A stretch of 61,254 nt of DNA, from positions 1-61,254 of the forward strand of contig JAQWQE010000010.1 of NCBI GenBank assembly GCA_029244925.1. The letters run 5' to 3'. A program made the position numbers and the translations under genes. The notes beneath the pieces were generated by a model, which saw nothing but the letters and a program-made list of their open reading frames with translations, did no database searches and was not told the DNA's origin. How positions within the stretch are numbered: position 1 is the first letter of the stretch; every line of letters begins with the position of its first letter. Shown in pieces: positions 1 through 61,254 of the stretch. This stretch comes from Gammaproteobacteria bacterium. GTDB taxonomy: Bacteria; Pseudomonadota; Gammaproteobacteria; Steroidobacterales; UBA11654.

Positions 1-83
1 TTCTTTGGGTAATTGCATTCAGCAAAAGTCATTGAGCTAAAAGCCATTAATGAGATGATTATGAGTATTTTTTTCTTATACAT
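1..83 (-). CDS. 5' end of a secreted/exported protein (truncated by window edge)
   Basis: Reverse complement of 1-83 reads ATG... = MYKKKILIIISLMAFSSMTFAECNYPK, a typical Sec signal peptide; not in the ORF track because it runs off the window. Confidence 0.55.
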   Translation of the reverse strand, partial: MYKKKILIIISLMAFSSMTFAECNYPK

Positions 84-159
84 GTTTATTGATCCGCTTT
101 AAATATTAAAATAGAGTACTAGATTATATCCAATAAAAATAATTATTTTAAGATCAAAA

Positions 160-750
160 ATGATGGAGAAAGTGAGTCAAATTAATAAAAGCATTCAAAA
201 GTGGGAGATTGAAAAAAAGAGTCGAAGCCTGTCAGAAGCCATTGAAGAATCAACATTAGAGTTCAAAGACATACATCAAGGTATGGAGATTTTAGCATTT
301 GCAGCTGCAATGAGGGCATTAGGCTTATCAAATAGGGACCTCCAGCCCAGAAAGTTGTCTAATTACATCAGGTCCGGCTATCTTCAAATCCAAATTATAT
401 GTTCAATCATATTGTTTCAATTTAGAGGGGATGATGGTGTCAGCAGAGATGACCTCTATGATTCTGTTTGCGATGTTTTCCCGGCAACGACCTTCGCAAA
501 TTTCAGGAAAGTTCTATCAATAGGTGTTGAGAGCGAGATCTTCATTCGAGGAAAAGACCCAGGTGACTCAAGAAGAACACTCTATAAAATGTCAGAAGAC
601 ATGATGGGACCTCTAACAAATTATTTTACCAACACCATAAAAGACTTTGATCAATTATTCTCAAGTGTTTTTGATGGAGCACTGAGTAAGGAGGATATAA
701 TTAATCTTGAAGAATTCATCATGAATAGTACTTCTATAAGGCCTAAGTAG
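160..750 (+). CDS. hypothetical protein, possible winged-helix-like region
   Basis: 196-aa ORF with ordinary protein composition; central segment (DDLYDSVCDVFPATTFANFRKVLSIGVESEIFIRG..) resembles a wHTH but no specific family recognised. Confidence 0.6.
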   Translation: MMEKVSQINKSIQKWEIEKKSRSLSEAIEESTLEFKDIHQGMEILAFAAAMRALGLSNRDLQPRKLSNYIRSGYLQIQIICSIILFQFRGDDGVSRDDLYDSVCDVFPATTFANFRKVLSIGVESEIFIRGKDPGDSRRTLYKMSEDMMGPLTNYFTNTIKDFDQLFSSVFDGALSKEDIINLEEFIMNSTSIRPK

Positions 751-902
751 TCGAGCGAGAAGAATTAATTGCTTTTATCTATTGATCAATAATGTAAATA
801 AAGTTAAAAAAATAACCTAATTAAACGCTGCCTATTTCAAATTAGATGACATATAATCCACATCATTAACAACATGTAACTTAATGTAAAAAAGTAAAAA
901 TG

Positions 903-916
903 TTGTTTACAAACAA
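903..916. promoter_or_regulatory. 14-bp inverted repeat TTGTTT-AC-AAACAA upstream of the repeat-protein operon
   Basis: Perfect 6-bp arms read directly in the 751-1004 intergenic region. Confidence 0.4.
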
Positions 917-943
917 TATGAATTGTAGAAAAATCACTTAGTA

Positions 944-972
944 GGGCTTAATAAGCTCAGGTAGGTGCTTTA
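944..972 (+). promoter_or_regulatory. leader hairpin (GGGCTT-AAT-AAGCTC) followed by ops-like AGGTAGGTGCTTTA
   Basis: Stem 944-949/953-958 (one G-U), then AGGTAGGTGCTTTA, similar to E. coli ops (GGCGGTAGCGTGCTTTT) with one base missing. Confidence 0.4.
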
Positions 973-1004
973 AAATAAAGTTAATACACAGGGGATCATC
1001 ACAG

Positions 1005-1706
1005 ATGAAATTATTTAAGAAACTAGGAACTTATTTTTCAATGCTAACGCTCTTACTGAGTGGTACAAGCTTAAAGTCTATTGCCTCAGAAGGCGAAGAA
1101 GGCTCTGAAGCATTTGATGATCCAAATGCAAACACAGAAGAAGAGGATTCTTCAGGCGAGTCTCAAGATGCTGCTGAAAGTAGCTCTACCTCGGGCTCAA
1201 ACGGATCTGCAGGTGCAGGTGCAGGAGTCTGGGTTGCTATAACAGGCGCTGTATTAGCTGTATTCAGCGGTGGATCTTCTGAGTTTATTACTCCTTCAGG
1301 AGGACCCCCTGTTGTTCCGCCAACGCCAACACCAACACCAACACCAACGCCAACGCCAACGCCTACACCAACGCCTACACCTACACCAACACCTGTTGTT
1401 GATACAACTGGTGCTCCTACAACTGAAGGCGCTATTACAACTGCTGGTATTACTACTACAGGCGCTGCAACAACTGAAGGTGCTGTTACAACTGAAGGTG
1501 CTGAAACTACAGGCGCTGCAACAACTGAAGGTGCTGTTACAACTGAAGGTGCTGTTACAACTGAAGGCGCTGTTACAACCGCTGGTATTACTACTACAGG
1601 CGCTGCAACAACTGAAGGCGCAACTACGACAGTAACAACTGGTACAACTGACATGGCTACTACTACAACGTCGACTACCAGTACAGCGACTAATACTGGA
1701 CAATAG
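1005..1706 (+). CDS. secreted Thr/Pro-rich low-complexity protein, YjbE/GfcA-like
   Basis: Signal peptide, Gly/Ala hydrophobic segment (GAGVWVAITGAVLAVFSGGS), long (PT)n tract, TTEGAV-type repeats, Thr/Ser C-terminus; immediately precedes a YjbH-like gene. Confidence 0.6.
   Translation: MKLFKKLGTYFSMLTLLLSGTSLKSIASEGEEGSEAFDDPNANTEEEDSSGESQDAAESSSTSGSNGSAGAGAGVWVAITGAVLAVFSGGSSEFITPSGGPPVVPPTPTPTPTPTPTPTPTPTPTPTPTPVVDTTGAPTTEGAITTAGITTTGAATTEGAVTTEGAETTGAATTEGAVTTEGAVTTEGAVTTAGITTTGAATTEGATTTVTTGTTDMATTTTSTTSTATNTGQ
1318..1393 (+). repeat. 6-nt periodic repeat encoding (Pro-Thr)n
   Basis: Tandem ccaacg/ccaaca/cctaca units read directly. Confidence 0.9.
1405..1650 (+). repeat. imperfect minisatellite encoding TTEGA(V/I/A) / TTAGITTTGA repeats
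   Basis: Repeated 'acaactgaaggtgctgtt'-type 18-nt units read directly. Confidence 0.85.
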
Positions 1707-1792
1707 AAATAGCCTCAATAGGCAGAAGTTTGCAATAGAGATAAACCGCTAAATTTCTTGTTAAAAAAAGGAAGTAGAGCTTTTAAACTAGT

Positions 1793-4033
1793 ATGAGAAA
1801 GTTTCTTCTATTTCCGCTTCTTATTATTTCTATGTTTCCAGTATTTGGGAATGATAGTAGCGAGAATGATTTTGATTACTTTATCCCAAGGTCACAGAAT
1901 TCATTTGGTGGAATCGGATCAGTAATTACCCCAACAGCAAGATTTTCTGATGATGGAGAGTTTACGTTTGGCCTCTCAAAAGAGCTTCCTTACAATAGGA
2001 TCTACGCCAAGATGCAATTTATGCCTTGGATGGAAGCTGTCCTAAAATACACAGAAACAACTCATTACTCTTATAACAATTCATTTGTGCAGACATGGAA
2101 AGATAAAGGTATTGATGTCAAATTTAGGTTACTGGAAGAAGGTAAGTCTAACTTCGGATTATTAGATGAATCATTAATTCCAGAATTAGCAGTAGGGATC
2201 AATGACATCGGTGGAACTGGCTCTTATGACTCACAATATTTTGTTGCTAGCAAGAGGATAAGTCAAAAGCTAGATTTTACAATGGGATTGGGCTTTGGAA
2301 GGCTAGCTGGTGCTGAGCATATAAATAATCCCGTAGAGGGAATTCTTGATTCTTTTTCAACATACAGTCCTAACGGAGGAACCCTGAATATAGGGAGATG
2401 GTTTAGTGGTCCGAAAGCAGCATTCTTCGGAGGCTTCGAATATTTAACACCTATTGATAATCTAACCTTAAAAGTCGAATACGATTCGACAGACTATTCC
2501 AATATTATTAATAAGCCGATGTACTATGATAAAAACCCTCAAGATATCATTACAATCGATTCAAGAATAAATTACGCACTAAATTACCGTTTAAATATAG
2601 GTACCAGAGATAAACTTGATTTTTCGATAGGATCTATTCATGGAAATACCATTTATGCAAATGTTGCCGTTCACTCCAACCTAAACGATCCAATTAGAGA
2701 TAAATATACGGCACCAGCTGAGAATATTATAAATTCTAATCTAATTCCTTATAATCGTTTACCTATTGAGTATAAAAAATATCTTACTGACTCGATAATG
2801 TGGCAGATGTCTCAGGTTGGCTTTGCTACCCATAGTATTATTTTTAATGGAAATGAATTGCAGGCAGAGATTAGTCAGGGGAGATTTCAAAAGCCGGTGC
2901 AAGCAATTGATTTAGCTGCAAGAATATTGGCTAAAAATTCACCTAATAATATTGAAAAAATCACAGTTATCAATATTGATCAAGGAATTGAAACATTCAG
3001 AGCTTCAATTGATCGTGATGATTTTATAAGATCTGTTTCAAGAGGGCCTCTAGACGGCACTCTTTTGGATATAAATAATCGTGACGTAACTCTAGATGAT
3101 GATTCTGTAACAATAGAGAATGATTGGTTATACCCTAATTATAATTGGTCAATAAGGCCTCATGCAATAGGAACATTACAGCATCAACAAAAGTTCTACT
3201 TTTGGCAGATGGAGGCACTTGCCCATGTTGGAGTATCATTTACAAAAAACCTGCATTTCTATGCAGATTATGGGATTAATATTAAAAATAACTTTGAAGG
3301 ATACACATACCATATACCTGATGGTCAGCTATATCATGTTAGACAAGATAGAAGACTCTATCTCAAGGGAGGTGAAAGCGGTATAAGAAGAATGCATTTT
3401 GATTATTTGTGGGAAGCTTCTAATCCGAATATTAAAGGCAGATTAAGTGGGGGTCTTCTAGAATGGATGTATGGTGGAATTGGAGGAGAAGTTTTATATA
3501 TGCCAGGAAGTCATAACTGGGCTATTGGGCTTGAGGCATGGTGGGTTAAACAGAGAGATTTTGATCAAAGGTTTGATTTCAAAGATTATGAAACTGTTAC
3601 CGGTTTTTTGAACTTATATCGGGATCTCCCATTTTATGACATGAGATTTAAAATGAGTGCTGGAAAATTCTTAGGTAAAGATACAGGGGTACACTTAGAT
3701 CTCTCAAGAAGGTTCAAAAATGGAGGCAGGGTTGGCGGAATCGTTGCTCTTACAGATTGTGATTCGGTTTGTACTGGAGAGGGAAGTTTCAATAAATGGA
3801 TCTATTTTGAGTTACCGATGGATCTTTTTTATGTCAATAGATCTACAAGGTCCAGGACAAATTATGCTTGGGCACCATTGACGAAAGATCAAGGATCTAA
3901 GGTAGAGCCAGGAAGTCTTTACTCGTTAATGGTAAATTCAACGGATGAAATTGAGTCAATTAGAATGAAACAGAAATCTTATTCTATTGTTAAGTTTTTA
4001 TCCGGGTTTGGCACAACACCCAAAAAAAACTAA
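1793..4033 (+). CDS. YjbH/GfcD-like outer-membrane polysaccharide-associated protein
   Basis: Signal peptide; FGGIGSVITPTARFSDDGEFTFG... and beta-strand-rich C-terminus typical of YjbH family. Confidence 0.8.
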   Translation: MRKFLLFPLLIISMFPVFGNDSSENDFDYFIPRSQNSFGGIGSVITPTARFSDDGEFTFGLSKELPYNRIYAKMQFMPWMEAVLKYTETTHYSYNNSFVQTWKDKGIDVKFRLLEEGKSNFGLLDESLIPELAVGINDIGGTGSYDSQYFVASKRISQKLDFTMGLGFGRLAGAEHINNPVEGILDSFSTYSPNGGTLNIGRWFSGPKAAFFGGFEYLTPIDNLTLKVEYDSTDYSNIINKPMYYDKNPQDIITIDSRINYALNYRLNIGTRDKLDFSIGSIHGNTIYANVAVHSNLNDPIRDKYTAPAENIINSNLIPYNRLPIEYKKYLTDSIMWQMSQVGFATHSIIFNGNELQAEISQGRFQKPVQAIDLAARILAKNSPNNIEKITVINIDQGIETFRASIDRDDFIRSVSRGPLDGTLLDINNRDVTLDDDSVTIENDWLYPNYNWSIRPHAIGTLQHQQKFYFWQMEALAHVGVSFTKNLHFYADYGINIKNNFEGYTYHIPDGQLYHVRQDRRLYLKGGESGIRRMHFDYLWEASNPNIKGRLSGGLLEWMYGGIGGEVLYMPGSHNWAIGLEAWWVKQRDFDQRFDFKDYETVTGFLNLYRDLPFYDMRFKMSAGKFLGKDTGVHLDLSRRFKNGGRVGGIVALTDCDSVCTGEGSFNKWIYFELPMDLFYVNRSTRSRTNYAWAPLTKDQGSKVEPGSLYSLMVNSTDEIESIRMKQKSYSIVKFLSGFGTTPKKN

Positions 4034-4036
4034 ATA

Positions 4037-4073
4037 ATTCTTTAATATAGTCCTACTGACTAAATAAAAGAAT
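4037..4073 (+). promoter_or_regulatory. hairpin abutting the gshA start codon
   Basis: ATTCTTT-AATA-TAGTC-ctact-GACTA-AATA-AAAGAAT: 7-bp outer and 5-bp inner stem; gshA ATG begins at 4075. Confidence 0.5.
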
Positions 4074-4074
4074 C

Positions 4075-5625
4075 ATGAACCAGAGCCCAGAAAATATAAT
4101 CACTAAAAATATTACTAGCGATATAGGATCAATATTTAGTAAGGGAAAGATAGGTATTGAAAAGGAAAGCCTTAGAGTTAGAGACTTAAGAATATCCAAG
4201 ACCGATCATCCCAATAAATTGGGCTCTGCTTTATGCAATAAATACATAACAACAGATTTTTCTGAAGCACAACTAGAGCTAGTTACACCACCTTTCAAAG
4301 ATAAAATGAAGGCACTTCATTTTTTAGAGAATATTCATCAATTCGTTAATTTAAATATTGATGATGAGATCCTCTGGCCATTTTCTTTTCCTCCCCAAGC
4401 TAATTCTGAAAAAGATATCAGAATTGCTCAGTATGGGAAATCAAATGCAGCATTATTCAAGGAGATATATAGAAAAGGTTTAGCAAGCAGGTATGGGAGA
4501 AGAATGCAGGCAATTTCAGGCATTCATATCAATTATTCGCTTCCACCTAGATTATTAGAGGAGATTTCCTTGCAAGAAAGGCAACATTCTTCATCTAGTC
4601 ATCATTCTGAGGTTTATTTTAGAATGATGAGAAATTTATATAGGGTAAATTGGCTAATTCTTTATTTATTTGGAGCCTCACCAATTCTGACAAAGGATCA
4701 TTTGAATAAAGAATCTAAGAACTTTAAGAAAATAGATAAGAATACATTTTATTTGCCATACGCTACTTCCTTAAGAATGAGCGATTTAGGATATCAGAAT
4801 GCTGATAGAGTTAAACTAGAGGTTTCGACTGATAGTATTGACGAATATATTTCTGACTTAGTAGGCGCCACTAAAACAGAATTTAAGGGATATACAAGAA
4901 TAGGAGAATATAAAAATGAAGATTCTTCTCAGCTAAATTCAAATATCTTGCAAATTGATGATGAATACTATGCAATTGCCAGACCAAAGAGCTCAAATAT
5001 TTCTGATATGAGGCTTACATCAAAGCTTAAGAATTATGGAGTGGATTATATTGAGCTGAGATCTCTAGATTTAAACCCATTTAATAGAAACGGTCTTGAT
5101 CTTGAAACAATACATTTTATTGAATTACTGTTTCTTCATTGCTTGTTAAAAACAAGTCCCAAGATTTCTAAAGATGAAATGAAGGAAATAAGGAATAATG
5201 ACTCTTTAGTATCAAGGACTGGAAGAAAGCCTGATCTTAACCTTTCTGAAAATCAAAAAAATATCAGTCTAAAAAGCTGGGCGCTTAGGATTATTGAAGA
5301 GATAAGCGAAATTGCTGAAGGTATGGATGGAGCAAAAAACATATATTCTGAATCACTTAATAACATGAAAAAGAAGGTTCTTGATCCTGATATAACACTT
5401 TCAAACAAGCTATTAGATAAAGTCCTCTCTGAGAAATTGGGGTTTAGTGAATTAGGCAACATGATAGGTTTAGATAATAAGGAATATTTCCTCAAATCAG
5501 AAAAAAATAAAAATTTGGAGCTTTTAGAAAAGGAAGCCATGTCTTCAATTGTCGACCAGAGAAGTCTAGAAGAAAAAGATTCTAAAACATTTAAGGAATA
5601 TCTTGGTGACTACTCCTCAAGTTAA
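4075..5625 (+). CDS. gshA: glutamate-cysteine ligase
   Basis: GKIGIEKESLRV, TDFSEAQLELVTPP, RYGRRMQAISGIHINYSLP motifs of gamma-type GshA. Confidence 0.93.
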   Translation: MNQSPENIITKNITSDIGSIFSKGKIGIEKESLRVRDLRISKTDHPNKLGSALCNKYITTDFSEAQLELVTPPFKDKMKALHFLENIHQFVNLNIDDEILWPFSFPPQANSEKDIRIAQYGKSNAALFKEIYRKGLASRYGRRMQAISGIHINYSLPPRLLEEISLQERQHSSSSHHSEVYFRMMRNLYRVNWLILYLFGASPILTKDHLNKESKNFKKIDKNTFYLPYATSLRMSDLGYQNADRVKLEVSTDSIDEYISDLVGATKTEFKGYTRIGEYKNEDSSQLNSNILQIDDEYYAIARPKSSNISDMRLTSKLKNYGVDYIELRSLDLNPFNRNGLDLETIHFIELLFLHCLLKTSPKISKDEMKEIRNNDSLVSRTGRKPDLNLSENQKNISLKSWALRIIEEISEIAEGMDGAKNIYSESLNNMKKKVLDPDITLSNKLLDKVLSEKLGFSELGNMIGLDNKEYFLKSEKNKNLELLEKEAMSSIVDQRSLEEKDSKTFKEYLGDYSSS

Positions 5626-5626
5626 C

Positions 5627-5659
5627 TTCTCTTAGGGACTTTTAATTAAATTAAGAGAA
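5627..5659 (+). terminator. possible stem-loop after gshA
   Basis: TTCTCTTA (5627-5634) pairs with TAAGAGAA (5652-5659), 17-nt loop; no long T-tract, so weak. Confidence 0.25.
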
Positions 5660-5808
5660 CTTTCTGCCATTTCTTTTACAAGTCTCTTGCCCGTTAGGAG
5701 ACCTTTCTGATCATTAATCGATTCTACATAACATTTGATTGAAACATTATGTAACTAATATATAGTTTGAGACTATGATTAAACGAATAAAACTGTAAAA
5801 TACTTTGG

Positions 5809-5830
5809 TTTCTATTGCGGATAATAGAAA
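5809..5830 (+). promoter_or_regulatory. leader stem-loop TTTCTATT-GCGGAT-AATAGAAA upstream of SLBB export gene
   Basis: Perfect 8-bp inverted repeat with GCGG in a 6-nt loop, 26 nt before the ATG at 5856. Confidence 0.45.
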
Positions 5831-5855
5831 ACAGGTTTAGAAAAGTAAGCTACTT

Positions 5856-8711
5856 ATGAAAACTATAATAATACTATTATTGCTAATAACAACATCACCT
5901 TCTTTCGCACAGATGGATGATTCATCATTGCTTCAAAGCTTAACAGGCGGTATGCAAACATCAAAAGCTAAGTCAGATAAAGAAGATGAAGCCTCAGAAG
6001 ATAAAGCAAACCCAGAAACAGAAGAAAAGGTGGAGATTAATTTTGAAGATCCAAGCTATGGATATACGGGAGGCAAAAGTTTTAAAGTGCCTCCACAATC
6101 TAAATTTTCAACCAAACCTCTTGCATACTTTGGTTATGACTTTTTCATTGATGCACCTACGACATTTGCACAAATAAAGAATGCTCCTGTTCCTCCTGAT
6201 TATGTTTTAGGTCCTAATGATAGGATCAAAATTAATACATACGGCAGTATTCAAACTTTTACAGATGAGAGAATTTCCAGAGATGGCGACATTTTCATCC
6301 CAGAAATTGGACCAGTAATGGCAGCTGGATTAACCTTTAAGGAATTCAAAGAAAGCTTAAATGCAATAATTGAGAATCAATTAATAGGTACGCAAGCAAA
6401 TATAACCCTAGGTTCACTCAGATCTATAGACATATTTGTTCTTGGAGAGGCACTACAACCCGGTATGTATAATATCAGTGCGCTTTCAACCCTAGTCAAT
6501 GCGGTTATTAAGAGCGGAGGAATAGCTCCAACAGGCTCATTGAGAAACATACAGTTGAAAAGAAATGGGAAAGTTGTTTCTAACTTTGATTTTTATGACT
6601 TGCTTTTAAAAGGCGACACAAGCAATGACAAAAGACTTATGCAGGGGGATGTAGTCTTTATTCCACCAATAACTAAAACTGTAGGCATATCAGGACAAAT
6701 TGCCAGACCGGGTATATATGAATTAAGAGATGATGAAACACTAAAGGATCTCATAAATTTTGCAGGAAGCTTAAAGCCCAAAGCTGATTTACTTTCAGTT
6801 GATCTTCAAAGAGTTGAGCCATTAAATGACGGATATAACTTAATGCAAATTAATTTAAACAACGATCTTAAATTAAAGAATGGAGATGTTTTATCAATAC
6901 ATCCAGTTCCAGATAATTTGAAAAATGCCATTCTTTTGAGTGGCCATGCCAAACAACCAGGTTTCGTTGCCTTGACAGATGGAACGAGAATTGGAGATCT
7001 ATTGTCTTCACAAGATGATTTGCTAGCTATGACAGATTTAAACTATGTTTTAGTCAAACGTGAAGACAAGAAAACTAATGATATTCAATTTCTTCAAGTT
7101 GACTTAGAAGATGTTTTTCAGGATAAGCAGTCTGAATCTAATATCTTATTGTCTGAAAAAGATGAAGTACTCTTACTACCAAGCCTTTTAACGCCTGACG
7201 TAATTACCACAAGACTGATTGAAGACGATTACACTATAAATGAAAAAGGTGAGATCGTAATGGTAAATGAATGGAATTCACCAACATACTTAAGGAAGTC
7301 ATTAATGCAGGAAGCAGTGAGTCTTGAAGAAAGTAATTTAAATGTAGATAGTGAATTTAGTGGTAAGTATAAGACACAACCTACTGAGATCCAGGCAAAA
7401 GAGGGATCAATAATGAGGTACTACGAGTATTCAATTTATGATTACTGTTCGCTGCCAGAAGATTTAGCTATTAGTACCATTGAATCATCTGGTTTTAGAG
7501 CTAAAAAATCAGTCCCACTAGAAGATCTTGGCGATATTAAAACTCCACAAGATGTGCTTGACCTTCAGGAGGAAATTGAGGATGAAAGAGCAGAAAAATC
7601 AGATTCTTCTATAGCTGTTGACATTACTTTTTTCTGCAGAGAACAGCTACTCAAACCATTTGTAGAAATTATTGAACGACAAATAGATGAAGATGGAGAG
7701 GAGGATATTATATCTGTTTATGGAAATGTTCATTTCCCAGGTGATTACCCACTTACTAATAACATGGATTTAGCCGATGCTATAAAAGCAGCAGGAGGAC
7801 AGAAAAATTCAACATATTCTTCAGAAATAGAGTTAAGTAGAAGTGATGTAACAGGTAAAAAGATATCTGTTTATAACTCTATAGCTTCTTATTCCGATAA
7901 AAATTCTATGACCATGAAATTAAAAGAAAGAGATATAGTTAATCTCAAGGAAATATCAAATAATGTTAAGACAGTTGAAATTACAGGAGAGGTATTTTTT
8001 GCAGGGACTTACCCAATTTCTGAAAATCAGACAATCAATGAATTAATAAACAGGGCTGGTGGCTTAACAGAATATGCATCAGCTAATGCTGCAAGATTTA
8101 TAAGGAAATCATTGCAAGAGTCTGAAATGCAAAGACTAGAAAATGCTAGATCTGAACTCAAAAGGAAAATAGTACTTTCAAGCCAGGCTGCTGGATTAGG
8201 AGAAAATCCCTTAAGTGGTGGTGCAATAAATCAACTTACTTCACTTCTGACAGAGGATTCTCCCCAAGATGAAGCTTTAGGGAGACTTGTTATTGACCTT
8301 GATGCCATTATGGATGGTTATGATTCGGATATTATTTTAGAAGATGGCGACAAATTACATATACCTAAGGTCCAACAAACTATTTCAGTAATTGGAGAAG
8401 TATATGTACCAAATACTCACGTTTTTAAATCAAAACTTGGAATTAATGATTATATAAATTTAAGTGGAGGGGCAAACGAATTTGCTGACAGTAATACTAT
8501 TTATATAGTGAAATCTGACGGCAGTATTATATCTCCTGATCAATTGTCAAAAAGTGGTTTTTTTCGGGCTAGCTCAAGTATTCTAGAAAATGGTGATACC
8601 ATTGTTGTACCTCTAACTGTCAAGCCATTCTCTGCAATTAGAGCAACCACTGAGGTGACTCAGATCATTTATCAGATGGCATTAGCAGCAGCTGCAGTTA
8701 ATAGTTTTTAA
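5856..8711 (+). CDS. polysaccharide export protein, Poly_export/multiple SLBB domains (Wza/WbfF-like)
   Basis: Signal peptide; PPDYVLGPNDRIKINTYG, repeated SLBB modules (ISGQIARPGIYELRDDETLKDLI; YGNVHFPGDYPLTNNMDLADAIKAAGG; ITGEVFFAGTYPISENQTINELINRAGGL; IGEVYVPNTHVFK). Confidence 0.9.
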   Translation: MKTIIILLLLITTSPSFAQMDDSSLLQSLTGGMQTSKAKSDKEDEASEDKANPETEEKVEINFEDPSYGYTGGKSFKVPPQSKFSTKPLAYFGYDFFIDAPTTFAQIKNAPVPPDYVLGPNDRIKINTYGSIQTFTDERISRDGDIFIPEIGPVMAAGLTFKEFKESLNAIIENQLIGTQANITLGSLRSIDIFVLGEALQPGMYNISALSTLVNAVIKSGGIAPTGSLRNIQLKRNGKVVSNFDFYDLLLKGDTSNDKRLMQGDVVFIPPITKTVGISGQIARPGIYELRDDETLKDLINFAGSLKPKADLLSVDLQRVEPLNDGYNLMQINLNNDLKLKNGDVLSIHPVPDNLKNAILLSGHAKQPGFVALTDGTRIGDLLSSQDDLLAMTDLNYVLVKREDKKTNDIQFLQVDLEDVFQDKQSESNILLSEKDEVLLLPSLLTPDVITTRLIEDDYTINEKGEIVMVNEWNSPTYLRKSLMQEAVSLEESNLNVDSEFSGKYKTQPTEIQAKEGSIMRYYEYSIYDYCSLPEDLAISTIESSGFRAKKSVPLEDLGDIKTPQDVLDLQEEIEDERAEKSDSSIAVDITFFCREQLLKPFVEIIERQIDEDGEEDIISVYGNVHFPGDYPLTNNMDLADAIKAAGGQKNSTYSSEIELSRSDVTGKKISVYNSIASYSDKNSMTMKLKERDIVNLKEISNNVKTVEITGEVFFAGTYPISENQTINELINRAGGLTEYASANAARFIRKSLQESEMQRLENARSELKRKIVLSSQAAGLGENPLSGGAINQLTSLLTEDSPQDEALGRLVIDLDAIMDGYDSDIILEDGDKLHIPKVQQTISVIGEVYVPNTHVFKSKLGINDYINLSGGANEFADSNTIYIVKSDGSIISPDQLSKSGFFRASSSILENGDTIVVPLTVKPFSAIRATTEVTQIIYQMALAAAAVNSF

Positions 8712-8790
8712 GATGTTCATATATATAAAACATATAACTCCTATTGATTTTTTTGATTATTAGCACAAAGATCCTTTAGCCAAAACTAGT

Positions 8791-9327
8791 ATGAAAAAAA
8801 AAGACCTCATCTGGACGCTAATATATACAAAAGCTAAACAAGAAATAAGAGCAAAAACAAATCTTCAGAATCAAGGCTTTGAAGTATTTCTTCCTATTAT
8901 TTCTATAGAAAAACTTACTGAGATATCAAAAAAAGAAAAGCTAGATGCAATGTTCCCTAGGTATCTATTTATCAGACTAAACCCTGCTGAAGATTGGTCA
9001 TCTATTCGTTCAACCAAGGGAGTCAGCAATATAATTTTTTTTGGCCAAGAGATTGCACAAGTACCTATTCAACTAATTAACTATTTAAAGCTAAAAACAG
9101 ATAAAAAAGGTGTCTTTAAACAAAAGAAAATTGAACGTGATTTCAAAAGAGGAGAAAGAATAAAAATTAAGAAAGGCACATTTCAAGGAATGGAAGCCAC
9201 ATTCTTATCTAAAAGCAGTAAAGACCGAGTGAGATTATTGTTAAAATTTACAAATCAACTTACTACAGCTCAACTACCAGCCTCTGATGTTGGTAAGAAA
9301 GAAGTCATAGAATCTTTTAGAATGTAA
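8791..9327 (+). CDS. RfaH/NusG-family transcription antiterminator
   Basis: WTLIYTKAKQEIRAKTNLQNQGFEVFLPIISIEK...FPRYLFIRL...IRSTKGVSNIIFFG plus KOW-like FKRGERIKIKKGTFQGMEATF. Confidence 0.88.
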   Translation: MKKKDLIWTLIYTKAKQEIRAKTNLQNQGFEVFLPIISIEKLTEISKKEKLDAMFPRYLFIRLNPAEDWSSIRSTKGVSNIIFFGQEIAQVPIQLINYLKLKTDKKGVFKQKKIERDFKRGERIKIKKGTFQGMEATFLSKSSKDRVRLLLKFTNQLTTAQLPASDVGKKEVIESFRM

Positions 9328-9345
9328 TTTCATAAAAATTCTTCT

Positions 9346-9393
9346 TGTTCATACACTGAACATATCGTATATTAATGTCGTTCAAATATGAAC
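9346..9393. promoter_or_regulatory. two tandem palindromes TGTTCA-N5-TGAACA and GTTCA-N4-TGAAC (operator-like)
   Basis: 9346-9351/9357-9362 and 9380-9384/9389-9393 read directly; centres about 32-33 bp apart. Confidence 0.55.
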
Positions 9394-9419
9394 AGACTAT
9401 TATATCTTAATAAGTAATT

Positions 9420-9455
9420 GGGTTTTCTTCTCTTAGAAAATCCTGCGGTAGCCAT
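9420..9455 (+). promoter_or_regulatory. leader hairpin plus ops-like element (GCGGTAGCC)
   Basis: GGGTTTTCT-TCTCTT-AGAAAATCC (one G-U pair) immediately followed by TGCGGTAGCCAT; matches the RfaH ops core GCGGTAG. Confidence 0.65.
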
Positions 9456-9466
9456 ATATAACTCCA

Positions 9467-9781
9467 ATGACTAAATCGGATATAGAATATAAGATTCTCA
9501 AGATCATCGAAAATGATCCTAGCTTGACACAACGACAAATAGCTAAGTTAGTTGGAGTCAGTTTAGGCAAAACAAACTACATTATGCGTTCACTGATTGA
9601 TAAAGGATGGTTAAAAATAAAAAATTTTAGACGATCTGATAATAAGCTTGGTTATTTGTATCATTTGACTCCCCAAGGTCTTATTAATAAATCAGTTCTT
9701 GCAGAAAGCTTTTTACGAAGGAAGTCAGAAGAGTATAATAGACTGAAAGAAGAGATTGAAATTCTTAAGAAGGAAATATGA
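9467..9781 (+). CDS. MarR-family EPS-associated transcriptional regulator
   Basis: wHTH: YKILKIIENDPSLTQRQIAKLVGVSLGKTNYIMRSLIDKGWLKIKNFRRSDNKLGYLYHLTPQG; matches EPS-associated MarR-like family. Confidence 0.88.
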   Translation: MTKSDIEYKILKIIENDPSLTQRQIAKLVGVSLGKTNYIMRSLIDKGWLKIKNFRRSDNKLGYLYHLTPQGLINKSVLAESFLRRKSEEYNRLKEEIEILKKEI

Positions 9782-10701
9782 CGGATATAAAAGAAACTAA
9801 TGACCAAGATCAAGATCTTGATTTAAAAGAAATCATATTAGTCTTGTATGAGTGCAGAAGACTAATAGTAGCAGTGACCGGAACATTTATTATTGGCACT
9901 CTGATATACGCTATGAGTTTGCCTAATTTGTATCTTTCTGAGAGTTTAGTAGTTGCAATGAATGATAGTGGTGCCAGCAATAGGGCTTCTGCTAGTGTCG
10001 GCAGTCTAGTTAAGATGACTACAGGTATACAGCTCCAATCAGCGGGCAGTATGAGCACTGGAGAAGTTGCTGTAGCAACTGTAAAGTCGAGAGATTTTTT
10101 AAACCATCTAATATCGAACTTTGAATTTGTCTTACCAAATATAATCGCTTTTAAAAAGTTTGATGCAAAGACTCGATCTTCGGTTTTAGATTCAAACATG
10201 TATGATGATAAAACCAAGCAGTGGTTATCAGGAAAGCTCACGTACCTTGAGGTATATCCTCAATATCGAGGCATGGTAACAGCTGATTACGATATGAGCG
10301 CAGGAGTAATTTATTTAGCTGTTGAACATGAATCTCCTGTTTTTGCATATGATTTTCTTAATCTCATCATACAAGAGATAAATAGTCTTAGGCGGGAGAG
10401 AGATCTAGCAGAGTCTAAAAAAGCACTTGATTATTTATATAAAGAATCTGGCTCAGGTAATATCAAAGCAATTGAAGATACACTTAGTTCAATGATCACG
10501 TCTCAATTGAATACTCAAATGATGGCGACAATAAAACCAGACTATTTGATACGTCCTTTTGATAAGCCATTTATTCCAATACAGAAGTCTGGTCCATTTA
10601 GGTCAATAATAATGATCATTGGGACATTATTGGGGCTTATATTGTCATCAACTTTTGTAATAGCCCTTTATTTGTCTACAGGAAAAAAAGTAACTATATA
10701 A
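9778..10701 (+). CDS. Wzz-family chain length determinant protein (no kinase domain)
   Basis: N- and C-terminal TM helices, DLKEIILVLYECRRLIVAVT.., terminal PFDKPFIPIQKSGPFRSIIMIIGTLLGLILSS; ATGA overlap with upstream gene. Confidence 0.85.
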   Translation: MTDIKETNDQDQDLDLKEIILVLYECRRLIVAVTGTFIIGTLIYAMSLPNLYLSESLVVAMNDSGASNRASASVGSLVKMTTGIQLQSAGSMSTGEVAVATVKSRDFLNHLISNFEFVLPNIIAFKKFDAKTRSSVLDSNMYDDKTKQWLSGKLTYLEVYPQYRGMVTADYDMSAGVIYLAVEHESPVFAYDFLNLIIQEINSLRRERDLAESKKALDYLYKESGSGNIKAIEDTLSSMITSQLNTQMMATIKPDYLIRPFDKPFIPIQKSGPFRSIIMIIGTLLGLILSSTFVIALYLSTGKKVTI

Positions 10702-10779
10702 TTTTTTCTGACTACAAAAGAATAGAAAGTAAACTTCATCATTTTTTACATCAATTAACCATCTTATCAATATATAAAA

Positions 10780-12054
10780 ATGTCTTTGAAAGGTATTAAG
10801 CTTGGAATTGTAGGCCTAGGCTATGTTGGTTTACCATTAGCAGTAGAGTTTGGCTCTAAAAGGGAGGTTATTGGCTATGATACAAACAAGGAAAGAATAG
10901 AAGAGCTTGAAAAAGGTGAGGATAGAACGCTAGAGGTATCTTCAGCAATTCTTACAGATGCGAGTGGCTTGATTTTTACTAGTACATTAGAAGATTTATC
11001 CGAATGCAATTGCTTCATCATCACAGTTCCAACACCTATTGATGAAGAAAATAAGCCAGATTTTAACCCGCTGCTTTCTGCAACAAAAGCAATAGGCAGC
11101 ATTTTAAAAGTTAATGACCTTGTTATTTATGAGTCGACTGTATACCCGGGTGCTACAGAGGAAGTTTGCATACCGCTTCTTGAAGAAAATTCAAAACTGA
11201 AATTTAATAATGATTTTTTTGTAGGTTATAGTCCAGAGAGAATTAATCCTGGAGATAAGGATCATACCTTAAAAAACATAGTAAAAGTTACTTCAGGATC
11301 TACCCCAGAAACTGCTCAAATAGTGGATGATTTATATGGCAGTATCATAGATGCAGGAACTTATAGAGCCACTTCAATTAAAGTGGCAGAGGCAGCCAAG
11401 GTTATAGAAAATACTCAGCGAGATATCAATATTAGTTTAATAAATGAGTTGGCTCAAATTTTTCATAAGCTTGATATAGATACTGAAGAAGTGCTATTAG
11501 CAGCAGGAACAAAATGGAACTTTCTTCCATTTAGACCGGGATTAGTTGGAGGCCATTGCATAGGTGTCGACCCATATTATCTAACTTTCAAAGCAAAGGA
11601 AGTTGGTTATGATCCAGAGATTATTTTAGCAGGCAGAAAACTTAATGATTCAATGGCTGATTATGTTGGAGATCACTTAATTAGCGAAATGAGACAAAAC
11701 GAAATAGAGGTGGAAGGTTCTAATATCCTGATTATGGGGCTGACTTTTAAAGAGAATTGCCCTGATTTAAGGAATACAAAGGTAGCTGATCTAGTAACTA
11801 AGCTCAGAAATGAAAAGACTAATGTAGATTGTTATGATCCATGGGTTGATGTTTCTGAAGCAGAACAAGAGTATAGAATTAAATGTATATCTAATCCTGA
11901 GATTGATAAATATGATGCTATTGTCCTAACTGTAGCTCATACAGTTTTTAAAGAAATGGGAGTTTCTAAAATTAGAAGCTTTGGCAAGAAAAAAAGCCTT
12001 ATTTATGATCTAAAACACATATTCCCATCTGAATTTATAGATCTAAGGCTATAG
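10780..12054 (+). CDS. tviB: UDP-N-acetylhexosamine dehydrogenase (TviB/WbpO-like)
   Basis: [17 protein letters not shown], catalytic [41 protein letters not shown]. Confidence 0.85.
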
Positions 12055-12072
12055 ATCTTAGATTATAAACGT

Positions 12073-13092
12073 ATGGATAAATACACACAGCTACAAAAAA
12101 AATTAAAGAGCGAACAAGTTAAGTGGCTTGTTACTGGGGTGGCTGGTTTTATAGGAAGCAATCTTTTAGAAACGCTTCTCAAGCTTGAGCAAAATGTGAT
12201 TGGTTTAGACAATTTTTCTACTGGACATAAAAAGAATCTTGAACTAATCAGAGCTAATATTAACGAAGAAAATTGGAAAAGATTTGAATTTATAGAAGGC
12301 GATATATCTGACTTTAATACTTGTCTTCAAGTTACTAGAAATGTTGATTATGTTCTTCACCAAGCTGCTCTAGGTTCCGTTCCAAGATCTATTGAGGATC
12401 CACTTACAACAAATAAGTCAAATATAGACGGGTTCATAAATATGTTACTTGCAGCAAAAGAATCCGAAGTTAAAAGTTTTGTCTACGCAGCTAGTAGCTC
12501 AACATATGGAGATCATCCAGCTCTTCCCAAGAAAGAAGAGAATATTGGCACTCCTTTATCGCCTTATGCAGTAACTAAGTATGTTAATGAGCTATATGCA
12601 AATGTTTTCGATATTTCTTATGGATTCAAAACTATTGGACTGAGATATTTTAATGTTTTTGGGAAAAGACAAGATCCTAATGGAGCTTATGCAGCCGTTA
12701 TACCAAGATGGATATCTGCCATGATAAAACAAGATAAAGTCTTCATTAATGGTGACGGCGAAACAAGTAGAGATTTTTGTTTTATAGATAATGTCGTACA
12801 GGCTAACTTACTAGCTGCAAATGCTAGTAATTTTAAAAAACATGAAGTGTTTAATATCGCTGTGGGAGATAGAACCTCATTGAATCAACTATTCTCAGTA
12901 ATCAAAAATACTCTTTCAGACCATGGGATATTGTATTCTCATGATCCGATTTATAGAGACTTTCGTCCTGGGGATGTTAGGCACTCTCAAGCAGCTATAG
13001 ATAAGGCAGGAAAACTATTAGGTTACCAACCTGAATTTATCCTCTCAGAGGGCATTTCCAAAGCTATGCCTTGGTATCTTCAAAATCAATAA
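12073..13092 (+). CDS. tviC: NAD-dependent epimerase (TviC/WbpP-like)
   Basis: [39 protein letters not shown]; YxxxK; adjacent to tviB-like gene. Confidence 0.8.
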
Positions 13093-13110
13093 AATCTAAA
13101 ATCAATTTAT

Positions 13111-14916
13111 ATGTTTTTAAATATTAGAGAGCTTTATTCACTCTTAACAAGAGACCAGCGTAATAAGCTATTTAGGCTGCAATTTTTAGTCATTATTATG
13201 TCTATAGCAGAAGTTTCTAGCGTACTATCAATAGGTCCTTTTATGACTTTAGTTGGGGATGTAAGTCAATTAGAAGGTAGCGGTTACTTGGCAGAGTGGT
13301 ATAAAAATTTGGGTTTTACAAATACTACTGATTTCCTATTCTTCGTTGCTTGTTGTGTATTAGTAGTCCTTATAATTGCTACTGTTGTCTCGATGTATAC
13401 TGTTTGGAGACTATCGATGTATGCCGCACAAATTGGTGCTGACTTGAGTTCTAGATTATATAGATATTATATGAGCCAACCTTGGTTATTTCATGCTGCA
13501 GGTAATAGCAATCAATTAACTAACAAGATAGCCCAGGAATGTGAAAGGGTAACATCAGGTATTATCACTCCATTAATGCAAATGAATGCAAAATTATTTA
13601 TGGCAATAATTATGTGTTTAGCCATATTCATTTATAGTCCTATTGTTGCGATTACTGGAGCTTCTACTTTTTATATTACTTACTTCTTTCTTTACAGAAC
13701 AGTTCGTGAGCGTCTGTCTAATAATGGAGAGGCAATAACAGAAGAGCAAGCCATAAGATTCAAATTAATGGGGGAAGGCTTTGGAGGAATAAAGGATTTA
13801 TTAATTTTAGGCCGCCAGGACTCTTTTAATAATAGATTTTTTGAGGCTAGCAAAGAATTTGCTTTTGCCAAAGGAAGAACCCAAGTTCTCGGACAAGTTC
13901 CAAGATATGCTGTTGAACTGATGGCATTTGGAGCAGTGATTTCTTTGGTAATGTACTTATTAATTAAGCTCGAGGGTAACCTTGGCGCTATCCTACCAGT
14001 TCTTTCTATTTTCGTTTTAGCAGGATTTAAATTACTTCCTGCTTTCCAGCAAATATATTTTAGCCTTTCTCAAATTAGAGGAAATTTATCAGGCTTGAAA
14101 AGCATTAGAAATGATCTTTTAGCTAGTATCAATCAAATCAGCTTAAACTCTAAAGATAGAATCATTCATGACGAACACTTTTTTTCAAAAGGCTCTATAG
14201 AGTTACAAGACATTACTTTCAAATATCCTGAAACAAAAAAGCCAGCAGTTTCTGGATTAAACATAGAAATTCCCCATAATAAGATAATAGGGTTAGTTGG
14301 CTCTTCAGGTTCAGGGAAATCTACTGCTGTTGATATTTTACTAGGATTAATAACACCAGATAAAGGGAAAGTTTTAATTGATGGCAAGAGTTTATCGCAA
14401 AAGAATTTACGCGCATGGCAGGATAGCTTAGGTTTTGTTTCACAAGTCATTTTTTTAGCTGATGCTAGCATAAGAGAAAATATTGCCTTTGGCATAAAGC
14501 CAGAAAATATTGATGACAAAAGAATTAAAGATGCTTTGAAGTTGTCACATCTAGATGAGTTTGTCTCTGAATTACCTAATGGCATCGAGACAAGGGTTGG
14601 AGAGAGAGGAGTACAGCTTTCTGGCGGACAGAGACAAAGAGTTGGTATTGCAAGAGCATTATATAATAATGCTGATGTTTTAATTTTTGACGAAGCAACC
14701 AGTGCTTTAGATAGCATTACTGAGAAACATATTATGGATGCAATTCATGATTTTTCAGGAAGAAAAACTATTATTATGATTGCTCACAGGATAACTACAG
14801 TTGAACAGTGTGACGTTATCTATTTAATTGAAGATGGTGAAGTTGCAGATCAAGGAAACTATATTGATCTATCATCTAGGAATGAAGTTTTTAGGAAAAT
14901 GGCAAAGAAATTATAA
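13111..14916 (+). CDS. ABC transporter permease/ATPase, PglK/MsbA-like lipid-linked glycan flippase
   Basis: Fused TM + ATPase: Walker A GSSGSGKST, LSGGQRQR signature, Walker B VLIFDEATSALD. Confidence 0.85.
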   Translation: MFLNIRELYSLLTRDQRNKLFRLQFLVIIMSIAEVSSVLSIGPFMTLVGDVSQLEGSGYLAEWYKNLGFTNTTDFLFFVACCVLVVLIIATVVSMYTVWRLSMYAAQIGADLSSRLYRYYMSQPWLFHAAGNSNQLTNKIAQECERVTSGIITPLMQMNAKLFMAIIMCLAIFIYSPIVAITGASTFYITYFFLYRTVRERLSNNGEAITEEQAIRFKLMGEGFGGIKDLLILGRQDSFNNRFFEASKEFAFAKGRTQVLGQVPRYAVELMAFGAVISLVMYLLIKLEGNLGAILPVLSIFVLAGFKLLPAFQQIYFSLSQIRGNLSGLKSIRNDLLASINQISLNSKDRIIHDEHFFSKGSIELQDITFKYPETKKPAVSGLNIEIPHNKIIGLVGSSGSGKSTAVDILLGLITPDKGKVLIDGKSLSQKNLRAWQDSLGFVSQVIFLADASIRENIAFGIKPENIDDKRIKDALKLSHLDEFVSELPNGIETRVGERGVQLSGGQRQRVGIARALYNNADVLIFDEATSALDSITEKHIMDAIHDFSGRKTIIMIAHRITTVEQCDVIYLIEDGEVADQGNYIDLSSRNEVFRKMAKKL

Positions 14917-14946
14917 ATATTTAAATGAATTTTATAAGGGTGAATT

Positions 14947-16317
14947 TTGAACACAGATAAATTTTTAGTTTCTCGAGATGCTACATTGAGAAGTGCTCTT
15001 TCACTTATTGAGAATAATAATCATGGAATAATTCTTACTTTCGATTCTTCAAATAAAGTGACTGGACTGGTAACAGATGGAGACATTAGACGTTATTTAT
15101 TAAAGGAAGATACATCTCTTGATGATCCAATAAGCCTTTGTTCCAATAAAGATTTCTTGTGGGAAGACCCTTCTACATCTAGAGAATCACTTTTAAAAAA
15201 GCTTGATCATAGGATTAGAGTTTTACCGTTACTAGATAAGAACGGTAAACTAGTTGATATTGTAAGTAGAGATTATTTGCCAATTCAAGAAGAACAAGCT
15301 GTTTTTGCGAGAGCTAAATCACCCGTTAGAATAAGTTTTGGAGGCGGTGGATCTGATCTAACGCACTATTTTTCTGCTGATATTGGTGCTGTTATAAATA
15401 CAACTGTTTCAATCTATAGCCATGCTACATTGAGGATTAGACAGGATGAAGAAATTGTTATTAATTCATTGGATTTAAAGAAAAGTCTTACAGCCAAGAA
15501 TCTAAAAGATGCTCTCAAGCCACAGGAAAAATTTGGTTTAATTCAAGCTTTGCTCAAAACAATAAGTCCAGATTTTGGTTTTGAGCTGGATGTAAATTCT
15601 GACTTTCCTATAGGATCTGGGCTTGGAGGTTCAGCAGTTGTAGCTGCTGCTATATTGGGATGCTTTAATCAGTTTAGACAAGACAGATGGGATCATCATG
15701 AGCTAGCTGAACTCGCATATCAAGCTGAAAGACTTTACCACGGTATTGAGGGCGGTTGGCAAGATCAATATGCGACAGTTTTTGGGGGCTTTAATTTTAT
15801 GGAATTCAAAATGGATCAGAATGTTGTTCATCCCTTAAGAATTCATGACGATATCTTACTAGAATTAGAAGAAAGTTTGATTCTTTGTAATACAGGTATT
15901 TCTCATAACTCTGGCTCAATACATAAGAATCAGAGGCGTGAGATGAAACAGAAAGACATTAAAAAGCATGTTCAGGCAAATGTAGCATTATGCTTTGAAA
16001 TGAGAAATCAATTGTTGAGAGGGGAGTTATTGCGTTTTGGCAAGTCGCTTAATCAAGCATGGAATAATAAAAAGAAACTTAGTAGTGAAATTTCGAATAA
16101 TGATTTGGATTTAATGTATAAAAATGCTCTAAAACATGGTGCTATTGGCGGAAAGCTGCTTGGAGCAGGTGGAGGTGGTTTTTATATATTTTATACCCCA
16201 CCATCGTCGAAACATGAACTTATAGAGTTTCTAAATAAATCTAAATTGGAGATCAGGCCATTCAGATTTGAGAAAGAAGGCCTTAGGTCATGGACAGTCA
16301 GGGAATCTAAGAACTAA
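14947..16317 (+). CDS. CBS-domain pair fused to GHMP sugar kinase (HddA-like)
   Basis: N-term CBS pair (IILTFDSSNKVTGLVTDGDIRRYLL; RVLPLLDKNGKLVDIVSRDYLP); C-term PVRISFGGGGSDLTHYF, FPIGSGLGGSAVV, LGAGGGGFYIF. TTG start. Confidence 0.85.
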   Translation: MNTDKFLVSRDATLRSALSLIENNNHGIILTFDSSNKVTGLVTDGDIRRYLLKEDTSLDDPISLCSNKDFLWEDPSTSRESLLKKLDHRIRVLPLLDKNGKLVDIVSRDYLPIQEEQAVFARAKSPVRISFGGGGSDLTHYFSADIGAVINTTVSIYSHATLRIRQDEEIVINSLDLKKSLTAKNLKDALKPQEKFGLIQALLKTISPDFGFELDVNSDFPIGSGLGGSAVVAAAILGCFNQFRQDRWDHHELAELAYQAERLYHGIEGGWQDQYATVFGGFNFMEFKMDQNVVHPLRIHDDILLELEESLILCNTGISHNSGSIHKNQRREMKQKDIKKHVQANVALCFEMRNQLLRGELLRFGKSLNQAWNNKKKLSSEISNNDLDLMYKNALKHGAIGGKLLGAGGGGFYIFYTPPSSKHELIEFLNKSKLEIRPFRFEKEGLRSWTVRESKN

Positions 16318-16322
16318 CTAAA

Positions 16323-18221
16323 ATGAAAGATACTATCAAAATTGGTGATCATATTATTGGCTCTGGGAGAGCTTTCGTTATTGCTGAGATCGGTAATAAT
16401 CACAATGGCTCATTTGAAAAGGCAATCCAAATGATTGATCAAGCAGCAGAAATGCAAGCAGATTGTGTGAAGTTTCAAATGAGACATTTAGATCAATTAT
16501 ATCGAAAAAAATCTATAAAAAAATCTGGAGAAGATTTAGGCACAGAATATGTACTGGATCTATTAAGAAAGTTCGAGCTAACAGTCGGTGAGCAAGAAAA
16601 ATTATCAGATTATTGCAAAGAAAAGGGAATATTATATTTATGTACCCCATGGGATATTAAAAGTGCCAAGGTTTTAGAGACATTTAATGTACCTGCCTAT
16701 AAGGTTGCCTCCGCAGATTTAACCAACATACCCCTATTGGATTTTTTAGTAAAAACTAAGAAGCCCTTAATCCTATCAACAGGAATGAGTACTGGCGAAG
16801 AAGTTATATATACAGCAGATATGCTTACTAAGAAAGGAGCTGAATTTGTTTTATTGCATTGCAATAGCACTTATCCAGCCCCTCTCCATGATATTAATTT
16901 AAATTGGATGCATGAATTAAGAAAAATACACCCCCTAGTTGGATATTCTGGCCATGAAAGAGGGACAAATGTTACATTGGCAGCATCTACACTCGGCGCA
17001 TGCGTTATTGAAAGGCATTTCACTTTAGATAGGAATATGGAAGGACCAGACCATGCAGCAAGCTTAACTTTTGATGAGTTTCAGCCAATGATATCTGGAA
17101 TTAGAGAAATAGAGGAGAGTAAGGGAAATGGTGGGATAAGAGAATTATCCCAAGGTGAAATGATTAATAGGGAAAACTTAGGGAAAAGCTTAGTTGCCTC
17201 AAGAAATCTCAAGAAGGGTGATATTTTAGATGAGAATGATATTAAAGTGCTCAGCCCTGGGCAGGGATTGTCACCACAAAAATATAATGATTTATTAGGC
17301 CGGACTTTAAATCATAATATGGATGAAGAAGATTTCTTCTACCCCTCTGATCTTTCTGATCATTTAATAGAGCCAAGGGACTATAAATTTGATAGACCTT
17401 GGGGTGTCCCAGTCCGATACCATGATTTTAATGAATACAATAGAAAAATTAAACCTGATGTTTGGGAGTTTCACTTATCTTACTCTGATATGGAGCTGAA
17501 TTTATCAGATTATTTCAAGGAAGATTTTAAAGCAGATTTTGTTGTTCATGCGCCAGAGTTATTTTCTGGAAGCCATTTAATGGATTTAGCGACCCCTGAT
17601 AAATCTTATAGAGAGATATCCCTGAGAGAAACACAGAAAGTTATAGATATTACAAGAAAGCTAAAGAAATATTTTCCTCAAACAAAAAGACCAATGATAG
17701 TTGCTAACATCGGTGGATTCACTATGGACGCAACCTTGCCAGAAGAAATCATACCTAGTTATTATCAGCAATTCTCAGATAGCCTAAAGGAATTAGATTT
17801 GGAGGGTGTTGAATTAATTCCACAGACAATGGCTCCTTTCCCTTGGCATTTTGGAGGCCAGAGATATCAAAATATATTTGTGAGAATAGAAGAAATAATA
17901 GAATGGGCTGATAAGCTTGAATTAAGAATGTGTTTTGATGTTTCTCATACACAGTTAACATGTAATCACTATAAATTGGATTTTTATGACTTTGCTGAGA
18001 AGATAGCTCCCTATACAGCGCATCTGCATTTGGGAGATGCCAAAGGTCTCAATGGTGAAGGACTCCAAGTAGGTGAGGGTGAAATTGATTTTGACCATCT
18101 TGGTTCAATATTAAAGGAAGGCTGTCCTAGTGCTTCATTTATTCCAGAAATATGGCAAGGTCATAAGAACGGAGGAGAGGGTTTTTGGATAGCAATGGAA
18201 AAATTGGAGGGGAAAATTTGA
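16323..18221 (+). CDS. NeuB-family ulosonate synthase + SAF domain fused to xylose-isomerase-like TIM barrel
   Basis: FVIAEIGNNHNGS, KVASADLTNIPLLDFL, STGMSTGEEV, GYSGHERGTNVTLAASTLGACVIERHFTLDR; C-terminal AP_endonuc_2-like part (FVVHAPELFSG..., FDVSHTQLTCN..., HLHLGDAKG). Confidence 0.88.
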   Translation: MKDTIKIGDHIIGSGRAFVIAEIGNNHNGSFEKAIQMIDQAAEMQADCVKFQMRHLDQLYRKKSIKKSGEDLGTEYVLDLLRKFELTVGEQEKLSDYCKEKGILYLCTPWDIKSAKVLETFNVPAYKVASADLTNIPLLDFLVKTKKPLILSTGMSTGEEVIYTADMLTKKGAEFVLLHCNSTYPAPLHDINLNWMHELRKIHPLVGYSGHERGTNVTLAASTLGACVIERHFTLDRNMEGPDHAASLTFDEFQPMISGIREIEESKGNGGIRELSQGEMINRENLGKSLVASRNLKKGDILDENDIKVLSPGQGLSPQKYNDLLGRTLNHNMDEEDFFYPSDLSDHLIEPRDYKFDRPWGVPVRYHDFNEYNRKIKPDVWEFHLSYSDMELNLSDYFKEDFKADFVVHAPELFSGSHLMDLATPDKSYREISLRETQKVIDITRKLKKYFPQTKRPMIVANIGGFTMDATLPEEIIPSYYQQFSDSLKELDLEGVELIPQTMAPFPWHFGGQRYQNIFVRIEEIIEWADKLELRMCFDVSHTQLTCNHYKLDFYDFAEKIAPYTAHLHLGDAKGLNGEGLQVGEGEIDFDHLGSILKEGCPSASFIPEIWQGHKNGGEGFWIAMEKLEGKI

Positions 18222-18802
18222 TGTTTATAGAAAGAATTAAAAAAGATATTGAGGAATCTGCAGCAGTAAAAAACCTTATTCTCAATGATGCTCACACTAT
18301 AGGTTTGATTAATGAAATAGCTGAAGAATGTATCAATACTTTAAATAAAGGTGGCAAAGTTATTTTTTGTGGGAATGGAGGAAGTTTTGCGGATGCTCAG
18401 CATTTATCAGCAGAATTTACAGGAAAATACGCATTTGATCGAGGAGCACTGGCTTCTATTGCTCTAGGAACAAATAGTTCTTCTCTTTCAGCAATAGGAA
18501 ATGATTATGGTTATGAGAATGTTTTTTCTAGAGAAATTGAGGCAATTGCTAAATCAGAGGATATTTTGATTGGAATAACAACAAGCGGCAATAGTAAAAA
18601 TATTCTCAAGGCGGTTGAAGTGGCAAAGTCTATGAACATAGCGACCTATGTCTTTACGGGGAATTCAGGCGGAGAGATACAGTCAAAAGCCAAATGCCTA
18701 AACGTACCATCTGAAATAACAGCTAGAATTCAAGAATGTCATATTATGATCGGCCAAATTATTTGTGGAATAGTGGAAGCAGAACTTTTCAAAGAAAGCT
18801 AA
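18221..18802 (+). CDS. SIS-domain isomerase, phosphoheptose isomerase GmhA-like
   Basis: GKVIFCGNGGSFADAQHLSAEFTGKYAFDRGALASIALGTNSSSLSAIGNDYGYENVFSREI; ATG at 18221 with GGAGGGG SD preferred over the TTG at 18185. Confidence 0.87.
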   Translation: MFIERIKKDIEESAAVKNLILNDAHTIGLINEIAEECINTLNKGGKVIFCGNGGSFADAQHLSAEFTGKYAFDRGALASIALGTNSSSLSAIGNDYGYENVFSREIEAIAKSEDILIGITTSGNSKNILKAVEVAKSMNIATYVFTGNSGGEIQSKAKCLNVPSEITARIQECHIMIGQIICGIVEAELFKES

Positions 18803-18803
18803 T

Positions 18804-19532
18804 ATGAAAAATATTATTGCCGTTATTCCAGCTAGGTCGGGCTCAAAGGGTGTTCCCGATAAAAACATCAAAGAGATTCTGGGTAGGCCATTAATAGCTT
18901 ACTCTATTAAAGCGGCGCTGCAGTCAAAATTAATAGATAGGGTTATTGTTTCAACTAATTCTAGTATGTATGCCGATAAAGCTATTAGCTTTGGTGCGGA
19001 AGCTCCTTTTCTAAGACCTGAAGAAATATCTCAAGATGACTCAACAGATCTTGAGTTTTTCCAACACTTAATTTCTTGGATGAAAGAAAATGAAGATTAT
19101 ATTCCTGATTATTTTGTTCATTTAAGGCCAACAACACCATTAAGAGACCCAAAAATTATAGATGACGCAATATCTAGGTTTATTGATAGTAAATATTCAT
19201 CTTTAAGATCAGTTCATAAGATGAGTGAATCTGCATATAAGGCCTTTGAAATTGAGGATAAGGTTTTACATAGAATTTTCAACAAAGGGACGGACTTAGA
19301 TGAGAGTAATTATGCTAGGCAGTCCTATCCAAATACATACGATGCAAATGGATATGTTGATATTGTTCGGTCTAAGTTAATCCTTGAGAAGGATTTACTT
19401 CATGGCGACAATGTTCTTCCATATATCACAGAGTCTTCGAGCGAAATAGATGAAAAAGGCGATATTGAAAAAGTTCAATACATGTTAGAGAAAAATATTA
19501 ACAACATAAATGAGTTATTTAAAAATGTATGA
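18804..19532 (+). CDS. acylneuraminate cytidylyltransferase-family (CMP-sugar synthetase)
   Basis: IAVIPARSGSKGVPDKNIKEILGRPLIAYSIKAAL; HLRPTTPLRDPKIID. Confidence 0.88.
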   Translation: MKNIIAVIPARSGSKGVPDKNIKEILGRPLIAYSIKAALQSKLIDRVIVSTNSSMYADKAISFGAEAPFLRPEEISQDDSTDLEFFQHLISWMKENEDYIPDYFVHLRPTTPLRDPKIIDDAISRFIDSKYSSLRSVHKMSESAYKAFEIEDKVLHRIFNKGTDLDESNYARQSYPNTYDANGYVDIVRSKLILEKDLLHGDNVLPYITESSSEIDEKGDIEKVQYMLEKNINNINELFKNV

Positions 19533-20235
19533 TTATTCATGTCTGAAGGGGAAAACTGCATTTATAACCGGTGCAACTGGAGCGATTGGAGGAGAAATAG
19601 CTCAATCACTATCTAGTGCTGGTGTAGATTTATTAATTAACGGAACCAATCTGGAAAAATTACAGCAAATTAAAGATAAACTTACTACAAATGTGCATAT
19701 TCTTGATGGAGATATATCAGAGCAATCTGAGGTTGAGAGAATTCTAGATCAATCCATCTCATTAGGAAAAGTTGATATCCTGGTAAATTGTGCAGGCGTC
19801 TTCCCTCAAAAACCAATTAGTGAGTTGGATACTTCCGAGTACCAAAAATTAATGAATATAAATCTCAACGCTCCCTATTTTTTGTCTGTAGGCTTTTCGA
19901 AAGACATGATTAAAAATGGATGGGGTAGAATTGTAAATATTGGTTCCGCGTCATCCTATGGTGGTTATAAGAATACTGTGGCTTACTGCTCATCAAAGCA
20001 CGGTTTGTTAGGCATGAGTCTTGCAATGCATGATGAGCTTAAAGAGGATGGTGTTAGAGTATATTGTATTTCTCCATCATCAACTCAAGGTGATATGGGT
20101 CTTGCTACAAAAGGACAAGATTACTCAACATTTCTTGATCCAAAAGAGGTTGCTGAATATGTTCTTTTTGCTATTTCTCAGGATGGAAACGCTATGAGCC
20201 AAGAAATATTTATTAAGAGAATGCATCTAAGATAA
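19525..20235 (+). CDS. SDR-family oxidoreductase
   Basis: KTAFITGATGAIGGEIAQSLS; NCAG; YCSSKHG. ORF track start 19510; ATG at 19525 is an alternative. Confidence 0.82.
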   Translation: MYDYSCLKGKTAFITGATGAIGGEIAQSLSSAGVDLLINGTNLEKLQQIKDKLTTNVHILDGDISEQSEVERILDQSISLGKVDILVNCAGVFPQKPISELDTSEYQKLMNINLNAPYFLSVGFSKDMIKNGWGRIVNIGSASSYGGYKNTVAYCSSKHGLLGMSLAMHDELKEDGVRVYCISPSSTQGDMGLATKGQDYSTFLDPKEVAEYVLFAISQDGNAMSQEIFIKRMHLR

Positions 20236-20240
20236 GAGAT

Positions 20241-20675
20241 ATGATTATTAATCTTAGACATGTCGGTTTGGTAGTAACAGATCTAGAAAAAGCAAAAAAG
20301 TTTTGGTGCGAGCTTCTAGATTTTAAGGTTGAAAAAGAAATGGATGAATCTGGACCTCATATAGATTTAATGATGGGGTTGGAAAGCGTAAGTGTCACCA
20401 CAGCCAAGCTAAGAGCCCCAGATAACTCAATGCTAGAATTGCTTTATTTTAAGTCTCATCCAGATAAGCCTAATTGGGATGGCACCCCTTTTTCTACAGG
20501 CCTTACTCATATATCGTTGACCGTTAAGGATCTTTCGGGATCATATAAAACACTTTCAGAAGCAGGAGTAACTTTTCCTGCAGCGCCTCAGTATTCTCCA
20601 GATGGTTCAGTAAAAGTAATATATGCAAAAGGACCTGAAGGGATATTGTTAGAGTTAGTAGAGGAATTAAATTAA
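20241..20675 (+). CDS. VOC/glyoxalase-family protein
   Basis: LRHVGLVVTDLEKAKKFWCELLDFKVEKEMDESG...GLTHISLTVKDLSGSYKTL...IYAKGPEGILLELVEE. Confidence 0.85.
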   Translation: MIINLRHVGLVVTDLEKAKKFWCELLDFKVEKEMDESGPHIDLMMGLESVSVTTAKLRAPDNSMLELLYFKSHPDKPNWDGTPFSTGLTHISLTVKDLSGSYKTLSEAGVTFPAAPQYSPDGSVKVIYAKGPEGILLELVEELN

Positions 20676-20702
20676 ATAATAGAACAATTAATCCACTAGT
20701 TT

Positions 20703-21542
20703 ATGAATCATAAAATTGGCTTTATTCAGGGCAGACTTTCACCCATCGTCGACAACAAGATACAAGCTTTTCCATGGGGTAATTGGCAAGAGGAGTTCTC
20801 TTTGGCTGGAGAGAATAACTTTCAATTAATAGAATGGACATTAGATCAATCTGATCTTTATTTGAATCCTATAATGACAAATGAGGGACGCTCAGAAATA
20901 AAAAAACTTTCTTATAAACATAATGTGAGAATACCTTCCTTAACAGGCGATTGTTTTATGCAGTCACCATTTTGGAAAGCATCTGAATCTGAAAAAGCAG
21001 TTCTTGAGCAAGATTTTATAAATGTTTGTGACGCATCAGCTAAATTAGATATTTCTTTTATAGTAGTGCCTCTAGTTGATAATGGAACTATAGAGAATGA
21101 ATCTCAGGAAGATTACTTGGTTACTTTTTTAATGGATCATGCGTCTAAGTTTCAATTAAATAATCAGAAGATAATCTTTGAATCAGATTTTGACCCAGGA
21201 AGACTCCATGAATTTATTCAACGATTTGACTCAAGAAATTTTGGAATAAACTACGATGTAGGGAATAGTGCTGCTTTAGGTTATAACGTTGATGATGAAT
21301 TTAATGCTTATGGTAAAAACATTATGAATGTTCATATAAAAGACAGAAAATACAATGGTAACACCGTGCCCCTAGGTCAGGGGGACGCTAATTTTGATAA
21401 GGTTTTTAAAAACCTATCAAAGTTTTCTTATCAGGGAAACCTAATACTCCAGACTGCTCGAGCATTCGACGATAACCATATTGAACCACTTGTAAAGTAT
21501 AGAAACATGACAAAAGAATGGATGAATTGTTTTGCTCTATAA
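20703..21542 (+). CDS. sugar phosphate isomerase/epimerase (xylose isomerase-like TIM barrel)
   Basis: GFIQGRLSPIVDNKIQAFPWGNWQEEFSLA...; NYDVGNSAALG; NVHIKDRKYNG. Confidence 0.8.
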   Translation: MNHKIGFIQGRLSPIVDNKIQAFPWGNWQEEFSLAGENNFQLIEWTLDQSDLYLNPIMTNEGRSEIKKLSYKHNVRIPSLTGDCFMQSPFWKASESEKAVLEQDFINVCDASAKLDISFIVVPLVDNGTIENESQEDYLVTFLMDHASKFQLNNQKIIFESDFDPGRLHEFIQRFDSRNFGINYDVGNSAALGYNVDDEFNAYGKNIMNVHIKDRKYNGNTVPLGQGDANFDKVFKNLSKFSYQGNLILQTARAFDDNHIEPLVKYRNMTKEWMNCFAL

Positions 21543-21560
21543 GTATTGTATTATTAAGCT

Positions 21561-22316
21561 ATGGATTTAGAGCTCTCAGAAAAAATCGCATTTATATCTG
21601 GATCATCTCGGGGTATAGGTCTTGAGATTGCAAAGACCTTAAATAAAGAAGGTTGCACAGTAGTAATCAATGGAAGGAATCAGAAGAGTCTAGATAATGC
21701 ATTGGAAGAACTGCCAAATGCTACATCAATCTGTGCCGATATAACTAGCCACAAAGAGTCAAAGAAGGTAATTTCAGAATTAATAGATCGATTTGGAAGG
21801 CTAGATATACTAGTCTGCAACGTGGGCAATGGCAGTTCAGCAAAACCAGGAACCGAAGAATATCAAGACTGGGAAAGATCTTTTTCTGAGAACTTTTGGA
21901 GTGTAACTAATCTTGTGGAAGCATCTCGTAGAAATCTTTCAGAAACGAAAGGATCAATAGTATGTGTTTCGTCAATATGTGGAAACGAACTTATAACTGG
22001 TGCTCCATTAACCTACTCGGCTGCTAAAGCAGCTCTAAATTCCTATGTTAATGGTGTTTCAAGACCATTAGGAGAAATGGGTATTAGGATTAATGCAGTA
22101 GCTCCTGGTAATATTTTATTTAATGGCTCAGTATGGGATCGAAAGATCACTGAGAACAAAAAAGAAGTTGAAGAATTTCTAAAAAAAGAGGTTCCTCTTA
22201 AAAAATTAGGTTCAACGAAGGACATCTCAAACCTAGTTGCTTATTTAGCCTCTCCTATCTCAAGCTTTGTAACGGGAAGTGTTTGGACAGCAGATGGGGG
22301 CCAAACAAGATCTTGA
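21561..22316 (+). CDS. SDR-family oxidoreductase
   Basis: IAFISGSSRGIGLEIAKTLNKEG; YSAAKAALNSYVNGV; SSFVTGSVWTADGGQTRS. Confidence 0.85.
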   Translation: MDLELSEKIAFISGSSRGIGLEIAKTLNKEGCTVVINGRNQKSLDNALEELPNATSICADITSHKESKKVISELIDRFGRLDILVCNVGNGSSAKPGTEEYQDWERSFSENFWSVTNLVEASRRNLSETKGSIVCVSSICGNELITGAPLTYSAAKAALNSYVNGVSRPLGEMGIRINAVAPGNILFNGSVWDRKITENKKEVEEFLKKEVPLKKLGSTKDISNLVAYLASPISSFVTGSVWTADGGQTRS

Positions 22317-22340
22317 TTATATTTTATTCAATAAAACTAA

Positions 22341-23174
22341 ATGACATCAGAAAAATTTAATCTAGCTGGAAAACATGCGATTATCACTGGCGGTGCAGGC
22401 TTGTTAGGTATAGAACATGCATCTGCATTACTAGAATCAAATGCCACGGTAATTATTACTGACATATCTGAATCTCTTCTATCAAAAGCCAGAGAAAAAT
22501 TAGAGGTTAACTTTAACCCAGAAAAGATTATTACCTTTAAGATGGATGTCACAGATCTTGGGGAAATTAGAGCAGTAGTAAATCAAATTGAAGATCTAAA
22601 TATCAGAGTAGATATTTTGGTTAATAATGCAGCGATAGATCCTAAAGTAATTGATGATGGTAATATTGTTGAATCTTCGAGATTAGAGAATTTTTCCTTA
22701 GATAACTGGAATACTCAGATAAACGTCGGGCTCACAGGAGCATTTCTTGCTAGTCAAAACTTTGGGTCTTTAATGGCAAGGGATAAAAAAGGTGGAGTTA
22801 TACTCAATATTGCTTCTGATCTTTCTGTCATTTCACCAGATCAGAGAATTTACAGGAAGGAAGGTATAGAAGATAAAATTCAGCCTGTTAAGCCTATTAC
22901 CTATTCAGTTATTAAATCTGGTTTAGTTGGCATGACGCTTTATCTTGCTACATATTGGTCAGATCTGAATATAAGATCAAATGCTCTATCACCAGGAGGT
23001 ATATATAATGAGCATGATGATGAATTTGTTACAAAACTCAGCTCATTAATTCCACTTGGCAGAATGGCCAATAGAGATGAATATCGCTCAGCAATACAGT
23101 TTCTTTGTTCAGATGCATCATCATATATGAATGGTCAAAATATAATAATGGATGGAGGAAGGTCCATCTGGTAA
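22341..23174 (+). CDS. SDR-family oxidoreductase
   Basis: HAIITGGAGLLGIEHASALLE; YSVIKSGLVGMTLYLATYW; YMNGQNIIMDGGRSIW. Confidence 0.85.
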   Translation: MTSEKFNLAGKHAIITGGAGLLGIEHASALLESNATVIITDISESLLSKAREKLEVNFNPEKIITFKMDVTDLGEIRAVVNQIEDLNIRVDILVNNAAIDPKVIDDGNIVESSRLENFSLDNWNTQINVGLTGAFLASQNFGSLMARDKKGGVILNIASDLSVISPDQRIYRKEGIEDKIQPVKPITYSVIKSGLVGMTLYLATYWSDLNIRSNALSPGGIYNEHDDEFVTKLSSLIPLGRMANRDEYRSAIQFLCSDASSYMNGQNIIMDGGRSIW

Positions 23175-23249
23175 CAATATTCACTGAGTATTATGCCAAA
23201 ATAAGGCTTTAGATTTAATTTTCATTAGTATCTCTTCTTTTTTTAAAAA

Positions 23250-25226
23250 ATGTGCGGTTTAACCGGTTTTATCAACTTTGATATATCTTCATCTAATGAG
23301 TTAGAGAGGATTATATCTTCAATGACCTCTAGTCTGATTCATAGGGGGCCCGATGATTTTGGTGTATGGTTAGATCCTGAATCAGAAATAGCTTTAGGTC
23401 ATAGAAGATTATCCGTTCTTGATTTATCAAAGGCAGGCCATCAGCCGATGCAATCTATAGATTCCAGATATACCATCGCTTTTAATGGCGAGATTTATAA
23501 TCATTTAGAATTGAGAAAGGAATTAGAGAAAAGCAATAGAGAAACTTCTAAATGGGTCGGTACATCTGATACTGAAACTCTCCTAGCTGCTATTGCAGAA
23601 TGGGGAATTGAAGCCACCCTAAAATCTTTGGTTGGTATGTTTGCAATGGCGGTGTGGGATAAGAAACATAAAACTTTGACTTTAGCTAGAGATCGATTTG
23701 GAGAGAAGCCTCTATACTATGGATTGGTTAACAATAGTTTTGTTTTTGGGTCTGAGTTAAAAGCAATTAAAAATTTTCCTGGATTTACTAACCCTATCTC
23801 TCGAGAAGCATTGTCAGATTACCTACGATTTTTATATGTCCCATCACCAAAAAGTATCTATGAAGATATATATAAATTAGAACCAGGATCATTCTTGGTA
23901 GTCAAAGCGACTAAAAACGATTTTAAAAATTATAAAAGCAATAAATATTGGTCATTTGGTGATCAAATAAGAGCAGGTAACCAGGATCAGTTTTATGATG
24001 AAAGTGAAGCAATAAGTTCTCTTGAATTAGCTTTAAATCAGTCAATAAGATCACAAATGCTATCAGATGTACCGCTCGGTGCTTTTTTAAGTGGCGGTAT
24101 CGATTCATCTTTGATTGTAGCTTTAATGCAAAACCAAGCATCATCGGCTATCAAGACTTTTACCGTTGCGTTTGAAGAGTCACAATTTGATGAATCACCC
24201 TTTGCTTCAGAAGTCGCAAATCATTTAGGGACAGATCACTACGAGATGCATGTTTCATCATTAGATGCTAGGAATGTAATAACTGAACTACCTGAAATAT
24301 ATGACGAACCTTTTGCTGATTCTTCACAAATTCCAACATTTTTAATTGCTGCACATGCAAGAAAAGAAGTCACAGTATCTCTTTCTGGTGACGCAGGAGA
24401 TGAGCTTTTCGGTGGGTATAATCGATATTTCTGGGCACCTAGAATATGGAATAAAGTCTCTTGGATGCCTTATTATCTAAGAAACATTTTTGCTGCTAAT
24501 TTGGGGAATGTTTCTGAGAATAATTGGGAGAGAACGCAAACATTTATTAATAGTGTGCAAAAGGGATTGAAAGGTATAGATCGCTTGGGTGAAAAAGCAC
24601 ATAAATTAAGTGAAACACTCGTAAATGTTAGAAGTATTGAGGATTTATATTTTAATTTGCTCAGTGTTCATCATGATCCAGCGAAAGTCGTTATTGACAC
24701 AACAGATTATGATTATTCTATTAATGATTTGTCTGGAGTCTCTCCAAAAGATTTAGGTATCAAGGATAGTCCTTCAAGAATGATGTATTGGGATGTTCTT
24801 AATTATTTGCCAGATGATATTCTATGTAAAGTAGATAGAGCTGCTATGGCAAATAGTCTGGAAACACGCATTCCTTTTCTAGACCCAGGCGTTGTAGATG
24901 TTTCACTTAGGCTGCCTTTAAATATGAAAATTAGAGATAATGAAGGCAAATGGGCACTAAGGCAAATTCTCTACAAACATGTGCCAAAAGAATTAATCGA
25001 GAGACCAAAAACAGGTTTTAGTATTCCTCTTGGTTTATGGCTAAGAGGCCCACTTCGAGATTGGGCAGAATCACTATTAGATGAGCAGAGATTAAGAGAT
25101 GAGGGATATTTTTACCCCGATATGGTGAGAAAATTATGGTTAGAACATATTAATGGAAAGAAAGATTGGGGCACTAAGCTATGGAGCATCTTAATGTTTC
25201 AATCTTGGTATGAAGCTAATAACTAA
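23250..25226 (+). CDS. asnB: asparagine synthase (glutamine-hydrolysing)-like amidotransferase
   Basis: MCGLTGFINFD (Cys2 amidotransferase), RGPDDFG, FNGEIYNHLELR, SGGIDSSLIVAL. Confidence 0.92.
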   Translation: MCGLTGFINFDISSSNELERIISSMTSSLIHRGPDDFGVWLDPESEIALGHRRLSVLDLSKAGHQPMQSIDSRYTIAFNGEIYNHLELRKELEKSNRETSKWVGTSDTETLLAAIAEWGIEATLKSLVGMFAMAVWDKKHKTLTLARDRFGEKPLYYGLVNNSFVFGSELKAIKNFPGFTNPISREALSDYLRFLYVPSPKSIYEDIYKLEPGSFLVVKATKNDFKNYKSNKYWSFGDQIRAGNQDQFYDESEAISSLELALNQSIRSQMLSDVPLGAFLSGGIDSSLIVALMQNQASSAIKTFTVAFEESQFDESPFASEVANHLGTDHYEMHVSSLDARNVITELPEIYDEPFADSSQIPTFLIAAHARKEVTVSLSGDAGDELFGGYNRYFWAPRIWNKVSWMPYYLRNIFAANLGNVSENNWERTQTFINSVQKGLKGIDRLGEKAHKLSETLVNVRSIEDLYFNLLSVHHDPAKVVIDTTDYDYSINDLSGVSPKDLGIKDSPSRMMYWDVLNYLPDDILCKVDRAAMANSLETRIPFLDPGVVDVSLRLPLNMKIRDNEGKWALRQILYKHVPKELIERPKTGFSIPLGLWLRGPLRDWAESLLDEQRLRDEGYFYPDMVRKLWLEHINGKKDWGTKLWSILMFQSWYEANN

Positions 25227-25252
25227 GATGATAATCTTTTAATTCACAGTTT

Positions 25253-26359
25253 ATGATTTATTTTTCAGTATTTTTTCTACTAATATTGCTTCGTTTAGCA
25301 TGTTCAGGCAAACGAAAATTGCTGCTAGAGATTTCACCACTGGTTTATTTTCTATTATTTTTATTTGTTGCATTCCGCTATGAGGTTGGATGTGATTGGC
25401 CAACATACAGGGAATGGTATGCAAATTTTGGAGTAGTTGGTCTTGGGATGGAGTTAACGTTTATGAACCCAACTTATTGGGGGATAATGAAAGCCATGAA
25501 ATCACTAGATATGACCTATCCTTGGCTCAATGTGATTTATGCTTCAATATTTTTTACTACTAGTTGGATATTTATTAGACGTCAGCCCGACCCTCTTGCA
25601 GTTATCATCCTTATGTTTCCTCTGCTAATCATGAATATGCCTATGTCAGCTCTTAGGCAAGCTGCAGCAATAGGGATTATTATGGTTGCTTATCTTGCTT
25701 TCATAGATAAGAAATTAACTAAGTATATAGTCCTTACCATTCTTGCTACTCTTTTTCATTCTAGTGCACTTATATTTGTGGTATTGATACCATTTGTCAA
25801 AGGCGAGGTTGATTACAAGAAATTAATAACCGGAGGTCTTCTTGCTTTGCCTGGCATAATAGCTTTAGCTTTATCTGATCTTGGACAACTTGCAGCTCTT
25901 AGGTATGTTGATACTGGTTATGAGGCCTATGGAGCTATCTACCGAGTTGGTTTACTAGCAATTTCTTCACTTATTTTTCTACTCTTTTTTAGAAAACAGT
26001 GGTTAAAAAAATATCCAAAAGAATATTCTTTGATGATGGTTGGATCATCAATGATGTTGGTTTGCTTTTTATCATTATCAGTCTCAACAATCATTGGCGA
26101 TAGATTTGCCTATTATTTAATACCTTTGCAAGCAGCTTTCTTTGCTCGGATACCTTATATGGAAATAAAAAACTGGAAATCTTTTTGGGTTGCTACTCCA
26201 TATGCAATGAATCTTGCATTATTTTCTGTCTGGATACTTTTATCAGGGTTTTTTCAAACTTGCTATCTACCATACAACACATGGATATTGGGCCAACCTG
26301 ATTCCAGGGGAGATTATTATGAATTCTGGGAAGGTGATTATGGAGGAATCTACGACTAG
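25253..26359 (+). CDS. EpsG/Wzy-like polysaccharide polymerase
   Basis: Polytopic membrane protein with FVAFRYEVGCDWPTYREWY and MNMPMSALRQAAAIGIIMVAY as in EpsG family. Confidence 0.8.
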   Translation: MIYFSVFFLLILLRLACSGKRKLLLEISPLVYFLLFLFVAFRYEVGCDWPTYREWYANFGVVGLGMELTFMNPTYWGIMKAMKSLDMTYPWLNVIYASIFFTTSWIFIRRQPDPLAVIILMFPLLIMNMPMSALRQAAAIGIIMVAYLAFIDKKLTKYIVLTILATLFHSSALIFVVLIPFVKGEVDYKKLITGGLLALPGIIALALSDLGQLAALRYVDTGYEAYGAIYRVGLLAISSLIFLLFFRKQWLKKYPKEYSLMMVGSSMMLVCFLSLSVSTIIGDRFAYYLIPLQAAFFARIPYMEIKNWKSFWVATPYAMNLALFSVWILLSGFFQTCYLPYNTWILGQPDSRGDYYEFWEGDYGGIYD

Positions 26360-27495
26360 TGAAAAAAAGATTGTTATTTATTGTTAACGTTGATTGGTTT
26401 TTTTTATCTCATAGATTACCTATTGCACAAGCTGCAGCTGAAAAAGGATACGAAGTTCATATAGCAACAAGTCTAACTCAACCAATTAATGAATTGGAAA
26501 ATCTAGGATTTCAGATTCACCCAATAAAATTAAATAGAGGTAAATATGATATTTTTTCAATATTAGTTTATTTTTTTAGGATTATTACTTTAATTCCAAA
26601 GATCAAACCCGATTTAATCCACCTTGTTACAATAAAACCAGTTTTAATTGGGGGTATTGCTTCAAGGATATTAAGAGTCCCAAGTGTCTTATATGCAATT
26701 TCTGGAATGGGATATGTATTTATTGGGAAAAGTTTTTTCCATAAAATACTACGTAAACTTATATCAGTTTTGTATAAATTTGCTTTAAATCACAAAAATT
26801 CAATAGTCGTCTTTCAAAACACTACTGACAAAAGAGATATTAGCCATATAGCCAATTTAGACCAGAGCTCATGTGAGATGATTAAAGGCTCTGGTGTTGA
26901 TATTAATTTATATGAAGTGACTGATCTTCCTAATGGGAAACCTATAATAATGTTCGCTTCTAGATTGATAAAAGATAAGGGCATTTATGAATTTGTTAAT
27001 GCTGCCAAAGACTTAGTAATATCAGAAAATAATGCCCTAAGATTTGTAATAGTTGGAGATATTGATCCAGAAAATCAGTCATCATTAAGTAAACAAGAGC
27101 TTCAAAACTGGGTTGATGAAGGAGTTATTGAGCATTGGGGGTTTCAAACAGATATGTTTGACGTTCTTTCTAAAGCATCATTAGTTGTTTTGCCTTCATA
27201 CAGAGAAGGATTACCAAAAGTTTTAATTGAAGCAGCTGCTTGTGGACGAGCTGTATTAACAACAGATGTTCCCGGATGTAGAGATGCTATTATTCCAAAT
27301 ATAACAGGAAGATTAGTTCCAGTGAGAGATGCATCAGCACTTAAAGCTGAAATCAAGCATTTAATTAGTGATAGAGGATTACTAACAAAAATGGGTGTTG
27401 AAGGAAGAAAACTAGCAGTGGAAAATTTTGATCTAAGTTTTGTGATTCAGAAGCATTTGAATCTTTATCAATCCTTAATAAGAAATATTTCATAA
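26359..27495 (+). CDS. glycosyltransferase family 4
   Basis: FASRLIKDKGIYEFVNAAKDL; LPSYREGLPKVLIEAAACGRAVLTTDVPGCRDAI. GTG start. Confidence 0.88.
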   Translation: MKKRLLFIVNVDWFFLSHRLPIAQAAAEKGYEVHIATSLTQPINELENLGFQIHPIKLNRGKYDIFSILVYFFRIITLIPKIKPDLIHLVTIKPVLIGGIASRILRVPSVLYAISGMGYVFIGKSFFHKILRKLISVLYKFALNHKNSIVVFQNTTDKRDISHIANLDQSSCEMIKGSGVDINLYEVTDLPNGKPIIMFASRLIKDKGIYEFVNAAKDLVISENNALRFVIVGDIDPENQSSLSKQELQNWVDEGVIEHWGFQTDMFDVLSKASLVVLPSYREGLPKVLIEAAACGRAVLTTDVPGCRDAIIPNITGRLVPVRDASALKAEIKHLISDRGLLTKMGVEGRKLAVENFDLSFVIQKHLNLYQSLIRNIS

Positions 27496-27496
27496 A

Positions 27497-28441
27497 ATGA
27501 TCTTAATTACTGGTTTTAATGGATTTATTGGCAATGCCTTAATAGGGGAGCTTTCCAAAAACAGTGAAATAAATATAAGAGCTACATCTAGAGCACAAAA
27601 TAAAATAAATAAGAAAAATATAGATATCGTTTCAACTGGAGAGATTAACTCTGATACTAATTGGCAAGAAGCGCTTGAAGATTGCACTACAGTTATTCAT
27701 ACGGCTGCACTCACACATCAGATGGATACAAGTAAAGAAGAAGTAACACTAGAAAAATATTTAGAAATTAATACTAAGGGCACGCTAAACTTAGCCAATC
27801 AGGCTGCAAGGAATGGTGTTGAGAGATTCATTTTTTTATCATCTATTAAAGTCAATGGTGAATGTACACCAATCAATAAGCCTTTTAGGTTCGATGATAT
27901 TCCTAAACCTACCGATAATTATGCGAAGTCTAAGCATGAGGCTGAATCTGGTTTAAAAGAAATTTCAGATAAAACAGGAATGGAGGTAGTTATTATTCGT
28001 TCTCCATTGGTTTATGGACCAGGAGTTAAAGCTAATTTTGCTTTTCTTATAAAAGTTATTTCAAAAGGTTTACCATTGCCTTTGTTACAAGTGACTAGCA
28101 ATAAGAGAAGTTTTGTATCTTTATATAATTTAATTGATCTTATAATAACTTCAATCGATCATCCAAAAGCTGCAAATGAAACATTCTTAGTTAGTGACGG
28201 GAAAGATTTATCAACTGCTGAACTCATAAAGATTATCAGCAAAATCATGAATAAAAAATCTAGATTATTTCCGGTGCCTATATTTCTTTTAAAATTATTT
28301 GCAACAGTTTTAGGAAAAACAAATCTTCTTCGTCGCTTAGTCGAAAGTCTGCAAGTAGATATAACTCACACCTATGATATTCTTGGCTGGAAGCCTCCTT
28401 TAAGTGTTAATGAGGGTATGAAGAGGACAATTGAAAATTAA
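27497..28441 (+). CDS. NAD-dependent epimerase/reductase (WbpV/WreQ-like)
   Basis: ILITGFNGFIGNALIGEL; FIFLSSIKVNGE; YAKSKHEAE; adjacent to dehydratase and PglC-like PGT. Confidence 0.78.
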   Translation: MILITGFNGFIGNALIGELSKNSEINIRATSRAQNKINKKNIDIVSTGEINSDTNWQEALEDCTTVIHTAALTHQMDTSKEEVTLEKYLEINTKGTLNLANQAARNGVERFIFLSSIKVNGECTPINKPFRFDDIPKPTDNYAKSKHEAESGLKEISDKTGMEVVIIRSPLVYGPGVKANFAFLIKVISKGLPLPLLQVTSNKRSFVSLYNLIDLIITSIDHPKAANETFLVSDGKDLSTAELIKIISKIMNKKSRLFPVPIFLLKLFATVLGKTNLLRRLVESLQVDITHTYDILGWKPPLSVNEGMKRTIEN

Positions 28442-28451
28442 TTAGAAAATT

Positions 28452-29639
28452 ATGAATATACTTTCATTGTTAAAACGGAAAGAACTGCTTTTTACTGAAG
28501 ATGTTTCAAATCTAGAGCGAACATTCAAGGATCTTCTCGAAGGTTCTAGAGTATTAGTAATCGGTGGAGCTGGAACTATAGGTCAAGCTACTTCTAAGGA
28601 AATTTTTAAACGTGAACCATCGGCACTTCATATCGTAGATATTAGTGAAAATAATATAGTCGAACTTGTGAGAGATATTAGAAGCACCTTGGGCTATGGC
28701 AAGTCTGATTTTAAAACTTTTGCTATAGACTCCCTAAGTAAAGAGTTTGATGCATTTATCAACACTGAAGGCCCATATGATTATGTCTTCAATCTCTCAG
28801 CTCTAAAGCATGTTAGAAGTGAGAGTGACCCATATACACTAATGCGTTTAGTAAATGTGAATATCTTCAATACGCTTAATTCGATTCAAACTGCAAATAA
28901 AATGGGCTCTAAAAACTATTTCTGTGTTTCTACTGACAAGGCAGCAAATCCTGTAAATATGATGGGCGCGAGTAAAAGAATAATGGAAATGTTTTTAATG
29001 AGAGAAAGCCTCAATCAGAAGATGTCAATGGCCCGTTTTGCAAACGTAGCTTTTTCAGATGGATCGCTTCTTCATGGATTTAATCAACGTATTTCTAAAA
29101 ATCAACCAATATCTGCGCCTAATGATGTTAAGAGATATTTTGTAACTCCTCAAGAGTCAGGTGAACTTTGTCTAATGTCAGGATTATTAGGAGAAAATAG
29201 AGATATTTTCTTCCCTAAGTTGAGTGAAAAGCTTCATTTAATAACTTTTGCTGAGATTGCAAAAAGATATCTAGAGAATTTGGGTTATGAAGCTTTTGAA
29301 TGTCAGAGCGAAAACGAAGCTAGAGCTAAAACAGATGAACTAATAAAAGATAAAAAATGGCCTTGCTTCTTTTTTGAAAGCGATACAACTGGAGAAAAAG
29401 ACTTCGAAGAGTTTTTTACTGATGACGAGGATTTAAATCTAGAAAAATTTAAGGGTGTCGGCGTAATAAGAAATGAAGCAGTCTTTGATAATAAACTTTT
29501 AGATCAGTTCGAAAGTGGAATCAGTCAGCTAATTACTAATGGCAATTGGAATAAGAAGGATATTGTCGATTTATTTTTTTTACTATTACCAGATTTTGCA
29601 CATAAAGAAACGGGTAAATATCTGGATCAGAGGATGTAA
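28452..29639 (+). CDS. nucleotide-sugar 4,6-dehydratase, WbpM/FlaA1-like (WreV-like)
   Basis: VLVIGGAGTIGQATSKEIFKREP; FNLSALKHVRSE; FCVSTDKAANPVNMMGASKRIME (SMK-type active site). Confidence 0.82.
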   Translation: MNILSLLKRKELLFTEDVSNLERTFKDLLEGSRVLVIGGAGTIGQATSKEIFKREPSALHIVDISENNIVELVRDIRSTLGYGKSDFKTFAIDSLSKEFDAFINTEGPYDYVFNLSALKHVRSESDPYTLMRLVNVNIFNTLNSIQTANKMGSKNYFCVSTDKAANPVNMMGASKRIMEMFLMRESLNQKMSMARFANVAFSDGSLLHGFNQRISKNQPISAPNDVKRYFVTPQESGELCLMSGLLGENRDIFFPKLSEKLHLITFAEIAKRYLENLGYEAFECQSENEARAKTDELIKDKKWPCFFFESDTTGEKDFEEFFTDDEDLNLEKFKGVGVIRNEAVFDNKLLDQFESGISQLITNGNWNKKDIVDLFFLLLPDFAHKETGKYLDQRM

Positions 29640-29644
29640 TTATT

Positions 29645-30319
29645 ATGAGAATATTTGATATATTATTTTCATCTCTAGCAATAGCAGTTCTATCGCCATT
29701 ATTTATTTTAGTCATTTTGATCTTAAGATTTACTGGTGAAGGTGAAGTATTCTTTGTACAGAATAGAATAGGGAAAGATGGAAACATATTTGGATTACTA
29801 AAATTTGTAACGATGTTAAAGGATAGCCCCAATATGGCTACAGGGACTGTTACTGTAAAAGGAGATCCTAGAATATTGCCGGTAGGATCACTATTACGAA
29901 AAACCAAGATCAATGAACTACCACAACTACTTAATATCCTAAAGGCTGACATGAGTGTAATTGGCCCAAGACCTTTAACGTATGATTCATTTTCAGCTTA
30001 CCCAAAAGAAACTCAAGATATTATCAAAAAAGTTCGTCCTGGTTTATCAGGAATAGGCTCCATTATATTCAGACAAGAAGAAGAGATATTATCTGGAGAG
30101 AAGAGAGGAATAGATTTCTACAAAAATACCTTGGCACCCTATAAGGGGAAGTTAGAAGAATGGTTTGTAGAACATAAAAGTATAAAGGTATATTTTTCAG
30201 CAATATTAGTCACTATTTGGGTAGTTATCTCTCCACAGTCGAATATACCATGGTCGATCTTTAAAGATCTTCCTGAACCTCCAGATCAACTAAAAAACCT
30301 ATTAAATTATCCTAATTAG
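29645..30319 (+). CDS. initiating sugar-phosphate transferase (PglC/WreU-like)
   Basis: MRIFDILFSSLAIAVLSPLFILVI..; VFFVQNRIGKDGNIF; LRKTKINELPQLLNILKADMSVIGPRPL. Confidence 0.9.
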   Translation: MRIFDILFSSLAIAVLSPLFILVILILRFTGEGEVFFVQNRIGKDGNIFGLLKFVTMLKDSPNMATGTVTVKGDPRILPVGSLLRKTKINELPQLLNILKADMSVIGPRPLTYDSFSAYPKETQDIIKKVRPGLSGIGSIIFRQEEEILSGEKRGIDFYKNTLAPYKGKLEEWFVEHKSIKVYFSAILVTIWVVISPQSNIPWSIFKDLPEPPDQLKNLLNYPN

Positions 30320-30363
30320 AATCTAGTATCTAAAACTCAATAAGATTTAAGATCAATTAAATA

Positions 30364-31950
30364 ATGAGAGGCTTCATGCAATTAATAAGTCAGATTTCAC
30401 AAAAAATCAAAACATTTGGCTATCTTTTTTCTTTGAGTGATGCCGATAAGAAATTTATAAAATTTTCAAAAAAACAATGGAGAAAAAATAAATATGATGA
30501 CACTGATGGAGAGCTACTAGTTGATCAAATGTTTTATGATCTATATATTTTTCAATTATCTTATATAACTAACTTTTTTCTTGAAAAGTATAATATTGCT
30601 CCTAAACATTTCCACTTTATCTCAAGAGAAAAGATTTTCTTAAGAATATTCTTTCAGTTTTTTAGACGTTTTTCTAGAGTAGATAAACTGTATACATCAT
30701 TTAACTGTAAATTTTCTTTAGGACAAAAATACTATAAAAAATCTATCCAAATAGCTGAAGAACTTGAATTTAAGTCAAAAGAAGAGTTATTAAACTTTAC
30801 ATATGAAGGAGTCAAATTAGGTGACTTAGTTTATGATACTTATCTCAGGATGTATCTTGAACCAACGGTTGATCTAGCAGACAAAAGACTAAAGAATGTT
30901 TTAATTAATGCTCTAGATATCTACTTTACTTCCAAAGAATATCTTAATAATAATGATGTAAAGAAAATAGTTCTAAGCCATGCAGTTTACATTCAGTATG
31001 CAATTCTTGGCAGAATAGGCTTGTCTCTTGGCATAGATGTATACATCTTTTCTTGGGAAAGAGTAGTGCATAAACTGACATCTGATCACCTTGTACCGAC
31101 ACCAAGACATCTAGAATATAAAGAAATATTTGAAAAGAAATCTAATAAGTCAGATCATAAGAATCAATCTAGAAAAATATTGAATGATAGACTCAATGGG
31201 CAAATAGACAGAGGTATTGCATATATGAAAACATCACCATATGCTGATACATCAGATCCAAATCAAAAAATATTTCTCAACAATGGTAAGCCTAAAGTAG
31301 CTTTGATGATGCATTGTTTCTATGACGCACCACACATATATAAAAATATGATCTTTGAAGATTTTTTTGAGTGGATTGAATTTGTTTTTTCAAGGGTAGA
31401 AAAAATGGATGTTGATTTCGTAGTGAAACCACACCCTAATGCTCAACCTTTAAATAATGAAATCATTGAAAATTTTAAGAAAAAATATCCAAATATTCGT
31501 TTCTTAGATAAAAATACCTCAAATAAAAAAATAATTGCAGAAGGAATTGATCTGCTACTAACTGTTTACGGAACAGTGGGACATGAATTCGCATATCATG
31601 ATGTTAAAGTTCTTATGGCTGGTGATAACCCTACCGCCGCTTATAATTTTTCATTGCTTCCATCTTCAAAAGACCAATATGAATATTATTTAATGAATAT
31701 AGACCAGATAGAATTAGAGATTAATAAAAAAGATATTGAAGAGTTTTTTTATATGCACTATCTAAACATAGGTGAGGGTAGAATAGAGGGAAACAATGAT
31801 TTATTTTTTGTTAGAAAGCGTGATTATGATCCGTCTAATAAAGATATGTTTATTGAGCTCATAGATGATGCGTCTTCAAAGAAATTTGATTGTATATTTG
31901 ATTCATTCTCTAAGGCAATAGAGCAGGTTGATTCTAGAACAACAGATTAA
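30364..31950 (+). CDS. putative surface-carbohydrate biosynthesis protein (capsule GT-like)
   Basis: 528 aa; C-terminal VDFVVKPHPNAQPLN...LLLTVYGTVGHEFAYHDVKVLMAGDNP resembles GT-B capsule transferases. Confidence 0.6.
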   Translation: MRGFMQLISQISQKIKTFGYLFSLSDADKKFIKFSKKQWRKNKYDDTDGELLVDQMFYDLYIFQLSYITNFFLEKYNIAPKHFHFISREKIFLRIFFQFFRRFSRVDKLYTSFNCKFSLGQKYYKKSIQIAEELEFKSKEELLNFTYEGVKLGDLVYDTYLRMYLEPTVDLADKRLKNVLINALDIYFTSKEYLNNNDVKKIVLSHAVYIQYAILGRIGLSLGIDVYIFSWERVVHKLTSDHLVPTPRHLEYKEIFEKKSNKSDHKNQSRKILNDRLNGQIDRGIAYMKTSPYADTSDPNQKIFLNNGKPKVALMMHCFYDAPHIYKNMIFEDFFEWIEFVFSRVEKMDVDFVVKPHPNAQPLNNEIIENFKKKYPNIRFLDKNTSNKKIIAEGIDLLLTVYGTVGHEFAYHDVKVLMAGDNPTAAYNFSLLPSSKDQYEYYLMNIDQIELEINKKDIEEFFYMHYLNIGEGRIEGNNDLFFVRKRDYDPSNKDMFIELIDDASSKKFDCIFDSFSKAIEQVDSRTTD

Positions 31951-31971
31951 TGATTATTAAAGTTTTTAAAA

Positions 31972-33036
31972 ATGAATCACAAAGTAAATAGTCCTGTATT
32001 CATTACAGGTGTTTATAGAAGCGGTACCACAATTCTCACCGGTATTCTTGGTGCGCATGAGGAACTTGATATAAGCCATCCTTCTGTTCAATATTTTAGA
32101 TACATCTTAAAAAAGAATATTTCTCCTCATGATTACAAAGAAATTGTTCATTCTGTATCAGAGAGAGTGAATTTAAGATATGGCATTAAGCTAAATATAG
32201 AGAGAATAATTAGTGATATTAATGTGGGAATCTCTATAGAAGGAATTTGTCATAAAATAATTTACGATTCTATTATGAGATCACTTTATTTGAATAGCGG
32301 TAAGAGGTGGGGTGAGAAAAGCTTATTAGAGTGGACAAATATTCCGACATTTCTAGAAATGTTTCCAAAAGGAAAAACTATACACATTATAAGGGATCCT
32401 AGAGATGTCTTGGCCTCCTATAAAAATATGACATATGAAACAGGCGATAAGTATTTAGATGCTGTATTTAATTGCTTAGACTCAATGCAACATGCAAAAA
32501 AATATATCTCTAGCCTTCCCAAAGAACAATATTGTTTAGTATATTTCGAAGATCTTATTTCTAATAGAATTAGAGAAGTAGAACGGATATGTTCTTTTCT
32601 AGAAATAGGATTTGATAAATCATTATATAAAGAGGATAAAATAAAAGAAGGTGTTGGAGAAGGTTCTGTGAATTTAACTACAGCTAGCCATTCTTCTTTC
32701 CCTGAAGATATTGGGAATTCATTCAAAAGATGGGATACAAAACTTTCGAAAAACGAAATTTCTTTTACTGAGTCAATTTTATCTACAATGATGAGTGAAT
32801 TTGAATATGAACTTTCTCAATCATCTAAAAATAATCATATAGCATGGCTTGAGAAAATTATGAGTGATAATGCATTGATCAAAAAAAGATTCATAAATTT
32901 TCTTAAGACTGGCAAAGGCGTAGAGGAATTCCCCAGCGACCCCACAGATCCAAAAAATTGGTCAACTTCAACAAAAGAGCAAGGAAAGGTTCAAGGTAAA
33001 GGAGCTGCAGCTGCTTACAAGAAACTAAATACTTAA
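31972..33036 (+). CDS. sulfotransferase-family protein
   Basis: VFITGVYRSGTTILTGILGAHEEL (PAPS 5'-phosphosulfate loop) and IHIIRDPRDVLASYKNM. Confidence 0.85.
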   Translation: MNHKVNSPVFITGVYRSGTTILTGILGAHEELDISHPSVQYFRYILKKNISPHDYKEIVHSVSERVNLRYGIKLNIERIISDINVGISIEGICHKIIYDSIMRSLYLNSGKRWGEKSLLEWTNIPTFLEMFPKGKTIHIIRDPRDVLASYKNMTYETGDKYLDAVFNCLDSMQHAKKYISSLPKEQYCLVYFEDLISNRIREVERICSFLEIGFDKSLYKEDKIKEGVGEGSVNLTTASHSSFPEDIGNSFKRWDTKLSKNEISFTESILSTMMSEFEYELSQSSKNNHIAWLEKIMSDNALIKKRFINFLKTGKGVEEFPSDPTDPKNWSTSTKEQGKVQGKGAAAAYKKLNT

Positions 33037-33076
33037 TTAATGGTTTGTAATTATCTTTCTAGAAAGGAATATAGTT

Positions 33077-33892
33077 TTGATTAAGAAACTTAAATTAATA
33101 TTACGGTTATTTATCCCCCCTTTTGTTAATGAGTGTAGGAAATTTGTTAATAGAAATAATAGGATAACTTTTAAGGGTAAATATACTTCTTGGGAAGAAG
33201 CGCTAATTGCATCCAAAGGTGGTTATGACTCACCAGCAATCTTAGAGAAAGTAAAAGACGCATCACTTAAAGTAAAAAAAGGTGAAGCTATTTTTGAAAG
33301 AGATTCTGTTTGTTTTTATGAAGAGGATTACAGATGGCCATTGCTGTCTTCATTGCTTTTTATAGCAAACATTAATGACTCCAAACTTAAAGTATTGGAC
33401 TTTGGAGGTTCTCTAGGAAGTTTTTACAATCAGCATAAAAAATATATGAGAGGCATTAAAGATCTTAAGTGGTATATAGTAGAGCAAGAAAATTTTGTAG
33501 AATGTGGAAAATCAGAATTTCAAAGCGATGTGTTAAGATTTAAAGGAACAATTAGCGAATGCTTGAAGGAAAGCTCAATTGATGTTGTTTTATTGTCTAG
33601 TGTTATTCAGTATTTACAATCACCTTATTCAATTATTAGTGACATTTTTAATGCTAATCCAGATTTTATTTTAATTGATCGAACTCCATATATTAATGAA
33701 GATAATGATATGATCAAAAATCAGCATATACCTCTATCCAAGGGGGGAGGATCTTATCCTTCTTGGTTTTTTTCAAAAGAAAAGTTTTTGTCAACATTCA
33801 AAGAAGCAGGCTATGAATGCCTAATTGAATTTGATTGTGATGAAGACTTTGGTGTTGGGGACTTTAAAGGAATGTTTTTTGGGAAATGTTGA
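33077..33892 (+). CDS. putative methyltransferase, TIGR04325-like
   Basis: FKGKYTSWEEALIASKGGYDSPAILEKVKDA...LKVLDFGGSLGSFYNQHKKY. TTG start. Confidence 0.75.
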   Translation: MIKKLKLILRLFIPPFVNECRKFVNRNNRITFKGKYTSWEEALIASKGGYDSPAILEKVKDASLKVKKGEAIFERDSVCFYEEDYRWPLLSSLLFIANINDSKLKVLDFGGSLGSFYNQHKKYMRGIKDLKWYIVEQENFVECGKSEFQSDVLRFKGTISECLKESSIDVVLLSSVIQYLQSPYSIISDIFNANPDFILIDRTPYINEDNDMIKNQHIPLSKGGGSYPSWFFSKEKFLSTFKEAGYECLIEFDCDEDFGVGDFKGMFFGKC

Positions 33893-34608
33893 AGAGTAAA
33901 CTACGTTATATTTATGAGAAAGAGATGTATTTTCCTTCTTTGCTATCTCTATTTATAAACCCCTTCTATTTTGGTAGAAAAGGTTTGTATGAGAATGTAA
34001 AAGATTTGGCATCAAATATTACTGGTAAGACATTAGATGTAGGCTGTGGGTTAAAGCCTTATCAAAAGCTGTATCATTCATCTGAATATATTGGTCTAGA
34101 GTATGACACGCCTGAAAATAGAGAATCAAAGAACGCAGATTATTTTTATGATGGAACTACATTCCCGTTCGAGAAGAGCTCCTTTGATTCAGTGGTTGTG
34201 AATGAGGTCTTTGAGCATGTATTTAATCCAAATAATTTTCTAAAACAAATAAATGAAGTTCTTAAAAAAGATGGGATCTTATTTATGACGATGCCTTTTG
34301 CATGGGATGAACATGAACAACCATTTGACTATGCTCGATATACTTCATTCGGGATTTCTTCAATACTAAAAAAACATGGCTTTGAAATAATCACACAAAG
34401 AAAATCTGTCAGTGATATAAGAGTTATCTTTCAGCAATTAAATCTCTACATATGGAAAAAGCTTAGAACTAAAAGTGGTATTTTAAATCAAATAATCATC
34501 TTATTTCTGATATCACCTTTTAATATTCTAGGGGAAATTCTAAATCTTATACTTCCTAATAACCCAGATTTATATTTAGACAATATCGTTCTAGCCCGAA
34601 AGGTGTAA
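33886..34608 (+). CDS. class I SAM-dependent methyltransferase
   Basis: GKTLDVGCGLKPYQKLYHSSEYIGLEYD; VNEVFEHVFNPNNFLKQINEVLKKDGILFMTMPF; 7-nt overlap with upstream gene. Confidence 0.85.
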   Translation: MLKSKLRYIYEKEMYFPSLLSLFINPFYFGRKGLYENVKDLASNITGKTLDVGCGLKPYQKLYHSSEYIGLEYDTPENRESKNADYFYDGTTFPFEKSSFDSVVVNEVFEHVFNPNNFLKQINEVLKKDGILFMTMPFAWDEHEQPFDYARYTSFGISSILKKHGFEIITQRKSVSDIRVIFQQLNLYIWKKLRTKSGILNQIIILFLISPFNILGEILNLILPNNPDLYLDNIVLARKV

Positions 34609-34609
34609 T

Positions 34610-35593
34610 TTGATTGAATCAAATTTTAAGGATAAGAAGATATGTATTACTGGCGGCGCTGGTTTTATAGGTTCTGCAATTGCTAACCGACTTTTTGGAA
34701 TAGCTGAAATTACTATTGTCGATTCTTTGATACCAGAATATGGTGGGAATTTACATAATATTGAAAAAATTAAAGACCATATAAAATTTGATATTGCTGA
34801 TGTTAGAGAAAAGGATGTAATCGAGAACTTAGTTAAGGATATGGATTATATTTTTAACATGGCTGGACAAACTAGCCATATGGACTCAATGACAGATCCT
34901 CATACAGATTTAGAAATTAACGCTCGTGCTCAACTCTCAATATTGGAAGCAATCAGACAGCACAACCCAAAAGTAAAAATTATTTTTGCTAGTACTAGAC
35001 AAATATATGGTAGGCCAGACAATCTTCCTGTTGATGAGAGCCACCCAATTAGACCAGTAGATGTTAACGGAATAAATAAGAATGCTGGTGAGCAATATCA
35101 CAAACTTTACAATGATGTCTATGGAATTCAAACAAGCATATTAAGGCTTACAAATACTTATGGTCCTGGCATGAGAGTAAAAGATGCCAGGCAAACATTC
35201 GTAGGAATATGGATACAAAAAATATTAAAGGGTGAGGATTTTGAAGTTTGGGGAGGAGACCAACTTCGTGACTTTAATTATGTTGATGATGTAGTAGATG
35301 CCTTTCTTAAGGTGGCTATTAATAAGAATGCGAATGGTGAAATATTTAATCTGGGTTCCGATGAAGTTATAACTCTAAATGAACTCGCTGATGCTCTTAT
35401 TGAAGTATATGGTTCAGGGAATTACAAAATTAGAAATTTTCCTGAAGATAGAAAAAAAATTGATATTGGTGATTATTATTCCGACTACTCTAAAATAAAT
35501 GAACTTTTGGAATGGCATCCATCAGTCAATATTAAAGAAGGTCTCAGGAAAACTTTAGATTACTATAAGCAACACGGAGAATATTACTTATGA
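34610..35593 (+). CDS. NAD-dependent nucleotide-sugar epimerase/dehydratase
   Basis: [46 protein letters not shown] start. Confidence 0.83.
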   Translation: MIESNFKDKKICITGGAGFIGSAIANRLFGIAEITIVDSLIPEYGGNLHNIEKIKDHIKFDIADVREKDVIENLVKDMDYIFNMAGQTSHMDSMTDPHTDLEINARAQLSILEAIRQHNPKVKIIFASTRQIYGRPDNLPVDESHPIRPVDVNGINKNAGEQYHKLYNDVYGIQTSILRLTNTYGPGMRVKDARQTFVGIWIQKILKGEDFEVWGGDQLRDFNYVDDVVDAFLKVAINKNANGEIFNLGSDEVITLNELADALIEVYGSGNYKIRNFPEDRKKIDIGDYYSDYSKINELLEWHPSVNIKEGLRKTLDYYKQHGEYYL

Positions 35594-36693
35594 TTCCACA
35601 ATGTAACCCCAAAGCTAATTATAAGAAATATAGAGAAGAAATAGATAAGGCTATCAGCACAGTTTTATCTAGCGGAAGCTATGTTTTGGGAGAACAGGTA
35701 ACTAGTTTTGAAGATGAATTCTCATCGTTTCTAGGGATCTCAGAAACAATTGGGGTAGCGAACGGGACAGATGCAATAGAATTAGCATTGCGAGCTTGCA
35801 AAATAGGTAACTCAGATCTAGTAGCTACAGTCTCACACACTGCAGTTGCTACCGTTTCTGCAATCCGTCGAGTCGGAGCTAAACCAATATTTGTAGATAT
35901 TGAAGAAGATTTTTTTACCATGTCTCCCAAATCTCTTGCAGCAGTCATCAATGATTATGATATCAAGGCAATAATTGTTGTGCATATCTATGGTCAAATG
36001 GCAGATATGCAAGGAATTCTTGATCTTGCTAAGCAGAAAGACATACCCGTTATTGAGGATTGCGCTCAGGCTCATGGCGCTACACAAGAATCCAAAATGG
36101 CTGGCACTTGGGGAGATATTGGTTGTTTTAGTTTCTATCCAACAAAAAATCTAGGGGCAATAGGTGATGCGGGCGCCGTGGTTACAAATAACGTGGAAAT
36201 AGCAAATAGATTGAGAGAAATTAGACAATATGGATGGAAGGAAAGATATATATCCATTAGAGAAGGCATTAATAGTAGGTTAGATGAAATTCAAGCTGCA
36301 GTATTGAGGGTAAAACTGAAATATTTGAGCATGGATAATAACCATCGCAAAGAAATTGCAGCGTTATATAACAAAAATATGGACAATCTAAATCATATTA
36401 TTGTTCCTAAATTAAGAACAGGAAATGAACATGTTTATCATCAATACGTTATTTTATCTGAACACAGAGACATCATAAGAAGAGAGTTAGAGGAAGATGG
36501 AATATTTTGTGGAATACACTATCCAAAGCCAGTTCACCTGCAGAGTATTTATCATAAAAATTCCTATAACATTCTAGACCTTAATGTAACAGAGCAATTT
36601 TCAGGTCAAATATTAAGTTTGCCTATGTATCCCGAACTTAATCTGGAGGAGGCTAGAGAAGTGACAGCAAGGATAAAAAATATAAAGCTTTGA
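35590..36693 (+). CDS. DegT/DnrJ/EryC1/StrS-family sugar aminotransferase
   Basis: VANGTDAIELALRA; VIEDCAQAHGATQESKMAGTWGDIGCFSFYPTKNLGAIGDAGAVVTN. Confidence 0.92.
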   Translation: MIPQCNPKANYKKYREEIDKAISTVLSSGSYVLGEQVTSFEDEFSSFLGISETIGVANGTDAIELALRACKIGNSDLVATVSHTAVATVSAIRRVGAKPIFVDIEEDFFTMSPKSLAAVINDYDIKAIIVVHIYGQMADMQGILDLAKQKDIPVIEDCAQAHGATQESKMAGTWGDIGCFSFYPTKNLGAIGDAGAVVTNNVEIANRLREIRQYGWKERYISIREGINSRLDEIQAAVLRVKLKYLSMDNNHRKEIAALYNKNMDNLNHIIVPKLRTGNEHVYHQYVILSEHRDIIRRELEEDGIFCGIHYPKPVHLQSIYHKNSYNILDLNVTEQFSGQILSLPMYPELNLEEAREVTARIKNIKL

Positions 36694-36695
36694 TT

Positions 36696-37640
36696 ATGTA
36701 TAATTTCTGTACATATTTTGATAGTAATTATATCTCTCATGGTTTGAGTCTTTTCAAATCAATAATAAAGCATAGTGAAGAGCCAATAAATTTTTATGTA
36801 CTATGCTTGGATGAAAAAACATTTCAGGTCCTAACTGATCAGAAGAATAAAAACCTAATTCCATTGAAATTAAGTGATATCGAGAATGAATATTCAGAAT
36901 TATTGGAAGCCAAAAAAAACAGAAGCAGGATAGAATATTACTTCACACTAAGTCCGGTTCTGCCTTTATATCTTATTGAGAAGTTACAACTTGATCTAAT
37001 AGCATCTATTGATGCTGATTTAATGTTTTTTTCATCTCCTACTCCAATTTTTCAAGAGATGGGAGAAAATTCAATATATATTACAGAGCATAGATTTAGA
37101 GAGAAATTTAAATCCCATGAGATTGCAGGAAAGTATAATGTTCAATGTCAGATATTTAGAAATGATAAATGGGGCCTAAGTTGCCTGAAAAGATGGAAAG
37201 ATCAATGTATAGATTGGTGCTTTGACAAGTTTGAGAATGACAAATTTGCTGATCAGAAATATCTAGATGAATGGCCAAGTAGATATAAAAATCATATTGT
37301 TGTTTCTGAGAATATTGGCATTGGGGTAGCTCCTTGGAATATTGAAGGAGAAAATATTTCTATCAGAGATAAGCAATTTTTTATAAACCACAAACCTATA
37401 ATATTTTATCATTTCCATGGACTTAAGATATTTAATAAATATCTAGCAAAAACCGGCCTAAGTGGTTTTCACGCAAAGTTAACTTCACCAGTTAAAGGAT
37501 TGTATCTCAACTACATAAATGAGTTATCTAGTAATTCAATCCCAATTAAGAAAAAAGAAATCAGACCGGGTAATTTTGGAAATATCCGCTTAATAATGAG
37601 CGGTATAAAATATAGAGACCTTATTTTAAACTTTAGCTAG
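36696..37640 (+). CDS. putative glycosyltransferase (GT8-like)
   Basis: MYNFCTYFDSNYISHGLSLFKSIIKHS...LIASIDADLMFFSSPTPIFQEM; DxD-like motif. ATG 36696 preferred over TTG 36690. Confidence 0.65.
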   Translation: MYNFCTYFDSNYISHGLSLFKSIIKHSEEPINFYVLCLDEKTFQVLTDQKNKNLIPLKLSDIENEYSELLEAKKNRSRIEYYFTLSPVLPLYLIEKLQLDLIASIDADLMFFSSPTPIFQEMGENSIYITEHRFREKFKSHEIAGKYNVQCQIFRNDKWGLSCLKRWKDQCIDWCFDKFENDKFADQKYLDEWPSRYKNHIVVSENIGIGVAPWNIEGENISIRDKQFFINHKPIIFYHFHGLKIFNKYLAKTGLSGFHAKLTSPVKGLYLNYINELSSNSIPIKKKEIRPGNFGNIRLIMSGIKYRDLILNFS

Positions 37641-37647
37641 ATATTTT

Positions 37648-38868
37648 TTGATGATAAGAACACTTTATCTATCTTATGATGGGATGACTGATACACTTGG
37701 TCAATCTCAAGTCTTACCCTATTTAAAACAAATTTCAGCAAATAAAGAAATCCATATCATTAGTTGCGAAAAACCGTCTAACTTTAGAAGAAATAAATCA
37801 AAAATAGAGAAAATAATAGATGGCACTAATATTTATTGGCATCCACTTAAATATAATAAGTTTCCTCCAGTTATTTCGACACTTTGGGATTTATGGAAAA
37901 TCAAAAAATTAGCACTTAAACTAAACAAAGTTTATAAGTTTAAATTGATTCATTGCAGAAGCCATTTAATGGCTTTATTGGGTTTGTCTCTTAAGCTGAC
38001 TATTAATACTCCATTTTTATTTGATATGAGATCTTTTTTCCCTGAGGAAAGAGTTGACGGGAATTTATGGCCTCAAAATAATCCAATCTATAGGTTAATT
38101 TTTAATTACTTCAAAAGAAAGGAATTAGAAATGTTTAATGCTGCCTCTCATGTAGTAGTTTTAACTGAAGCTTCAAGCAAAATTCTAAAATCTGAGTATC
38201 ATCTTGAAAATATTTCGGTAATACCTTGTTGTGCAGATTTTGAGTTATTTAATTATAAGAGTGTGACACCACAAGACATCATAGAGGTAAAAAAGAAGCT
38301 TAAAGTCGATAATGATCAATTTGTTTTATCATATTTGGGGTCATTAGGAACTTGGTATGAGCTTGATAAAATGTTGAAATTTTTCAAACAAATAAAAGAA
38401 GTTCATACTGATTCAGTTTTTGTCTTCTTTACGCCAACAGATCCAGAAATAATTTTCTCTAAGTTAAAAGCACATAATTTGTGCAAATCTGATGTAAGAG
38501 TTAGCTTCATTCAACGCTCAGAACTACCAAAATATTTATCTGCTAGCTCAATTTCAATATTTTTTATCAAAAATACTTTCTCAAAAAAAGCATCATCACC
38601 TACTAAACATGCTGAGTTAATGGGATTAGGGATACCTGTCATAGCAAATTACGGTATTGGGGATATAGACACCATCATAGAAAATACAAAAACTGGCCAA
38701 TTAATAAATATGAACGACTCTCAATCAATTATCAAAGTAATAAAATCACTGAGCGATTTGGCTAAAATAGATAAAGCTATGATTAGAGCCAAAGGAAGAG
38801 CAATATACTCATTGAGCAAAGGTTGCGAGAGTTATGAGAATATTTATTCGAAAATTATAAAAAACTAA
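37648..38868 (+). CDS. glycosyltransferase family 4
   Basis: YLSYDGMTDTLGQSQVLPYLKQIS; VLSYLGSLGTWYELDKML; KHAELMGLGIPVIAN. Confidence 0.85.
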   Translation: MMIRTLYLSYDGMTDTLGQSQVLPYLKQISANKEIHIISCEKPSNFRRNKSKIEKIIDGTNIYWHPLKYNKFPPVISTLWDLWKIKKLALKLNKVYKFKLIHCRSHLMALLGLSLKLTINTPFLFDMRSFFPEERVDGNLWPQNNPIYRLIFNYFKRKELEMFNAASHVVVLTEASSKILKSEYHLENISVIPCCADFELFNYKSVTPQDIIEVKKKLKVDNDQFVLSYLGSLGTWYELDKMLKFFKQIKEVHTDSVFVFFTPTDPEIIFSKLKAHNLCKSDVRVSFIQRSELPKYLSASSISIFFIKNTFSKKASSPTKHAELMGLGIPVIANYGIGDIDTIIENTKTGQLINMNDSQSIIKVIKSLSDLAKIDKAMIRAKGRAIYSLSKGCESYENIYSKIIKN

Positions 38869-38878
38869 GGATTTTATT

Positions 38879-39787
38879 TTGAAAATAGGCATTGCAATAT
38901 CAAATTATAAAAATGATGAACAAGTTTTACATCTTATAAATAGAATATCTAAGGAAGAGTGGGATGTAGAAGGAATCATTGTGATTGATTCATTGGGGGA
39001 TGCCAAATTCATTAAAGATCTAGATGAAAAAGTATCTGAGAAAATCATCTATAAAAACTATGATTATAATTTAGGTTCAGCTGGAAATTTATCTAAGAGA
39101 TTATTACTTGCTAGAGAGCAAAATTGGGATTTTGTACTCGCATTAAATCATGATGCTTTGGTAACCAAATCAACTTTTGAAGCGCTCATAAAACATACTG
39201 ACATAGAATCTTTAGGAGCCTTATATCCCTCAAAATATTATACAGACAAGGGCTTTTATGATTTTTCAGGAACAAGAGAAGTTGGACCTTGGCGTTCATT
39301 TGGGCCTTCAACCAAACCCGATGAAAAATTGATTTCTCATATTTGGAGCAGTTCTAACGGAGCTTTGTATAGTTTAAACCCGATAAGAGAAGGAATTATT
39401 CCAAGGGAAGAGTTATGGATGGGATGGGAAGATTATTTATTTGGACTAGACTTAAGGAAGGCTGGTTATAAACAATATTTAGTTTGTGATGCAACATGCG
39501 ACGATAATTATGAATTTCAAGAAAAGGATTTTGGAATCTTCAAAATTAAATTAGCAGCAAAACCTCAATGGTATCATTATTATCGTACACGTAACCTTTG
39601 GTTGATTGCGTGTCATTACCATAGAAGTTTTATTAGGATTATCTTCGTTTTTATAAGAACACTTGCTGAAACAGTTTTAATAGCATCTGGTTGGGAAAGA
39701 ATAAACAAGTTCAATGCCTTAAAGCTCCAATTTAAAGGCTTTATTGATGGTTTGTTAAACCAAAAGGGCAAAAGAGAGATATCTTAA
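38879..39787 (+). CDS. glycosyltransferase family 2
   Basis: KIGIAISNYKNDEQVLHLINRI; NLGSAGNL; LALNHDALV. TTG start. Confidence 0.8.
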   Translation: MKIGIAISNYKNDEQVLHLINRISKEEWDVEGIIVIDSLGDAKFIKDLDEKVSEKIIYKNYDYNLGSAGNLSKRLLLAREQNWDFVLALNHDALVTKSTFEALIKHTDIESLGALYPSKYYTDKGFYDFSGTREVGPWRSFGPSTKPDEKLISHIWSSSNGALYSLNPIREGIIPREELWMGWEDYLFGLDLRKAGYKQYLVCDATCDDNYEFQEKDFGIFKIKLAAKPQWYHYYRTRNLWLIACHYHRSFIRIIFVFIRTLAETVLIASGWERINKFNALKLQFKGFIDGLLNQKGKREIS

Positions 39788-40917
39788 TGAGAGTATTAAT
39801 AACAGGTGGTGCAGGATTTATTGGTTCAAACCTCGCAAAAAGATTACTTAAAGAAAACTGCGAAGTAAGGATTCTTGATAATTTCTCTGAACAAATACAT
39901 GGCACAAATAAGTCATTGGATGAAAGCCTTGAAGGCGTTGAATTAATTGTTGGTGATATCAGAGATAAAGAAGCAGTCTCAGCTTCTTTGGATGGAATAG
40001 ATACGGTTGTGCATTTAGCAGCAGAAACTGGAACAGGCCAATCCATGTATGAAATTGAACATTATGAAAAAACGAATGTTCTAGGTACTTTGAATATTAT
40101 TGAGCATCTTTTACAAAAAGAAAATTCAGTTAAAAAAATAGTCGTTGCATCTTCGAGAGCAATCTATGGTGAAGGTGCCTATTTTTGCAAAAAACATGGT
40201 GAGGTTTTCCCAATAGAGAGACTTGAGATGGATCTAAAAAAGGGAGCATTTGATCTTAGGTGTCCTCACTGTTCAGAATTTTTGGATCCAACAGCAACAA
40301 ATGAAAGTGCATCACCTAATCCTTTAAGTTTTTATGCTCTGACAAAGCAAATACAAGAACAAATGATCATTATGTACTCAAAGATATTAGGAATATCTGG
40401 CTACGCACTAAGATATCAGAATGTTTATGGCCCTGGTCAGTCATTGAGCAATCCATACACTGGGATCATGGCTATATTTTCAACGCTGGCTCGAAAAGAT
40501 CAGAGAATAAAGGTATTCGAAGATGGCAAGGAAAGCAGAGATTTTGTTTATATTGATGATACAGTTAATGCTACTTGGAATTGTATTAGTCCAGAAAGAC
40601 AAGGGGTTGGCATCTTCAATGTGGGAACCGGTATACCGACAAGTATTGTCCAAGTTGCTAATTTAATAGTGAAACATTTAGAAAGCAGCTCTGAGATTGA
40701 GGTAACTGGCCAATATCGAATAGGAGACATAAGACATAACTATGCCGATCTCAGTAAAGCTAAAAAAGATTTAAATTATTCTCCAAATGTAGCAATTGGA
40801 GATGGATTGAAAAAGTTTCTACATTGGGCTACAGAGCAGCCAATTCCAGAATTAGGTTTCAAATCTTCATTGGATGAATTATCAAAAATAGGTTTATTGA
40901 AAAGATCTAGTAGTTAA
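39787..40917 (+). CDS. NAD-dependent epimerase with Cys/His insertion, dTDP-L-rhamnose 4-epimerase-like
   Basis: [19 protein letters not shown]; insertion GEGAYFCKKHGEVFPIERLEMDLKKGAFDLRCPHCSEFLDP. Confidence 0.72.
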   Translation: MRVLITGGAGFIGSNLAKRLLKENCEVRILDNFSEQIHGTNKSLDESLEGVELIVGDIRDKEAVSASLDGIDTVVHLAAETGTGQSMYEIEHYEKTNVLGTLNIIEHLLQKENSVKKIVVASSRAIYGEGAYFCKKHGEVFPIERLEMDLKKGAFDLRCPHCSEFLDPTATNESASPNPLSFYALTKQIQEQMIIMYSKILGISGYALRYQNVYGPGQSLSNPYTGIMAIFSTLARKDQRIKVFEDGKESRDFVYIDDTVNATWNCISPERQGVGIFNVGTGIPTSIVQVANLIVKHLESSSEIEVTGQYRIGDIRHNYADLSKAKKDLNYSPNVAIGDGLKKFLHWATEQPIPELGFKSSLDELSKIGLLKRSSS

Positions 40918-40939
40918 TGCGAACAACCTTAGAGGTTAT

Positions 40940-41764
40940 ATGAAAAATATAGATAAGAAGACAGTCGAAGATTTTGGTGAAGAGTGGAGTCAATATAATC
41001 AAAATATTTCTGATCGAGAATTAAAGATAGCTTGGAATCAGTATTTTGATATATTTCCATTTGAGGAATTAAACAATGAATCTGAAGGCTTTGATATGGG
41101 CTGTGGAAGTGGCAGATGGGCAAAGTTTGTTGCAAATAGTGTCAAAACACTAAATTGCATTGACCCCAGTGAAAAAGCTTTAAATGTTGCTAAAAGGAAT
41201 CTTGCAAATTTTTCAAACATTAAATACTTTCAGGCTTCGGTTAACGACAATGTGCTGAAAGATAATTCACAAGATTTTGGATATTCTTTAGGAGTGCTGC
41301 ACCATATACCTGATACTCAGAAAGGTATTAATGCTTGCGCCAAGCTTTTGAAAAAAGACGCACCATTTTTACTCTATTGCTACTATAATTTTGAAAATCG
41401 TCCTTATTTTTTCAAACCACTTTGGCAAATGTCTGATCAATTAAGGAAGATATTTTCTCCATTATCATTTAGAAAAAAAGTGGTCATTGCATCGATTATG
41501 TCTTATTTAATTTATTTTCCAATAGCTAGGTTTGCATTAATTTGTGAAAAAATAGGCATGAACGTATCCAATTTTCCACTCGCTGATTATCGTAAAAAAT
41601 CTTTTTACTTCATGAAAACAGACGCATTGGATAGGTTTGGCACAAGATTGGAAAAAAGGTTCAGTAAAGATGAAATACAAACCATGCTTCAAAATGCTGG
41701 ATTTAAGGATATTAGCTTTTCAGAAAGCGAGCCTTTCTGGGTAAGCATTTCTCGAAAGGCCTAA
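40940..41764 (+). CDS. class I SAM-dependent methyltransferase
   Basis: EGFDMGCGSGRWAKFVANSV; YSLGVLHHIPDTQKGINACAKLLKKDAPFLLY. Confidence 0.85.
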   Translation: MKNIDKKTVEDFGEEWSQYNQNISDRELKIAWNQYFDIFPFEELNNESEGFDMGCGSGRWAKFVANSVKTLNCIDPSEKALNVAKRNLANFSNIKYFQASVNDNVLKDNSQDFGYSLGVLHHIPDTQKGINACAKLLKKDAPFLLYCYYNFENRPYFFKPLWQMSDQLRKIFSPLSFRKKVVIASIMSYLIYFPIARFALICEKIGMNVSNFPLADYRKKSFYFMKTDALDRFGTRLEKRFSKDEIQTMLQNAGFKDISFSESEPFWVSISRKA

Positions 41765-41813
41765 AAAATAATTTTTTAAAGATTAAGTTCCAATTAAGCT
41801 TATTTTTTCGACA

Positions 41814-42953
41814 ATGAATATAATATTTGCTATCAATGTTCCTTATCCTTTTGGCATGGCTGGAAGTATGAGAATTAGATTGTTTGCCGAGTATCTATCT
41901 AATCAAAAATCCAAAACAAAAGTTTTAATCACAAATCAAGATAATGGTTTAAATGACATAAAGGGAGTTTATAATGGCGTCTACTATAGCTCTCTATTTG
42001 ACAGAAAATTGCCTTATTATATTTTTTTATTTCTTTATCCTTTTTTAGTTTTCAAGAAATTAAGATCAGAAAGAAATATTAAAGGCAATAACTTCTTAGT
42101 CATTTATGGAGATACTGACATTTATACACTCCCGTTCATTATCTCGGCAAAAATATTAGGGTATAAGATTATCTTAGATATCGTAGAAGATAGGGTACTT
42201 ACGCAAGAAAAGTTATCTATTTTGGCTAGGATTAACTTATTTTTTGGTGGAATGATATTTCCTTTAGCTGTCAGGTTAGTTGATGGCATCATTGTTATTT
42301 CAAAATATTTGGAAAAGAAATATAAATCAATAACAAAATTACCTGTACTATTGATTACAGTTTCTGCTGCAAACTTAAATATAAAACCAATTAGCAAAGT
42401 CCAAAAAAAGGAATTCATAGAGATTGCATATTCGGGATCCTTTGGCAGAAAAGATGGAGTGGAATACTTGATTGAAGCGTTCAATCAGATTAAATATAAA
42501 TATGATAATGTCAGGTTAATCCTAATAGGAACGCCGAAAAAAGGCTTCACAAACAAAAACATCAGCAAAGATATAGAAATAACAGGATACTTAAATGATC
42601 ATGACTATCAGGCAAAACTTAGCAATGCCGATATCCTCTGCATGACTAGAATTGACAGCAAATTTGCCCAAGCAGGATTTCCATTTAAACTTGGTGAATA
42701 TTTAGCCACAGCTAAACCTGTTGTAGCTACTGATGTTTCTGATGTCAGTCTATATTTAGATCATTTGCAGGATATTGTCCTAGCTAAGCCATCAGATACT
42801 AAGTCATTGGTGGATTCAATAGAGCTATTAATAAAGTCACCTGAAAAAAGGAAAGTCATTGGAGAAAATGGACGAAAGAAATGTGAAAAATATTTTAATC
42901 CTGAAATTAATAGTAAAATGCTTTTTGATTTCATGAAAACAATTAACTCGTAA
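41814..42953 (+). CDS. glycosyltransferase family 4-like
   Basis: [48 protein letters not shown]. Confidence 0.83.
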
Positions 42954-42970
42954 ACAAGGATTATAGAGAA

Positions 42971-44035
42971 TTGAAAATTTTAATTACAGGTGGTGCGGGC
43001 TTCATAGGAAGCGCAGTTGTTAGATATCTAATAAAATCAACTCATTGTGAGGTTTTGAATGTCGATAAATTAACTTACGCAGGTAATTTAGACTCTCTAG
43101 CTGATGTTTCTTCATCAGAGAAATATAGATTTGAACAAATTGATATCTGTGACAAGCCTTCACTTAGTAATATTATTGTTGATTACTCTCCAGATCTTAT
43201 AATGCATCTAGCTGCAGAAAGTCATGTTGATAAATCTATAGATAGTCCAGACGTTTTTATTGAAGCTAATATAGTTGGGACATTCAATATTTTAGAGGTT
43301 TCAAGGACTTATTGGGGTTCGCTAAAGCATTCAAAGAAAGATAATTTTAGGTTACATCATATATCCACTGATGAAGTCTTTGGAGATCTTGCTACTACTG
43401 ATGATTTATTTACAGAAGAGACAGCTTATGAACCAAGTTCACCTTACTCTGCAAGTAAAGCTAGCTCTGATCATTTAGTAAGAGCTTGGTATCGTACCTA
43501 TAATCTTCCTACAATTATAACTAATTGTTCGAATAACTATGGACCTTACCATTTTCCAGAAAAGCTAATTCCTCACATTATTCTTAATGCTCTAAAAGGA
43601 AGACCACTTCCAGTTTATGGCGATGGCTCTCAGGTTAGAGATTGGCTATATGTTGAGGATCATGCTAAGGCATTGTACGAAGTTATTACAAGAGGCCATG
43701 TAGGAGAAACTTATAATATTGGAGGGAATAACGAGAAAAAAAATATAGAGGTAGTAGAGTCTATTTGTAATTTATTGGATGAGTTAGCTCCTTCAAAGCC
43801 AGGGAATATTAAGAGTTACAATGAATTAATAACATTTGTTGAGGATCGTCCTGGCCATGATCAAAGATATGCTATCGATACTACAAAAATAAAAAATGAA
43901 CTAGGTTGGGAGCCAGATGTCAATTTTGAAGAAGGACTTAGAGAAACAGTTAAATGGTATTTAGATAATAAAGCATGGTGGGAAAGAGTGCTTTCTGGAG
44001 ATTACGCACTTGATAGACTAGGTTTAGACGATTAA
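42971..44035 (+). CDS. rfbB: dTDP-glucose 4,6-dehydratase
   Basis: [65 protein letters not shown] start. Confidence 0.94.
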
Positions 44036-44089
44036 AACTTATAGTTTCATGAGCAATTAAATTTATTAGGAACACATTAGGATATTAAT

Positions 44090-44890
44090 ATGAATTGGGA
44101 AAAACCAAAAATTAGGATTCCAGAGCATAAGAATGAGAGTGATTTAGAGAATTATTTTCATGATCAAGACTTAGGATTTATTGTCGATATTGCAAACAAA
44201 GGTTATGTGCCATCAGTAAATGAAATTCAAATAGATGAACCATATCGTCCAGAGTTGCTTGATTTATATAGATTACATCGTTTTATTATTTTAAATAAAC
44301 GTTTAACCGTTCTAGAATTTGGGTGTGGCTGGTCTTCATTAATTATGGCTGATGCATTAACAAAAAATAGATCCAAATATACAACTGAAGTAGAAACCCT
44401 AAGAAAAACTAATCTTTTTGAAATACATGCAGTAGACAATGAGCAAAAGTTTATAAATATTGCACAATCTAGATTAGAAGAAAATGGCATGGACAATTAT
44501 TCTTTTATTTGTTCCTTGGTAGCTATGACAGAGCATAATGGGAAGATATGTACAAGATATGAAGAGATACCTTTTGTAAATCCAGATTTTATATATTTAG
44601 ATGCTCCCGATCAATTTAATCACATTGAGGGTGAAATATCTGGACTGAGCACTGCACACAACGATTTTATGCCCATGTCGATGGATTTATTACTCATTGA
44701 ACATTTTCTTACACCGGGGACTATTATAGTTGCTGATGGAAGGACAGCTAATGTTAGATTTTTACTGTCTAATTTCCAGAGGAATTGGAATCATTCACAT
44801 GATATGGAAGTAGATCAGCACATCATGTTTCTTGAAGAAGAACCACTTGGCACATACAACAACAATCAATTAATATTTTATAATCAATAA
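44090..44890 (+). CDS. hypothetical protein, possible SAM-binding Rossmann fold
   Basis: LTVLEFGCGWSSLIMADAL; PDFIYLDAPDQFN. Confidence 0.55.
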   Translation: MNWEKPKIRIPEHKNESDLENYFHDQDLGFIVDIANKGYVPSVNEIQIDEPYRPELLDLYRLHRFIILNKRLTVLEFGCGWSSLIMADALTKNRSKYTTEVETLRKTNLFEIHAVDNEQKFINIAQSRLEENGMDNYSFICSLVAMTEHNGKICTRYEEIPFVNPDFIYLDAPDQFNHIEGEISGLSTAHNDFMPMSMDLLLIEHFLTPGTIIVADGRTANVRFLLSNFQRNWNHSHDMEVDQHIMFLEEEPLGTYNNNQLIFYNQ

Positions 44891-44903
44891 ATTTTTATAA
44901 GTT

Positions 44904-45779
44904 ATGAGTGATTACAAAGGCATTGTTCTAGCAGGTGGATCTGGGACTAGGTTGCACCCTATTACTAAAGGGGTCTCAAAGCAATTATTGCCCATTTACG
45001 ATAAGCCAATGATTTACTATCCGCTTTCCGTATTAATGTTATCAGGCATTAGAGATATTCTTATAATTTCTACACCAACTGATCTACCGCATTACAAAAG
45101 ATTATTAGGAGATGGGAAACAATTTGGTATTTCCTTAAGTTATGATGAGCAACCAAAACCAGAAGGTTTAGCTCAGGCATTTTTAATCGGAAAGCAATTT
45201 ATTGGCAAGAGCAATGTGGCACTTATTCTAGGAGATAATATTTTCTTTGGACAACATTTTTCTGAAAAATTATCTGAAGCTGCCACTATAAAGAATGGGG
45301 CTACTATTTTTGGATATCATGTTCAGAATCCAGAAAGTTTTGGTGTTCTTGAACTAGATAAATCAGGAAAAGTTATCGGTGTTGAAGAGAAACCAAAAAA
45401 ACCAAAATCTAATTACGCTGTTACAGGTCTTTATTTCTATGACAATGATGTTGTCGAAATAGCAGAATCAATAAAACCATCTGCTAGAGGAGAGTTAGAG
45501 ATTACAGATGTTAATTCTGTATATATAGACAATGGCAGAATTAATCTTTGTCTTTTGGGAAGAGGCTTTACATGGTTGGATACAGGAACTCATGACTCCC
45601 TTCTTGAAGCTAGTAAATTTGTGCAAACAGTAGAAATAAGACAGGGTTTAAAAATAGCATGCCTTGAAGAAATAGCTTTTAATCAAGGTTGGATAACAAA
45701 AGAGGAATTATCACAGCAAGCCCAACTTTTAAGTAAAACTGGATATGGGAAATATCTTTTAAGTACTTTACAAAATTAG
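44904..45779 (+). CDS. rfbA: glucose-1-phosphate thymidylyltransferase
   Basis: [52 protein letters not shown]. Confidence 0.96.
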
Positions 45780-45781
45780 AT

Positions 45782-46321
45782 ATGAAAGTCACTAGGTCAA
45801 AGTTGTCTAGGTGTTTAATTATAGAACCAGAAATATTCTATGATGACAGAGGGTTTTTCCAAGAAACGTTTTCTGAAAGCCAATATGCCTCAATAGGAAT
45901 TGATTTACCTTTTGTGCAAGACAATCACTCGAGATCTAAAAAAGGAGTTTTAAGGGGTTTACATTATCAGAAGAATAAACCTCAGGGGAAGCTTGTTAGG
46001 GTTGCAAGAGGAAGTGTCTATGATGTCGCAGTTGATATTAGACCTAATTCTCCCACATATGGTGAATGGGAGGGCGTCGAATTAAGCGACGAAAACAAAT
46101 GCCAACTTTGGATTCCACCTGGTTTTGCCCATGGCTTTGTTGTTTTATCGGACATTGTAGATTTTGAATATAAGTGTACTGATTATTATGATCCTAAAGA
46201 TAACGGCATTATTCACTGGAATGATCCTGATTTAGGAATTACATGGCCTGAAAATATACAAATAACTACCTCAGAAAGAGATGCCAATGCTCCGTCTTTC
46301 AAGTCTTTGAAAGCCTTATGA
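45782..46321 (+). CDS. rfbC: dTDP-4-dehydrorhamnose 3,5-epimerase
   Basis: DDRGFFQETFSESQY; QDNHSRSKKGVLRGLHYQ; GFAHGFVVLS. Confidence 0.96.
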   Translation: MKVTRSKLSRCLIIEPEIFYDDRGFFQETFSESQYASIGIDLPFVQDNHSRSKKGVLRGLHYQKNKPQGKLVRVARGSVYDVAVDIRPNSPTYGEWEGVELSDENKCQLWIPPGFAHGFVVLSDIVDFEYKCTDYYDPKDNGIIHWNDPDLGITWPENIQITTSERDANAPSFKSLKAL

Positions 46322-47199
46322 CAATTTTAGTTTCTGGCAAAAATGGCCAATTAGGCCATTGTCTTATCGATAGATTGAATTCTTCTAATTTAGATTACAT
46401 ATCTTTAGATAAAAAAGAGATGGATATAACAAAATATGACGAAACCGAGAGAATTATTAGAGAAATCAAGCCAAGAGTGATAATTAATACAGCAGCATAC
46501 ACAGATGTTGAAAAATCTGAGATTGATAAAAAGGATGCAATCTTAGTTAATGAGTTAGGTCCTGAAAATCTTTCTAAGATTTGTAAAAAAATTGATACAC
46601 CACTTATACATATATCAACTGATTATGTTTTTGATGGCAGAACTGCGATACCTTATAAACCCGAGGATGACATTAACCCAAAATCGTTTTATGGTATGAG
46701 TAAGTTGGCTGGCGAGCAACGAATTCAAGAGAACTGCGATTCTTACATGATTATAAGGACATCATGGCTTTTTAGCGAATATGGTAATAATTTTCTTAAA
46801 ACGATGCTTAAAATTAGTAAGCAAAAGAAAACTATTGACGTTATATACGATCAAATAGGTTGCCCTACCTATGCAGGACATTTAGCTGACGCAATACTTA
46901 AGCCAATAAAAAAAATATCAGAGAATAATTTTGATAGCGGAATATATCACTATGCAGGAGATCAAGAATGTTCTTGGTTTGAATTTACAAATGAAATATT
47001 CTCTGCAGCAAAAAATCTTGGATATATAGAAACAATTCCAAATCTCAATAAGATTTTGGCTAAAGATTATCAAGCAAAGGCTAAAAGACCTAATTATTCA
47101 GTCTTAGATTCTTCTAAGTTTTGTAAAGCTTTTGGGGTAAGCCCATCCAATTGGAAGGAATCTTTACCAGATGTAATTAAGAGTGCTGTGTTAGCTTAA
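46318..47199 (+). CDS. rfbD: dTDP-4-dehydrorhamnose reductase
   Basis: ILVSGKNGQLGHCLIDRL; TAAYTDVEKSE; HISTDYVFDG; FYGMSKLAGE; ATGA overlap with rfbC. Confidence 0.95.
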   Translation: MTILVSGKNGQLGHCLIDRLNSSNLDYISLDKKEMDITKYDETERIIREIKPRVIINTAAYTDVEKSEIDKKDAILVNELGPENLSKICKKIDTPLIHISTDYVFDGRTAIPYKPEDDINPKSFYGMSKLAGEQRIQENCDSYMIIRTSWLFSEYGNNFLKTMLKISKQKKTIDVIYDQIGCPTYAGHLADAILKPIKKISENNFDSGIYHYAGDQECSWFEFTNEIFSAAKNLGYIETIPNLNKILAKDYQAKAKRPNYSVLDSSKFCKAFGVSPSNWKESLPDVIKSAVLA

Positions 47200-47327
47200 T
47201 TTTTTTTCAATAAGAAAAATTATGATCAGAAGAAAATTATTTGATGAGGTTAATAATCTATAATGATCAAAAAAACCTAGTACAGTGAATCTTAATAAGG
47301 CATTGATTGATATAAGGATATAGATGA

Positions 47328-48311
47328 ATGAATAACAATAAGATATCTTTAATAATCCCGCATTCAGATTCAGAACGAGAGCTGTCTGAACTGCTTAGTA
47401 ATATCAAGTTATGGACTCTTTATCCTAATGAGATATTTTTAATTGATTCTTCAAAATCTAAATTAAAGATTTCTGAAGAATTCTCTAAATTTTGTGATGA
47501 CAACAATATCACATTGAAAATTACATTTGGTGATGACTTATTCCCTGGTGCTGCTAGGAATATTGGAGTTTTTTCAACAGAAAACAATATTCTTGCTTTT
47601 CTAGATGTTAGAACAATTCCTTCAAATGAATGGCTAAGATCTGGCTTTGAGATATTAAAAGAACAAGAATCTGAAGGAGTATGGGGTTATACATACTATG
47701 AGGCAAAAACTCATACAGAGAAAATTATTAGAGCATCTTCATACGGAAAAAAATCCATAAGGACTCTTCCAGGATCAATTTTTCATAAAGATGTTTTTCT
47801 GAAATGTGGCTTATTTGTTGAATCAGTTAGAGGAGGTGAAGATGGAGATTGGATGAGTAGAGTAAATCTTCATCGTTTAAATATTTCAAAACCAAAAGAG
47901 AGAATAATCTATCGTGGATTATCAAATGCATCATACTTTTCTATAATAAAAAAGTGGCACAGGAATTATCTAAGCGCATCTATCTTGCCTTCAATGAGGG
48001 CCCATGTAGATTTATATTTCTATGTAATATCAGCATTTATTGTCATTGCCGCGTTTAATTGGAATTGGATCATGGCGACTTGGGATCCTGCGAGTGTTTT
48101 TTATATTCCCAATATTACAAAGATAAGTATTGGATCAATATTTATTATTTATTTTTCTTATAGGGGGATATTTTTACCCCTAAAGAAGGGTGAGAGTCTT
48201 AAATTTCTATTCCCAATTAATTTTTTTATTATTTTTTGTTTATCTTGGGTTTTAGATATGGATAAACTTCTAGCATTTTCTCAATATAAGATTAAAGAAT
48301 GGATAAATTAG
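47328..48311 (+). CDS. glycosyltransferase family 2, membrane-anchored
   Basis: ISLIIPHSDSERELSELLSNIKLW; FPGAARNIGVFSTENNILAFLDVRTIPSNEWL; C-terminal TM helices. Confidence 0.83.
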   Translation: MNNNKISLIIPHSDSERELSELLSNIKLWTLYPNEIFLIDSSKSKLKISEEFSKFCDDNNITLKITFGDDLFPGAARNIGVFSTENNILAFLDVRTIPSNEWLRSGFEILKEQESEGVWGYTYYEAKTHTEKIIRASSYGKKSIRTLPGSIFHKDVFLKCGLFVESVRGGEDGDWMSRVNLHRLNISKPKERIIYRGLSNASYFSIIKKWHRNYLSASILPSMRAHVDLYFYVISAFIVIAAFNWNWIMATWDPASVFYIPNITKISIGSIFIIYFSYRGIFLPLKKGESLKFLFPINFFIIFCLSWVLDMDKLLAFSQYKIKEWIN

Positions 48312-48350
48312 TATAAAAATTTTTAGATGAGCAAATTAAAAATAATATTT

Positions 48351-49490
48351 CTATGAATTTATTAAGTCTAGATATTGAGTTAAAATCTTCTCAATTTTAA
48401 ATCTTTCTTCAACGATTGCTCTTGATCGATGACTAAAATACTCGAGTTTTTCTTTATTATTGATAATTTTTTCTACAGCTACAATAATAGAGCTCTCTGA
48501 CTTAGGTTCAATTAAATAACCGTTTTTATTATTTTCTATAATTGACTTACAGCCTGGGACATTAGACATAATTAATGGCATTCCTGTTGCAGCAGCCTCT
48601 AACGCAACAGACGGTAGCCCCTCTCTATATGAGGGAAGTATAAATACATCATACTCTTTGAATAAAGCTGGCATTTCATTATTTTGAATGAAGCCTAGAT
48701 AATTCATTTCTTTGCATTCTTTCATAGCATTAAATTCAGATCTTTCAATTGATAGTTTATTAGTCGGATCAAATTCACCAGCAATATAGAATGACGTTTC
48801 CGGATATCTCTTTTTTAAAACTTTTGATGCGTTTATAAATTCAAGAATACCTTTTTCTTTTTGAAGTTTTGATGCAAATAAAAATTTTATTTCTTGGTTT
48901 AGATTTTTTATAAATCTTTCATGGAAGCTAAATTTATTAGTATCAATGCCATTACCTTCAATAATGGATGACTTTATTTGATTATTCATAATCAAAAGCT
49001 TTAGATCTGTTCGATCATCGATATTTTGAAAGACAAATTTATTTTTTGGACTCAGTAAGAATCGAAATACTATCTTGTATAGAAATTTTTTAAGCTTTCC
49101 TTTCAAGGAATTTGCATTAGAAAATGATCCTAGCCCAGTGACAAGAAAAAAATTATTTTTTGTATCAATATATCTAGATAGTATTGCACCAATGAAACAA
49201 TTTTCTAAAGAAACAAAAAATATATAATCAGGATCAACTCTGTCGATTTTATTTTTTAATTGCTGAATAAAAGTAAAAAATTTTAGAGGATTAATTGTGG
49301 GTGTCCTTTTAGAGGAATGGGTGAACTTGATATTTGAGTTAGTCCCAATATCTGTTTTTAGACCTCTCAAATCAGAGAGGTCAGTAATTATCTCAATATC
49401 GTAATAACTAGATAATAAATTAATTAAATGATATCGATGCGATTTAAAAAAAGCATATTCATTAATAATAAATGCTAGTTTAGATCTCAT
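48351..49490 (-). CDS. glycosyltransferase family 4
   Basis: FASKLQKEKGILEFINASKVL; LPSYREGLPSVALEAAATGMPLIMSNVPGCKSII. Confidence 0.87.
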   Translation of the reverse strand: MRSKLAFIINEYAFFKSHRYHLINLLSSYYDIEIITDLSDLRGLKTDIGTNSNIKFTHSSKRTPTINPLKFFTFIQQLKNKIDRVDPDYIFFVSLENCFIGAILSRYIDTKNNFFLVTGLGSFSNANSLKGKLKKFLYKIVFRFLLSPKNKFVFQNIDDRTDLKLLIMNNQIKSSIIEGNGIDTNKFSFHERFIKNLNQEIKFLFASKLQKEKGILEFINASKVLKKRYPETSFYIAGEFDPTNKLSIERSEFNAMKECKEMNYLGFIQNNEMPALFKEYDVFILPSYREGLPSVALEAAATGMPLIMSNVPGCKSIIENNKNGYLIEPKSESSIIVAVEKIINNKEKLEYFSHRSRAIVEERFKIEKILTQYLDLINS

Positions 49491-51385
49491 AGAGTTGATT
49501 TGAGAGTATTATCAATATTTATATGTTTTTCATGCCAGCAAATAAATTGGACTAAGGAAAAAAGCTTTTCTCCATTATGAGCACCCTTTTTTTGTTCAGC
49601 TAGCATATTGAGAGCATATTCTTTATTTATCTCAATATCCTCAAAGGATGAAATTTTATCGTGAAAATAATCATGCCAATGACCCTTAATTAATAGATTA
49701 TTAATTGGTATAGAGAAACCCTGTTTTCTCTGTAAGTCAAATTCGGAGGGCAAGATTTTTTTTGCAAGAGCTTTTAATAAAATTTTCTTTTTTTGCCCAT
49801 GAACCTTAAGTTTTGATGGGACTTCTGTAAACGCAAAATTAATAATCCTACTATCTAGGAATGGAGATCTTATTTCTAGTGAATGCGCCATGCTAGCACG
49901 ATCAATTTTTACTAAGATATCTTCAGACATAAAATTTTGGAAATCATGAGCTGTCATTCTCGTCACAAAATCATTTTCTGAAATATCTTTCTCATTTTTT
50001 AGAAAATCTATATTTTTTAGAAATCTAGATTGGTTCATAAGCAAATGATTTCTCTGATCTAAATCAAACATTAAAGATGTGGAGAAATCTAAGTTATTCA
50101 AATCCTGCCCAAATAACTCGATTGTTTTTCTACCTCTTAAATTAAGAGGTAATATTTTTAATATATTTTTTGTAGCATATTTCCTAATAGTGAATGGTAT
50201 AAATTTACTCAAATTGTTTAATAGAAGTATTCTGCTGTAATGATTATAACCACCAAAAAGCTCATCTCCGCCATCTCCTCCAATGGCCACTTTGCAAAAA
50301 TTACTCATTTCTTTGCAAAGAATATATGTTGGAATCATTGAAGAATCAGTCATTGGCTCATCAAAGAAGTATACTAGTTTCTCTATGATTTCTGGCTCTA
50401 TAGAGTTTGCCTCTAATTCGTGATGGTTAGTATTAAAATTTTTTGAAATTAATTTTGCATATTTCTGTTCATTAAAAATTTTATTATCAGGAAAGATGAC
50501 TGTATAAGTATCAAGGTTTTTTTTAAATCTAGAGGCAATTGCTACCATAAGGCTTGAATCTACTCCTCCACTTAACATCATGCCTAGCGGAGCATCTGAA
50601 ATTAATCTTTGCCTGACTGATGCTTCCAACAATTGTTCTAATTTATTGGTTAGTACTATTTCTGAGGAATTCTTTTGGGATTCTAATTTCCTGGTAATAA
50701 GTTTATTAAGATCCCAAAATTTATCTTTTTTTAATTTACCTGTTTCAGTATTGAAAATTAGATACTCTCCAGGAATCAATTTATTAATATTTAAATATAT
50801 TGATTCTTCTCTTGGTATATATCCATTTCCAAGATAGTGATTGAAGGCATTTATATTCATTTCTTTTGAGTCTTCAATCGATTCAACAAGTGGTTTTAGT
50901 TCACTCGCATAAGCTATCAAACCTTCTTTTGTATAGTAATATAAAGGCTTTTCTCCTGCTCTATCTCTTGCCAGAATAAGCTTCTTATTTTTTTTATCTA
51001 TAAGAGCAAATGCAAACATGCCTTCAAGTCTCTGTAAGCAGTTCTCTCCCCATTCAATATATGAATTCAACAAAACTTCTGTATCAGATCTTGACTTAAA
51101 TTCATGACCAAGATTAATCAATTCCTTTTTGAGCTCTAGATGATTATATATTTCTCCATTGAAAACTATTCCGAATTCCTCAGAAGAGCTAAACATTGGT
51201 TGATTACCAGATGCACTCAAGTCTATTATTGAAAGCCTAGTAAAGCCCATGAAATGTTTTTCATCAGCACTTAGCCAGTAATCATTATGATCTGGCCCTC
51301 TATGATTAAGTAGCTTTATGTTCTTACGAAATCTTTCAGTATTGAAAGATACCTTTTGAGATGAGAAGCCAAGTATTCCACACAT
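49487..51385 (-). CDS. asnB: asparagine synthase (glutamine-hydrolysing)-like amidotransferase, second copy
   Basis: MCGILGFSSQ; NHRGPDHNDYW; FNGEIYNHLELKKEL; SGGVDSSLMVAIA. Confidence 0.92.
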   Translation of the reverse strand: MCGILGFSSQKVSFNTERFRKNIKLLNHRGPDHNDYWLSADEKHFMGFTRLSIIDLSASGNQPMFSSSEEFGIVFNGEIYNHLELKKELINLGHEFKSRSDTEVLLNSYIEWGENCLQRLEGMFAFALIDKKNKKLILARDRAGEKPLYYYTKEGLIAYASELKPLVESIEDSKEMNINAFNHYLGNGYIPREESIYLNINKLIPGEYLIFNTETGKLKKDKFWDLNKLITRKLESQKNSSEIVLTNKLEQLLEASVRQRLISDAPLGMMLSGGVDSSLMVAIASRFKKNLDTYTVIFPDNKIFNEQKYAKLISKNFNTNHHELEANSIEPEIIEKLVYFFDEPMTDSSMIPTYILCKEMSNFCKVAIGGDGGDELFGGYNHYSRILLLNNLSKFIPFTIRKYATKNILKILPLNLRGRKTIELFGQDLNNLDFSTSLMFDLDQRNHLLMNQSRFLKNIDFLKNEKDISENDFVTRMTAHDFQNFMSEDILVKIDRASMAHSLEIRSPFLDSRIINFAFTEVPSKLKVHGQKKKILLKALAKKILPSEFDLQRKQGFSIPINNLLIKGHWHDYFHDKISSFEDIEINKEYALNMLAEQKKGAHNGEKLFSLVQFICWHEKHINIDNTLKSTL

Positions 51386-51394
51386 TACATTTTT

Positions 51395-52339
51395 TTATTT
51401 CTTCAATGCGATACACTCTAGTCCATTTCCTCTAGAATTTATCTCATAGGATTGATAATTATATTTCTCAATCATTTTTTTAAATTTATTTTCAGTCATA
51501 TGTCTTTTATATTGATCAGTATTTTTATCATGAGTATCTAGCCTAGAAAATTCATAATGTTGCTCCTTAGAAAGGTTAAATTGACCATAATAAAAAGAGA
51601 TTGGAGAAAATCTTCTCAATATAAATTGAATAAGATTATTTTTTCTAAAATACCAATGGATTGGGAAGAATTTTCTTGTAAGCCAATCTGTAATTTTCAT
51701 TTGGTTTGATGGTTTAATGTTTTTAATGATCAGCCAAATTGGGATATAGAGAGAAAAATAATGACCTATATTAGATTTATAATGATCAAATATAATTTTA
51801 CCTTGAGATCTGGTTACTCTATTTAGCTCAGAGATACTCTGATTTGTTGAAGGAGTATGCTGAAGAACACCTAAACAAATAACTATGTCAAAAAAATAAT
51901 CTGGAAATGGAATTTTTCTCATATCAGCTTGAAATAATGTTAAGCGTTCATGAGGCATATTATTATCATAATTTGCATCAACAGCATTAGAGTAATCAAA
52001 AGCGTAAACTTCTGCTCCGTGTGATAGTAAGATTTCAGTAAACCTACCAGAACCACAACCTGCTTCTAAAACTTTTTTTCCTTTTAATTCATTTAAATTA
52101 GACCCAAATGCAGTCCTTAAACGATTATAGGAAATTGGTTGTTTTGTGAACGAATCAAGTTGCGTTTTTTTGAATTTATTCCATTGCATTCCAAATGCTT
52201 TTGCATAATTCTCAGATTGGACAAATCTTGGGATAATTCTTTCGTTTTTCTGTTTCAGATTTTTTATCTCTACTAATATATCTGAATCATGATCAAGTTT
52301 TTTGCTGGTACCAGGTTCTGTAAAATTATTAAAATTCAT
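51395..52339 (-). CDS. class I SAM-dependent methyltransferase
   Basis: KKVLEAGCGSGRFTEILLSHGAEVYAFDYS; VICLGVLQHTPSTNQSISELNRVTRSQGKIIFDHY. Confidence 0.87.
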   Translation of the reverse strand: MNFNNFTEPGTSKKLDHDSDILVEIKNLKQKNERIIPRFVQSENYAKAFGMQWNKFKKTQLDSFTKQPISYNRLRTAFGSNLNELKGKKVLEAGCGSGRFTEILLSHGAEVYAFDYSNAVDANYDNNMPHERLTLFQADMRKIPFPDYFFDIVICLGVLQHTPSTNQSISELNRVTRSQGKIIFDHYKSNIGHYFSLYIPIWLIIKNIKPSNQMKITDWLTRKFFPIHWYFRKNNLIQFILRRFSPISFYYGQFNLSKEQHYEFSRLDTHDKNTDQYKRHMTENKFKKMIEKYNYQSYEINSRGNGLECIALKK

Positions 52340-52585
52340 GACTCATCTCTTTTTGAATCTTTCGTTAGCCAATTTTTATATATGTTCAATATGGGGTTTT
52401 TTATTTATTAAAAAATAAGTTTGATTTTTTTACAGGTACATCCCGTCTAATGTTATATGATATTGTCATGTGCAAATAATGGTCTGAAATTTAATGTAAA
52501 ATACCCCACAATTTATACATGAATATTATTCCTCAAATTAATTTATACCTTCTATTTTTTTAATGCTTTCCTATAAGACTGTATC

Positions 52586-54382
52586 ATGTTTTTCCTAGTC
52601 AAATCTTTACAGTCCATACTGTCATCAAAAGATATTCTTAAGTTTTATCTAATTTCAGTAATATTAATTATTATTGCTTTGATGGAGGTAATTGGGCTAG
52701 CACTGATTTCTTTTTTAATTGTAAATTTAAATAATTTAGATTCTATTTTATCTAACAGTAATTTTTTCCAAAAGATTCTAATATTATTTAATCTCTCCGC
52801 ATACAACTCATCATACGTTCTTTGTATGTTCATTATTGGTTATTCTGTTGTAAATATAATAGCTTCAATGTCTGCAATTCGTTATATAGGCATATATTCA
52901 CAGATACTTGGAGCAAATATTAAGTCTAAAGTCGTTGAATATTTCCTCTACATGGAGTTGCTAAAGTTTACTCAAATCCCTACATCAAAAAGTATGTCTA
53001 GAGTTATTAATGATGGTAATGAGGTATCAGACATATTGTATTTTCTTATGCATCTTTTCAGTAAATGCATCCTCGCATTACTAATAATCGGTTTTTTATT
53101 AATCTTTAATACCCAGCTTACGATAATTATCGTAGCGATGCTTTCCATAACCTATCTAATAATATTTTTTGGCACTAAACCAATAATTACTTTTAATAGT
53201 TTAAATCAAACCCGGTTATTGGATTCAATACTGAATGTTGTAAAAAATATGTTTGGGTCTTTAAAAGAAATTATTTTTTATAATTCTCAAGAAGATGTAC
53301 TGTCAAAATTCTCAGAATTAAATAATAGTTTTGCAAAGGCTAAGGGCTCTAATATGGCTATAGCTCAAATGCCAAGATCTTTTATAGATTCACTAATCTT
53401 AATAGCTTTAGTTGGCTTACTACTTTTTACAAAAATTAAGAACGTAGATCCTACTGTATTCTTCGCAACTTTTTCAATTTATGGTATTGCTGCTCTGAAG
53501 CTACTTCCAGCGTTCCAAAATATTTTCTATTTTTCTCATGAGATTTATGTTCGTTTTCCCTATTTAAAGAATATTTCAGATTTATTTTTAGAGTTTGATC
53601 AATCTCTTAAAATCAAGAGTAATAATTACAAAGAACCGATAATCATTGAAGATTCGATAGTTTTTAAGGATATTTCATTTAAACATCTGAATGCTAATGT
53701 CCATTCGTTAGAGAATATTAATCTGTCAATTAAGAATCATGAAAAAATTGCAATAGTAGGCCCAAGCGGTTCTGGTAAATCTACTTTTATAGATTTACTC
53801 TTAGGATTTATGGAGCCAACCCATGGGCAGATTTTAATTGATAGCCAAGAGCTTTCTTTTGATGACTTAGATAAGTATAGATTGAATTTTTCATATGTTC
53901 CTCAAAAAGTATTTTTTCTAGAAGCATCTATTAAAGAAAATATTGCTTTTGGGTCTGTATTTAATAAAAAGAAAAAAATAAATATAGATAAGATCCTTTT
54001 GGACTCAGAATTGCAAGAATTAGTTGATAAACTACCAAGCGGTTTAGATACATTGCTATCAGATGATAAACAAATCGTCTCAGGTGGACAAAAACAATGT
54101 ATTGCTATTGCAAGAGCATTAATGCGAGGAGGAAATATATTAATATTAGATGAGGCCACAAGTGCAATGGATACTGTTCTAGAGAAAAAAATATTTAAAT
54201 CTATTTTTAAATCAAATTTTAGTACTATTATTGCTGTTACTCATAAGCCTTCTATTCTCAAAGAATTTGATAGGATATATGTATTTAGGGAAGGAGTGAT
54301 TGAAGATTCCGGTAGCTTTGAATACCTGAGCAAAAATAGTAAATATTTTATTAATATGCTTGAAGATTATTCATCTGAATAA
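52586..54382 (+). CDS. ABC transporter permease/ATPase, PglK-like, second copy
   Basis: TM domain plus GPSGSGKSTFIDLLLGFM, VSGGQKQCIAIARAL, ILDEATSAMD; similar architecture to 13111-14916. Confidence 0.86.
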   Translation: MFFLVKSLQSILSSKDILKFYLISVILIIIALMEVIGLALISFLIVNLNNLDSILSNSNFFQKILILFNLSAYNSSYVLCMFIIGYSVVNIIASMSAIRYIGIYSQILGANIKSKVVEYFLYMELLKFTQIPTSKSMSRVINDGNEVSDILYFLMHLFSKCILALLIIGFLLIFNTQLTIIIVAMLSITYLIIFFGTKPIITFNSLNQTRLLDSILNVVKNMFGSLKEIIFYNSQEDVLSKFSELNNSFAKAKGSNMAIAQMPRSFIDSLILIALVGLLLFTKIKNVDPTVFFATFSIYGIAALKLLPAFQNIFYFSHEIYVRFPYLKNISDLFLEFDQSLKIKSNNYKEPIIIEDSIVFKDISFKHLNANVHSLENINLSIKNHEKIAIVGPSGSGKSTFIDLLLGFMEPTHGQILIDSQELSFDDLDKYRLNFSYVPQKVFFLEASIKENIAFGSVFNKKKKINIDKILLDSELQELVDKLPSGLDTLLSDDKQIVSGGQKQCIAIARALMRGGNILILDEATSAMDTVLEKKIFKSIFKSNFSTIIAVTHKPSILKEFDRIYVFREGVIEDSGSFEYLSKNSKYFINMLEDYSSE

Positions 54383-54493
54383 TAGTTATTTTTTTAGATG
54401 ACTATTTATAAATTATGAAAAGTTAGTTTATTTCTGCTTATATTAATAGTTAAGCATATAGTATAGTAATGATTTTAATTTCAAGGTAATAGG

Positions 54494-55615
54494 TTGACAA
54501 AAAAAGCGTTAATTACGGGAGTTACCGGGCAGGATGGCTCATATTTAGCAGAGTTTCTCCTTCAAAAAGGTTATGAAGTTCATGGCGTAAAACGTCGATC
54601 TTCATTATTTAATACATCGAGAGTTGATCATATTTATGAGGATCCTCATATTTCAGACCGTAATTTTTTTCTTCATTTCGGCGATTTAAGTGATTCAACA
54701 AATCTTATAAAGTTAATTCATGAAATTAGACCAGATGAAATTTATAACTTAGGAGCACAAAGCCATGTAGCAGTGAGTTTTGAAACACCAGAATATACAG
54801 CTGATGTTGATGGAATAGGAGCTTTGAGGATTCTAGAGGCCATTAGGATACTTGGTTTAGAAAAGAAGACTCGTTTTTATCAGGCTTCCTCATCAGAATT
54901 ATATGGACTCGTTCAAGAAACACCACAAAATGAAAACACACCTTTTTATCCAAGGAGTCCATATGCTGCTGCAAAGCTATATGCATACTGGATAACAATA
55001 AATTATAGAGAGGCTTATGGAATTTATGCTTGCAACGGCATACTGTTTAATCATGAATCTCCTCGGAGAGGAGAAACTTTTGTAACACGTAAAATTACTA
55101 AGGGACTTGCAAATATCTCTCAGGGACTAGAAAAATGTCTTTATATGGGAAACCTTGATTCACTCCGTGATTGGGGGCATGCAAAAGATTATGTTCGCAT
55201 GCAATGGATGATGCTACAACAAGATGAGGCAAAAGATTTTGTAATTGCTACAGGCGTTCAACATTCTGTTAGAGATTTTATAAATTGGTCAGCTTCTAAT
55301 TTAGGATTGACATTAAGATTTGAAGGTAACGGTGTGGAAGAATTTGCTGTTGTAGAGAAGATAGAAGGAGAGAATGCTCCTAATGTTAGCGTTAACGATG
55401 TAATTGTTAAAGTTGATAAGAAGTATTTTAGACCTACAGAAGTCGAAAGCCTTATTGGAGATGCAACATTAGCTAAAGATGAATTAGGATGGCAGCCAGA
55501 AATGACTGCAGAGGAAATGTGTTCTGAAATGGTTATAGAGGATTTAAAAATTGCTAAAAGAAATGCTTTTTTGAAAGAGCATGGACATGAAGTGAATATT
55601 TCCTCTGAGGAATAG
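54494..55615 (+). CDS. gmd: GDP-mannose 4,6-dehydratase
   Basis: [68 protein letters not shown] start. Confidence 0.96.
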
Positions 55616-55616
55616 C

Positions 55617-56576
55617 ATGGATGCTGCTTCGCAAAAAATATTTTTAGCTGGACATAAAGGAATGGTCGGTTCCTCAATTTTGAGAAATCTTAAATCATTG
55701 GGATATAGAAATATTATTACATCGACTCGTGAAGAGCTTGATTTGACTCAACAGTCAGAAGTAAATAGTTTTTTTCAGAATAAAGAGTTCGATCAGGTCT
55801 ATATGGCTGCTGCTAGAGTTGGAGGTATTTATGCAAATAATACATACCCGGCTCAATTTATTTATGAGAACTTAATGATTGAGGCCAATGTAATACATTC
55901 AGCTTATATTAGTGGCGTAAAGAAGCTCTTGTTTTTGGGGAGTTCTTGTATATATCCCAAGAATTCGAAACAGCCTATGATCGAGAATATGCTTCTAACT
56001 GGAATTTTGGAGCCAACGAATGAACCATATGCTATTTCTAAAATAGCCGGAATAAAATTATGTGAAAGTTACAACAGAGAATATGGGACTGATTTTAGGA
56101 GTATTATGCCTACCAATCTTTATGGTCCAGGCGATAACTTTCATCCTGAAAATAGTCATGTTATCGCATCATTAATTCACCGTTTTCATAATGCAAAGCT
56201 AGATGAAAAAAGTAATGTCTCAGTCTGGGGGACAGGTAAACCCTTTCGCGAATTCCTGCATGTTGATGACATGGCTAGTGCAGCTATTCACGTAATGAAT
56301 CTAGAGAAAAGTGAATATCTTAAAAATACTGAACCTCAACTTTCACATATTAATATAGGAAGTGGAAAAGAATACACAATCTCCGATCTCGCAATGCTGA
56401 TTGCTGAAACTGTTAATTTCAAGGGAAATATTAAGTTTGATAAAGATAAACCTGATGGCACACCAAGAAAGCTTATAGATAGCACTCTATTAAGATCTAT
56501 GGGTTGGGAACCTCAATTAGATTTGAGAAAGGGGTTAAGAGACACTTATAATTGGTATTTAGAAAATATTGTTTGA
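55617..56576 (+). CDS. fcl: GDP-L-fucose synthase
   Basis: [63 protein letters not shown]. Confidence 0.95.
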
Positions 56577-56624
56577 TTTTTTTTAGTTTAAACAAGTCCC
56601 AATGATGAAAATATTAAGATAATT

Positions 56625-57437
56625 ATGAAAAAAAGTATTTGTTTAGTTTCTGGTGGTTTTGATCCCTTACATAGGGGTCATATCGAATATTTTAAAGCTG
56701 CAAAAAGATTATCTGACTATCTTATAGTGGCATTGAATTCTGACGATTGGCTGTCTCAGAAAAAGGGGTATGCTTTTATGCCATGGGAAGAAAGAGCCAG
56801 CATTATAAAAAACTTAGAGATAGTAGATGAGGTTATTGCCTTTGACGATGAAGATATGTCAGCTTCTGATGCTATTGAGAAGAGTCTAGCGATTGCTGAA
56901 TTAGTTATATTTGCTAATGGCGGTGATAGAGGGAAAACCAATTGTCCTGAACTTGATCGTTATGAAGGCAATGAAAGAGTTAAGTGGGAATTTGGAGTTG
57001 GTGGTACCAAAAAAATTAATAGCAGTTCTTGGCTTATTAATGATTTTATAGAGCAATATAATGAAGCTAATTTACCAAAAGGGTTTTCTGATATAACAAA
57101 TATTTCATCACCTTGGGGCAAAAATATTTCTTTTCTTGATGATAAAGGGTTCAAGGTTAAGCAACTCATAGTTAATCCTGATAGTAAGCTTAGTTTGCAA
57201 AAGCATAAACATAGAGCAGAACACTGGATAGTTGTTAGAGGAGTAGCAACGATAGAGATTGATGAAAAAAAATTTACTTTACAAACTGGAGAGTACACTT
57301 ATATACCTTTAGGCTCCAAGCATCGTTTGTCTAATGAGCATAATGAGGATTTGATCATTATTGAAGTCCAGTGTGGAGAGATTCTAGAGGAATCTGATAT
57401 CATTCGCTATGATGATAGCTATGGTAGATTAGAGTGA
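56625..57437 (+). CDS. nucleotidyltransferase (HldE/TagD-like) fused to mannose-6-phosphate isomerase type II-like cupin
   Basis: N-term LVSGGFDPLHRGHIEYFKAAKRL; C-term SSPWGKNISFLDDKGFKVKQLIVNPDSKLSLQKHKHRAEHWIVVRGVATI...YIPLGSKHRLSN. Confidence 0.82.
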   Translation: MKKSICLVSGGFDPLHRGHIEYFKAAKRLSDYLIVALNSDDWLSQKKGYAFMPWEERASIIKNLEIVDEVIAFDDEDMSASDAIEKSLAIAELVIFANGGDRGKTNCPELDRYEGNERVKWEFGVGGTKKINSSSWLINDFIEQYNEANLPKGFSDITNISSPWGKNISFLDDKGFKVKQLIVNPDSKLSLQKHKHRAEHWIVVRGVATIEIDEKKFTLQTGEYTYIPLGSKHRLSNEHNEDLIIIEVQCGEILEESDIIRYDDSYGRLE

Positions 57438-57486
57438 CTCAAATTTTGACTAATTAAAAAAATTTTTAGGATAAATCCCCTCAAAT

Positions 57487-58587
57487 ATGTATAGAAAGTT
57501 TATTGGAATAACAATATTGGGTCTATATTTCCTGGTATTAGCTGTAGCAATAACTAATGGACCGCTAATTTCATATCAATCCTTGCTTCTAGGGGTCATT
57601 GGCTTGATAGTCATTACTTCCTTGATTTCATCTTTTGCTAAAAGTATCAAGTTGCTTGATACAGCAAATGAACAAAGAAAAAAGCATGAAGGTAGTGTTC
57701 CATTAATAGGTGGAATTATCATATATATATCAATAATATATGGAACTTTCGTTTTTGGTGTAGATCCTTTTTATCAGATTGTTGTTATCTCGCTAATACC
57801 CATACTTATTATTGGTATTCTTGATGGAATAGAATATATTAGAACTCCCATTTCTCTACGAGTGATTGCTCAAATTCTTTCTAGCTGGATCATTATTCTT
57901 TTCACAGACATCTATTTAAAAGATTTAGGAGATTTATTCGGACTTGGCATAATCACATTAGATGAGCTTGGTATACCTATAACAATCTTTTGTGTTGTTG
58001 GAGTATGCAATGCTTTCAATATGCTAGATGGAATGGATGGCCTTACAGGTTCTGTTAGTGTTGTGATAATTACTTCAATTTTAATCTTACTATATTTGAA
58101 TAATATCGCTTATAACTGGGGCCTCATTCTAATATTAAGTATTCTTGGTTTCCTTGCATTTAATCTCAGTCTTTTTGGTAATCAGCGAAAAATATTTTTA
58201 GGAGATCATGGGTCTACAGGCCTAGGCTATATAGTTTCTTGGAATCTAATATACCTCTCTCAGGAAACAGATCTTATTACTCCTGTATCTGCAATCTGGT
58301 TTATTTTTTTCCCTCTAACGGATACTGTGTTAATAATTATAAGAAGGATTAGGTCTTCAAAGTCTATATTTGTCCCAGATAGAAAACATATCCACTATTT
58401 TCTCTCTGATTCTGGTTATTCTGATGTTAAAATTTTGAGCATAATTGTTTCTATTTCTTTCGTAACAGCTTTAATTGGTGTTGCATCAAACTACTGGCAA
58501 ATTAAAGAATACTATCTTCTTTATGGATATCTTACTCTTGTGATATTTTTTATTATTCTAGGTGTTACAAGACCTGAAAAATCTTAA
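57487..58587 (+). CDS. WecA/MraY-like UDP-sugar:undecaprenyl-phosphate sugar-1-phosphate transferase
   Basis: Polytopic; DTANEQRKKHEGSVPLIGGIIIY; CNAFNMLDGMDGLTG; IFLGDHGSTGLGY; PDRKHIHYFL. Confidence 0.88.
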   Translation: MYRKFIGITILGLYFLVLAVAITNGPLISYQSLLLGVIGLIVITSLISSFAKSIKLLDTANEQRKKHEGSVPLIGGIIIYISIIYGTFVFGVDPFYQIVVISLIPILIIGILDGIEYIRTPISLRVIAQILSSWIIILFTDIYLKDLGDLFGLGIITLDELGIPITIFCVVGVCNAFNMLDGMDGLTGSVSVVIITSILILLYLNNIAYNWGLILILSILGFLAFNLSLFGNQRKIFLGDHGSTGLGYIVSWNLIYLSQETDLITPVSAIWFIFFPLTDTVLIIIRRIRSSKSIFVPDRKHIHYFLSDSGYSDVKILSIIVSISFVTALIGVASNYWQIKEYYLLYGYLTLVIFFIILGVTRPEKS

Positions 58588-58613
58588 ACCATATCTTACC
58601 AATGAGAAATTGT

Positions 58614-59432
58614 TTATTCGTTTAATAAGGCCAAGATTCTCTTTTTGTTTTGATCATTATTGAAAGCTATAAATTCTGGGTTTAATAGACTTTCTTTAAG
58701 GTTATAAGTAAGAATATTTCTATCTAGAAGACTTATAATATTTCCGCCTGCAAACTTTATAATTGCATCCCCAGCAGCAATATCCCATTCTGATGTTGGG
58801 CCAAGCCTAAGATAAATATCTGCTGTACCGCATGCAACAAGACATAACTTAATTGAACTACCTTTTTTAATTAATTCATAGGACTCAAATTTATTTAATA
58901 AATTATCTAAATCTTTACTTGGATGTGATGAACTAGTTGCAATTTTTATTGGATCATCAATATTTTTAGAGACATATATTTGTTTCTCTTTTTTATTATC
59001 TTGACTATAAAAAGAGCCTGAGCAATTAGACCCCCAAAAAGTTTCATTAGAGACCGGAATATGAATTACTCCCAGCACAGGAAGATTATTTTCTATCAAA
59101 GCAATATTGACTGTAAATTCACCATTTCTTTTTATAAATTCTTTAGTCCCATCTAATGGATCAACAAGCCAATATCTATTCCATTTTGATCTTTTACTGA
59201 ATGGAATATCTGAATCCTCTTCTGAAAGAATTGGAATATGAGGATCTAATAGCCTTAGATTATGTAAAATTACATCATGAGATTTTTGATCTGCTTTTGT
59301 AAGAGGAGACGAATCTTCTTTAATTGTGTATTCAAAGTCAGAATTATAGACTTCTAGTATTGTTTCTCCTGCTTTTTTAGATATTTCAACCGCAGCATTA
59401 ATTAATTTCTTTTTACTGACTTTTTTTACCAT
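58614..59432 (-). CDS. cysQ: 3'(2'),5'-bisphosphate nucleotidase
   Basis: SPLTKADQKSHDVILHNL; PILSEEDSDIPFSKRSKWNRYWLVDPLDGTKEFIKRNGEFTVNIALIE; SEWDIAAGDAII. Confidence 0.92.
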   Translation of the reverse strand: MVKKVSKKKLINAAVEISKKAGETILEVYNSDFEYTIKEDSSPLTKADQKSHDVILHNLRLLDPHIPILSEEDSDIPFSKRSKWNRYWLVDPLDGTKEFIKRNGEFTVNIALIENNLPVLGVIHIPVSNETFWGSNCSGSFYSQDNKKEKQIYVSKNIDDPIKIATSSSHPSKDLDNLLNKFESYELIKKGSSIKLCLVACGTADIYLRLGPTSEWDIAAGDAIIKFAGGNIISLLDRNILTYNLKESLLNPEFIAFNNDQNKKRILALLNE

Positions 59433-59509
59433 ATTTGAATTAAACTAAGAATATCTGATATAGGCTAAATATTTGTAATATATGCATATATCATTAATTT
59501 TTGCTAAAA

Positions 59510-59626
59510 TTGTTTAAAAAGCTTGCAATTTTTCCTTCTAAAAGGAGAAAGTATATTCACGAAGCCGATCTCAAGGCAAAGCCAGAGCTTTCATTCGTTT
59601 CAATATACCAATTATATAATAATTAA
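59510..59626 (+). other. short protein-like open frame / possible gene relic
   Basis: TTG-initiated frame LFKKLAIFPSKRRKYIHEADLKAKPELSFVSIYQLYNN*; not in ORF track; distant look of a Fur-type N-terminal domain but unproven. Confidence 0.25.
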
Positions 59627-59637
59627 GACTAGGATTT

Positions 59638-59789
59638 ATGAGCATTTCTCATACAAACGATAAACAATTTGAAGATCACGCAATTCATTCACAGGTGCCT
59701 GTGTTAATAATAGCTTTGAGGTAATAAATATTCTTGGCGATGTGACAGAGAGAAAGCAAATTAGCAGAATAATCAGAAATACATACTAA
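59638..59789 (+). pseudogene. decayed thioredoxin (trxA) relic
   Basis: MSISHTNDKQFEDHAIHSQVPVLIIALR* aligns to MGIIQTTDKTFEEDVTSSHVPVLVDFWA of downstream trxA; a shifted frame ends ..RKQISRIIRNTY* resembling ..KAQIENFINQNI*; middle incl. WCGPC missing. Confidence 0.6.
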
Positions 59790-60001
59790 GAAGCCTATTT
59801 TTTTTGGAGTTGAATGAAAAATTAGACATCGTATTTAGATCAAAGAGGAATTACATTTTACTTATTATTTCTATATTTATAAAAAAAACTTGCAAAATAG
59901 CTGATAATTAAGAAAAATGACTCCTCTCAACCAAATTCACGGTTGATAAATCACATTATGCTTTTTTTGAAGCCAAGTTAATTAAAGATTCACAGAGACA
60001 C

Positions 60002-60322
60002 ATGGGAATAATACAAACAACAGACAAGACATTTGAAGAGGATGTTACATCTTCACATGTTCCAGTTCTTGTTGATTTTTGGGCTGAGTGGTGTGGTCCT
60101 TGTAAAATGATTGGACCAATTCTTGAAGAAATTGATCAAGAAATGAGTGATAAAATAAAAATTATAAAGCTTGATGTTGATAGCAATAGTCAAACAGCCA
60201 TGAACTATGCAATTAGGAGTATACCAACCCTAATTATCATTAAAGATGGAGAAGTCAAGTCACAACATATTGGTGCAGCCTCTAAGGCGCAAATAGAAAA
60301 TTTCATTAATCAAAATATTTAA
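60002..60322 (+). CDS. trxA: thioredoxin
   Basis: VLVDFWAEWCGPCKMIGPILEEI; RSIPTLIIIKDGEV. Confidence 0.97.
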   Translation: MGIIQTTDKTFEEDVTSSHVPVLVDFWAEWCGPCKMIGPILEEIDQEMSDKIKIIKLDVDSNSQTAMNYAIRSIPTLIIIKDGEVKSQHIGAASKAQIENFINQNI

Positions 60323-60325
60323 CAT

Positions 60326-61254
60326 ATGCCATCCAACGGAAGAAAAAGAAAAAGAGGCTCAGGCCACAAAAAAGAGTTTAGAGATAGAGCTGCAACATTT
60401 ACATCTGAAGATGTAATTTCTAAGTCAGAACTAGAAGGCGATGATGTATTGAGCTTGCCTGATCTTCGGACAAAATCAATTACAGAGATTCAAAAAACAG
60501 CACAAGAAATGGGTGTTGAAAATATATCCAGAGCAAGAAGGCAGGATATCACCTTTTCAATTCTTAAAGCTCATGCCGCTGAAGATAAGAGAATCTTTGG
60601 TGAAGGTGTGCTAGAAGTATTGCAAGATGGTTTTGGCTTCCTAAGGTCTGCTGATACCTCCTACATTGCAGGTCCAGATGATGTTTATGTTTCACCTACA
60701 CAAATTAGAAAGTTCAACCTAAGGAATGGAGACACCGTTTCAGGATCAGTGAGGCCCCCGAAAGACAATGAGCGCTATTTCGCACTATTAAAGGTTTCGG
60801 AAATTAACTTTGAGGATCCGGAGAATGTAAGAACAAAAGCACTATTTGAAAACCTTACTCCCTATTTTCCAGAAGAAAGATTTCAACTCGAACAGGGCAC
60901 AGGGAGCATAGAGGATTTGACTGCAAGGATCATAGACTTAGCATCACCAATCGGAAAAGGACAAAGAGGCTTAATTGTTTCTCCTCCCAAAGCTGGCAAG
61001 ACAATCCTTCTTCAGAACATAGCATCATCGATCACGGCAAACTATCCAGAAGCACACTTAATTGTTTTACTGATAGATGAAAGACCAGAAGAAGTCACCG
61101 ACATGATAAGGACGGTTAGAGGTGAAGTTGTTTCAAGTACATTTGATGAACCCGCATCTAGGCATGTTCAAGTTGCAGATATGGTTTTAGAAAAAGCAAA
61201 AAGACTTTCAGAACATAAAAAAGATGTAGTTATTCTCCTAGATTCAATTACAAG
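60326..61254 (+). CDS. rho: transcription termination factor Rho (3' truncated by window)
   Basis: My translation from ATG 60326: ..[62 protein letters not shown].., ..[15 protein letters not shown].., ..[16 protein letters not shown]..; open to window end. Confidence 0.97.

Follow-up and report, generated by a model that had tools for sequence, protein, structure and literature searches.

Positions 14947–23174 of the window, the whole 61,254-nucleotide stretch of DNA analyzed here, carry a copy of a real and distinct gene cassette that is horizontally mobile and whose product would be, with a probability of roughly one half, a 2-keto-3-deoxy (ulosonic) acid that is activated with CMP, derives from the heptose D-glycero-D-manno-heptose and is predicted to contain ten carbons (C10). 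The nine genes are co-directional on the + strand and almost gapless, as checked from ORF coordinates and Pfam/NCBIfam profiles, in agreement with the contiguous genes and domains listed in the initial annotation. They encode a CBS+GHMP kinase of the HddA type (14947..16317; assigned from Pfam/NCBIfam profiles, the nearest solved structures and the HddA signature GGWQDQYATVFGGFNFMEF), a NeuB-SAF-TIM fusion in which a putative PEP-dependent ulosonate synthase is followed by a ketose-3-epimerase-like TIM barrel at the C terminus (NeuB-TIM; 16323..18221; NeuB+SAF+AP_endonuc_2 profiles), a GmhA-like SIS isomerase (18221..18802), a NeuA/PseF-like putative CMP-ulosonate synthetase (18804..19532; CTP_transf_3), the oxidoreductase SDR1 (19510..20235), a VOC/glyoxalase-fold protein that is a possible epimerase (20241..20675), TIM2, a stand-alone epimerase/isomerase-like AP_endonuc_2 protein (20703..21542), and the oxidoreductases SDR2 (21561..22316) and SDR3 (22341..23174), the last being PtmA-like. 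For the SIS gene, the most likely start is ATG 18221, which overlaps with the stop of NeuB-TIM, and not TTG 18185. Chance assembly of the nine-gene set is excluded by its recurrence in 80 retrieved loci.

NeuB-TIM lies within the NeuB synthase superfamily, with 274 bits against PF03102, a SAF domain and a NeuB-half fold matching 1xuu and 8h2c, and the PEP/metal residues are kept (E22, K50, Q52, Y184, H211, E230, H232 and D243). Its scores with TIGR03569 (NeuB_NnaB) and TIGR03586 (PseI) were 326.1 and 238.2 bits, below the equivalog cut-offs of 399.65 and 340.25, respectively, and in the phylogenetic tree the NeuB-TIM sequences formed one long-stemmed clade (support 100/100) outside the NnaB and PseI families. 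According to a published study (PMC6795526), Arg314 of sialic acid synthase places the N-acetyl group of ManNAc, and the R314A variant is inactive; the corresponding position was Ser311 in 52/52 NeuB-TIM sequences, which lack the Arg characteristic of synthases of N-acylated acceptors. The sub-threshold scores and the separate clade support the earlier proposal that the NeuB of this module differs from the standard sialic, legionaminic and pseudaminic synthases. The Arg314-to-Ser change alone cannot set the identity of the acceptor. It also fits a C2-OH sugar such as mannose or mannose-6-P (C6), from which NeuB-TIM could form a C9 KDN-like acid with hexose phosphates as substrates of the HddA-like and GmhA-like proteins. 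Mannose-6-P is usable by the human sialic acid synthase (PMC6795526), and the Ensifer copy of NeuB-TIM, on a 1.9 Mb replicon with no HddA, lies near a ManC-like gene; this route is nevertheless improbable, since HddC-, HddA-, GmhB- and GmhA-type proteins recur together and, among solved structures, heptose enzymes are the closest relatives of both the GmhA and the HddA proteins. The heptose-based reading shares with KDN biosynthesis (mannose or mannose-6-P plus PEP) the predicted condensation of an unacylated manno-aldose with PEP, but differs in an acceptor predicted to be one carbon longer and in the presence of heptose enzymes.

No NeuC/LegG, 4,6-dehydratase or DegT was detected with Pfam/NCBIfam profiles inside 14947–23174, as expected from the initial annotation, which had reported the module to be free of a NeuC-type 2-epimerase and of the canonical Pse/Leg early enzymes and had named a NeuB clustering tightly with characterized synthases, together with a NeuC elsewhere completing a standard pathway, as a finding that would speak against it. 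A NeuC is indeed present on contig C32 of the host genome but does not explain the module, since it belongs to a distinct legionaminate-type cluster that is complete in itself, in which a second NeuB (465 bits, above the NnaB cut-off), NeuC/LegG, a CBS-nucleotidyltransferase and a NeuA occur together with DegT, PtmE-like and acyltransferase genes. An ordinary legionaminate or sialate pathway that draws its missing NeuC/LegG, DegT, PtmE-like and acyltransferase enzymes from C32 is very unlikely, given that C32 is already served by a NeuB and a NeuA, that NeuB-TIM forms a clade apart in which the acyl pocket is altered, and that in genomes of many phyla the cassette is accompanied by heptose genes instead. 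Compared with the bacterial sialic and legionaminic pathways (NeuB/LegI, NeuA/LegF, NeuC/LegG), the cassette has in common a NeuB-fold PEP-condensing synthase with SAF, a CMP-transferase and a PtmA-like SDR, but lacks NeuC/LegG, dehydratase and N-acyl genes, and is set apart by Ser at the Arg314 position, the C-terminal TIM fusion and the heptose genes.

The link to heptose, first suggested by the GmhA-like and HddA-like genes, proved strong across relatives. The best NCBIfam match of the kinase was HddA (NF049969; 255.8 bits, below the strict cut-off of 600), and its nearest solved structures were C. jejuni HddA (4n3o) and the heptose kinases 3k85 and 4usk. An HddA-type kinase was found directly 5′ of NeuB-TIM in 76/76 loci, with gaps mostly overlapping or near zero. 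In non-Bradyrhizobium loci with enough sequence, HddC immediately preceded the kinase in 33/42 (HddC-like calls scoring below the strict cut-off of 300), and GmhA and GmhB were present in 22/32 and 14/25, respectively; in Bradyrhizobium, HddC and GmhB were fused in one ORF on the contig that also carries NeuB-TIM. All four enzyme types of the GDP-manno-heptose pathway occur around NeuB-TIM in relatives, with GmhA and HddA nearest to the C. jejuni and B. pseudomallei enzymes; unlike that pathway, the cassette has a CBS domain on the kinase and is coupled to an ulosonate synthase and a CMP-transferase. The CBS-less HddA of other gammaproteobacteria adjoined GmhA without NeuB in 8/9 inspected cases, so that NeuB-TIM looks to have been inserted into a GDP-heptose operon. 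Three further CBS-HddA were found in 398 Pseudomonadota genomes, each beside NeuB-TIM. In a SAR116 locus, the order was HddC, CBS-less HddA and CBS-NeuB-TIM, and the Ensifer copy likewise carries the CBS domain on the synthase; this movement of the domain between kinase and synthase implies common control of one pathway.

These associations bear on the possibility that two sugars are made from one operon, with GmhA, HddA and HddC supplying a GDP-heptose residue and NeuB-TIM and NeuA a nonulosonate from a separate, hexose-derived acceptor. GDP-heptose is a normal capsule precursor (PMC10680097), and parts of the heptose set are absent from some loci, GmhA being missing altogether from Bradyrhizobium sp. 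dw_78. The adjacency of HddA and NeuB-TIM in 76/76 loci and the hopping CBS domain are hard to explain if the products are unrelated, and the cassette has no conserved dehydratase, NeuC or PseG that would supply a hexose-type acceptor, making this alternative rather unlikely.

Two peculiarities of the window copy had been overlooked in the initial annotation. The HddC-type guanylyltransferase that precedes the same genes in relatives is missing, and neither HddC nor GmhB was found in the host genome (79% complete), where the best matches were the PtmE-like protein on C32 and a HisB-like ORF. The window SIS protein scored 180 bits against GmhA (TIGR00441; cut-off 209) and kept H61, E65, Q171 and H174, with the His183 equivalent replaced by Gln179. 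It is conceivable, albeit doubtful, that the module has partly decayed in this host and, with HddC lost and GmhA impaired, makes little or no product. However, the nine frames are all open, the host genome is incomplete, and a 95% relative (L001) shares the GmhA substitution and has likewise retained the genes for the kinase, synthase, isomerase and CMP-transferase. The equivalents of Glu68 and Gln175, thought to be the acid/base residues of B. pseudomallei GmhA (PMC7705670), are also kept.

A heptose-based pathway is proposed from the enzymes present and the pairing of kinase and synthase, from a NeuB that has kept its catalytic residues but not the Arg that binds the N-acyl group, and from the recurrence of heptose genes. 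NeuB acceptors need the manno configuration at C2. GmhA, which would convert sedoheptulose-7-P to D-glycero-D-manno-heptose-7-P, yields a manno-configured aldose (PMC10680097), and this would explain the absence of NeuC, as a manno-heptose acceptor does not require a 2-epimerase. A GDP-manno-heptose pool would be supplied by the HddA kinase under CBS control, joined in relatives by GmhB and HddC, and the aldose may be freed or isomerized by the TIM half. This half gave a confident structure model closest to D-tagatose 3-epimerase-like barrels and keeps E497, D539, H569 and E609; an endonuclease IV-like phosphoesterase is disfavored, since endonuclease IV ranked below the ketose 3-epimerases that headed the fold search. 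Epimerization, not hydrolysis, is the usual reaction of such barrels, and no hydrolase freeing heptose from GDP or phosphate was identified. The NeuB half would then condense the aldose with PEP to give the predicted 3-deoxy-ulosonate (C10), a homologue of KDN that is longer by one carbon.

Oxidation, epimerization and re-reduction of the ulosonate could follow through the SDRs, TIM2 and the VOC protein, with amination or methylation instead in relatives, before the NeuA-like enzyme (138 bits against PseF; cut-off 206) forms a CMP-sugar for a surface glycan. TIM2 keeps the metal residues E160, D185 and H211, the fourth being Q250 in 60/63, and SDR3 (104 bits as PtmA-like) is present in all Bradyrhizobium loci (29/29) and in 28/32 others. 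Downstream of NeuB-TIM the cassettes differ among loci, with CMP-transferases swapped and aminotransferases or reductases exchanged; SDR1 occupies the slot of an aminotransferase in many relatives. In 8-amino-Kdo formation (KdnA/KdnB), the free ulosonate is oxidized and then transaminated before CMP activation. The variable genes suggest the same order here, although the class III/IV aminotransferases and SDRs belong to other families and the synthase is another. A 528-aa protein at 30364–31950 was considered as an ulosonyl transferase and rejected, having no family match and being unrelated to the LIC12162-type proteins of relatives.

The known CMP-activated bacterial ulosonates comprise C8 (Kdo) and C9 (sialic-type) acids, to which a heptose-based ulosonate would add a chain length; it would also account for this unassigned gene set in its various carriers and change the annotation of environmental-genome NeuB matches as “sialic acid”. 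No published description of NeuB-TIM or C10 ulosonates was found in open-access text. Bradyrhizose (C10), considered since Bradyrhizobium carries the cassette, was dropped as a product: it is not an ulosonate, and the genes for it are tentatively placed in a different cluster, one that has a dTDP-glucose dehydratase (PMC4743980). The initial interpretation, sound on the non-standard NeuB and the heptose link, missed the wide spread and horizontal mobility of the cassette. Some carriers are in culture, among them Chlorobium phaeovibrioides BrKhr17 and Cyanobium CV13-4-11. The plasmid collection contained one carrier of the full NeuB-SAF-TIM fusion and the phage collection none. In GTDB, about 290 loci encode the fused synthase, and the gene set is common to bacteria of at least seven phyla, including Bradyrhizobium, Cyanobium, Chlorobium and SAR86.

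The nine plus-strand genes that the initial annotation had placed at 14947-23174 were confirmed as, in order, a CBS-HddA-type GHMP kinase, a NeuB-SAF-TIM fusion (NeuB-TIM), a GmhA-like SIS protein, a CMP-transferase, SDR1, VOC, TIM2, SDR2 and SDR3. The SIS gene probably starts at the ATG at 18221, overlapping the NeuB-TIM stop codon. The module is a real, coherent variant of the ulosonate pathways that use NeuB and NeuA, and it is linked to heptose metabolism; judged from the open-access literature, the variant is apparently undescribed. The surrounding surface-polysaccharide locus includes an EpsG-type polymerase, a PglK-like ABC exporter and dTDP-rhamnose and GDP-fucose genes. It also encodes two asparagine-synthase-like amidotransferases (23250-25226 and 49487-51385) and a sulfotransferase (31972-33036), so that its glycan may be amidated and sulfated. 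At 1005-1706 of the window, a small protein has a signal-like N terminus followed by a long (PT)n tract and TTxGA-type repeats.

The heptose link proposed in the initial annotation was well supported by gene neighborhoods across relatives. In 76/76 loci whose upstream sequence was long enough, an HddA-type kinase lay directly 5' of NeuB-TIM. Outside Bradyrhizobium, an HddC-type nucleotidyltransferase was directly 5' of the kinase in 33 of 42 loci, with GmhA in 22/32, GmhB in 14/25, a CTP-transferase in 31/32, an aminotransferase in 27/32 and SDR3 in 28/32. In Bradyrhizobium, GmhA is encoded outside the cluster, and HddC and GmhB form one fused ORF of about 410–430 aa on the NeuB-TIM contig; a bifunctional fusion of 403 aa lies at L105:4696-5907 (minus strand). 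As a control, 369 gammaproteobacterial genomes yielded 15 other HddA-like kinases, CBS-less and 31–37% identical, and eight of nine inspected adjoined GmhA without NeuB. The CBS domain is carried by the kinase in nearly all loci and by the synthase in Ensifer pT173e and in the SAR116 locus L075, the latter with a CBS-less HddA and HddC just upstream; this shift argues that kinase and synthase would serve one pathway under shared control.

With N. meningitidis NeuB as reference, NeuB-TIM retains the PEP, metal and catalytic residues, and N74, N184, F288 and R314 are replaced by L, S, N and S, respectively, the last (S311) being invariant in 52/52 sequences. Mannose is reportedly no acceptor for the meningococcal enzyme, whose Arg314 is reported to place the N-acetyl group of ManNAc, R314A being inactive (PMC6795526); given this role, the Ser replacement fits an acceptor without N-acyl at C2, while not proving acceptor identity. 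The same Ser314/Asn288 signature occurs in congeners (L108:9393-11804 and L092) where a NeuB without the TIM domain lies behind a UDP-galactopyranose-mutase-like FAD protein in a fusion of ~803 aa, with NeuA and a PtmA-like SDR among its neighbors. The AlphaFold model was confident (pLDDT 91 for whole NeuB-TIM, 86 for TIM alone). The TIM half, which retains E497, D539, H569 and E609, was nearest to D-tagatose 3-epimerase-like proteins (3wqo, UlaE) in a fold search, with endonuclease IV lower in the ranking. Because its fourth metal position is Gln in 60 of 63 sequences, TIM2 may not be a classical epimerase.

In the proposed pathway, GmhA would give D-glycero-D-manno-heptose-7-P, and HddA, GmhB and HddC would lead to GDP-heptose, the order of these steps being established in C. 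jejuni (PMC10680097). The heptose would be freed or isomerised by NeuB-TIM and condensed with PEP, forming a C10 3-deoxy-ulosonate. The usual NeuB acceptors are manno-configured aldoses, so that NeuC would be unnecessary. The downstream genes are exchangeable (three kinds of CTP-transferase; a class III, class IV or DegT aminotransferase, or SDR1 in the window; VOC, methyltransferase, TIM2, Gfo/Idh or SDR2), which suggests that the free ulosonate would be oxidised, epimerised, then aminated or re-reduced prior to CMP activation. The C10 product is a good prediction. A LIC12162-family protein (TIGR04331) encoded directly 3' of SDR3 at L022:7931-9817 and in six further loci is a candidate ulosonyl transferase there.

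Some observations count against this pathway. Neither HddC nor GmhB was found in the host genome (1.58 Mb, 79% complete). At 56625-57437, adjoining Gmd/Fcl, a fusion of an RfaE domain II-like nucleotidyltransferase with a mannose-6-P isomerase cupin is a possible substitute for ManC or HddC. Among ~35 relatives compared, only the host GmhA (18221-18802) and that of its 95% identical relative (labeled Flavobacteriales and probably mis-binned) have Gln for the His183-equivalent Zn-site residue; since the host protein retains E65 and Q171, equivalents of the acid/base pair proposed for B. pseudomallei GmhA (PMC7705670), its activity may have changed without being lost. No GmhA match was obtained in Bradyrhizobium dw_78. 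The Ensifer copy, near a ManC-like gene and on a replicon where no HddA was found, makes a mannose (KDN-type) variant conceivable.

The heptose-tied module does not represent a defective standard pathway with its missing steps encoded elsewhere in the genome, since host contig C32 holds a self-contained legionaminate-type cluster, comprising a second NeuB (465 bits, above the NnaB cut-off), a NeuC/LegG homologue, DegT, a NeuD-like acyltransferase, a CBS-nucleotidyltransferase, NeuA and a PtmA-like SDR. The atypical assignment was therefore not refuted by the finding of NeuC/LegG, which belongs to its own cluster, and NeuB-TIM falls outside the NnaB and PseI groups. The C32 cluster (L101:242-12554) also has Gfo/Idh, AroB-like and 2-hydroxyacid dehydrogenase genes, odd neighbors for a NulO cluster.

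One scan of GTDB genomes gave 292 NeuB-TIM relatives, of which the best 80 were kept; mean column identity was 74% in an alignment of 52 sequences. In the NeuB-domain tree, NeuB-TIM formed a single 100/100 clade on a long stem, separate from proteins of the NnaB and PseI types. The 18 carriers sampled span seven phyla, and the Cyanobium sequence clusters with Rhodobacterales and Oxalobacteraceae. The full fusion was found in 0/58 host relatives searched, and in a sample of 397 further Pseudomonadota genomes three carried the CBS kinase; together with the tree, these counts indicate a patchy distribution by horizontal transfer, a reading tempered by the MAG origin of many loci and by the probable mis-binning of the 95% identical relative. 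On the 1.9 Mb Ensifer canadensis plasmid pT173e, which has only one annotated feature in PLSDB, the CBS-NeuB-TIM gene is unannotated in that database.
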